A DNA stretch of 54,213 nt from Ectocarpus siliculosus (Eukaryota > Sar > Phaeophyceae > Ectocarpales > Ectocarpaceae). The DNA is taken from positions 3,440,644-3,494,856 of the forward strand of contig FN649734.1 in NCBI GenBank assembly GCA_000310025.1, written 5' to 3'. Of this stretch, positions 1 through 54,213 are shown piece after piece (position 1 is the stretch's first letter; each line of letters begins with the position of its first letter). The position numbers were made by a program, and so were the translations under genes. Below the pieces are notes generated by a model. It did no database searches, had not been told where the DNA came from, and saw only the letters and a program-made list of their open reading frames with translations.

Positions 1-500
1 CAAAAGCCCCCCCCCCGAAAAAGGGCGTTCCTTGGCCCCGAAACCCCAATTTTTTTTTCCGTTTAAACCCCCCCCCCCCCCCCCCCCCAAAAGATTTTCC
101 AATGGGTTTTTCCCCCCCCGGGGCCCAAAAAAAACCGGCCTTTGGGGGGTAAATTTTTCCTTTTTTCAAAAGGCCCAAAAGGTTCCCCTGGGCACCTGGG
201 AGTTTGGGGGGGAGCCCCCCCGGGGGGGGCCCCCCTGGGCCCCGGGGGTTTTGCCCCCCCACCCGGTGGACCCCCCAAAAACGGGGGTTAAGACAAAAAG
301 GGGGGGGGGGGGGTTTTTAGGACCCGGGTAAAAAAAAGCCTTTTTTTCCAAAAGGTTTTTTGTGGGGGGCCCGTTTTCTCCCGGGGGGCCGGGAGGGGGA
401 AATTTTTGGGCCCCCCCCACACCCCCATTTAGATTTTCCCCCAGGGGGGAAATTTTTTGGGCCCCTTTTTTTACCCCCCCCCCCCCCCCCCCAGCAACCA
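1..500. other. Low-quality sequence end
   Basis: This stretch is made almost only of homopolymer runs (C, G, A and T runs of 4 to 20) in an order unlike anything else in the window, and it ends abruptly where normal mixed sequence begins near 500. It looks like the poor end of a sequencing read left at a contig edge. The open frames through it on both strands are proline/glycine/phenylalanine runs and should not be annotated. Confidence 0.85.
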
Positions 501-3500
501 CGATGTATGCGCACGGTTTTGTTTTCGAGAACACTCCAGGCCCCTAAACACGACTCATTCGACCGACCAACCGCATTCGCACCCGCACATTCCGCCGCAC
601 CGCTCACACTTCCGTGAAACAACAGCGTCCCAGGGTCGTTAGGTGGGGATTCCCCGGGTTTCCTAAAGTCTGCATCCCTGGTGGCGGAAGCGGAGGGGGT
701 GACCTCCCTCTTCTTGGGCCTGTTGCCCCGTCTGGTGCTGGTTAGGTAAGAGGTCGGGGCGCGCGGGCGGTGCATTATCGGGGGGGAAATGGCTATTTTT
801 GTTGTTGAACTCGCGACCAATTCAACCCCATTCTATCTGTCCTGTATTGGTGAGAGCGAGCCGGATCCGTACTGGCCGTGCTGATCTCGAAGTGTTAGGA
901 GTGAAACCTACGCTTTGGGCCCACTCTCTGCGCACAGCACGCCAATCCGGGCAACCGCTGTGGGTTTCAAGCCTAGGTTATGACGAGTATAACCGCTACC
1001 CTCACTCAACCTGTGCCATTTGCGTGTCCCCCTCCTCTCGTTTCCTTCCGGCCTGTGCGCGTACTTCTTTCCTTATTATGTTTGCCAACATCTCCCCTTT
1101 TGCTGCCTCGTGCTCGGTCGTAGCACCGGCGGGGCGTTCTACTTCTGGGGGCAGGAGTTCGCATCTCAGCTCATGAGCCGGGCGGGGTTTTGATCCGAAT
1201 TGTGATCCATGTTCACGAAGGCTTTGTCCGCCTCGCCTCTCTCCCCGCAGTCAGGCCCACGCCGAAACGGAGCACTCCTGTCCTGTATAGACCCAAGCCT
1301 TGCTGGGCCGGAGGGCGTGCGTTTAGCTGTGGTTTTATTTGCCCATCACAGTAACCAACAGTGGTATTGGAAATCGTCCGCCATTTTTACGAACTGGGGT
1401 CAAGGCAAAAAGGGACGGGAATCCAAACATTTCCATCTCCTACGTGTAATATTGTAAATACAAATGCATGTCTTGGCCTTTTACCCGTTCCAGACCTCGG
1501 AGAAAGTTTTCCGTCGTAGTGTGTGTTACCGCTGCACCTGCTCGTGCCTTGTCGGTACCTGTTGATTGGTGTCCCGCTAGACGGGATGTGAGCTGGTGGT
1601 GGAAGGGAGGATTTCTCTTCCAAAGGCTTGCCTTGGCGGCGATCGATGGGTCGTGGTGGTTTGTGTTGTGGTGGGACGGCAGTGTAGGTAGGGTATCAAA
1701 TTTACCAAGTAGGGAGTAGTCACTTCCGATGTAGGTGGGCTACAATTTCCCGAATGTGTTGCTTCCAATTTTGGCGCAGAAAGTGCAGGCGAGTTTGTAT
1801 CTCGTGGTGGTTGGCTAGCAGTGTAGACGCTGCGAATATGCCGATTGATATGTATGTTGTGTTTTTGGTCCTCTTGATTCAACGCAGGTTGTTACCAAGT
1901 ATTAGTGCAGAGTGCTGTTCAGGTTTCTTGCCCAGCTTCTCAGAGGTCTGGGCACTACAAGAGCCGAAGGGTGTGTGTTGTTTCTCGCGTTTTCTTGCTT
2001 GTACTTGGGGGCTGTCGTTGCCACAATCTCAATTCGCAGGTAGGACTGTTCTTTGCGCTTCGACGTAAACGAAGGTTGCCCATGCTTATCCGGCGTGATT
2101 CGTGGAACTTCGTCTCCTGTCGCCGGGTTCGAGCGAGCGGAAAAGAGGGGGGGGGGGATCCCATGGCAGATGTATTGCAGCTGGTGTGTAGGCCGCCCCG
2201 TGGTAATTTGACAACAGAGGGTACAACGCGACAGATTGACCCCGAACTGATTTTCGATGCAGTCTAGCAGGCGTTGGTCGAGCGCTGGTTGTTGTCAATT
2301 TCATTTTCGCTCAGACCTACGTGGAGTAAATGCGAAGAACACTCCATTGTTCGGCATGTGCCTGCCAGAAATATGAGTTGAGATGGCGCACAGCCGGAGA
2401 AAGCTGCCGCACAGCCGGAAAAGCTGTCGAGATCCTCAATTGATGGTTGTGAGGCTCTCACGTGGTGGTACGATCTTGACTACTCTGGTTTGTTGCCTCG
2501 TCGCAGTGGTCAATCTGGAGTCTGTGATCAACTTCGTCGCACGATCTCGCCGATTTCGATAGGATTCACTGACTGGAAGTCATTTCACAACATGCGGAGA
2601 TCATCCTCGACAAGAAAATCATATTGTGAAGTCATTTTGGAACCCCACTAACTCCCGTAGGGGTATACGCGCCCTACACATGACCTTGAACGGGGGTTTG
2701 GACGGCCACGTCGGGAACGGCCACAGGAGGATGCGTGTTTTTCAATTATGGAACGCAGTTCGCTGATTGGTAAAAAAACCTGCGGCGGAGTTTCAAAAAA
2801 ACAGGCACGACCGAAGATCCCTGGACAACGGGCAGCGTCATCCAGGGTCGAAAGGCCGGGATCCTGGTACAATTGATGGATGAAATGTGGCCAACTTCTA
2901 TGAAGAGAGATATTTCCAAGGGAGTGCGAAGGGGATGGATCCTCTCGGCTGACTGATCGGCGTTCGATCTTGGTTGATGATGATGATGGTGGATTCTTTC
3001 TCATCTATCTTCCGTCTGTGTGTAGTCTACCTAGACTACGGTCGTAGGCTTCGCGAAGTCACCATGTTGTCACTTGTTGTGATATTGGGATAGCAGCAGC
3101 CGCGGCCATAGTTTCCAAAGAAATGAACATGCCATGGCCCGCTTTTAGTGATACTGAAGCCAGAAAACCAGGTCAGCTGAACTCTGTTTCCTGGTGATTC
3201 CGTATCCCCCCGCACCACCCCGCCGTGACCGGTGAAAACGGTCCGGCTCGAACGGTCGACAGTCTCGCAACAAATAATGTACAGAGCTTGGGGTTCCTTC
3301 GTGGCGAGCGCTACATATATCAGGCTCACCCACCCCCACTCCAACCCCTGACACCAACGACGTGGTCGCACCACCGCCAGCCATCGACTGACTTGAGTCT
3401 TGCAGGGGTAGGTGTAGCACCACGGCATGGTAAAAGTTGAAGTTTGGATACCAGACGGACGGTTACAGTCATTCTGCAGTCCGACATTTTTTTGCCATCC

Positions 3501-3704
3501 TCCTTTTCTTCCGGTGCTCGCGCAGTACCAAGCAAGGCATCGCCGTTGTTCACCATCATCGGTAGAGAACACGAACGGGGACTCGAGCGAGCGGAAGGGG
3601 CTGGACCTTGATTGACCTATACAAACTCGAGAGGGGTGCTCGGCGGCCGGTAGGGGTATCCGGAGCAGCTGCGACTCTTCCCGGGATCAAGCAAACCTCC
3701 TGGC
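501..3704. other. Stretch without a supported gene
   Basis: I found no exon here with good splice sites and a convincing frame. A minus-strand open frame at 2648-3004 has a fairly natural composition but no recognisable motif and no confirmed splice partners. Several short plus-strand frames look like chance openings in GC-rich DNA. The region may contain the promoter and 5' leader of the gene beginning near 3705. A short tandem duplication is listed separately. Confidence 0.5.
2387..2428. repeat. 21-bp tandem duplication
   Basis: Two adjacent copies of a 21-bp unit (beginning CGCACAGCCGG) differ at two or three positions. The duplication is not in any supported coding exon. Confidence 0.8.
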
Positions 3705-5170
3705 ATGGCGGCAGCGGGGAGGTGGAAGCAATGGGCACGGCCGTCCGAGGAGGCAGAGCTTGCTGCAGCTGTAAGTATCTGATTCCGTGCTGTAAGACTG
3801 TTCAAAAGCGATTAAAATACGCAGTTATCATTCCGTTCTGGGGACAGAGACAGGTGACAGATGTGCACAATGTGATCTCGAACACATTGGCCTACTCAGC
3901 ATCTTTCTACCGATTCACAGGCAACCCCCCGTCCTGGTGCTGGGCCGACGTTCAGGTTGTTCCCCCAGTAGACTGTGGGTTTCCAAGGCTTTGCATACAC
4001 TAAAGCTAAGTCTTCGTTGTTGCGTAACAACTGTATACGGTACGTATGCGGTGCGTACATCCTCGAACAACCGGTTCTTGGGTGGGTAGCACGAAAGCAC
4101 GAAGTGTGCATGTACACATGGAGGGAGCAGGTCCGTTTCAATCTGGGCCTGACAATAGCATGCAGAACCTTTTCCTGTGGATCACGTGGGCACTTTTAAG
4201 GTGGGTTTGTCGCACGAAGGCAGCCGGATTTCTTTTCCGGAAGTCGTCAAGACCGCGTGTTAGCTGACGGGATGCCAAGGGTTCTAATCGGTACGAGACG
4301 ATTCGTACTCCCGCAGAAACTATTCACCTCTCGCGACTGATTTGACCGTTAGTTCTATTATTGCTGACGTCGAGACTTCTTCGCAATAACTCCGTCCGTT
4401 CCGGCTGATTGTCCCGCAGCGTTTGTTACGAGGAGCCGAAGCAGAAGGGCAAGTGGGTGCGGATGCGAGTGCACGCGGCGCCGGTCATCAAGAGAGTGAC
4501 TTCGTGACGCTCCCCTTGTGGGTGGAAGTGGTCAAGAATGGCCTGGAAACGCGCATCGCGTTCCACGGAGAGTGGGTGTTTGCCAACTACCTACCGCAGG
4601 AGATTCAGGTGAGGAGGGAAGAGGCTTGGTATGTGTTTTGCGCGCGGGGGCTTCGTGGTGTTACCCTTGTGTTATGGTTTCGCGAACGACACAGCAGTAT
4701 TTGCGTGCGTATATCCGTGGTGCAGCCTTAGATTTTAACGCTCGTCTCATTAACTCATCAATCGTGCGGCTGTGTGAAACGACTTTGTACGCATCCCGTG
4801 GTTAAGATGGTGCTGCGAGTGTTTTTTTGTGGAGACAAGACGGCACTTTCACAAACAATGTGTTTAATTGCACCCCTTGCCGTTGTGAGCCAGGTGGCTT
4901 GGGTGACGTCCGCAGGAGTGGGCAACGCCGGCCGGTGTCTCGTCGAGCCCACAGGAACACGGGAAGGCCTCAGCCTCGAAGCGTGTGCTACCTCCGGACG
5001 GGCTGGCGGATCCCTTCACCCATTATCCTGTTCGGCACTCACCGCCTCCTCCTCTTCCCCGGGGGCGGGACAAGCGCACGGGGAGCGCCTCTCCGAGCTC
5101 ATGTTGGAGTTCCGGTTATCCACTCCCGACGCCGCCGCGTGTGTCGGGTCGGTGGGTCCACCCCCGGTAG
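3705..5170 (+). CDS. Unrecognised protein, N-terminal exons
   Basis: I do not recognise this gene. Exon 1 (3705-3770) starts at an ATG and gives MAAAGRWKQWARPSEEAELA and two more alanines before a GTAAGT donor, phase 0. Exon 2 (4420-4608) follows a CCCGCAG acceptor, is open in phase 0 and ends CAG|GTGAGG. It contains the well-formed stretch FVTLPLWVEVVKNGLETRIA followed by FHGEWVFANYLPQEIQ, which looks like a folded domain. Exon 3 begins at 4916 after a GTCCGCAG acceptor, again phase 0 (EWATPAGVSSSPQEHGKASA); its frame runs to a stop at 5168-5170, so either a donor lies before that or a frame problem exists. The end is therefore uncertain. The agreement of three phase-0 junctions supports the first exons. 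Confidence 0.5.
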
Positions 5171-5669
5171 CTACCGAGGATTCGGCGGGGCACCCGGCGG
5201 CGGCGCGAGACGCTGGTGGTTTTGCCGACGGGGGTAGCTTCGATAGTCGCGGGCTTGACGATGAGCTGCTCCAGGGGCGCGAGGAGATAGAGGTGGACTC
5301 GAGCGGTAGCCCCTGGGAGGTCACCCGTCAGTCCGAGTGGGTCCAGGCGAGGCCGTTCGTTTTCCTGGCTCTGATCTCTTGCGCCAGCACAGACCCCGGG
5401 ATCTCGGGGTTCGCCTTCTGGTGCGTGGCCTCCAGGCAAGCCTCGCGCGCGGCCAATGGCCACCGCGGTAACCTGGGCCAGATGAGAATCGACCTGCACC
5501 CGATGGCGCTCGTGTGGAACGGCTCCTCGATACCGATGCGGGCCGTGCTGAAGCACAGGAGCGGCGGTGGCGGGTGGCCGGAGCAGCCGCCTGCTACGCT
5601 TGCCGAAGCGGTGGACGAACAAGGTGGGGCTGGGACTTGCCACGTGCGGCGCCTCTGTGCGATATAGTC
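5171..5669. other. Region open on both strands, coding strand unresolved
   Basis: A plus-strand frame open from 4774 to 5667 carries an acidic, serine-rich part (5200-5330) and then a hydrophobic part containing QMRIDLHPMALVWNGSSIPM. On the minus strand over 5330-5660 another frame reads naturally too (for example ARIGIEEPFHTSAIG and LEATHQKANPEIPGSVLAQE) and stops near 5335. Both cannot be coding over the full length. It may be a downstream exon of the gene starting at 3705, or part of a different gene. No domain was recognised. Confidence 0.3.
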
Positions 5670-7909
5670 GACTGGTTCCCGGTCCGTACGCTCTACTGTA
5701 GACCATGAAGAATCGCAGGTCCAATGTAGTGGCTTCTCTATTCTACAAGTAACGAGATGTTACTGTGTGGTAACTCACACCACTATCCATACTATCTAGA
5801 ATATTTCGGGGAGGTTCACAGGTGCCATATATATATACTGTAGAGGTGTGGTGGGTGCTGCGAGGAATTGTTTTGCAGAATAAGTGTGTCCATTCGTTTC
5901 CCAAAAGGAAAAAAAATGTATAGATCATGTTTCGTGCTCTCCGCCGCCGCCCGCTGTCAAACACTGGTTCGTGTTGTGCTGCGTGTTGCTCAAAAAGTAT
6001 ATCCTGGTCCGGCTATCACCTCAGGCTCCCTCGTGGCACATCCACCAACACCGGGTGTGGACCGCTCCGTTCGCCTACGGCGGGCCCGGGATATCCCCGG
6101 CGAGAGGATACAGGGAGCATCGGTGGGCGTCGACGGGGTCATGCTACGTGATAATCTTTGTTCATATCTCGATAGCGATCATACCGTACTGCTCCTGCTC
6201 CGCCCTGATATACTACTTGATGGTGGCGCTTCAATGCACAAGCACGGTTTTCGCGGCTTCATATGATGCTTCGACTGATACACCGAGCTCGGAGCTATCT
6301 CCAGCCCACGTGACTGGACGCATGGTCTCTCTCCAAAGGTGGTGGTTGATAAAGTGGTCTGCGTTCTGGAATGATCTCGAGATTGAGATGGGCGTGGGTG
6401 CCTTGTACATCACACCTCATTCCCCACGAACGGCTGAGGTAAGAACACATGGCTTGATTGAATTCCTCGTCAATATTCCCCCCCCCCCCCCGTTTCTGTC
6501 ACAGAGGCTGGCATTCGTCCGCACCCAAGTGGACAGCGAGTAGGATCTATCGTGCGCAACACCATCTGCATGCTTGGATTGGTTTGAAATACACTACGCT
6601 TGGCTTTTTCTCACAACCAATTCATGAGCCCACTGAGCTCTGCGCACACAACCACCGTTAAACATCTAGATCCAGATTCCGTGCCAATTCCATGAAGTGA
6701 CGCAGTATGTCGTGCGGCACCGCAGAACGGCAAGGCGAGAAAAAACGAACCGGACGAGCAAGCGACACAACGGCAAGAAAACGAGCGACGAGGAGCAACG
6801 CTCGAGGTATGCGGGATTCTCCAAATTTGTGCAGTAGCAACGGCAACAAACGGCGAGAGGTTAGGGTTACCGTTCCCGCCGGAAAATTACGCAGAAAATC
6901 TAGGGGACTACTGTACAGTACGCTCTACGATAGTACGTGCTCTCCGCAAGCCGGACTATTCTTGACCGCGTTTGAGGGGAAAAAATCGAATGAAAGGCGA
7001 TGGCAGAGCGCCTCTCATTGAAGCCTTCCGTTGCTGCTTCCGTTGTTGGTGCTTTGGCTGTCTCTCTCTCTCCGGCGCAATCGATGAATATGGACATGGT
7101 AACGTTCATATCTCCTCAAGTCTCTTCATTTGTTGAGCTGCGAAAGGCGGCCGTCCCGTCTCTCGTTCTAAACCACACAAGTTTGTGGCGTCACCGGGCT
7201 CCCAACCCGCACGCAACTTGAACATCTTGAACCCCAGGTCAGCAAGCCGTGGAGCACCATGGTACAGCCCTGGCACACTGGAAGCAGTACGACGGAGATG
7301 CATGGAAAAATCGCTTCGCGTGGGGAACAACGAACCTTGCGGGACCGACGGCGGTGGCAGGGGAAACCCTCGATGTCAGAAGTTAGCGACAGAGTAATCC
7401 ATTACAAAACTACCGGCGGGGGGGATATCCGTGATACCCTCCGAGACGGGCAGCTTGAGTGACGGCGGTGAGACGGGTAGAAACGGCAAGGGTGAAGGCA
7501 TGGATCGGAGGAGGAGGAGGAGTAGCGCCAGCAGCTCGACGCAGGGGAGGGAGTGCGCTAGAGATAGGCCACCTAATGGTGGTGGTGATGGAGAGACGGC
7601 GAGCACGCCGGAGAGAGAAGCTCAGGCCGAGCATGCGGCTGCGACGGCGGTGCCACCGTGCCATCCAGATGACCTCGAGAAGACCGACTCTAGCAGCATC
7701 GTACGAAGGGACGGATCATGAATTTTCGTCAGCAGCAGCGGTGGCGGCCGCAGCAGTGATGACACACGGCAGCGGTGTCACAGAAGAGGTCAGGGCGAGA
7801 CGGGCGGGTGCGGAGGGGAGCCTGGAGAAGTCGGGGCGGCGTACCGGCTACCGTATGGGTTGGGATACGCAAACAGCGTAGGTGACCCGAGAACGATGGA
7901 GAGAGAGAC

Positions 7910-7992
<83 letters not shown>

Positions 7993-8671
7993 GAGGAGAT
8001 GTGAGAAAAGATGCAGCGATGGGAGGAAGGTGGGCAGCGGGCGATGGGGGCGCGCGATGACCAAACCTCGTGGGGACGGAAGAGGGGAACACGCCCGCCT
8101 GCCAATAAACGAATCGGCGAGGGTAGTGAACAGCAATCAGTCGGGGTAGGGTACATGTTGAGGCCGCTACTAGAGCTACAACGATGACGAGAACGATGTG
8201 AAGGTATAGAAATACCAATAGGGCAATCGAGAGCGAGCGCCCCGATGGAACCGGACTTCGCAACGGCGGCCGACCCCACAGGCGGCCAGTAGCTTAGAAA
8301 GTGAAGTGAGGTACGGCAGCGGCATCAAACGAGTGACGCCTCAACGTAGCTTGACGTCCAAAACGTTAGTCCGGTCGGCTGGAGTCAACGCTTGTCAAAT
8401 TGGTGTCAGAAAAAGCTGGTCACGTTCTTGAAGTGGCCAGGGGGTATCCTCGCAAATTGTAACATCGCGCTGGTCGTCTGCCAGAGCTACAGTACTGTAA
8501 AGTGTTTAGTTTACGACCCTTGCAGGAAAACTGAAGCCTACTCGTACAGGATAATAGACCGAAAAACTACCACGAGCACACAGGGGGCGGGAACTCAACA
8601 TCACCAACAACGACCGCCAAACGAGCACGAGGCTGTCGACGCAACCCGTCGAAGCCGGCACAAGTCCTTCA
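5670..8671. other. Stretch without a supported gene
   Basis: No exon here could be chained to another. A plus-strand frame at about 7431-7721, rich in Arg, Ser and Glu and ending in a stop, is the best isolated candidate. A GA/GACA microsatellite lies at 7914-7991. The last 300 bases before 8672 would be the 3' flank of the minus-strand EF-hand gene. Confidence 0.5.
7914..7991. repeat. (GA)n-(GACA)n microsatellite
   Basis: An almost uninterrupted run of GA dinucleotides passes directly into five or so GACA units. On the minus strand it makes spurious Ser-Leu repeat frames. It is not in a supported exon. Confidence 0.97.
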
Positions 8672-11600
8672 TCATCTTCTCGTTGCCCGCATCGTCCTGG
8701 TAAGACGCGCATCGAGTGAGTTGAGCCAACGTCCATCCAACACGCTCCCGGTGTAGATGTTTAGCCGCGCCCCGGACTCCACGGCGCTCATCGCCGCCGG
8801 CCACCACTCGTCCCTGAGGCCCAACACCCACGGTGGTTGCGGCTCTTCTACTCCTTCAGCAGCAACAGCAGCAGCACTGGAAGCGCTTGTAATGGAACCA
8901 GCAGCGCGATTCGTGTCAGCAGCACCAGGTTTCCCGACCACCTCTGCAGCCAAAGCGTTCCTACCCTTGTTGGCTCTCCCAGCGGCACGGTCGATGACAG
9001 TCCCGTCGCTGCCGCCCTCCAAGAATCGTTTGCTGCTGATCCCATGGTGAGGGACTGGGTGTGGCGACCGCCGCGTTTGTCTGCGCCTCTGCTGCTGCTG
9101 CTGCTGCTGCTGCTGCAACGCATGGATCGAATCTGCTACCGAGCCGCCACCATGAGCGCCGCTACCCCCGCTACCAGGGCGAGCAACCTCCCCACCAGCG
9201 ACACCGCGACCACCACCGCTGGCGACATCCCCAGCGCTGCCGACCAAACGCCCGGCCCAGGCGGCACCTAGCTCGCGGCTGGCCGTGCCGCCTGCCCGCG
9301 CCAAAGGTGGCCGGTTGCCGCTACCGTCGCAACTGCCGGTGTCGGTGGCGGCAGTGGTCGGACGCCTGCTGGCGACGAGTGTCCCGCGTTGGCTTCTTCT
9401 GCCTCTGGCGGGCGCAGTCGACGCCCTGCCGTGGGTGATGATTTCCAAGGGGGGGCGGAATACCGCCGGTCCATCCTGCGTCAACTTCGGGTGAAAACAC
9501 GCAAACGCGAGTGACAGGCAGGAGGTTGTAGGATGTGGTACGTGAGGGCCACCGGGCTGGCCAAGCGAGGGAGGCGGGTGATAGATTGGAAGGGGCTGGC
9601 TGACGGGTCAGGGCCCCGGGAAAAGGTCGTCTGCACGACAGGGGATACTATCAGATGCAACTGCGCTAAGGTGATTTGACACAGACCGTGAGTTGACCGG
9701 ACCTGGAATTGACATGGACTGAACCTACCGAACAAGACACAAGATAAATCACCCCCTGGACCGATTTTCAAAGCTCGATTACGCCACGACGAAGAGGGTG
9801 CAAAAACGAAACGATACATTTTTGGAAAGCTCGCGACGCGACGAGACGGCTTCAACGCCGCCGTTTTCGACGCTGGGACGCTTTCTACTGTTGAGAAGTC
9901 GAGTTTTGAAAATCGATCCAGGTGGTGTGTTATCTTGCGTCGTATACGGTAATGACGTAGCGGCCAACGGAAGCGACAGCCAGCGTTCTAGGGCACAAGC
10001 GACATGTGTACCGAGCGCAATCCGAGAGATGTTTTTGCTTCTTCACTTTTCTCTACTCCCCACCTCGAATGACGAAGGAAAGTGTTCTCGCCCGTACACT
10101 CCCGGACTCTCCCAAAGGTACCCGACCCCGCCCTCGACGCCCGCGCCATCTGCACCATAGTCGTCATGCCCAGCATCGTCGAAAGCAGCATCGTAGCTGC
10201 TGACGGTGCCGGCGGTGGCCAGCGGCGGCCTCCGAGCACGACCGCCACTGCTGGGACCGCTGAGAATGTGGTCTTCTCGCGCGGCCTTGACGATCATCTC
10301 GTACCTCCGAATGTCCCGGACGGCGGTGGCCACCTCGCCAACCTCCACGAGCCCATTGTTTCCTCCGTCAAGGTGCCGTAGGACCTTGGTTGGTTCGTTA
10401 GGTACGGGGCGGAGAGCAGGGTTCAATCTAGATGGCCAGGGAGATGTCTGTATTTTGGCCTTCGGCCTTTGCTGCGACAGACTTGTAGACGGCATCCGAA
10501 TGTTGTAATCAGAACCTCGAAAAGCAAGAAACGTACGAGCTTGAAAGGTCTGATGGCTGGACCGCCGTACCGTCTTTGCCAAGTCTCACCAACATGGCCT
10601 CCGCCGGGCTGAGCTCGAAGTCGAGGTTGCGCATGAACGCCGCCAGTTCGTCGACATCCAAGCCATGATTGCCGGTACCATCACCTGCGGGGGAGTTGCG
10701 GGACAGGCCATGTCAAGCGACGGCTATTTTGCGCTCCGCATATGTAGCATCGATCGGCTTGGGGCTGGTGATCGTGGTCCACGCTAACCCTTGTGTACGT
10801 TTCCACCTTACCGGGAGTAACGCCTGCTGCCAATCCCGTCGGGGCCAAGAAAAACGACCCCATGTTCCAGAGGCGGCATTCCCGATGCGCCAATCCATCG
10901 ATATACGGCGTATGAAGTCAACGGTGTTTGTTTGTCTTCCTGCTCTTTGATCAGCTACGGCATACATCAGTTGCTGGGCCCTGGGCATCGACGGCCGCGT
11001 CGGCATTTGTTTCTGTCCATATCTCATTCTATCTGGTCACCTCTTGAGCGCAATCGAAACCTCTTGGGGTTTATTAGCGCCTGCCGCCAGGGACAGATTT
11101 TCAGCAGGTTAAGGGTTCTGAAATATAACTTGACCAACGACAAGAAGAGAAGAGCGAGATTGAACCCAACGACCATATTTTGCAGCTCGCTTTGGTCTGA
11201 GCATCACACAGGAAAGTCTCTGCCTATTTAAGTGGCCTGCACGCTATATTTTTGAGGCACGGAAGTGAACCCAAAATCCCAAGAACTTCACCGAGGACGA
11301 CAATAGGACCCGGGGGTAAGGCAGCGGGACAACAGCAACATGCCACTCACCCGTGCTGCCGCGAAAGCTTTCGCTAAGGTGCTTGCCGGTGCGCGTTTGC
11401 CACACCTCTATCCGCTTCAGCACCGCGTACACCCCCGCCTTCTTGTACATCTCCAGCCTCTCCGACGCGTCATGTGCTTCGGCCGTTCTCAACTCCTGCC
11501 ATGTGGAGGACATATTCGAAAGGAAAGTGCAGAAGCTAAACCGGTTTCGGTTCGGAACGCATCGCTCGCCCTACCACGCGAACCACTGCTGTGCGTTCCT

Positions 11601-14435
11601 AGGGTAATCGCGCGACCTCTGTCAGCGGCCGTTTGACTGATGGTGTCCAGAAAATGCAATGAAAATAATAGAAACACCTTGTGGTATGCAGCGAATTTTG
11701 TCCTGTTGACATAATCGACCCCTGGTCTGTAGAACAACAAGTGTCCTCCCCGCACGTGGTTATGCTGAGCCCAGAGCCCGGTGTCGACCCCGGTCAATAC
11801 GATAGATTTCGGGCAGAAATCCGCTTGTTGTGCAAGTGCGAGGCACAAGCACTACACCAACAACTCAGGAGCACCGCAACGCCGAGAACGACACCCGCAC
11901 AGTAAGCCGGGGACTCAAGCAGCGCACAACCTTTTGCCGGATCCTTTCTTCGGCGAGCTCGGCCTTCGCCCTCGCCCGAGCCTTTCGCCGCGCGGGCTCC
12001 CTGGATAGAGCTTCGAACAACATTCGAAGTTCGTGTTTCTCGATGTACCCGCTCCGGTTCCTGCTTTGCAGGTACAAGGATACGTACGAACACCTTAAGA
12101 TCACAGCTCAACCTAATCTCGGATGCTATCCTTCACGACCCCGGCTCGTGGGCCCACACATACCGGAAGGGGGAACAACGCTACATGTTCTCTTCATGGC
12201 GGTTTCGAGTAGAAGGCTTTGTTTGGCGCAACCCCCGAGGAGGAATTTCTTGTAGTTGCTACGCAGCTCCTCTCCAACAGCAATGAACCGACTGTTTAGG
12301 CCAGAGCTGTAATTATTGGTACTTATTCAGTGTTTGCCTTCAATTGTTCCGTACGGAGCATGCAGGCATTCTTTTAGAGCTACGCCGACCTTCTTCAACG
12401 ACAACAACACCAACAACGACAACAACAACGACAACAACAACGACAACGACAACCCACAACAACAACAACAGCAACACCACTGTCAAAAATACTATCAACA
12501 ACAACCCCAGCCCGTTAACGACAACACCAATATCGGGTGTTGATTTTCTACCTAGCACCCGCCTGTCCAAGAAGAAGAACACGTCCGTGAATCGTGCCCC
12601 CGTTCGGTGCATGTAGCTCTCCAGCACCTGCAGAAGGTTTCCGGCCTCGCTCGTCCTGGCATCATCTTCGTCTTCGTCGGCATGTAGTCTTGAAATCGCT
12701 AGCCTGCCGAAACAAGCATCATAGACACCACGGGGTTACGCGCACGAGGGGCGTCAAAACCGACCAAACTTTGGAAAATTGCTGCTTCCCATTGCATCTG
12801 TCTGAAACCCCATGCTCCACGAAAAAAGTAGCTTGAAAAACGTGCAAAATGGACCTCATCGCGAGGAGTAATGAACGAAGCTCGATCACGGGTTAACATA
12901 CTTGTGTACACGAAATTCGGGCTCAACCTCCGAGTATGATGACTTCAGGAGACGAGCAATACCCTCGTTTTGCCACGAAACGACCTCGGTTTCAAGGCCT
13001 TGCGAATCGAAAAGACTGCGGACGGTACATATCTCTTTGCGGAACACGTCGTCGACAGCATTCTGCAGAAGTAACCTCATCTATGATGAAGCCCACTTCC
13101 GGAGGAAAACACGGTTTTGCACCGCCCGTCTGCTCCCGTCTCTTGCTTACCGCATTTCCCGGATGTCCAGAGAGAAATCGACGTCCGTATCGATAAAGCG
13201 CATGAGGTCGCTGACGTCCTTCGAAGTGAACGTCTCGCTCTCAAGCCCTAGGAAATACGCCCTTTCCGACATGCGAGATGGTTTCAAGAGTGATGCGTAT
13301 GAATAGGGGCTGAAGCTCATTCAGGAAGACTATCACACTACAACGTCGTTCCCTCTTTTGGCGGTGACGACGTTGCTCTAAGCTCGGTTGGAACTATATT
13401 TCTGGCAGGTTAGGATCATTACGAATACCAGTGACAAAAATTCTCCTACTTCTACTCTTCGCCGGCGATGACTGCATTAGACAGCGATGCTCCGCGCACA
13501 GATTCAAACTATTATTCTCCCCCATGTGCGCATTTGTCGAGCGGATCTGCCGCCTGTTCGTGTGTCGCGCCACATATGGGGCGTCAAACATCCAGGGTCC
13601 TCCACGAAGACGACAATGGGGCGTGACGCGCTGGCCTCAGGAACCCCCGTGTCTTCCACGTTCTACCTGATAGCTTCACACCACACAAACCAGTGTGATA
13701 AACTCGCGTTTTGTGCAGGGCGAGGTTCAATCGTGTATGAAGGAAATCCACTCTTTCGTTTCTAGGAGGGCAGGAAGGGCCAACATAGTGAAACACAGAG
13801 CGCTCCTCCTTTGAAGACAGTTCCTTAACTTCCCCGAGAAGCTAGCTGTCAAGCCAAACTCGCTCCCAAAGCCGGGGCCAAGTCCACTCAGAGGAAGTCC
13901 ATACTCATGATACATCAGATTTGTGCTTGGTTGCTCTTACAGATAGCTTTGCCACAGGGCACTTCACTGCCCTCGGAGGCGAGGCTTCGTGATGGCGAGA
14001 GGGACCACCTCGCGGACATGTTTCTGAAATCGTGTTCCATCCTTCCCCTTGGAGTGACAGCGACGACATGAATGATTCGTGGCGTGCTGTCCTTCGCAAC
14101 GTACGCAACCATGCGCAACCATGCGCTGGGGCAGGTTGCTGCCTCACCTCTGCCCTAGATACACCATGCCATCCAGTGCGTGCTCCCGACAAGCAATGGC
14201 CCTGCCGGCGTTCAGTACGTCTATCGAAGAAGCTCTCGTTCTCGATTCCGCCCCCTCCTCTTTGTTGTTTTCGATGTGTCCCGCCTGATTGTCGGTCCCG
14301 CACCACTGCTCTTGCCCGGCCGAAGGTCGTTCCTTAGCCCCCGTCGGAACCAGGTCACTCTCACATCGATCGATTTCATATCCGGGTTCTTCGTCAGACC
14401 GTGTTACGATGGTGTTGCTCCGGCCGCCGCCACCA

Positions 14436-14467
<32 letters not shown>

Positions 14468-17400
14468 ATCAATACCGCCGCCGCAAGGGCTTCCCGATAG
14501 CACATTCATCACCCGTGATAAACGTCGAGCATCTACGCTTCCGTTGTCGCCGTAAAGGCTCGCACCATGAGTTCCTTCTGGCTGATGGTGCCCCATTGGA
14601 ACAGCGCTCCCCAGTGAGCCACCACTAACATCACCTTGAGCTGAACCGCCCAAAGGTTTGCTTTCCCCTTGCTGTCCACGCTCGCCTCCCCCACCAGCAT
14701 GCCTCGGGTCGGGTTCCTGTATAGGGTCAGAATTACCGTCCGGGGTAATAGAGGAGTTGGTGTCTCCGTTGATGGTGGTGCAGCCTTGATTGTGGCTGCT
14801 GATGTGGTTGTGTTGTGTTGGACCGGTCTCGTCGAAGCCTTCATGCTGGCGATGCCTTCCGTGGTCAGCAGGTGCCTGGTGGCCATGGTCTTGCGCATGG
14901 CTGGAACTATTTTCTTGCCTCTCGGTGCGTTCCATGATGGAAAGATCTTTGGCGACACCGCCACTCGAGGAACGGCAGTTGATGCTGGTGCCGTTGCCCG
15001 TTTCCAATCCGTCTCCGGCAGTGTCAATCTGAGGGCCTGTCAAGGGAGGGAGGCCGTAGTTCGGGATTCGGCTGCACTTGAAAGCACGGCAGCAGCACTC
15101 GCGTCGAGCGATGTGGGTGGCCAGACGCTCAAAGCCCACCCGGAGCTCCAAAGCGGTCAGCTTTCCGTCACCGTGTCCGTTCTGAGAGTGGAACGTGTGG
15201 GGTTACGGTGTGTAAGACTCTTTCTGAATTGCATCCGGCAAATTTCTGCGGCGTACGTACCCACGCGAGCTCAACAAACACGCCAACCCCACACAACCAT
15301 GAACAAGGCAACTAACATGAAGCTGTAGTCTAAACACCCTTGTTGGTGCTGGTATGAATAGCAGAACATGCCAATACACGAGTGGCCTACGTGATCTGCA
15401 GTTCCTCTCACAGCCATCGCCTCATCAACGACCACGAGGGCCGTAGATAGAGAAAAATTCCTTCAACCCCCCAACACCGTTCGCAACAAAAAGACTTGCC
15501 CAGTCAACGGCCTCAGCAGAAAACCAAACCATCACCTGAGATGTATCCATGAACTTGAACCACTCTTCGAGAGACATCCCCGCCCGTCTCATCAACCGCA
15601 CGACCTTGGCCAGAACGACTCGACCGGCTCTTTCGGCCTTAACGGTGGCCCACTTCCTCCGTATCTTGCGAAAGCCAGAAATCATCTCCTCAAGCGTGAC
15701 CTTGTCGTCCCCGCGCCCAGCTTTATCGAAAAACTTGAGTAACTGCCACAACAACCAACAATGTGTTTGAGAGAGACCCGACATCAACGGCAATAAAGGG
15801 CCGCTAAACTCACATGGAGAGCTGCGAACATCACGTTGAATATTTTTCGGTAACGATAAGCATACAACGTCAGGATGCCTTGGTTTACCCAAACACGAAT
15901 TTCTGGCAGGCATTCGTCCGGAAGCCTGAAGGTTCGCTTTGGAATACAGATTGAATGCAAAGTTAAAGTCATTGTTTTTCGAAATCAGAACGCCAAGCGA
16001 AAGTCGTGCAGAGACGCATGGCGAATATTCGGCGAGAAAAGACTGCACCTACGTTACCTCACTAGACAGGTAGTGGAGGGGACGGCCCTCCCTCAACACG
16101 CAACATCAGGACGAGGGGGTTCAATCAAGCTCGGGCTAAAGAATGGTTGATGATTTGAAGTACACACTAGAAGGCCCAATGCGAAAAGTCTGCCCATCTT
16201 CGTCTGAGCAGTAGACATAGTAGTTCCAGCGTAAGTCGTTTCACCGCGTACGTGACCACGTGACACAAAACTTGCAAAAGGGGACGATGGATTCGCTTGT
16301 CGACAAAACGCCGAACCGTGATAGAGGTGAGGACCCGACTTTGTATGGCGGCGAAATCTCTTGGTTACAGTATTTTCTGTGTTATGCGAGTTACTTCGTA
16401 CTGCACATAGGTGAGCCCGGCCTGGAGACATGGCTAGTAAATTGAAACTCTCGTGATGTGGAAAAGGGGGGGACGGGGAGGCTGACTTCCCTTGCTACAA
16501 CTCGAAACATGTTCACAGCAGCGAAACTACTGTAGGGAAAAGTTGTGGAGGCTATTGATCATCATCAGCTATGTCTTCGGGAAAACGAGAAGAAACACTG
16601 TCTACCTTGTCGATGTCTTCGTCGGCAAAGAGCAACGCTGATGGGTCCACGTACGACTCGGTGTCGTCTCCACCGGCGCCAACGAACGCGATGCCCTTCG
16701 AAGAATCTCCGCCAGGCTGTCCTATCCCGAGAGCACCCCCGCTAGCTATGTTCAGCGGAAGGGCCTTGCTGTGCCCTCGTTTCGTGATTGCCCCGTACGT
16801 GATGCCATCCTCGAATATGTACTGGTCTACGGTTGGCATGGTTGGTGGAGGGTTCTCGAAGAGATTCGAGTAGTGAGCATACGCTTTCTCCACGTGTTGC
16901 CCGCCATCGTTTCTTTGGGAAGAGGGGATTGCATCCACTCCATTGGGGCTGAGGGAGCTCCTTTCAATCTTGTCGGAGATCGATTGCTGTTGCTCGTTGG
17001 AATCTCCACTGCCCACGTCGCATATATGTTTACTTTGTGGCGGTGTCGGCGAGACTCGTTGCTGGTGCGGAGACGTCTGTTCTCCTCCAACGGCACCGCC
17101 TGTTGGGGTGCCTCGTAGAAACACATTGGGATCTTGACTTTCCAACCCTGTGGCTTGTCCGGGTGCGGTCACGTTCGCCTGGCGAACCAGAGTGTTAATG
17201 TTTTGCCACCAGGGGAGCATCGACCTCACCGCCGGTACGCCCCCGCCGGCATCAGTTGCCGCAGGCGTTCTCCTCTTCCTGGCAAGTGCCTTCCTGCTTG
17301 CCGGAGACGGCGTACAACCCAAAGTCATCTTCTTGCTGTAGACGTACCCAGGCTGCCTTCGCGATATGGGTCGCAGCGAGACCTGGTGTTTGGGCCGCAA

Positions 17401-17790
17401 CCTCCCACCGTCTTGTCCGCCTCCGTGCTGCTCCGAGGACGGAACGGTTCGCGATTTCCCATTGCCGCCGTCGCTTCGGTCGTGGTCACCTGCTGCTGGC
17501 ACGGCCAAACTGCTGTGTCCGCGACTGCAGTAGTGCCCTAGTGACGGTGCAAGGTTGACTAGGCCATCTCTTGTATGGTTGACGTCGTTGCTGCTGTTGC
17601 GCTCCAGCCTTGAAGAAGAACCAGTTGTCGCTGGTCGAGAGCCGGTCGCCGCAGCTCTTCCGGACGCTGGCTGGCCTCCGTAACTCGCAGGCCGAGACGT
17701 GCTAGAGACGAGTCCCTCTTGCTCCTCAACCACCATCCCTGGGGTTGTTGGTGGGTAGCTGCTGTAGTGCTCTGGACGTCCTGCGTCCAT
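8672..17790 (-). CDS. Large multi-EF-hand protein (11 exons)
   Basis: Predicted calcium-binding protein of about 1448 residues. Exons, 5' to 3': 17790-16606, 15742-15536, 15181-14148, 13309-13151, 13075-12902, 12655-12563, 12060-11931, 11495-11351, 10684-10590, 10384-10064, 9475-8672. Phases agree at all ten junctions and the sum is a multiple of three. The ATG at 17790 is the first after an in-frame TAA. Residues 1-395 are low-complexity. EF-hand loops: a degenerate one at 401-414; 465-476 (NGHGDGKLTALE); 849-860 (DTDVDFSLDIRE); 950-961, split by an intron (DR/NRSGYIEKHE); 1044-1055 (DGTGNHGLDVDE); 1080-1091 (DGGNNGLVEVGE). The third exon is Gly/Ser-rich with a polyglycine tract, and the last exon has a Gln run. 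The 12562-12061 intron appears to have a GC donor (CAG|GCGGGT). The acceptors of exons 5 and 6 and the donor of exon 10 are the weakest sites. The frame of exon 1 also runs to a stop at 16552, so a separate single-exon gene is possible. It is a paralog of the plus-strand gene at 19743. Confidence 0.78.
9090..9117. repeat. (TGC)n coding triplet repeat
   Basis: A pure triplet run of about nine units inside the last exon of the minus-strand EF-hand gene, encoding nine consecutive glutamines on that strand. Its length may vary between strains. Confidence 0.95.
12400..12475. repeat. AAC/AACGAC-rich simple repeat
   Basis: An imperfect run of AAC and GAC triplets in the intron between the sixth and seventh exons of the minus-strand EF-hand gene. 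It opens Thr/Asn and Val frames on the two strands that are not coding. Confidence 0.9.
14418..14472. repeat. (CCACCG)n coding repeat, polyglycine
   Basis: An imperfect CCACCG/CCACCA repeat inside the third exon of the minus-strand EF-hand gene. On the coding strand it encodes a run of about sixteen glycines after an Ile-Asp pair. Confidence 0.9.
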
Positions 17791-18742
17791 CTTGCTAACA
17801 TGGTGAACGCGGAACAATTAAGGAAAAAATAATAAAATACACGCACAGAAAGACTACCCATTCGAGATATACCCACAGTCGAACGTGCATCACATCATGT
17901 TCTGCTGGTGTGTATCGGCATCGGGAGGTCGGAAGTGGGATCGGTTTCGGTGGTTCACATGCCGGTTGGCGAGGTTCGGGCGAGCTACTTTCACGAGGTT
18001 CCGCCGCTTGTCGGTTCACGTACCACTTGCCGTGTTCCCCGGCTGGTGCATATCGCCTGCAGCACACTTGCCAGCGGACAGACCCTCGATGGTTTGGAAC
18101 TCGAGATCGCATGTGTTACCTAGGCAACGTATGCCTTCAGCGGCGCAAAAGCTTCATCTCAACAAGAAGGATCCGTTGTGGCCGGCGATCCCCTCCAGGA
18201 TAACTCTCGAGGACCCCCCTCTCATAGCTCAGGTTTGTCACCACCACAGCTACACAATGCCCTCTTGCCATCGCCTCTGATATTCTGATACTACGTATGC
18301 ATACTGGCAAGCACTTTTCTATCTCCCTATTGCTGCATGCGATCATCACACCATCACACCTCTCTTGAGGCGCCGCTTGCGCGGGACACCCCACCCATGT
18401 TGAATGACAATCGCGCGTGATTCTTTTTTTCAGCGAGAAATCGTGTCCTACAAAGTCATTCGATTAAGAGCTTTCCAATCGTACAGTAAGTAACGTTCGT
18501 CATTACTTGTCACAGTACCAGTGGAGCAATAGAGAATTGAACGTATCTGACAAACGCGTGGTTTCATTCGACGTGCTTCAAGTAGTACGCGTATTACTTT
18601 GCCGAAGGTGTGACAGACTGGGGGATCTATATAGCTGTAGTCTTTCATGGTGAGGACTTCACTACTATTCCTCACTTGCGCCACATTCCGAGCGTCCCTG
18701 AACGTTAAGGGGGTACAGAAAAGGGGTTGTGACGCTGACTCT

Positions 18743-18830
18743 TTTTGCCATACTTTAATCCGATACAAACAAAGAAAACAACCTTCTTTTGCCATACTTT
18801 AATCCGATACAAACAATGAAAACGACCTTC
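18743..18830. repeat. 44-bp tandem duplication
   Basis: Two adjacent 44-bp copies (core TGCCATACTTTAATCCGATA) differ at only a few positions. The second copy ends 7 bp before the left arm of the foldback element at 18838. Confidence 0.92.
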
Positions 18831-18837
18831 CCGCCAG

Positions 18838-19299
18838 GGTTAGGTGTCGCATTCTATTGTCATCAGTAGATGACACCATGAAGAGGCGTCGTGCGTGCTT
18901 GTACGTTCAGGTTCGCTGCTGGAGCTGAACTATCGAAGGTCGGAGCAGCCTCTGAAAACAGTCCGAAATCTGCTGCCGGAACCAAGCGGCATCCAACATT
19001 GGTCACAGCCGTGCTCACCGCCGCGGACAGTAAACCCCTGAACCATGGGTCGTCAGCAGTAGCTAGTGGCATCAGCTACCGCTGTAAACCCGCAGTTCAG
19101 TGGATTGGAGTCAGTGGCAGCGAGCACGGCTGTGACAAATGTTGGATGCCGCTTGGTTCCGGCACAGATTTCGGACTGTTTTCAGAGGGTGCTGCGACCT
19201 TCGATATTTCAGCTCCAGTAGCAAACCTGAACGTGCCAGCACGCACGACGCATCTTCATGATGTCCTCTACTGATGACAATAGAATGCGACACCTAACC
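18838..19299. mobile_element. Foldback/MITE-like inverted-repeat element
   Basis: The left arm (18838-19016, starting GGTTAGGTGTCGCATTCTAT) and the right arm (19122-19299, ending with its reverse complement) are close reverse complements over about 178 bp, with scattered mismatches and a few indels. The inner ~105 bp also shows weaker inverted similarity, so the whole element could fold into one long hairpin. It carries no transposase. Size and structure fit a non-autonomous foldback or MITE-type DNA element. I could not see a clear target-site duplication next to the arms. The open frame inside it (18891-19274) is a by-product of the palindrome. Confidence 0.8.
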
Positions 19300-19687
19300 T
19301 TCAAAATTGACCTTGTTTGAGCGCCTTCCGTTTTGGCTCTTTTGACTAGAATTTAGAATCGTGTAAATTTTTATCTTGATTTCAAAGGAAGTGTGTGGAG
19401 GTAGACGCGTGAAATGCATGTTTTGAGCAGCCTCTACTGCCGCCCTGTGCGAGAACCAACGATTTCCGTTTTTCGCGCTGCCTTCCTACTGGTCTGGTGT
19501 GTCTGTTGTGCAATTTCTGGTGCTCTTGTATTTGATTTCAAAATTAGCCACAACATCAAAATTCGTCTTCTGCGCCCCCTTCAACTGCAAGGAAGTATAA
19601 TTATCTCCATTTCGGAAAAACAGTTGCATTCTGCCACTCTGAGATTGCCGAATCACTGTAAGAGAATCGCACACTGAGCACAAGCCA

Positions 19688-19709
19688 ACGCGACCACCTA
19701 TGGTCGCGT
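19688..19709. promoter_or_regulatory. Perfect hairpin upstream of start codon
   Basis: A 9-bp perfect stem (ACGCGACCA / TGGTCGCGT) with a 4-base loop lies 34 bp before the predicted ATG of the plus-strand EF-hand gene. The right arm is immediately followed by a second direct copy of TGGTCGCGTG. It could act in the 5' leader or as a palindromic factor site; no function is shown by sequence alone. Confidence 0.55.
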
Positions 19710-19742
19710 GTGGTCGCGTGTTGCCCGCTAAAGGTGTTCAAG

Positions 19743-22700
19743 ATGATGGAAAACGCACAGCCGGTGCAGGCCCTCCGCGACTCCCTTCGCCGGGACCGCG
19801 TTGCTGCCGACGTGTCACGAAAGTTTGCCGCGCCCCGAGAGAAAGAAAGCAAAGTCGGCAGGAAACGCGGCAGACGCTGTGGGACGGCAAACAGTGCGCT
19901 TGGTGAGAGAACCCACGTACCAGCTTTCCGCACCACGCAGTTCCTTGTATTTTCTCTACTTCGAGAGGACGATACTGTTAACCTCGAACGCCACGAGGGC
20001 CGTAGTTCAACATTCGGCATGAACTTTCAAGTGCATGTTCGATCGCCATATGGCGTGCGTATGGTTAAAACGGAAACAAAGAGTAAAGCTGTAACGATGG
20101 AAAAGAGGACAAATGGCGGATACCATTTGGTCACCCAATACTCCAAGACGTCTCGTTCTTTGCGCACATACGCTGCTCATGTCGAAACTAGACTTGCTCG
20201 GTATTCGTTCTGCAACCTTCCCTTCAGTTGTACGCACATAACTCGTGACATCTTTTGAAACCGAGGGTACACACAGAAAGCTTTGGTAGCTTCTCCGGAA
20301 AACACCTGAGGTACAGAACTTCTGAGTCACTCCCACTCTCAGACACGCACCCTGTTGACATAGACCAATCGTTGCTACACTGCTGCCACATGTTTCATAG
20401 TCTCCACATCCTTCTTCTCCACACGCTGCGTTGAACAAGCAAAGTTGACAAAGCTCGAGTGTTTTCCTTTGGTTGGGGTGTTCGCTCTAAATCTCCGTCC
20501 TCGCCCGCCTAGAACAAGCCTACCTCCCGGCCGGGGTAGCCCCAGCAATTGGCTTGAGGCAGCAGCGATCGCGCAGCGGTGGCAGCAACTGTGGAAGCCC
20601 TTCTCGCGGACTGAGTCACGCTGCGAGCCGCCATCCGGGGGACTCAGCAACCCGACTGAACAACAATCATGTCGACGAACGCGCTGGAGACATCAATGAG
20701 GGTTTTCGATCCAGGATGGGGCTTCCCGGATCCAGTAGCGAGCCAATACTCTCGTCTGCTCAGGTACGTATGCTGCTTTGCCGTCAACTCAACTGCACAC
20801 TGCGCAGATGCAAATCTTCGTCGCGCTTGCCATCATGTTATATGGTGCAGTCCAAGTCAAGTAAGCGTGCCACCACAACCAACCTTTCCCGGACGAACTT
20901 TCCAGAGTTGCATGTATATATAATTGCAACTGTTTACTGGCTGTGGGTTGAGCAGTACGGCTGGCGTCAAAGTTGGACTCGTTAGTTGTTTTCTGTCCCC
21001 GAACATCACTAGAGTATCCGGAGGCCTCCCGGAACCTTCCTCTGACTGTACATCGACTGTACCTCCCCATCCTCCATGTCTCTAGCTACGAAACTTGCTC
21101 TAACTCTTACTCGTGTCACGTCCAAACCGTGAATCGCTTCGTTTCGTTCTCTTGCTCAGTCGTTGTCCTCTGACATCACATCGTTGGCCAGTCACTGCGG
21201 CTTCGAATTCAACTCTCGCAGCCACGGAGGCAGCAATTCTAGTCTTTCCTCCTCCAGCCGAACAGCTCAACCATCCAACCGCCAGCCGCATAAGCGACGG
21301 CATCAGCACCGCAACAGCGGGCAGCAGAACTCGGCTGAGGTGCCTACGTGGTCTGCTTCCCATGGCGGCGGCGACACCTCCCCGACAGCCGCCTTGTCCG
21401 TCATGTCTTCGGGAGACGCAGACACTACCCCGCTCCCGGGCGTCTGCTACATCACGTACCCCCCGACACCGGACCTAGCGGCGGTTTCCTTGTCTTCTCC
21501 GCCCGCAGAACGCGGCCTCGATGGCCCCCGCGGCCGTGCCCGCAACAGCAGCAGCGATGCCGGCAGCGACGTCACGCAAATCGCTCGCGCCGCCAGGAGA
21601 GAGGACTCTTCCGCTGACCTTCCCGGAGACGTGGAAGAAGAAGAAGAAGAAGAAGAAGAAGAAGAAGAAGAAGAAGAAGAAGAAGCAGGAGGGGGTGAGA
21701 ACGGTTCTGCTGCAGCGGAAGCTTCGCCAAGAGAGACACACGAAGATGAATGTTCCTTCACGGTGGGCGGTACTGCCAACGTATCATCTCCAGTCGGCAG
21801 CTGGCAGAACGAAAGATGCGGCAACCGCGACATCGCCGATACTGGCTGTCCGGGCCTTAGTAGTGGTGAGGGGGGCCAGCGGCAACGAGGGCCCACGGAA
21901 CAACCGCCATTGGCCAGCGGAAAAACCACCTTGAAACGACACGTTGCCTACGACTTGGAAGAGGACCCGGGAAGTTACGAGTCCGGATTGGTGGGGGCGG
22001 GGGAGGTGGCCTCCATGGAGGGAATAGCGGAGCAGGGATCAGAACGTCGAGCGGCGCCGAGGAGACAGGCTGGGAAGGGCGGCGGAGGTGGGGAACGGCC
22101 CCTGCGTTGTGGTCAAAAGGTGATCTCGATGATGATTTCGGATGGCCACCCGTTGGTGGCGTCGAGGGGGTCCCCATCGCTTCCTGGGGTGGACGAGCAC
22201 CAGCTTCCGCCGTTCTGGCTGGCCGAGATGCACGACAACATGAGGAAAAATAGGCAAGCACGACCTCCCTCCTACATCCAAGAGTGCGTTGTGGATGCCT
22301 GTCGAGCGAGAGTTTTGTCCTCGTTCCTGCTATGATGCGGCCGCTGCTCGAGGGTGACACTCGTGAAGCACGTCGGTGCGCTACGAAGAAGAGGCAGGAA
22401 CTGCTCGAAATGCAATCCATGGTGTGCATGCTGGTTAGATGATAAATCTTGATGAAGGCCAGCCTCCCATGATGTTGAACCTGGGCGTATGCCGTCGGTT
22501 TCCTTTTCTGACCGGTGGAAGTGCCTGACGCGGTCATGTGAAGACGGGGTCTAAGCAGCATGATGCTTTTCCTGAGGCATTTGGGACCCTACCCAGTCGT
22601 GTTTACCTCTCAAGAACCCACATCGTACAGAAACAATGCGGCCACTGTCAGTCTTGCATGTTGGAGATGCGCGATGTCATGCAACAAGAACGGCTGATTG

Positions 22701-25700
22701 TCCGAAACGTCGGGAAGAACACAAGCTCGGTATCATGTGAAAACGTGCCACCTCATCCCAGGTCTAACTCGTCACCCGTAGCTCTATCTCCACGCTTTTC
22801 CACACCTGCCAGGACCACTGACTGACGTGCTACATGCACCGCGTGATAATTCAACACGCTCCTTCAATCGTTCATTGCGATGAAACAAGAGAAAAAACGT
22901 CGAACGACCCGCATAGGGACGCCCCTGCCTTGTCTCTGACACCATGTCTCCCAGTAATACCAGGCCATAACTGCGCAAAACTGCAAAAACTATCAGCGAG
23001 ACATTTGATGGTTCGATACTACAACAGCACCTAAAGTCTCTTGATCTCGCGCCCGGGACCGGGCCTTCCCTGCCGCGCCGCACCAGGGCGGCGCTTAAAA
23101 ATCCCTTTCGGCACAGGGCTGTTCGTGCGCGGGCACCGGCCCCGACCCCCGAGGACGAGGCGAACGCCTTCGATGAGTTAGGAGAAGACGGCAGGCAAGT
23201 GAAAGTGTCCACAGCAGTGCGGAGGCCGAGATCGTTGAGCCAACGCGTGTTCTACATGCGCTTCCAACACTATCCAGTATGCGATGGTGGGAAGCACGTG
23301 GAAAAAGCTTGTAGTTTTTGTTTTTGTCATGGCCCCTGGATTGCGGTGGTACGTGGTGGCGGGTGACGGCGGTGGGTTTGCAATTGTCGTGACGGTGTCA
23401 TTGTGTTATGGGAGCTGATGTTTTCGTTAACAGCCGTGCAGTACACGCGAAGCTTGCTTCAAGTCGGCACCGCCATCGCTGCTGCCGTTGGCACCCACCA
23501 TTCGCTCTTGGTTTTGATATGGGGCTGTAGGTACAACCCCCGCCCAGATCAACCGCTGACTTCCCGCCCTCATTTCTTCAGGTCGAGGCTGAACACGGAT
23601 GCGGAGACAGAGCTGACGATGGTAGTGCGCTATTTCATGGCCTTCGGGTCGAAAGGGGGTCGAGACGGCCTCACCCTCCAGGTGAAGCAAGGCAGAAAAT
23701 CGGATGCCTGCAGAAATGCTCTCTCGGTTTTCTACAAGAGCAGAAACGGATCATTAGCCCTATCCGATACATATATATACGGGATTAGCAGCTTCATGAA
23801 GGTGGAGTGAGCTACCGCTTTTCGGCATTGCTAGCGCGTAGGGATAGGAGGATGATGTGGGGATAACGTTAGCCTGTCACAGACGTCAGGATTGTGCTCG
23901 TTCACGGTGGATGACGAAAAGCCTGAAAGAAGGAGGCGGGTGCTGAGTTACATGGGCAAGGAACAACATTGTGGCAGCGACAGGAGATCAACACTACCGG
24001 CGAGTCGCAGGATCAGCTATCACAACAGCGGCACCAACAACACCAACAGTGTCGACATTCAAACCAAGGGGACTATCCGCTCATTGTGTTCAATGACGTA
24101 CGTCAGGCTTGTCGTGTGGGAATGACCTTGGGTTCCACAAGATAGATGGTTCGGAGCAAACATGTGAGATGTAGCCTCCGTGCATAGCTACCTCAAAACG
24201 TGCGCCGGTGGACTGCATCGACGTCCTGCCTTGGCTATTCGTTCTGATCCCAACCTCTCCCCAGGACCTCGAAGCAGCGTTCCGAGCCTCCAGGAGGGCG
24301 GATGCGTTCTTGGCGATCGAGAAGAAAGGAAAGGCGGCATTTATCAAGGTAAGAATAGCGATAACGTCTTCATCGTTGAACGCATCCCTGTCTATCGTAG
24401 TCGAAGAGAATAGCCGCCAAAATAAACCGGCATTTGTGCGATAGATTACAAACGGGAAGGCGATCGTTCGAGAATGGAATCCCATGAAAAACATGAGTGT
24501 CATTGCACGTTGCTCGCGATGGTTGCGGTTGGCTTTCGGGTTTGCGTCGAGGTGGGGCATGTCCAACCATCCAACCATCTCTCTCCCGTGTGAAGACGAT
24601 AATGGTAGCGGCTTGATTAAGAATGGGAAGCTAGCCGTTGCACAAGGAAACACGCGTCGACACATCCGATGAACCCCTGCAGCTTGGTCATCCATTCACC
24701 TACGTATCCGACCGGCAGTGTCGAGCCAACATGCGGGTGTAGTCAGGTCATCCTCGACGATAGTTCATGACAGGCCGCACTGTAGCACTCAGCCAATGCG
24801 TCTGAGGGATCAAATCATGACCATAAACGATTATGCGATGTTCCGCTTGTTCCTCTTTCCCCGGCCTGTCGAATTGGGTGCTCCACTTTCTTTGCACTAG
24901 TGTTTGGCCATGCTCAAGGCTCACGGGCTAGCACCCGAGGACTGGCTGCAGGAGCTACTGTCCGAAAGGTTAGCTGCTAAAGGGCGAGAGCGTTCAAACC
25001 CCGAAGCGGAGGGCGCATAGTTTGCAACAACTCCGGCTCGTAAATCAACTAGCCCCGGAATAGGACATCCGTCATGGGGCGGGGGCTTTCTACATCGCAC
25101 GTTCCTGAACAACAATACGGTTCTCTGATTTTTCCCCTCCCACCCTTCACATTCGGAACTCATATATATCTGACTCAGATATCCGCTCCAGTCACCGTTC
25201 CCACCCTTCCGCCTTTTGCGTTTGTTCTATCCTTCCCTCTAACCCAGGAAACAGGATCGCCTGACGACGTTCGAAATGGGCGAGAGTATCCGTGGCTATA
25301 ACAGGGCTAAGCCCGCGTGGGTCCGGTCCCACAAGCATTGGCTACGCGAGTTCATGATCTCGGAGAAGGACCTTCGCTGGTGCCAGCGGTTCGTGGATCC
25401 CGACGGGTGAGCACACGGAGGCATATGCCAGGCTATAGGCTACGGGGTGATTTGTGTACGAGTGATCTTTGTCGGTTGAAATGAAAATGTCTTGGGTTCT
25501 TTGTTGCTCAACCCTGAGCGAAGGACATTTTTCTAGGGCAGTCAGTGCCAGGACTAATTTGGCCGGACTGAGGTGCATAAGTGTCATCAGGGTCATTGCG
25601 GTCGTGGCTTTCTCGTACGGGTGCCGGTACGCGGGTCCTTTCAGCGTGGAGAACCGGCGTCAATCGGCTCGCATGCTGTCCTTTCTACGAGGCCGAAGCG

Positions 25701-28700
25701 TGCCCGCGTGACCGGTGCTCACGTGTATTACTGCCCCGCGCAATGAGTTGTCGCATGTCTCCGACTGCCGATACGCGTGCCGCATGGTGGACAGTTGCAG
25801 CTTGCCTCTTTGGGTGTTGTGAACCAGACTATCGCTTCCTCATCTCCAGCGGAATGGTTGTTGACGGAGGTCATGTGTAAATGTGAAAGGGAACGGGGAC
25901 GGGGGACAATCTGGTACAGGAATTTGTCCACCTCTTCGAAGAATCACAGAGCATGCTCTCCGTCAACCTTTGTCGTTGGGGAACCGTCATCCGCATGGGA
26001 AAAATGTGCGATGCATCAGGAACACCGACATCGACGAAGAGGAGCTTTCAAACGCTGTTAAATCTACTCTCGACGGGAAGCCCCGCATGTCGTTCGAAGA
26101 GAGCCGGTGAGAAGGGTCGTCGAATAGGAAGCTATGCGGGCATCCTTGCTGGTCTCGCAGATGTTATCGCGTGCAGCTTGTCGTAGATCGTGTTCAGCGC
26201 CGGCAGCAGAGATTTGCGTCATTCGCCTCGCAGCGTATACCCCGACAACAACATGGGAAGACTGCTAGCCGAAGCTTTCCGGTGAACGCATGATGCGATT
26301 GAATGTTTTCCTTCTGCCCGGTGTTCCCCCCTGCTCGCCCTCCCCGTGCCATCCGACGACATCGGTTCCCCCGCCCGAAAAAAAAGAGCGGTGGAACTCA
26401 TCTTGGAGTTTGAAAAATTCATATCGACCAACCGTATCCGGCTGGTCGACCTTTTTGAGAGGGTCGACAAGGACAAGGGAGGAACCATAGACGGCGAAGA
26501 GCTCAGGGAGTTCTTGAAGCTTGGGAGGAAAACGTGAGTGGAATATCCAGGTTGTGTGGGGGAAGGCGGAAGGTATGACAACAACAGTTGATACCTGCCA
26601 GGGCGGGGCGTTCGGGGCTGGTGGGGCGAGCGAATGGTGGATGCCGGACGTCAAACGGTGCACATGACCGAGGAAAAGATGCATCGTTGGTTCATTCTCT
26701 CCTCTCGACGAAATTTTGTAAGAGCAACAGGAACATCGAAGGGGGCACGGGATAGGGATTGAACTGCTTGGGAAGCTTGGGAAGAGAGCGTGAGCGCTTG
26801 ATAAAGAGAGGGACATAGGGTACAAAACCGTGCACATTGTGGAGAACGTTGTGTGGTCTTGCAGTCTTGGGAACGTGAAGAACAGCAATCGCATTTTTTG
26901 TTCGGCGTTCACTCGCACACCTTTCACCAGAACCGAGAAATAATCCCATCTATTCAATCAGTGCTTTACTTAGAATAAGGGAGTGGGGTCGGTCGACGAT
27001 GAAGGGGTTAGGTTTCTCGAAAGCGTTGGGGGAGAGCGAGCACAGCGAGGAGGTAACGTGATCGCAGGTTTTCAACATTGAAATCAGTTCACACGACAAC
27101 GGAATTGATTTACCGTTTCCTGGGCACTCATTTGGTATCCTCGATATGGTGTGTCTGTCGACAGCACAGCTCCTACAGTAGCAGCGTATATTCAATGCCG
27201 TCTTCAAGTTGGAATTATCCCGTGCTTATGTATTCGAAAGTCGTATGAGACGCCGATGAGAGACCCCCGATTCTCACAAAGGATTCGAAAGCAAAACGAA
27301 AAGTGAAGCACAATATGCCGTCGTGACATACTTGGAACCACTTCCCGGGCATCGTCAAGGTAGTAGAACGGATACCAGCGCCCCCTCCTCCTCGAGACCA
27401 GCACTACAGAGAGAAGCGGTGGTATGTGAACGGACATCCTAGAACAACCCACTTTCATGACCCTTTACGACTGGCTCGCAGAGCGGACGGCGATGATCTT
27501 GCCCGATCAAAAGAACGGAAGGAAAAGATGGAGGAGGAAGAGAGGGACAAAGCCAGGAACGAGTTTATCCGGAAAGCACACGAAGCAAAAGAACGCCACA
27601 AAAGATCGAGGTCGGTGTGTTGGGCGTTCGAAGATTGCCAGTTCTTTGTTTTCGTGAAAATCGACCACGCTTGTTGGAGCCGTTGGTCATGGTTTCGACA
27701 TGTTGGTGTAGGATATCTATCACACCTCTGTACCAAGAGCCGAAGGGTTGACGAATCCAATGGCCGTTCGATTATTTTCTTTGCTAAATCCGCATGGCGT
27801 ATGCATTTGTGGCAGCTTTTTGAACTCCTGTCTTGCCTCCGCAGCAAACCATCGATTGAATGTGCCTGTTTCCGGATCAAATCGTCGGATCCTGGTGCAG
27901 ACATCTACTTCGGCCGTTTAGATTCTACGTCATCTTTTTTCGAGTACCTTTACCTAACGTGCCTAACGGAATATTCATACCTTGAGAGAAGCTGTATTTA
28001 GCCGTCTTGCTACTCCGTAACTTGGATTATTTTTTCATGGAATGACGGTGTGTGTTGTACCCGACGTCAGCAGCGATCGAGCCACGGGCGACCTGTAGTG
28101 CTTGCTCTTTCGCACGGCCTCGTCGCTCAAACCTTCACGTCTTGCAGCCGTTTCGATGACACCCTGATCGATTCCTTTTGTGCACCCACCCAAAATACAG
28201 GGAAACCGGTGTCAACAGGATGCTCGACAGCCTCAAAACGTTTACCAAGACCAAAGGCCTTCGCCTCTCCGACATGATACAGGTGCGGCTGACACATGCC
28301 ACTACGAGAGGCGCTTGCAAAACCTTCCACCCGCATAGGATTTTCTCGCGAGTGGGCCCGGCACCGTGAGTTTGTTGCTACGGCGATTATGTGTGCGGGA
28401 GGGTAGGGGAATGCAGATATTTTGGATTGCAGAGACCTAAACGCTGCGTGTTCGTGAAACCTACCTACCACAAACCAGGCCACCGGCGCGCATCCCGACG
28501 AGGGCATGGACCCTTCCCAGCTGCTGGCCTTCTTCGAGCGGGCGACAGGCTCGTCCCTCGACCTTACCAAGGAGTCCCTGGAGAAGATCGTCCAGAACGT
28601 GGACGAGGACGGCGACGGCCTGGTGAGATTCTCACCACGGGGCGACAGGTCGCCAGAAATGTATCCGATTGACGTTGAGGAGTATGGCGTGCATTGGAGT

Positions 28701-31700
28701 GTCAAGAAGGATGTTTGGAGAGAAAAAAGAACGTCAGTCCAGCGTGGTGGCATTTTTCACAGTTCTGAGATCGAGGAGACAGTCTTTGTTTGCCACTACT
28801 GTCGTCGGTCGAGGCTTGTAACGCAGGGTGGTGCGGCTCCAACGGCAAGGATAGCGCTCCCGGGAAAGCAACACTCCCTCGTCAGAGAATTCCGGCGATG
28901 ACTGCCGGCGTTTTTTCAGCGCTTGGTCAACGTTCTGTTGTGTTGCTTTTTGAGCAAGATCGCTGGGAACAAACCACTCACTCAGACGCAAGTGTCGGCG
29001 AGAATAGCAGAGGATATGTGCGGATGACCGCGCCGCGCCGCCAAGGACATCATACACGGAAAACAAGCTGTGTAGTATCAAACCTGGCCAAGGGTCGTCG
29101 ATGAAATCTATTCCTGCTTTAACGACAACAAAGCTACTGTCTTGGCTGGCATTGCGTAGTCGTGACAACACTGACGTTGACCATGCGTGATGTCGGGAGA
29201 GAGACACACAGAGAGAGAGAGAGGGACAGACAGCAAGTCGGTGACGAACCCAATGGTGGCAGAACGGCTTCATCCTAGAAATCAGCCGTCCTACCAATCG
29301 CCTGAAGCAATCAGCCCCAGCCTGTCTTCTATGGTTTTATCTTCCTTTGGCCTTGATATCCACAACTTTGGGGACATCTTGTGTGGCGGAATGTCAGAGA
29401 AAATAGGCCACGCCGCAAAACACTCACTTGCGTTATTAACACAAGTCAAGCTCGGTTGATCTGCCTTCACCCCCACTTCCTCCTCATTCAACCCCCCCAT
29501 CCCGCCAACTTCCCTCGGCTGGTTCCTCCTCTCCGACGTGAAGCTCTCTCTTTCCGAGATTCAGCTGGCGTTGACCCAGCACGCGCAGGACGAGATTCTC
29601 CTTCGGCGGCTTGCCAAGGCCGTCGCCCTGCACATGGCCAGGATGCTGAAGAAGACAGACCATACGAGAAACATCGGCAACGGCTTCCTCCGACCGCCCA
29701 GGAATACCACGTCTGCTGCCGCTGCTACTGACACGGACTTGGGTTTTGATCCCGAAATCCATGACCGCGACAGCAGCGGCAGCGGCGGAGGCAGTGGCAG
29801 CGGCGGCGGCGGCCGCGGAGGTGGAAGCCTCGCCAGCGGCTCGACGGTGTCCGGGAACGTATCACGAGGTCTACGATGGAGCAGCGGCAGCGGCGGCGAT
29901 AGCTCGGGTATCATCCCACCGGTTTGTGCTTTCTTTCCATCATAGAAACGTCGCCTTGGTCTGCAGCCCACACCCCACGCCGTTCTGTTGTTTCCTCCTG
30001 AAAGTATTGACTCACTCTATGCACCCTCTGACTGAGACGGTTCTCGAGGCCAGAGGAGAGGGACGGAAGAGTTTTGGGACGGTTCTGAGCTTCGTTTTGG
30101 TATAATGGTGCTAATGCTCTTCGCGGGGATAGCCAGCGTTGGAAACTCGATCGCAGGGAGGCGCTACAGTATAGGATGCGCTCGTTAGGTGGCATCCACC
30201 AGCTTCGCACGGGTGCAACAACATGAACTAGAGCCAGGTCGGTCTCGACACCCAAGAGGTCTCTCCATTCTACTAGACCTTAATTGTTTGTACAGCCTTC
30301 AGTCCACAGAGGTCTCCGGACTGTACTCTCAAGAAGGTGGACCGTGGCCATAGTGGCGGCAGGGAATCACGATGGTGGCGTGCACGCCGCATCATTCACT
30401 GTGGCGGGTGTCCCCGAATTGATTTGTGAAACACATGCCGGGCACACAGAGTTCAATTTTCTGCAGCCATGGTGTCGACGTGTTACGCCCAGCAAATCGC
30501 CTGCCCTCACGCCACACGACCAAAGCTAACCGCACTATCGTCTTGAATTGTACTTCGTATACAGGAGCAGGAACACGAAGATGCTTCGAAGCAGGCGGGA
30601 CTTGGAGGACCGAGCAACAACGCCGACCACAACTACAAGGTGAGTGCATGGATTCTCTGCTACAGCCAGAGGCGATATGTTGCCATCGAGACTTGATAAT
30701 TTTTCATCGAGACGTGCACGACGTTGACCGAATGCGACACTTTTCTCTTTAAAAATCCTCGAAAATTGCGCGAGGCATACAATTTGCTTCTTGTTGGGGC
30801 AAGAAACAACTGCCTTATTTCCATGGAAGCAACACACATCTTATGGGGCTTGTTCGCCGCTTTCACACACAAGTCCCCAATTTCGTCTCCGTTATGCATT
30901 CTTCAGAAAATATTCCATTCTGTAGTGCTACTTTACGTTCACCCCGTTTCGCATCGATTTTACGTCGTCGTATACCGGAATCGCGTGCAGTGGATACTGC
31001 ATGACGAGTCCAGCATGGACAGAATCGCCTCCATGGAAGGGATCGAGCTGTGCATGTCCAAGTGGGAAAGGCGGCACCCGGCGAGATTTCAGGTTACTTC
31101 TTCCTCCGTTCCGAGGGCAGCATTCAAAGTGCAGGTGTGCCATGTTTCCTACCACCGCTACCGAACAAACCATCGGATGTCACTCAGTATCATTTCTGTG
31201 CCCGCACGGGTTTCTCAAGCGTGCGCAACTGCTTGGCATGTCCTGTTGGGGGTAACATTCGTCTTCTAGGTGGCGGTTCAATTCAACCTGGCTGCAAGGA
31301 AAAGCAAAGCTCATGATTGCCATTTCCATGGGCATGGATTTGTGTTCAGCTCTCCGCCCCAAGAATTCCGTCACCGCAAGTTCCTTCCGAAGCAGGGGAA
31401 CTATTTTACACTGCCAATTATTGAAACATGAACGGCTCACGCGCACACTCTTGTCGTTTACAAGTCCTTGTGAATTAGCAATGGGTGGTTGCAACCTTGA
31501 TTCAACATTTAACAGGGGAATCCATTGATGTCTTTGTGAAAGAGACCTTGGAAATCCCTTCCACAAGCTTGCCCGACCAACGACCTTGCCACAAATCGTG
31601 TTAGTAATCGCACCTCCTCCTTCGTCGTTTTTCCGTCTCCCGATAGGCCGGGAGTAATCTTGACTCGAGTTGGTTGCCAGGCTTCGACCAGCGCTTCGAG

Positions 31701-31779
31701 GTTCAGCGTCTGGCGCAGGGGCAGCGAGTGGTCGGTGGTTCTTGCACCTGGTACACAAACTAAGGCCTGCCGCGTGTAA
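19743..31779 (+). CDS. Multi-EF-hand protein (15-16 exons)
   Basis: Predicted calcium-binding protein of about 1000 residues. Exons: 19743-19902, 20648-20763, 21160-22253, 23582-23681, 24265-24348, 24901-24968, 25248-25406, 26020-26106, 26387-26533, 27482-27610, 28201-28282, 28479-28622, 29544-29921, 30565-30639, 30991-31092, and possibly a terminal exon 31681-31779 ending in TAA. Phases agree at every junction. Residues 1-456 are Ser/Gly/Glu-rich with a run of 18 glutamates. Canonical EF-hand loops: 591-602 (DPDGNTDIDEEE, joined across an intron), 650-661 (DKDKGGTIDGEE) and 784-795 (DEDGDGLLSLSE, also across an intron). Degenerate hands lie near residues 474-495 and 535-550. A charged coiled-coil-like segment spans 673-715. 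The intron after 22253 has a GC donor (AATAG|GCAAGC). The terminal exon is uncertain; the chain could instead continue into the LRR gene. It is a paralog of the minus-strand gene ending at 8672. Confidence 0.8.
21634..21690 (+). repeat. (GAA)n coding repeat, polyglutamate
   Basis: A pure GAA run inside the third exon of the plus-strand EF-hand gene, encoding 18 glutamates. Such a run is prone to length change, and the exon stays in frame for any whole-codon change. Confidence 0.95.
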
Positions 31780-34708
31780 CCCATACCAGGCCTTTTGCCG
31801 CTTGATAGGCTATCGGCAGGATACTTCTGGTTGGTTGCGAAGGACTGCTGCGGTTTCCTTTCCACACTTCACGCGCTAGGCCTTACGGATTCTCATAGCT
31901 TACAGTGGACGTCCGAAAGTCGAGCACAATGGGGCGTGCCTGCCATTCTCCCACGTATACCAGACGTCACGGTTTTCTGTTCTCGGCTTGCTTCTGGATG
32001 AATCAACCTGGGGTTACGCAAGGAGGAAGACTTCGCTTAAAAGTAGACTATCTCCTCTCTTTGTAGGCTTAAGGGAACGGGCCTCTTGGAAAGCGATGCA
32101 TTCTAAAGGCCTCGTTGGAACGGGCCCTCAAGTGTCTCGTTGCGTGACCATCGTTAGGCGTATAGTCTACAGAACTTTGCCCCGTTCTACGAAAACGTTT
32201 GGGTAGGGCCTTATTTTTCCGTTATCAACCACTGAATCACTAAACGACAGTCAGCGAGACAGGTTGTGGCTTCAAGAGAAAATCTTGACATCATTTCCTC
32301 CCCTATGTACTGCTGTGCTGACCCTGTCGTTGCTCGGGAAGGATGGTACCATCCTTCTCCTTCTTCGACGTTGAAGTCGAAGTGTCGCACACAAGAAGTT
32401 CTATCCACTCGTAGGTCGGCCGTCACTCGAGACACAAACCCCGTTCTTGTGAAGCCACCGAGATTCAAGCAACATCGAAACGTCAGCACACATCGTGAAC
32501 AATCCAACTTTTTGCTGGTGCAATCAGTGGTGTGTCTGCGAGAGTGCTGTTTTCGCCGTATCTATCTTGGGGCGGCCGTCGACACCATTCGCACGTGCTT
32601 CACGGAGTAGCCGTGGTCTAAGACGAGAAATATCGACGCGAGAGTTTTGTTTGCTTTCCACCTTTCCGTTTGCACTGCTTGACTTCAACAGTTTCGCAAG
32701 AAGAGTTGCGCTGTGTCCATCCTCTCGTTTGGTACGTACTCACGGCGACGGTGGCAAAGTCGACTACTATTGGGCGCCAATGTTTTCGGATTTACCGTCT
32801 ACGAGAAACGGCATAAATACGCGTCCCTACGCATAGCGTTCAGTTACACACCACACGTTTTTTTCGTGCGGTCAATTTTACTCGTTCGAATCATCCTCTC
32901 CAACTGGTTGGCTTTCACCTCAACACAAGTGTACTCACAAATCATCCTGAAAGAAAGCCGGACTTCATAGCTCTCCATCCAGAACAAGGGCATCACCCCC
33001 TCGCATGCACACGAACCAGGGCGATCCGGGGGTTTCGGACACCAACCTCAAGTATAGCACATCACCCGGAGCCTGAGGTCCTGCTGGAAAATATCGCCTG
33101 CTACAACCTTCAACCTCTCATCCATGACACTGGCACAGAGGAGTAGCGCATTAAACCCGGATATCTTCTTCGAAAACTCCGGTTACAAGCGAACACCCAC
33201 AAGACGTTTTACGGCCGACGTTGGACCTGAGCAGCATCGGATTGTGACGAAACTTGCTGTGTTGCTTTTAACGTCAACGCCTGCCCACTAAAGGGACGGT
33301 ATACCGACTTCCACCGTCAAGCGTACCGTGAGCGCCATTCGGCATTCAAACAGAACTTAAACGATACGAGTTGAAGCTATGCCATGGAGGTGTGTCATTT
33401 CTTCTCGTCCCACGTGGTGTTGATAATTTGGGCAACGTGGAAGGCGTCGAGACAACGGCTGGGATTTGAGGTAGCCAACGTCAACGGGCCATCGGGTGAA
33501 ACTTGAAGGCAAGAAGAGATGAGGGCGCCAAAAATCGAGTATTTGAGCCAATCGCGTTGCCTTTGCTTTGGGCTGCAATCGATGTGCAACACGAACGGAA
33601 TCCCCAAACTTCCTGCAAAAGTCCAGGTTTTCAAATTTCCGCTTTTCAACCTTTGGGATTTGGTGGCGTAGAGTGGTCGTCGCACGATATCACGAGGAAG
33701 TTCGTCAAGCGACCGCATCGCGCAACCTCAAACCAAGCAACCAGTCCAGAGGGGCCACACCGCACTTGGACTTACATGTAGCGGAAGGGCAAATCAACGA
33801 GCAGGTCCCACCCGCGTTTTATTGACTTTAACATACCGTCCCATTCGTGAAGGATGTGTGTTACAAGACAACGGGCAGTCCTGCCAAAACGTGGACCTAA
33901 AGGTGAAAGCGTGTCCACTATTTGGACTACTGGCTATTTGGCGCAGAAAACCTTCTCGGTTAGCCTACAGACGAAATATTTCTAAGGTCCTGGAAGGAGA
34001 TAGGTTTCAATCAGTACCACAAGACAATCTTCAATTTCCATGCGACAACTTGAATACCCACCAAGTTTCGAGGAGAAACCTGATGGGAGGGAACCAGCTC
34101 CATGCTGAAAACGCGAACAACCGGCACAAGAGAGGCCATCTGGACTTGAAAAAGATTTCGGCTGTCTCGTTGCTCGCTGCCCCCTGGAGTGCGTGGACGA
34201 CATGCTTGCCTGTTTCACAGTCATGTTCATTTAGGAGAGATAATAAACTCCTGAGGTTGTCGTCCCTGCAGAAGTGTCCGTCCCTCACCACAAACTTCTA
34301 TCACTCCCCCGTTGTCCACGTCGCCGCTGCTTGCTCTTCGTCGGCATTCTCGGCTGTGCGTTGCATCATGTTGATTTTTTTCCCCACCGACGGGAGTTCG
34401 TCCGAGTCTGGTTTTCTTCCATCAGGCCGGACACTGTGCTGTGATGTGCGTGGGGGACAATACATAATTTATGTGTACTGCCATTGCGCCCAAATCCACA
34501 AATCCACAAGTCCAAAGTCCAGAACAAAGTTGTTTTGGTTCTTATTACGAACCTCCTGCCTGCTCGGGACTCGGGACGCGGGCCAATTACCGGCCTGGAG
34601 ACTTCCGTGTCTCTTTGTCTCGTCTTTGATCGGACCAAGAGGATTCTGAGCAAGTTACAGTAGTGTCGTGCAACCGATGTTGCAGCAGATGGTTGTTGAA
34701 TCTCGCCC
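31780..34708. other. Long stretch without clear exons
   Basis: Nearly 3 kb, longer than other introns in the window, without an exon I can chain. Open frames exist on both strands: a plus-strand frame at 33822-34649, a minus-strand frame at 33395-33718, and a minus-strand frame at 31509-31865 with natural composition (for example NLEALVEAWQPTRVKITPGL). None shows a recognisable domain, and no terminal repeats were seen by eye. The stretch may be intergenic DNA between the EF-hand and LRR genes or hold a decayed transposon. Confidence 0.5.
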
Positions 34709-37700
34709 ATGCGTTCTACTGGACATCGTCGAACCTTCGAGCCGATTCTCGAGCGTGCCAAACAGAGAGCGAAAGATGGCCGGGCCTGCGTCGGTTTCAT
34801 GCACGCGGAGTTTCGCCGCACGTCGGCACGGAGTTCCGCCGCACCTCATCTCGCTTTGTGGCTCTCTACCCTCTTGTACCCTCCACCATTGGCCATCAGG
34901 TCAGTGACATGACAACTGTGGCAGTGGTATCGGATCACAATCGGCCCAGGCGATGGCGTCCGCCGCCTACCCTCCCGGCGACCCGCTGTGTATTCGACCT
35001 GATCGACACGACAACTCCGGCACTGGTCGTCAAGAGAAAGCCCTGCGTTTACCCGGGGGCAGCACGACACCGTGAAGCGCTGAGGTGAGACAGCGGAGGC
35101 GGTGTGATTCTCAGATCCTGCTGCCACTGCAGCACCAGATAACGTCCTTCCTTCTGGAGATGTTGTTGAGGGCCTTCAGCAACAAACTCTCGTCTGGTAC
35201 CCCTGTATGCCGGAGAACGCCCGTGTCCACTTCCACATGGTGTTCGAGACTGGGTGATACGTTGGTCATTTGCTTACGAAGCATCATCTGGAGGGAACAT
35301 TTGCTTCCGAAGCTGCGTCCGGAGGGAACACGACAGGATAGAACATGTCGGCACATTTCTTGTGCCTCCTCGACGCTTGTACGGCGTGCGCGTACGTCTC
35401 TCACCGCGTTGATACCATGGGTTGCATCAGCTATATTTGTTCACTATCCGAGAGTAGCACCAGTTGAGAGAGGTGCAGTAGAACAGCGTAAGAGATAGAG
35501 AGTGAATGACACACAAGAAGGCAGGCAGAGACAAAGACATAGAAGACTGCCACACCCCTACTGATGTATGCATTTGGTTACATCCCAACGCCCCTAGTTC
35601 TTCAACTCCCCCGTAGACGGCGACATGTAGCCACCTCGCCTGACCCTGCCAGCAATTTGTTTTCATTGGTGGTGGCCTACATGCAGCTCATATTTCCCTG
35701 CCCCGAACTTATATTGGTTATGCGTAGACGCGCGAAGGTGCTCACCGCAACGGATCCTACCACCTTGGACATCAGAAGTGGCGATTTCTATAAAGACTTT
35801 GCCGCAGAGAGCAGACTCGCTTGTCTCGAGAGCAAAAAGGTGCGCACCGAACATCATTCCAGACTGAACTACTGTAGAGGATAACCCACTTTTGAGCGCC
35901 AGATAACCTCGTGTCTGTGCTTGGAATGATCTCCGGGAAACTCCTTTAATTATACATGGTTCGGGGTGGGAAGAGCGTTTGCCATGCCAACGATGCATCT
36001 GGTACTCTCGACTGGTTGGACGAACGTCGACCCCTTTGTTGTCTGTTCCTCGCGATGTGATTCGGGTAGAGTTATCTCGACAAACTACTTCTCCAAAGGG
36101 GTTAACGGAGGCTACCAATAGCAGTCAACGGGTATCATTCTCTAGACGTAGTTGACGCTATAGCCTACCCTTTCCCTCGTGGAACTGAACAGGAAATCAG
36201 ATCCTTCGATGAAGCGCGGGCGAAGGGAAGCGAAGGACAACCCTCTGGCGAACAGCGGCGGCAAGAGGTGGGTTATCCTTTACTTCCTCCATGAAAACAG
36301 ACTGTTGTGCACCCCTGATGAACTAGCCTTTGTGGGGATGGAAATTCTGCAGCAGAGCAACCTACGAAGTAACCCCCACCAGAAACTTGTAACTACAGCT
36401 GCGGTTGACCCAGTGCGTACGAGCAGAATATCGTTACCGAAACAGAGTTTGTCCTGTCCACCAGGTGTGATTGAACTTTACTACCACTAAACTTGTATAG
36501 AACCTTTTGAATGCACATCGCAGAATGATTGCTCCCAATGTAAGGACCTCTACGAAGGTTCGGCCCACGCTACACAATGGTCGTGGATGTCGTGCCAGGA
36601 GCGTACTTGAACACGCACGCCACACCGGTCGCCCTATACGGTAATCTACCACTGCCAACTTGGTCTACACTTCTTTTTTCAGCCTACGCCGGAGGCTTGG
36701 AGCCCAGACGCTGCCAAGCTCTCCGAGGCAGCGATGACTGCGGCCTCTCAGCCTGGAGGGCTTGGAACGGGGCCCCGCGTAACCTTGTCGGACACCTACC
36801 GCAGCTTCCGGGTACTAAACCTCGCCGAGAGAAACATCACAACGGTGAGAGGAACTTGCTGCCTTCGCCGTACACGGCTTGGGGGGCCTTCCGTCAGCTC
36901 TGTGTCTTTCTGGTTCGGCTTCGATTCGCGGACCCTTTCAAACCTCGGGTACTATGTATCCGTTTATCATCGAAGTGAAACTGGGTTCGCGCCGTTACCG
37001 AGGGTCTAATGCTGACTGATCTGAACACCAGGCGCGTGGGCATCAACTGCGGCAACAAGAGGTAGGTGTGATGAGTGTCGCTGTAGCAAAGTTGAACAAA
37101 CGCCCGGCACGGCAATCTCTTGCAGATCGACCCCGCCTTCGCGCACTTCGAAAACCTGACGGAGCTGGACTTGGGTCGAAACCGCCTCCGAAAGCTGGAA
37201 AACCTCCCGGAGGGACTCGTATCACTGTCGTGCGCAGCGAACGAGCTTTCCGGTGAGGACTACTCATGCGTGGTGGTGCAGGGCACAGGCAATGACGGCC
37301 GCAACGCGGTCGCGTTTTTTTGTTCCGAAATTCTCGCTGCGGTAACGAAACAAGCACTCCTCGTCGTTGAGGTTATTTTCAACCAACCGGATCTAGAGCG
37401 GACAGAGTTTAAGGCCGTGTTCGGGGTTTCCGAGAATAACCGCATAGGTTGCACTGCATCGTATGTTTGTTCTGTGAGAGACTACATACGTAGCAGGAAG
37501 CCAACCTTTCTTGTAAGTTGGTTGTGTCCTGCTTGCTATCTCGCTCGGTGAAAGTATGACGGAGTATGAGGTGGGCCCATGGCTGCACCTTGACATTTCC
37601 GTCGTTGGGGCGAGAGAGTTAGACCGAATCCGACCGCGTTTGGTATTTTTGTTGCCCGTTCCATTAGCCACGCGCACCGTTCAAGCTCTGGAGAAGCTGT

Positions 37701-40700
37701 CAATGTTGAATATATCGATTTTTTCGAATATATTCCGTATGATCTACACCCAAAACCACCACTAGGTCGCGCATTGGACGGCGTCACCGGACTGCCTCTC
37801 CTCTGCTCCTTAGACCTGTCCTTCAACAATCTAGAGGTGTATTCGCTCCTCCCGCCCCCGAAGGCCAACCTACCACGGCGGTGCCTCCCCAACGCCAGCG
37901 GCCACAACATCGGTGATCGACCAGCCCAACCAATCATTGACGGAGGCGACGGTGACGACGGCGTGCAGCGACAATTTCGCCGTCTCGAAGCACCGCCCCC
38001 GCTCGCAACGGGAGAAAAGTATATGCACTTCCAAGAGAAGTTCTCTTCCTTGGAGCACCTGGATATTTCGTGGAACTGCCTTTGCGACCTGGACCGGCTC
38101 CTCCACACCTTGATGCAAGTGCCGTGGTGCATAGAGAGTCGTCTTCGTGTAATGCTGGTCGTGTTATCGTCAGCCCTACTCTTGGGCACCATGAAAATAT
38201 ATTTCGATATCTCCCAATACGTTTTCTTCGGTGGAACACGTTAATCCGGTAATACATTGGGAGATGATTACAGCAAAAACCCGACCAAATGGGGGGGGGG
38301 GGGTGGAGACGGAGAATCACAACATGGCCACCATTGACTCCCAAAGAACGAAAACACAGAACGCTGCCTGCCCTCATCCCTGCCTGTCGCGTGCTGATGT
38401 GAACAGCCGGTGGCCATCGTGTTCGCGTCTGACCAGGTCGGGAAAACCCGCAGTCATTACCCTCCCTCCGCCTTCGCCCCCACTTCGCCGTCGTCTTTTC
38501 GCCACAGACCGCTGCAAGATAACCTTCGGCACCTCTTCCTAGCGGGAAACCCGTTCTGCCTCCTCCCGGCCTATCGCGAGAGGGTCTTGGGTCGAGGGTT
38601 CGGGCCTGGTTTGGTTGTGCTGGATGATCTACCTGTCAGCCCAGTCGAGTACCGCTCCGCCGCAGCAACTGTGGCTGCCGTGGAAAAGGCTCAGGAGTGT
38701 TGCTTAGACGGCGGACGTGAGAATGAAGATGAAGACCACAACAAACGTCCGCGGGGTAAAGGCTCTTTCGAGGCGGTGCACTTCCATGTGAAGGTATACT
38801 CATGTTTCTTTGCTTCCTCCCATGGTTCTTGAGGGTTGCATGTTGCAGAGAATCGCTGGTCGGTTCGGGCTATGCGGGCAGGGGCACGATGCGGGAAGGC
38901 TCCCTGACGCCGACATGGGGGCAAATAGTCCGCGACACGACGCGCATGTGGTAGGAGCATGCCTGTTTCACACCCAAACTACGGTTTCCCACGACCAACA
39001 AATGTCATCGTCACCAATTCATTGATTTCGCCGCTGCCAACCCCCTCACATGATGTTTCGACCGCACACACACCATGCTTGACCCGCCTGGATCCTCCTG
39101 TCCATCACCCTCCCTCCCCACCAAAACACGCACTCGGTGCTGATTTTTGCAACCACAACGTGTTCGTGGTGTACTGTTGAACGATCGCTGCGCGCACTAG
39201 CTGCTGCGGTTATCAGGCCTTCCGGACCTCGGCACCACTACTCCCGAACGCACCCGATCCACGGACAGCGCCGCCGTTGCTGCAACGCCTCCTGCCGCGG
39301 GTACAGGGAAGGCAGGAACGGTCCGGGGGGAGACGGCCGGTAACAGCGAGGAAAGAGGGGACGAGGAGGAACCACCGCTCCCGCAGCAGTGGGGGGACGT
39401 TGAGGTGGGAATGAATGATCGGCCCCTTTTGAGAAAGCCGGAACGGTTCCCGGTGTCAACCCGGAAGTTAGGCAATCCGCCTCCTCCGAGAAAGGGAGAC
39501 CTTCCACGATGTGTTTCGAGGCATGTTGGCCACGAGTATGCTAATGTTTCGGGGAGAACGTTGGAGTATTCCTCGAGCCCTCTTCTTCCCAGCCTCAGGG
39601 ACAATTCTACAAATAGTTTCACGTTCTATTTGTGGCTCCCCCCACATGTGTAGGCGCGTCTCCGAGCGAAGCCCGTGTTGTTGTGTTCAACCACGATCCG
39701 GTTCATGTTTCAGCCCTGACGTGCGCGCGCTTACTCTTTGTTCCGTCCGCAAGGCCGTACGCGATGCTGCCGTAACTAGAAGCGGCGGCCGTCGTGCTGC
39801 TGCCATACTCCTAGCCGCTGCTGCCATACTCCTAGTCGCTGTTGCCTTGGTGGCAGTGATGAAATCGTTGCTGCTGGTGCGTCCTGGGCTCGAGCCGAAC
39901 ACGAGATGGGCTCAGTGAAAGTAGCCAAACCCGCACGCTAACCAGGAAAATGTGATTGATGGGCCGGATGACTTACTGTCGAATGGGGAAACACATCTCA
40001 CCGTGTGTGTGTCTCGGTCTCTCGCTGTCTCCGCCCCTCTCTGGATTTGTTTCAGTTCCTCGTCCCAGGCAACAACCACAACAGCGACAACCACGACAGC
40101 CCTACGAGAACGGGATGGTTCTCCTGGGCTTCCGAGGTCGTCCCTCCTCCGACTGAAACCCCCGACGCCGACAACAATGACGGAGGGTCCGAGCAACCAC
40201 AAACCGAGCAAGAGACGGTCGATTCCACCGCTCCAGACTTTGGGAATGGTGGCACGCCTTGGGAAGTGTCCGTCGCACTTCCTCCTTCTAGGGAGATGCG
40301 GGACGATGTGCGATTCCATGGGTTGTGCGTCCTACTTTTCGTCGGGGACGACGAGCGCGAGGCAGAGGTAAGAGTGCTATAGAGTCTTGGCGACGCTGTT
40401 GTTGGTTTGTTTGATTGATGATTATACGTTATCGTTTTTTTGGCATTGGTGTTCATGTTCGGTATGTGCTGCTCTGCAAAACACATCGCCGAAGGCGCAC
40501 AGTCCCGTGTCCTCGCGGCGATCGTGCTGATATCCGCGTCGAGGAGGATCCTACGCTCGACTGATGCTCATATCTTCAAAACGGATAACCACGCCAACCA
40601 CCCGTCCACGACTGTCGTGCACCAAAACATGGTTAAACCATTAATCTTCTGTGTCCGTCCGAAGAGGCCAAAAATGGCAGCAAGGTAAAGACTCGGATGT

Positions 40701-42062
40701 TTCCCGTCCCTCCGGGTGTTCTTCGCCTGCTTTTGGGCGCTGAGCAGAAGAATCCGTCTGCGCTCAGACGTCCGTCCACCAACTCATCGTCAACTCATGG
40801 TGTGCCGGCATGTTTGATTTGTTTCCTCTAGACCTATATAGAATTGCAGTGTCTGAGCTGCAATGTCTGAGTGCGAAAAGCAATAAACTCCCCGTTTCTT
40901 ACGTTTTTCAAACGTGTCGCGAACACGTGCTTCGGGTCCAGGGAAAGGAGGAAACAGTCGAGGGAGACGCGTCACCACCGGCAAAAACAACAGAAGCGGT
41001 TAATAACGGGGAATTCGTTGGAGTTGTTGACGGTTTCAACTCAACGGACGAACCAACGCACCCCCCGGGAGGCGAAGGGCATGTCGAAGGCAAGCAAGGG
41101 CAGTGCGGCAGAATTTGGGGATTGGGTCAAAATCTTTGCGCGACATAATCAGGCTGCGAAGGAATACGTAAGAAGGATTTGATTTTTCGCTGTTGAAATC
41201 ATTGCGGATGTTGTGGTTTATAGCAAGCAAGAGTTTTTCGCCACTTATTTCCCCCCCCCATGACGAAGATTTCCAATGTTGAAACGACTAGGTAGCACCC
41301 ATTTCACATCTCCCTGCATGTCTTCCATCTGGTTGGTGCTAAAGGAGAGGCACAAGACCAGGAAAGAGTGAGGTCACAGATACTGCCGTCTCGGCGGCGA
41401 CGGCTCGCGGGACGCGGGCACCTTTCCCTGTCCGATTTCTTGGACCCCGCCTGGATGATGAAGGAGCAGCAGCAGCCCCAGCCCCAGGAACGGCAACAGG
41501 GAAGGGGTGAAGACGTGAAGGGAACGGAAGCGGTGGTGACAGCAGGTTTGTTGCCCGTCGCATGGTCAACACGGAGGGCCTCACATATATTGGACAAATG
41601 TTCAGCGAAGGCTATGGGTTTGCTGACCTAAACACAATCGTCGACCGTGGTCAGAGCTTGTTATTGGTGGTTAGGGTATTTCTCTAGTGTTTCCTCGTCC
41701 GGAAAGTAGCAGGGGCGGTAGGACTACTGGATTCAGTGGAAGCACGAAACGGTTGTGCGGGACTGAGCGTGCTAGCCCACATACACTTCACCGTCGTGTA
41801 TCTCGCCGAAAAACCACATACTTTCAAATAACCGAAGACGGGGAGGCCGGCGGAAAGACTGGAGCACCAGCAGGAATGAGGACCTTGTTTGGTGTCAACG
41901 GTGGAGACGCCGCCCCAGCCAAGATATCGGGAGAGTGCAACGTTGTGCTCGAGCCATGGGTGGTGGAAACGATGCGAGAAGGTATGTGTGCTTGTTCCGT
42001 ACCGGTACGGCTGATAGAAGGTGCTGGGCAGAGGTAAGAGCGGTCTTCTTCGTGAGAAATCC

Positions 42063-42094
<32 letters not shown>

Positions 42095-42913
42095 CGACCA
42101 CGACAATAAGGCCACGCAACATAGTGGACTACACGGTCGCGGAGGAAAATAAACGGCTGGATCCTTCTCGCCAAACAAGCTCATAAATATCGCGGGGACC
42201 GACCCTTGTTGCATCAATCCCGCTTCTGTGAAGGTGTCGCCCGTCGGAAGAGGGAACGGCTGGAGAGAAAAGAAGCGGCACGGGCGGAGGCCGAGGCGAA
42301 TGCTGCCAATGACCCCAAAGGAAAGAACGCCAAAGCGGCTGCTGCTGCGGCGGCTGCAGCGAAACTTCAAGAAGGAGACGACGAGGAGGAGGAGGAGGAG
42401 GAAGAGGAAATCGGGCCTTCCCCTTCCGCTAGAGCGGAGGTATGGAACGTAGTGGTTCGGGGTGTTCATACAACTTGGGAAACGTTTGCTACTGTCAAGG
42501 AAGGGGCGTAGGATTAGACGAACCCCATGGGCATCCCGCAACGATGCGTCGATCCAGTGGTCTGTCGTACAATCTATCATGGGTGGCATCGAGAATGGGT
42601 GTGGCGAGAAAATCGTGAGATCCACGGATGAAAAATAGTTGTCATCAACCTATCCTTGCCCGGTCGGTCAGAGATCCACATAGGACCGTTGTTTGTTATC
42701 ACGGGATCAATGGCAGCGTCAATCTAGAAGAGGGAACCGCCGGTGCAGTCTACTGGACCTGCCCCATCTCGTCTGATGTTCATCTCTGGACCCGAATTAC
42801 CACCACCTATGTATTTGCAGGTGGAAGTGACGCTTAACTCGGGCATGGCTTCGCTAGCGGTCGCCACCATCGGTCCGACTGCTGCTGTTCCTGCTGCAGC
42901 CGATGCCTGGTGA
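34709..42913 (+). CDS. Leucine-rich-repeat protein, LRRC43-like
   Basis: Well-supported exons: 36193-36267, 36683-36844, 37126-37252, 37766-37836, 38020-38118, 38407-38793, 39201-39404, 40056-40367, 40942-about 41082, 41380-41506, 41838-41981, 42234-42439 and 42821-42913 (TGA). Phases agree throughout and give about 715 residues. The repeats are visible: FRVLNLAERNI, NLTELDLGRNRLRKLENL, LLCSLDLSFNNLE, SLEHLDISWNCL, then a capping motif LRHLFLAGNPFCLLPAYRER followed by VVLDDLPVSP. Starting exon five at 38020 restores the 22-residue repeat spacing. After the repeats come a beta-rich segment (AVHFHVK/LLRLSGLPDLG), acidic linkers, a Lys/Glu/Ala-rich helix ending in nine glutamates, and a short C-terminus. 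The order LRR, GNPxxLxPxYR cap, VLDDxxVSP recalls LRRC43-type proteins; this is from memory. The 5' end is unresolved: an ATG at 34709 opens a frame to a CAG|GTCAGT donor at 34899, but linking it to 36193 is ambiguous. The donor of the 40942 exon is also weak. Confidence 0.72.
38849..38950 (+). other. Possible cassette exon in LRR gene
   Basis: A 102-base segment with a TTGCAG acceptor and a GTAGGA donor lies in the intron between exons 38407-38793 and 39201-39404. It is open in the correct phase (RIAGRFGLCGQGHDAGRLPD and on) and would add 34 residues without changing the frame. Skipping it gives a smoother beta-strand segment (AVHFHVK then LLRLSGLPDLG), so I treat it as optional or spurious. 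Confidence 0.35.
39798..39839. repeat. 21-bp tandem duplication in intron
   Basis: Two adjacent copies of a 21-bp unit (CTGCTGCCATACTCCTAGCCG) differ at one base and lie in an intron of the LRR gene. Confidence 0.85.
42062..42095. repeat. (CAA)n microsatellite
   Basis: A pure run of about eleven CAA triplets in the intron preceding the penultimate exon of the LRR gene. Confidence 0.95.
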
Positions 42914-44585
42914 AAGCTGCATGTAGTTGGGCCCTTCTGTCGAGTGCGTGCATGCCCCAACCAAGGAATCAAGAAACCTTGGACAAACCAACGCTGTTCA
43001 TCGGTAGTGGCGGGAAGGTGATACTGAATGTCTGTATGTAAGGAGAAAAAATTAGGGGACCGGTACACGAATGGTCCACGACAAATAACAAGTTCATAGG
43101 TTCGCGGACTAGGTTGGGATGTCCGTGGACGCCTGCGGACGTGTCCACCGCCCCCGTCCGCGAACGCGATCTTGAGACTTTGCCGGTTTGCTTTTGTGTA
43201 GACCGCCTTGGGACGCTTCGTGACAAAGCAGAGCACCGTGTTGCCATAACCTGAATCCTGACCTCGCCGTTTATCAGATGGCCGTGTGGTGGATGTAGAA
43301 GTGTTGGGGTTCAACTGTAGTTGATGCACACGGGGACTCATTTTTCTTGGCATCGTTGAGTACTGAAGTTTAGTGTACGGGGTGAGCTTCAGCTTCGTCG
43401 CATTTGGATTGGTACATCGCGTAGACACAAGTACCACGAGAGAGTCTCTAGATCCAGCAACACTGATGAGGGGGGCCAGCCAATCCCTAACCCGAAGTAT
43501 GTTGCATACCTGGTAAGCGCAACAGGGCATGACTCTGGATTGGAATCACCCCGCGTGGTGCAAGTTGTTGTTCAATTTTGCATCAAATCCTGCTGAAATC
43601 GCAGTTGTTTTGCCTGGATGCGTATGAAAAACGTGTTGATCACCCACTGGAGGTACTGGAAAACATGTCGCTCGGCGTCCGTTGAGGCCAATTGACATCA
43701 CGTAGGTAGATGTTCGGTCATCATGAACATATCACATATTGGAGTCCTGTAGGTCCAATCAGTACGCATCCATCTCGACTGCGTTGTCTACGGGCTACAT
43801 GTAGACGCCAACATTCACGAGCAGGTGCCCTTCGCTCGAGGAGGTGTCGTCGTCACTTCGTCGTTTGGGAGCAAAATGCCTAGACACAGTACCTCACAAA
43901 GGCACGAAGTCTTCCAGTACACCCATATCTACGGGTTATTTTTCTACGATTGCTGCAGATGTTTTCAACACAGCGCTTCAGCAAACACGATGCTGAACCG
44001 ATGAGTACGCCTGCCTGTATTGGTTCAGCTTGAGGCTGCCGCCAATAGCGAATATTCCCTTCCAAGATGGTCCAGACAAAATGTGGGCAAGTCGCGGGTG
44101 TACATACAGCACGGTATTTCGGAATAGACCTGTCGGTGCGTACGATCGCCGTATCTTCAATAAACTACAGTACACAAATGCATGTCCGAACAACTTGATA
44201 CATCGCAATCCCCGGAACAACACGAGCGTGAGATATCGGCCACACAGCAACAACGGCGTGACTCCGTGGCTCCTCTCAGTCTTGCGTACGGCTCATCCTT
44301 CGTACATTTCCGCCCCTCTCGAACTCGTTGCTCTCCGAGAGAGTGAAATGCCGCTTAGCCTGTTGAACAAGGTCGCCCTTCGCTCAACTGGCCCCATAGC
44401 TTGCAGAAACATCGATCGATTCCTTACCCGGAAAACCCGTGACCACTCTCCAGTGCGGAAAAAGACAACTGGACCAGCTCCGTACACCAAGTTGTGTCAA
44501 TATCTCCACGAACGCAACAGGAAAACGGCACGTTGCAGCATGAACGAAGACGACCTTTCGTTCGGATGGAATCGAGCTCAAGCGG
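42914..44585. other. Convergent intergenic region
   Basis: This lies between the plus-strand LRR gene and the minus-strand NTR gene, so it should hold both 3' flanks. A long minus-strand open frame (42724-43530) and a plus-strand one (44030-44956) cross it, but both overlap real exons antisense and show no domain. I saw no RNA gene or repeat. Confidence 0.6.
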
Positions 44586-47500
44586 TTAGCGACAACGGCG
44601 CTTCTCGGGACAACCGTCGTAGCCGCTGCTGCGGCACCACTTCCGAGGCCGGGTGGAACACTCCTCTCCCTCCTCACACGCGGCCGGGCTGTCGCAGGTG
44701 TCGGAGCAGTAGTACTTGCCGTTTCTGGCATACTGGAGGCACTCCTGAAAGGGTGATATCGCACACAAGATGTTTGGCACGTTCAAGTGCGCGATCGGAA
44801 GCAGTCGGACCAGACGCTATCATCGCGAAAGTGAATAGGACCAGGCACGTTTTGCCCTCTGCCTCCAAAGTAATGCTGCCTCAGGAAGATGGAAGCAACG
44901 CGGGCCGACGTTGCCCGCACCGCGCAAAGGAGCACGCGCGTGTCTTAATCGATTAATTGTGTCGTGATTCAACAATCAGCGGACTCTGCCGTCCAGATGA
45001 CAATAAATAGCTCGCCACTGCCGGCGCGAAAATAGACCTTGTCGGTGCGTGAGGAGTGAACGGTATCGATATGAAAAGACGTTGAGCGGTCGCCTGTCAC
45101 TGGTGATGAGCAGGCGGAATCAAGTTCCGATACATGAATTCCCCAAATAACCTTCGGATGACGGTCCTATTGAACACCCACGGGTCTATCCCGACTTTTC
45201 TTCCTAACTATTGAGGATATGTGGGATGTCACTTCTGTAGAGCCCTTTGCATAGGCGTAGCTATGGTCAACTTGCAATATATGTGGAATCCACCACTGCT
45301 TTTTCCGTCTTCCTTCGCGACAGCACACGGCCTCTCCTCAAACAGCCGTGGTTGCGACGGGACGCCCCCCGCCGCAAAACAATTAACCACTGGAGCACCA
45401 AACGTAACCATGAGAACCGTGTGGTTTGTGTTCATCTGTTCTTCCTCAACCGCGACGGGCGAAAAAAGGAAAAACAACGAACCTGAGTGTCATCACAGGC
45501 TCCATCGCAGTTTTCGGTCGCTTCGCAAGATGCCACGGGCGGGCACGGTGCGCGGATGCACGCAACCTCGGTCAGAACGCACGTCTCGTTGTCCGCACAC
45601 CGGTCCGGGTCGTCGCAGGTGTCCGCGCAGTAGTACTCCGATTCCAGTCCGTCTTCGTACAGCAGGCATTCCTGTAGCGTCGGTCGGGTCCACTAAAGGT
45701 TACGGGCTAGGTCTTGCAGGAGTTCATGCGTGGCGGTGTTGCGAAAAACGCCGTCTGTTTTTACGTCTCGGTGAACTTTCAAGAATGTCACAGGGGCCGT
45801 TTGGTTGGATTTCCGAGGACTATGCAACGATGGAGCGAAATTCGAACTACAGCAGTCGTTTCGGGCGCCTGTGCAGCCGAGCATGCATGCATCGCAGGGA
45901 GAACCGGCGCCAAGATTGTCACCAAAGCGTACATCGTCGAGCTTCAGTTTGCACGGTCAAAACCAAAGGACGCCGTCCTCCGCAGTTTGTTCCCGAATAT
46001 TGGTACACACGTACGCGCAAGGGCAAGGAAGACCACTCTCGCGCCGACGGCGCGGTGTCAGGTACAACGGCAACATCAACACGAAATGTACATGCATCGC
46101 CGACACGTTCTACACATGAAGGTTAGAGCGCGAACCTAGCGATTGGTCCCCCGGGTGCATGCACATAGGAGAGTGAGACTCCAGGATGGAACCAAAAACG
46201 GCGTGCCTTGCCCCGCCATATGGATATATGCGCCCAACGCGCATCATCTCGGTCACACATCTACAGACACAGGCATTTGTCAATCCCGGCAGGATGATCA
46301 CATACCTGAAACTCGCCGCACGATACGTCACATTCACCGCACCCGGCTTCCAGGTCGGCCTTCTCGTCATCCGGGACATCGCTCCAGACCCGCGCCAGAT
46401 CGCACAGGCCCACCGTCAGCTGGCCGGCCGTGCCGCCGCCGGTAGAATCGAACGGGTCGTCCCCGGCCGGGTAGAGGCCAAGGAGGTACTCCTCTCCGAT
46501 GGTGAGGTCGACGCCGCAGATGGCGCTGTTGCCTCCGGTGACAAAGCTGATCTCGTCTTGGCCGTCGACGTCACCGCTGTAGACAGCGTTCACCTGGACG
46601 GTGAAGGTGACGTCTTCGTTGATGTCCGTCTGCGCAGACCTGAAGGTGTGGAAGCAGACGGCGAATTGATTTTGTTGGTCTGGTAAAATCCCTTTACGTG
46701 GATCAAGAAAAATGCCGTAAACGCTTTTGGCGATACGTTTATGGGCGGCCTGAAGCAGGTGAACGCGGAGAACGCCGGAAGTATTCATGAGAGAACACGG
46801 GTAAAAACTACTTACACCTTTGTGGAGGTCAGGATATCGAATAATCAGGACGAACAGACACACGTAATTTTTTAAGGGCTCTGTGAAATGCGTGATAATT
46901 GATCACGGCCAAGGATCTATTGTAAACGCCACTGATTCCCAACAACTGCGAAGGGCCAACGAATTCAGGCTGGGAAAAGTAGTCCACGAACATTCGCCCA
47001 ACACTCTGCACCACCCTAGCTTGACTGAGTTCGCTCGGTCCCGCTTGGCATTCCTTGCCAAATTGCACCAAGGAAATAACCACCACAGTCCGGACTCCGC
47101 GCTCACCCAGAGTTGAGGGTACTGGGGTAACTCTTTTGTAGTAAAATGACTTGGACTTGACGTATAACTTAAGGTCGGTTACTGGTTTGACCTGGAATAA
47201 CTACTTCGGAGAGTAAACTATTCTATGTAGCATCATCGGTGTTGAGACATACGAAGTACTCGGCGGCAGCGCTACAGAGATTCCAATCGTACATAGGGAT
47301 GGGTAAGACAGAGACGCGATGCGTCCACGCAATGACAGTGAGTGGTACGCAACGCAACTTGTTGGTATGCATAGACTATATTTTCCAGAAGGAAGTGGAT
47401 CCTGGGCCAAAACGAACCTGTGAGAGAGCGGCTAAAGCTAAATCAAACTTAAGAAGCAAATGCGGGTGAACAATGTACTGACGGCTGTGTGGTCGCAAGC

Positions 47501-48292
47501 TGCTTCTGGTGTGTGTTCGGCGCTGTCCCAGAAGTTCATGCGCGGGACCTTGAACCAAAACCCCTGCAGTGCTACAGCAATATAATATGTCCACGGACAA
47601 AGGGTCATCACATACATGTCGTGTGTAGGTCGGAGAGAACGACACAGACACAGGAGGAAGTATTGGGTACGGGTAGGCACGTGCGAACGGAAGAAAATAG
47701 CAAGGGTAAACAATTTGATTGATGAGTACAAGCGACAACACAGCGGCAAAGCCCAGAGAGAACCGGGGCGTCCGCATCCCGGCGTCCTGTAGAAGACGTT
47801 CGTTCGCAGGACTACACAAATATATAAGCTGCACCGTTTCTTCATATGTTTGCTAGTCACCGCGTCTGCGGTCACATTTCCCGTGACGAGCTGGGCGTTG
47901 CGGTACACAAGAGTGCCGCGTGCGGTATACCCTCAGTCGAGATATGTACGAAACATTTTTTCTGAGTTTGCGGTCGCAACACACACGCTCACGCAGGAGG
48001 CAACGGCCAGCCCTGCACTACGTTGCGACGAAACAATACTCATGTATACCCGAAGAGCTTGGAAGAGCTACAGTAGTCGATACTATTATACTGCTGTAGC
48101 GTCCCTTTCTCACTTGGACAGCGCGGTGCCTCGGAAGACCACAGTTGTGGTCGTGAAGATCCCCTGGGCATATTCGCAGGGCGTGATGTACTGGGCGAGG
48201 CATGTGCACGCGGAGGCGTGGAAGGCTTGGTTGAGCAACAGAAGGGCGTACCCGAGCGCTGCGAAAGCTGTGTGTGTCGTGCTAGGGGCCAT
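44586..48292 (-). CDS. Secreted NTR-domain (TIMP-like) cysteine-rich protein
   Basis: A complete gene of 286 residues in four exons: 48292-48114, 46639-46306, 45671-45483 and 44744-44586 (TAA). Junction phases 2, 0 and 0 all agree. Residues 1-28 form a signal peptide (hydrophobic FAALGYALLLLNQAF, then HASA as a cleavage site), so the mature protein would begin Cys29-Thr-Cys. An N-terminal Cys-x-Cys is the hallmark of NTR modules, and in TIMPs this free Cys-Thr-Cys amino terminus binds the metalloprotease zinc. The module continues with VVFRGTALSK, VTFTVQVNAVYSGDV, ISFVTGGNSAICGV, EEYLLGLY and VGLCDLARVW, the usual NTR pattern of strands, a glycine turn and a W after the last cysteine. Two related cysteine-rich units follow, each starting EC-L-Y at an exon boundary after Gln (DGLESEYYCADTCDDPDRC and NGKYYCSDTCDSPAAC). 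A role in the extracellular matrix, perhaps protease inhibition, is inference; similarity to TIMPs is structural. Confidence 0.85.
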
Positions 48293-50875
48293 GATGGCGG
48301 TCGCTCCACCGGCGTACTGGGTGCTGTATGTGTTGTAGGTGAATTGTGGGTACGTATGGCGCCAGGCAAGCCGCTGGCTCTCTGGGAAAAAAGGCCAGCA
48401 AAAAATAATTCCCCCGTCCGTTGACGATTGATTTCCGGTGGGCCAACAAAAACTACCTGTACATATGTACAGCGCCGACCAATGCAAAGAAAAAAAAGGA
48501 CCTGTATCGAAGTATGTCGCATCATGGCGTGCCTTGAGGTCGCTGAAAACACGGCTCCCTACATTCATACGCTGATACTCCGTAACCGCACCGATTATTT
48601 TTCTCGGCAGAGAGAGGCGTCAGCCGTGACGACGCGTCCTTCTGACGCGTAACCTACAGAAATACTGTAGTACTCCCGCAATAAACTTTCATACAACAAT
48701 GCGGGCGGGTGTCGTGGACCCTTGCAATGAATGATCGTTTTTTTATCATTCGTTGCTTGCTTGATGTGTGAAGAGATCTGGTATCACCGCATCGTACAGC
48801 AGTTCCAATGAGGTCCGATAGTCCTCTCCCCGATGCGAAAGAAAGAAGACGCGCACGCCAAATAGAAGTACATGTGCAATGTAGTATTTACCCGATTCGC
48901 AGGGTATCCGTCGATTGACGTTTATTTACCAGAATCGGTTTTCATTCTGTGATGTGAACGGGCCAACTAACAACTACCTACGTAGGTGGATCCGCTGCCT
49001 CTGCATTCAATTCGCCGCAGCGCATGTTATTAAACGGTTTCGGTCGATTCATTCCATTATGGGTGGCTGTGCTGTATGTTGCAGAAAGTCGTGATGAACG
49101 TTGTACATACACTGCACAGGCCCAAGTAGTGTGTGGATGAGGTTCGTCAACCGTTCACAACGAGTTCTACTGAGTGAAATTGTTCCTGGAAAAAGAACAA
49201 TGTTGACTACAATGTATGTATGTATGATTCATTCGAAGACAGACATGAAATTTGACCGATGCAACACGTGTGGTCTGTACTGCTGTCTACGACTCTTGCC
49301 GTAGGGCCGTGAGGTGCCTCATAGTGTACTCGCATATACGCTTGGGGTTCTATGCCCGTCCACGAATAGTGGCACCAAGAGGAAAAGTATTTAGACCATC
49401 GCGAACCTGCTTGTAAGAGAGGACGACCGACGACCGATGATATACCTGAACAAAGTTGGGATCGAAAAACGGAGCGAACATAGAGAACCGTGGGAGATCA
49501 AAGACGAATACTACACGCTCCCTCTCCCATTGACTCAGATCGGGTCGCCCAATGAAAAATCTTTACGTAGAGTGTCATGAGGTGGCATCAAGTTCAACCC
49601 TGCCCTGTGGTCACCATTGCACCAGGCTCGAAACAACGTGCACTACAACGAAAGGCGTTCTCCGTATGCAAACGAGTAGTCGACCGTTGACCGCACAGAC
49701 AGACGTGTGTTTCGGGACCGGCGCATCCGGGGTTTAGATATATGTTTCTGTGTGCTGCCGCCTTGCTCTCCGGGCTAGCAAAGAGATAGTACCTAGCGTC
49801 ATCTCAAGAGCAGCCAACACCCAACACGACGCTTGCAAAGGTTGAGGGCTCGAAGGGGGGCCCCTTTTCCGAGAGTGGGAGGTAGTTGGTCAATCACCGT
49901 GTACAAGCAGAGGTCAGGCCTTGCTTGTTTCTGCGCCACCAGCTGCTGGCACATCGAGCGACTTCGCGATAACCACCCTTTCGCACGCGTTCCGCTTGCG
50001 AAACTAGCCGTCGTCAGCCGGGTGAGGAAGCCGAGAGCAGCGCGGGAGGAGATACCTTCAAAACACAACACACCTGAATCAACAGCACCGTGGCCTACAG
50101 AGAAGGATGGTCGTGCGCATACGTGAGCCCCATTTCTGCACTAGGTGATGCGCCAAGAGTCGCCGTGTCCCGCTTATCCCAGGTACTAGAGGACGGCTCG
50201 GATCGCGGCAAAATGCCGCCGCCACCGCCCACGGTGTGCTGAATTTCTCTCGAATAAATTACTTCAAGAATGTTTTCCCCCTTCCATTACTCGGCGGACA
50301 ACGCCGTTCCCGGCGGCCATGCGTTGCGTCAACAATAACTCTGCTTTACACATGTGTACCGTTCTTGTCATGATGTTTTGTTGTCTTTACACAAAAAACC
50401 GTCTCGGGCTCATCATGCCCGGCACACGTGCCATACGAAAAATATTTGACAGCCCCAGCAGCCATGGCGTTGTCAGCACTCAACAACCGTCGTCGTCCTG
50501 ACCGCCGCCATCGGAAAAACATCCCAGAGTATTTAGCGTGAGCATCTCGCCCCCTCTTGCGCCCCCCTGCCCCACGACACCAAGCAGAGCAGTGCTTCTC
50601 TTGCGTGCCCTCATGTCGTGCCCACCCGGCCATGACCATGCAACACGCACGCAGAGACCATGATTCCTATTCATACACTCGAGCACAAAAAAATGTACTT
50701 CGTAGATATCACTTTCTCTCTTCAGAATGCAGGGACCAATGGGACACATCCGAATGATCCTTGCAGTTCCGAAGAGAGTGGCATGTGCTGCGAAATCTTC
50801 GCCACCGCCGCCACAGCAGCCACGAACGATCGGCGACATGCACCAGCACGTTCATGTCCTGCAGCAGATAGATCC
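48293..50875. other. Intergenic stretch without a supported gene
   Basis: The first few hundred bases are the promoter side of the NTR gene. No exon with matching splice sites was found. Open frames at 49799-50071 (minus) and 49833-50126 (plus) lie over each other and show no motif. The last few hundred bases before 50876 are the 3' flank of the small membrane-protein gene. Confidence 0.55.
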
Positions 50876-51934
50876 CTAGGCTGGGATAGGCTTTCCGTAC
50901 TGCTTCTTGAGCCTTTGGAACAAGATGTCCTCACGTCCCTTGTACCGAGCCAGGGCGTCTTCCACGGTGCTAAGCTTTTCAGGATTGTGCTGTGGACGGG
51001 GGCGAGGGGCACGAGGGTAGGATTGCTTTAAAGAAAGTTCTTAATAAAAAAAATATGGTGTGTACGAGGGCAAGGGGCTCGGGGGCTGTAACAAGTACTT
51101 CATTTAAGTAGTAGTGTTTCCCATCACTTTGAATCAGTGCACACCGCGTACAGTAAGTACCCTGGCCTCCAAAAAAAAAAAAAATAGCACCCTGAACAAA
51201 TTTTGAAACCTACATATTGTCCTGCCGGGTACGCACTGTAGGAGCTCAAATCCGTGGTCACAGAGAAAAAAAGGGTTCCTCCGGGGGAAGCAAAGCGAGG
51301 AACTACGAAATGAAACGCGGCATCATGACATGAATCGCAGTCATCACCGCCGTCCTTCACGTATGACAGTTAGGGTTGCGTGTCACATCAAGCGGCCGTG
51401 TTGCAAGCGAAGGACGTTTTTCCAAACGAACAAAAGGAGGGTGCGCTTGCTGGACTGCATACGCAAAGAAAAGACTTTTAAGAAAAGTGACTAGGAGGGC
51501 GCACGCACACCCAACCCTAACCCTTCCCGAAAACTTCGCCGATTCTATACTTTATCCAGTATATTTTCTGACTGAGATAAAAACCTGCGTAGACTACTGC
51601 TCGCCTGTTCGTAGAAGTTAGTCAGGCGGATCCGAGCCGACGCTTGACGCCTCTCCCCCGCGTGCTCCAGGCGGTAGAGCAACCAGTAACCTCCGCCAAA
51701 GAGGCCAAACACAATCGAGATGATCTGCGTCGTTCGTTCGGGATCAAGACGTTGAGCGAGAAAGGGGTCAGTAGCAGTCTGGTACATGGCCCACATCTCG
51801 CGCGCCGCGGTGTGCAGACGGGGTGATTCGTGACGGACAACGCCATCAACCTCGATGCCGCTATCGATAACAACAAACAACGTCCGAACGAAGCCGAGAC
51901 AGATAGCACGGAGGACTACAATAACGACGTTCAT
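50876..51934 (-). CDS. Small membrane protein, two exons, GC-AG intron
   Basis: Predicted 147-residue protein. Exon 1 (51934-51605) starts at an ATG and carries two hydrophobic segments, VVIVVLRAICLGFVRTLFVV near the N-terminus and IISIVFGLFGGGYWLLYRLE near residues 75-95, so it is probably a membrane protein. Exon 2 (50989-50876) encodes HNPEKLSTVEDALARYKGRE, then a Lys/Arg-rich tail, and stops. Joining them gives RIRLTNFYEQ/HNPEKLSTVEDAL, which reads as one helix and keeps phase 0. The join requires a GC donor (GAACAG|GCGAGC) and a normal CCACAG acceptor; no GT donor in exon 1 gives this phase. The short C-terminal pattern (FYE-HNPEKL, then a YKGRE and KKYG-type segment) seems familiar from other eukaryotic small proteins, but I cannot name the family. 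Its ATG overlaps the possible stop of the upstream Hsp70-like gene. Confidence 0.65.
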
Positions 51935-52062
51935 TCTCGGGAAGGGGGTGAGTCACATTCTCCGTTCACCGACCACGGGCAAATAAAGCTAACGCGCGGC
52001 GGCTAAGGGAGAGAGGCAACACACGACCCAGCGACAGGACGAGCACAAAAAACACGAGGCGG

Positions 52063-52114
<52 letters not shown>

Positions 52115-54213
52115 CGCGCGCGAGCGCGCGCACCACGCACCAAAGCCTGGTTGAGCAGCCGTCTCAGCGACCCCGGGCCGCCCGCCTTCTTCGGCAGCAC
52201 CGAGCTCTCGACCTCGTTCACGCAGATGCCGCACTCGTCCAGGGAGAAGAGCGTCGTCACCTCCTCCGCAAGCACGGGGTAGCCCCTACGTATCGCGAGG
52301 TGAAGCACGCACAAACAAGAAATGGACCACCACCCCAGGGGAGACAATGCAACAGCGAATTAATGCAGGTGCCGCGTGCGAATCGAAAATATTCAAGTGT
52401 GAATATCTTCATTTTCTCTCCGCACAGACGGGATGCCAAGAAGTAGGCGAACGCTATCGTGGAGGGGGGGTGATGATGACGGGGCCCCATATCGTTCACC
52501 AAAAAATGGTGCAATCATGGGAAAAAAAAAAAACAGTGGTTATCCCGCCTGCGAGGTCAAGGTACGACCAAAATCCAAAACACCAATTAGTCGCATACAT
52601 CACACACCACCACACACATTACGTAGTGGCATTGGAAAACAATTCCCATGTATACATGTCGCAAAACCGCCAGCCCCTACACATGGACACACAGCAAAAA
52701 AAAAAAAAACTCACCGGTCGTCCTGCATCGCGAGCGGATTTCCGAGCCTCTGCACCGTCACCCACGTTCCCCCCGATGATGCGGACCCCCTTTCCCCGGA
52801 CTTGTCCCCCTCCATCCACTCCACAATCTCCAGGTCCACGGCAAGGCCGGAGGACCCGGCGCTTTTTCGGCTGAACTGCCGGGTGATCGACGAGGGGACG
52901 CGGCTGCCCGTGGGGAACAGCTCCACAGCCTCGGCACCCTTGCAGCAGAGATACAGCAGTACACACGACACATAGTGCGACGGAGTGGCGTTGGTGTTCG
53001 GCAACATAGGGGTGGGGAACAGCAGCGACCTCTCACCACCGGCATTTGGCGGCCTACAGGACTTCCGCATGTTTCGGTCAAAAAACACCAATGCTTGATA
53101 CTCGAGGAGCAACATCATTGCTACGGGTTCTTTTGCAGATCGGTGGCATTTTCAAGGCGTCAGCAAGAGCCTCCACTGCCGGGGGTGACGGGGAGGTGAC
53201 GACGGGGGGGGGGGTGTAGGACGTAGGAGTGCCGCAAACGGCGGCATTGAGGAGGAAGGCAAACAAGAATAATGTACCCGTCTTTGGTGCCCGGGACGAG
53301 GCGAAATATGCCTTCCGCGAAAATCGACCGCCCTGAGTGCCCAAAGGCAAAAACCAAACGCGCACATAATTTTTGGCAGCGGCAACGAGACTGGCGCACT
53401 TTCAAGGGGTCGGCCGGCTATTGCGGCTGGACGCCAATACAAACGAACTCGCAGCACCTTCTTGCTGCGATCGACGAGCCCCAGCTTGTGCGACAGAGCG
53501 TCGTGTCCTGTCACCTGCCGTCACCGATGTTGCCGTGGTTTGTTGTTAGTCGTTCGGCCGTCGCAAAAAAGAAAAAACAGTCCGAGGACGCAAGGATCGT
53601 GTATTGGGCTTCGAAGGAAGGCGGCAAGGACGAGCGAGAGGCGACCAATGGAAAACATTTAATACGCTCATGTTTCACTCAAAGATTAGATAGACACCAA
53701 GCGTGACACTGCAAAACATCTCCCGTTGTGTCTTGAGTGCGTCCGAAACCACAGGGTGCGCTTGCCGTCGGCTCTCTCCGACATCAACCTCGCCAAGAAC
53801 CAACAAACGCAAGGGCGCCAACAACGTTTGCCCTCGAGACGGCAGGAGGCTCTTCCTCACCGGGAGGGCGTTGAGCAGCCCCCTCGAACCGGCCAACAGA
53901 AGCGCGGCCCCCTTGGCGCAGTCCCCGACACCCGGGTGCTCGATCTGCGCGTCTAGGAACATCTTCACAACCTCCTCCAGCAGCGCTGGCGTCTTTGCGC
54001 AACTCCCGTACAGCACCACCGTCTTCACCTGTTGGTTATCATTTTGGTTATCATGTTGGTTATCATGTTGGTTATCATGTTCGTTATCATGTTGGTTATG
54101 GTGTTGGTTATGATGTTGGTTATCATGTTGGTTATGGTGTTGGTTATGCTGTTGGTTATGGTGTTGGTTATGGTGTTGGTTATGCTGTTGGTTATGATGT
54201 TGGTTATGCTGTT
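51931..54213 (-). CDS. Divergent Hsp70-like protein, 3' part
   Basis: Partial gene, cut by the window edge. Exon 54028-53861 encodes VKTVVLYGSCAKTPALLEEV, then a stretch ending AKGAALLLAG; this matches the end of the Hsp70 ATPase domain (VVLVGGSSRIP, AVAxGAAxxAG). Exon 52938-52715 (AVELFPTGSRVPSSITRQFS, then DLEIVEWMEGD) and exon 52285-52141 (LFSLDECGICVNEVESSVLP) fit the start of the substrate-binding beta-sandwich, where Hsp70s have IPxxxxxxF and FxLDxxGIL. The phase-2 junction between these two exons agrees (DDR/GYPVLAEEV). One or two small exons between 53000 and 53500 are missing from my chain; SNDVAPRVSSIGVF near 53080-53130 may be the domain linker. A possible terminal exon is 52002-51931. 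The GSC-AKTP version of the phosphate-binding motif is unusual, so this is a diverged Hsp70/Hsp110-type protein rather than a core chaperone. Confidence 0.6.
52061..52115. repeat. (GGCA)n microsatellite
   Basis: About thirteen uninterrupted GGCA units followed by an alternating GC/CG tract, in the last predicted intron of the Hsp70-like gene. Confidence 0.97.
54031..54213. repeat. 12-bp minisatellite (TTGGTTATSNTG-type)
   Basis: About fifteen copies of a 12-bp unit (TTGGTTATCATG, with variants TTGGTTATGGTG and TTGGTTATGCTG) run to the window edge. The first copy abuts the splice acceptor of the Hsp70-like exon at 54028, so the array lies in its upstream intron. The variants alternate in a patterned way, which suggests expansion by multi-unit duplication. 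Confidence 0.95.

Follow-up and report, generated by a model that had tools for sequence, protein, structure and literature searches.

The window, a stretch of 54,213 nucleotides of the Ectocarpus siliculosus genome, carries on its minus strand (48292-44586) a gene whose four predicted exons give a single frame of 286 residues ending in a TAA stop codon, with GT...AG at its introns (Table 1). A gene with three introns had been proposed here from the DNA, and its coordinates hold, as does the intact frame. GC3 is 0.79 in the coding sequence (CDS), and the GC content of the introns is 0.51.

Table 1. Modelled features of the window gene (window positions) and of its four paralogs (P2 to P5; contig and locus positions)
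Feature	Location	Strand	Description
Exon 1	48114..48292	minus	Signal peptide and mature start CTCLAQYITPCEYAQGIFTTTTVVFRGTALS..; donor GTGAG, phase 2; layout shared by four paralogs
Signal peptide, residues 1-28	48292-48209	minus	Part of exon 1; predicted
Cys-Thr-Cys codons, predicted mature N-terminus	48200..48208	minus	Aligned by the family profile with Cys1-Ser2-Cys3 of TIMP-2
Intron 1	46640..48113	minus	1474 bp, phase 2, GT-AG
Exon 2	46306..46639	minus	Remaining TIMP-type NTR domain; mature Cys73, Cys111 and Cys132, then Cys135 and Cys139; phase 0 end
Intron 2	45672..46305	minus	634 bp, phase 0
Exon 3	45483..45671	minus	First of two EC-L-Y units, a member of the 8-Cys unit family; phase 0-0
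Intron 3	44745..45482	minus	738 bp, phase 0; weak donor GTTCGTTG
Exon 4	44586..44744	minus	Second EC-L-Y unit and stop codon
P2	Contig C19, locus L012 7038-6863 and 5111-4775	minus	Modelled exons
P3	Contig C19, exon 1 at L012 7849-8042; seven more exons on L013	plus	
P4	Contig C14, L040 775-917, 6559-6762, 7513-7639 and 8372-8542		Modelled exons
P5	Contig C489, L041 1680-1819, 3949-4255 and 4765-4996		Modelled exons

A family of paralogs in the same genome

Protein searches of the alga's own genome (189 Mb in 492 contigs), followed by models built from the contig DNA, gave at least four paralogs of the window gene. Exon 1 of all five genes has its phase-2 end at one and the same alignment column, and an extra phase-2 intron lies within the domain of both P3 and P4, at roughly the same position. 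That four paralogs were modelled with the identical join and phase points to a true junction of exon 1 with exon 2 in the window gene. An artefact, whether a decayed copy or a set of wrongly joined exons, is highly improbable: although the joins are read from DNA alone and intron 3 has a weak donor, the frame is open throughout with a high GC3, and the exon 1/exon 2 join recurs with its phase in paralogs whose domains are only 31-39% identical to that of the window protein.

The 3' ends of the P2 to P5 models may be incomplete, and P3 meets an N gap from L013 8310. No convincing exon for the 8-Cys units described below was seen in the DNA around P2, where reading past the last donor reaches a stop after 15 residues; among the five genes only P2 looks single-domain. 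P2 and P3 are arranged head to head with their start codons ~0.8 kb apart (L012 7038 minus and 7849 plus), and a shared promoter is possible. A WSC-type exon (L041 8316-8550) stands on the same strand as P5, ~3.3 kb downstream of its last modelled exon; it matches the second half of the Pfam profile only (29.3 bits against a cut-off of 27.8) and may be part of P5 or of a neighboring gene.

Lesser matches were also weighed. A stretch of contig C17 (L042 3241-3396) has 38% identity to P3 across the exon 1/exon 2 join and contains one stop; we take it for chance or an intronless relic, and as relatives both it and a match on C32 (L014, with internal stops) were judged to be chance or debris. The sub-cut-off match of the TIMP profile on C2 (18.2 bits) does not resemble the five proteins, and we regard it as a probable chance match. 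Other weak matches in the genome, at C4, C5, C48, C14:106362 and C9:2071398, had E above 1.

Predicted mature N-terminus, TIMP-type domain and 8-Cys units

The window protein has a hydrophobic stretch, LGYALLLL, beyond which HASA|CTC (residues 25-31) is the first site to satisfy the simple (-3,-1) rule, by which cleavage sites were judged. This rule is not selective and allows other sites nearby: four more within or right after the CTC of the window protein, and further ones upstream of the Cys-x-Cys in P2 and P4. In every family member the Cys-x-Cys comes immediately after an Ala-ending, signal-like segment (HASA, GAEA, AAQA, ASA and MDA for the window protein and P2 to P5, with the mature Cys at residue 29, 33, 40, 22 and 21, respectively), and cleavage exactly before it is permitted in four of the five, P5 breaking the rule with Met at -3. 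The retention of Ala-Cys-x-Cys after a hydrophobic leader by five diverged paralogs is stronger evidence than the rule itself. The cleavage at HASA|Cys-Thr-Cys named in the original prediction is allowed by the rule and has its counterpart in all five proteins, and we retain it as the predicted site. Animal TIMP-1 to TIMP-4 (PF00965) likewise have Cys-x-Cys right after the signal peptide.

A family profile was made by aligning the five mature domains, with no TIMP included. Against PDB at E up to 10, its 15 matching rows were all TIMP-1, -2 or -3, with no NTR protein other than a TIMP among them; the best was TIMP-2 (E 4.5e-14), aligned from residue 1 to residue 1 with Cys1 on Cys1. A profile of three of the domains gave a best TIMP match of E 2.9e-11, and the score of each of the five domains against the TIMP-2 N-domain was reached by none of 1000 shuffles of that TIMP-2 domain. 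Single sequences gave a more mixed result. The Pfam TIMP cut-off was passed by P2, P4 and P5 (30.4, 24.7 and 27.7 bits). With the limit set at E 1, four of the five domains matched, and that of the window protein fell 0.1 bit short of the cut-off (23.0 vs. 23.1 bits, E 7.5e-5); no Pfam TIMP match was obtained for the P3 domain or for the full-length window protein. Against PDB the window protein alone matched TIMP-2 only weakly (E 0.29), below a chance-like match to trypsin in its unit region (E 0.0072). Taken on sequence grounds, the homology of the family domain to the TIMP N-domain (N-TIMP) is nevertheless close to certain. The NTR/TIMP likeness that had been noticed, including its Cys-x-Cys end, receives strong support from the sequence profiles and the four paralogs, since the family profile finds only TIMPs, although the window domain taken singly stays just under the Pfam cut-off. 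From this homology we infer an OB-type fold for the window domain; a structure prediction made from exon 2 alone, without an alignment, was too poor for use (pLDDT 37.7).

The six cysteines C1, C3, C11, C73, C111 and C132 (mature numbering) are invariant in the five domains. NTR-type sequence extends across the whole domain, as in the animal N-domain, and in the alignment with TIMP-2 five of the six cysteines (Cys1, Cys3 and the last three of the domain) fall on those of N-TIMP; around the fourth, the window protein has NSAICGV and TIMP-2 has SSAVCGV. The third is not placed on TIMP Cys13 but lies at least four residues away from it: it stands at mature position 9-11, vs. 13 in animal TIMPs, and 8-12 residues ahead of the first strand's Val-Val, vs. 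4 in TIMP-2. Because of this offset, its equivalence to Cys13 can only be presumed. The animal N-terminal signature C-x-C-x-P-x-H-P-Q.. (after PROSITE PS00288), which TIMP-2 matches, is matched by none of the five family domains, a further difference from animal TIMPs beside the displaced third Cys.

In animal TIMPs, Cys1 chelates the catalytic zinc of the protease and residue 2 occupies the S1' pocket. The Cys-Thr-Cys of the window protein would, from its place in the alignment, be the equivalent of this zinc-chelating wedge. Residue 2 is Thr in the window protein, Ser in three paralogs and Arg in P3, so that four of the five members resemble animal TIMPs in having Ser or Thr there. According to the portions of PMC3679795 used here, a Ser, Thr or Lys as residue 2 fits inhibition, as is found for those same four members, the window protein included, and Arg is atypical.

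The C-terminal six-Cys TIMP domain was not found in the family, the Pfam and PDB matches ending inside the N-domain. In four of the five genes, unlike in animal TIMPs, the domain is followed by 8-Cys units, which have separate exons. As modelled, these exons are in phase 0 for the window gene, P3 and P4, and the P5 unit exon is in phase 1 at its end. Compared with one another, the two EC-L-Y units of the window protein score 87, and 1000 shuffles gave at most 58. An alignment of nine 8-Cys units, taken from four genes, keeps eight cysteines throughout; a smaller one of five units keeps seven. Four single units searched against Pfam at E up to 1 gave no match, both window units together matched only zf-FCS (E 0.057), the best PDB match of the units had E 0.094, and they matched no TIMP. 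As neither database gives a convincing match, the proposal of two novel Cys-rich units agrees with these searches, and the exon-borne 8-Cys units appear to form a new type of partner domain.

Possible function and origin

We think that the window protein is probably a secreted TIMP-like inhibitor of metzincin-type metalloproteases, a reading drawn from sequence comparison. Removal of the signal peptide would free Cys1, and a disulfide between Cys1 and Cys73 (the mature Cys73 of Ala-Ile-Cys-Gly-Val) would hold it; the amino group and carbonyl of Cys1 would then chelate the catalytic zinc of the target, with Thr2 going into its S1' pocket. The two 8-Cys units occupy the place of the animal TIMP C-terminal domain, and at a guess they would bind wall matrix or choose the target. 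As to the lack of that C-terminal domain, the passages of PMC3679795 used here describe the TIMP N-domain as inhibiting without it, and also describe single-domain TIMPs of parasitic helminths, which resemble the present family in having an N-domain without the vertebrate C-terminal domain and a variable residue 2; unlike these, four of the five genes here add 8-Cys units on separate exons.

Netrins and complement C3-C5 are other proteins whose NTR domains serve without protease inhibition, and the TIMP-derived NTR domain may similarly have been retained as a binding or matrix module that inhibits no protease. We hold this to be unlikely, though far from negligible. It would suit the Arg2 of P3, the absence of the animal signature from the whole family, the shift of the third Cys and the WSC-type exon downstream of P5 (whose membership in the P5 gene is only possible), and there is a parallel in AceES-2, a hookworm TIMP relative that does not inhibit human metalloproteases of the MMP group as described in the same partial source (PMC3679795). 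Yet all five members have the domain, with its Cys-x-Cys, right at the mature end as predicted, a position that would bring a mere binding module no obvious benefit, and the matches of the family profile were confined to TIMPs, with no other NTR protein among them.

If the protein is the TIMP-like inhibitor that we favor, its role is likeliest to be defense against microbial proteases, with control of the alga's extracellular proteases coming second. For the red alga Pyropia yezoensis, the sections of PMC6928737 on which we draw describe a secreted TIMP, py03343.t1 (PF00965), that rose 2.13- and 5.89-fold on infection by the oomycete Pythium porphyrae and was proposed to block M10 enzymes of the pathogen. 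According to passages of a review (PMC8307928) and of the abstract of PMC3174193, oomycete-infected Ectocarpus secretes protease inhibitors; neither gives their kind, and the second mentions no TIMP. It is because of this red-algal induction and this secretion of inhibitors on infection that we place defense first. The same mechanism might instead be turned on extracellular metalloproteases of the alga itself, during gamete release or the remodelling of its wall, a reading that differs from ours in role only and that we rate as rather improbable. It would accord with animal TIMPs, described in the passages used of PMC10755359 as endogenous inhibitors of an organism's own metalloproteinases, but the sole algal precedent found is infection-induced. 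A profile search of the alga's own genome put none of the M10, M11, M12A and reprolysin families over cut-off, which might be counted against an endogenous target; this negative is uninformative, because the TIMP profile, searched against this genome, also missed all five known genes.

The Pyropia protein resembles the present family in being algal, in its reported signal peptide and in its PF00965 assignment, a likeness by description only, and it belongs to another algal lineage (PMC6928737, in part). With it, a secreted algal TIMP had been published before the Ectocarpus family. Among the open-licence papers listed in our literature searches, none was on a brown-algal TIMP; matches to 'TIMP' in the text seen of PMC3429442 and PMC5795050 were author names.

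The TIMP family is described as widely distributed in Metazoa in the part consulted of PMC10755359. Algal paralogs with a predicted mature Cys-x-Cys and a near-full set of N-TIMP cysteines imply an older origin, transfer, or both. No relatives were found when a three-member domain alignment and a five-member 8-Cys alignment were searched against prokaryote and viral contigs, and tblastn found nothing for P2 in plasmids or for P5 in phages and plasmids. We suggest tentatively, giving it somewhat less than even weight, that brown-type algae have their own radiated TIMP-type family, in which the animal wedge is mounted on arrays of 8-Cys exons and secreted against microbial metalloproteases. If so, TIMPs of the wedge type would predate, or stand outside, animal matrix biology. 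Whether inhibition by a zinc-chelating wedge has a part in the walls or in the immunity of algae is a question that the family allows to be tested directly.

Other features of the window and genome

Light-harvesting proteins (PF00504) are matched 87 times in the genome, which supports an algal host. Many of the light-harvesting genes on contigs C92, C232 and C488 share an identical score (127.6 bits), and these are apparently clusters of near-identical copies. In the window itself, a long minus-strand open frame (14147-15202) weakly matches the cysteine-rich motif of EsV-1-7 (20.7 bits, cut-off 25), a mainly brown-algal family, and so gives a weaker hint of a brown alga. Positions 28458-28898 have an EF-hand-like match (20.2 bits, cut-off 30) and 37096-37548 a leucine-rich-repeat match (26.3 bits, cut-off 27), both under their cut-offs, and a long open frame with HNQ-type repeats (53678-54211) reaches the window edge.
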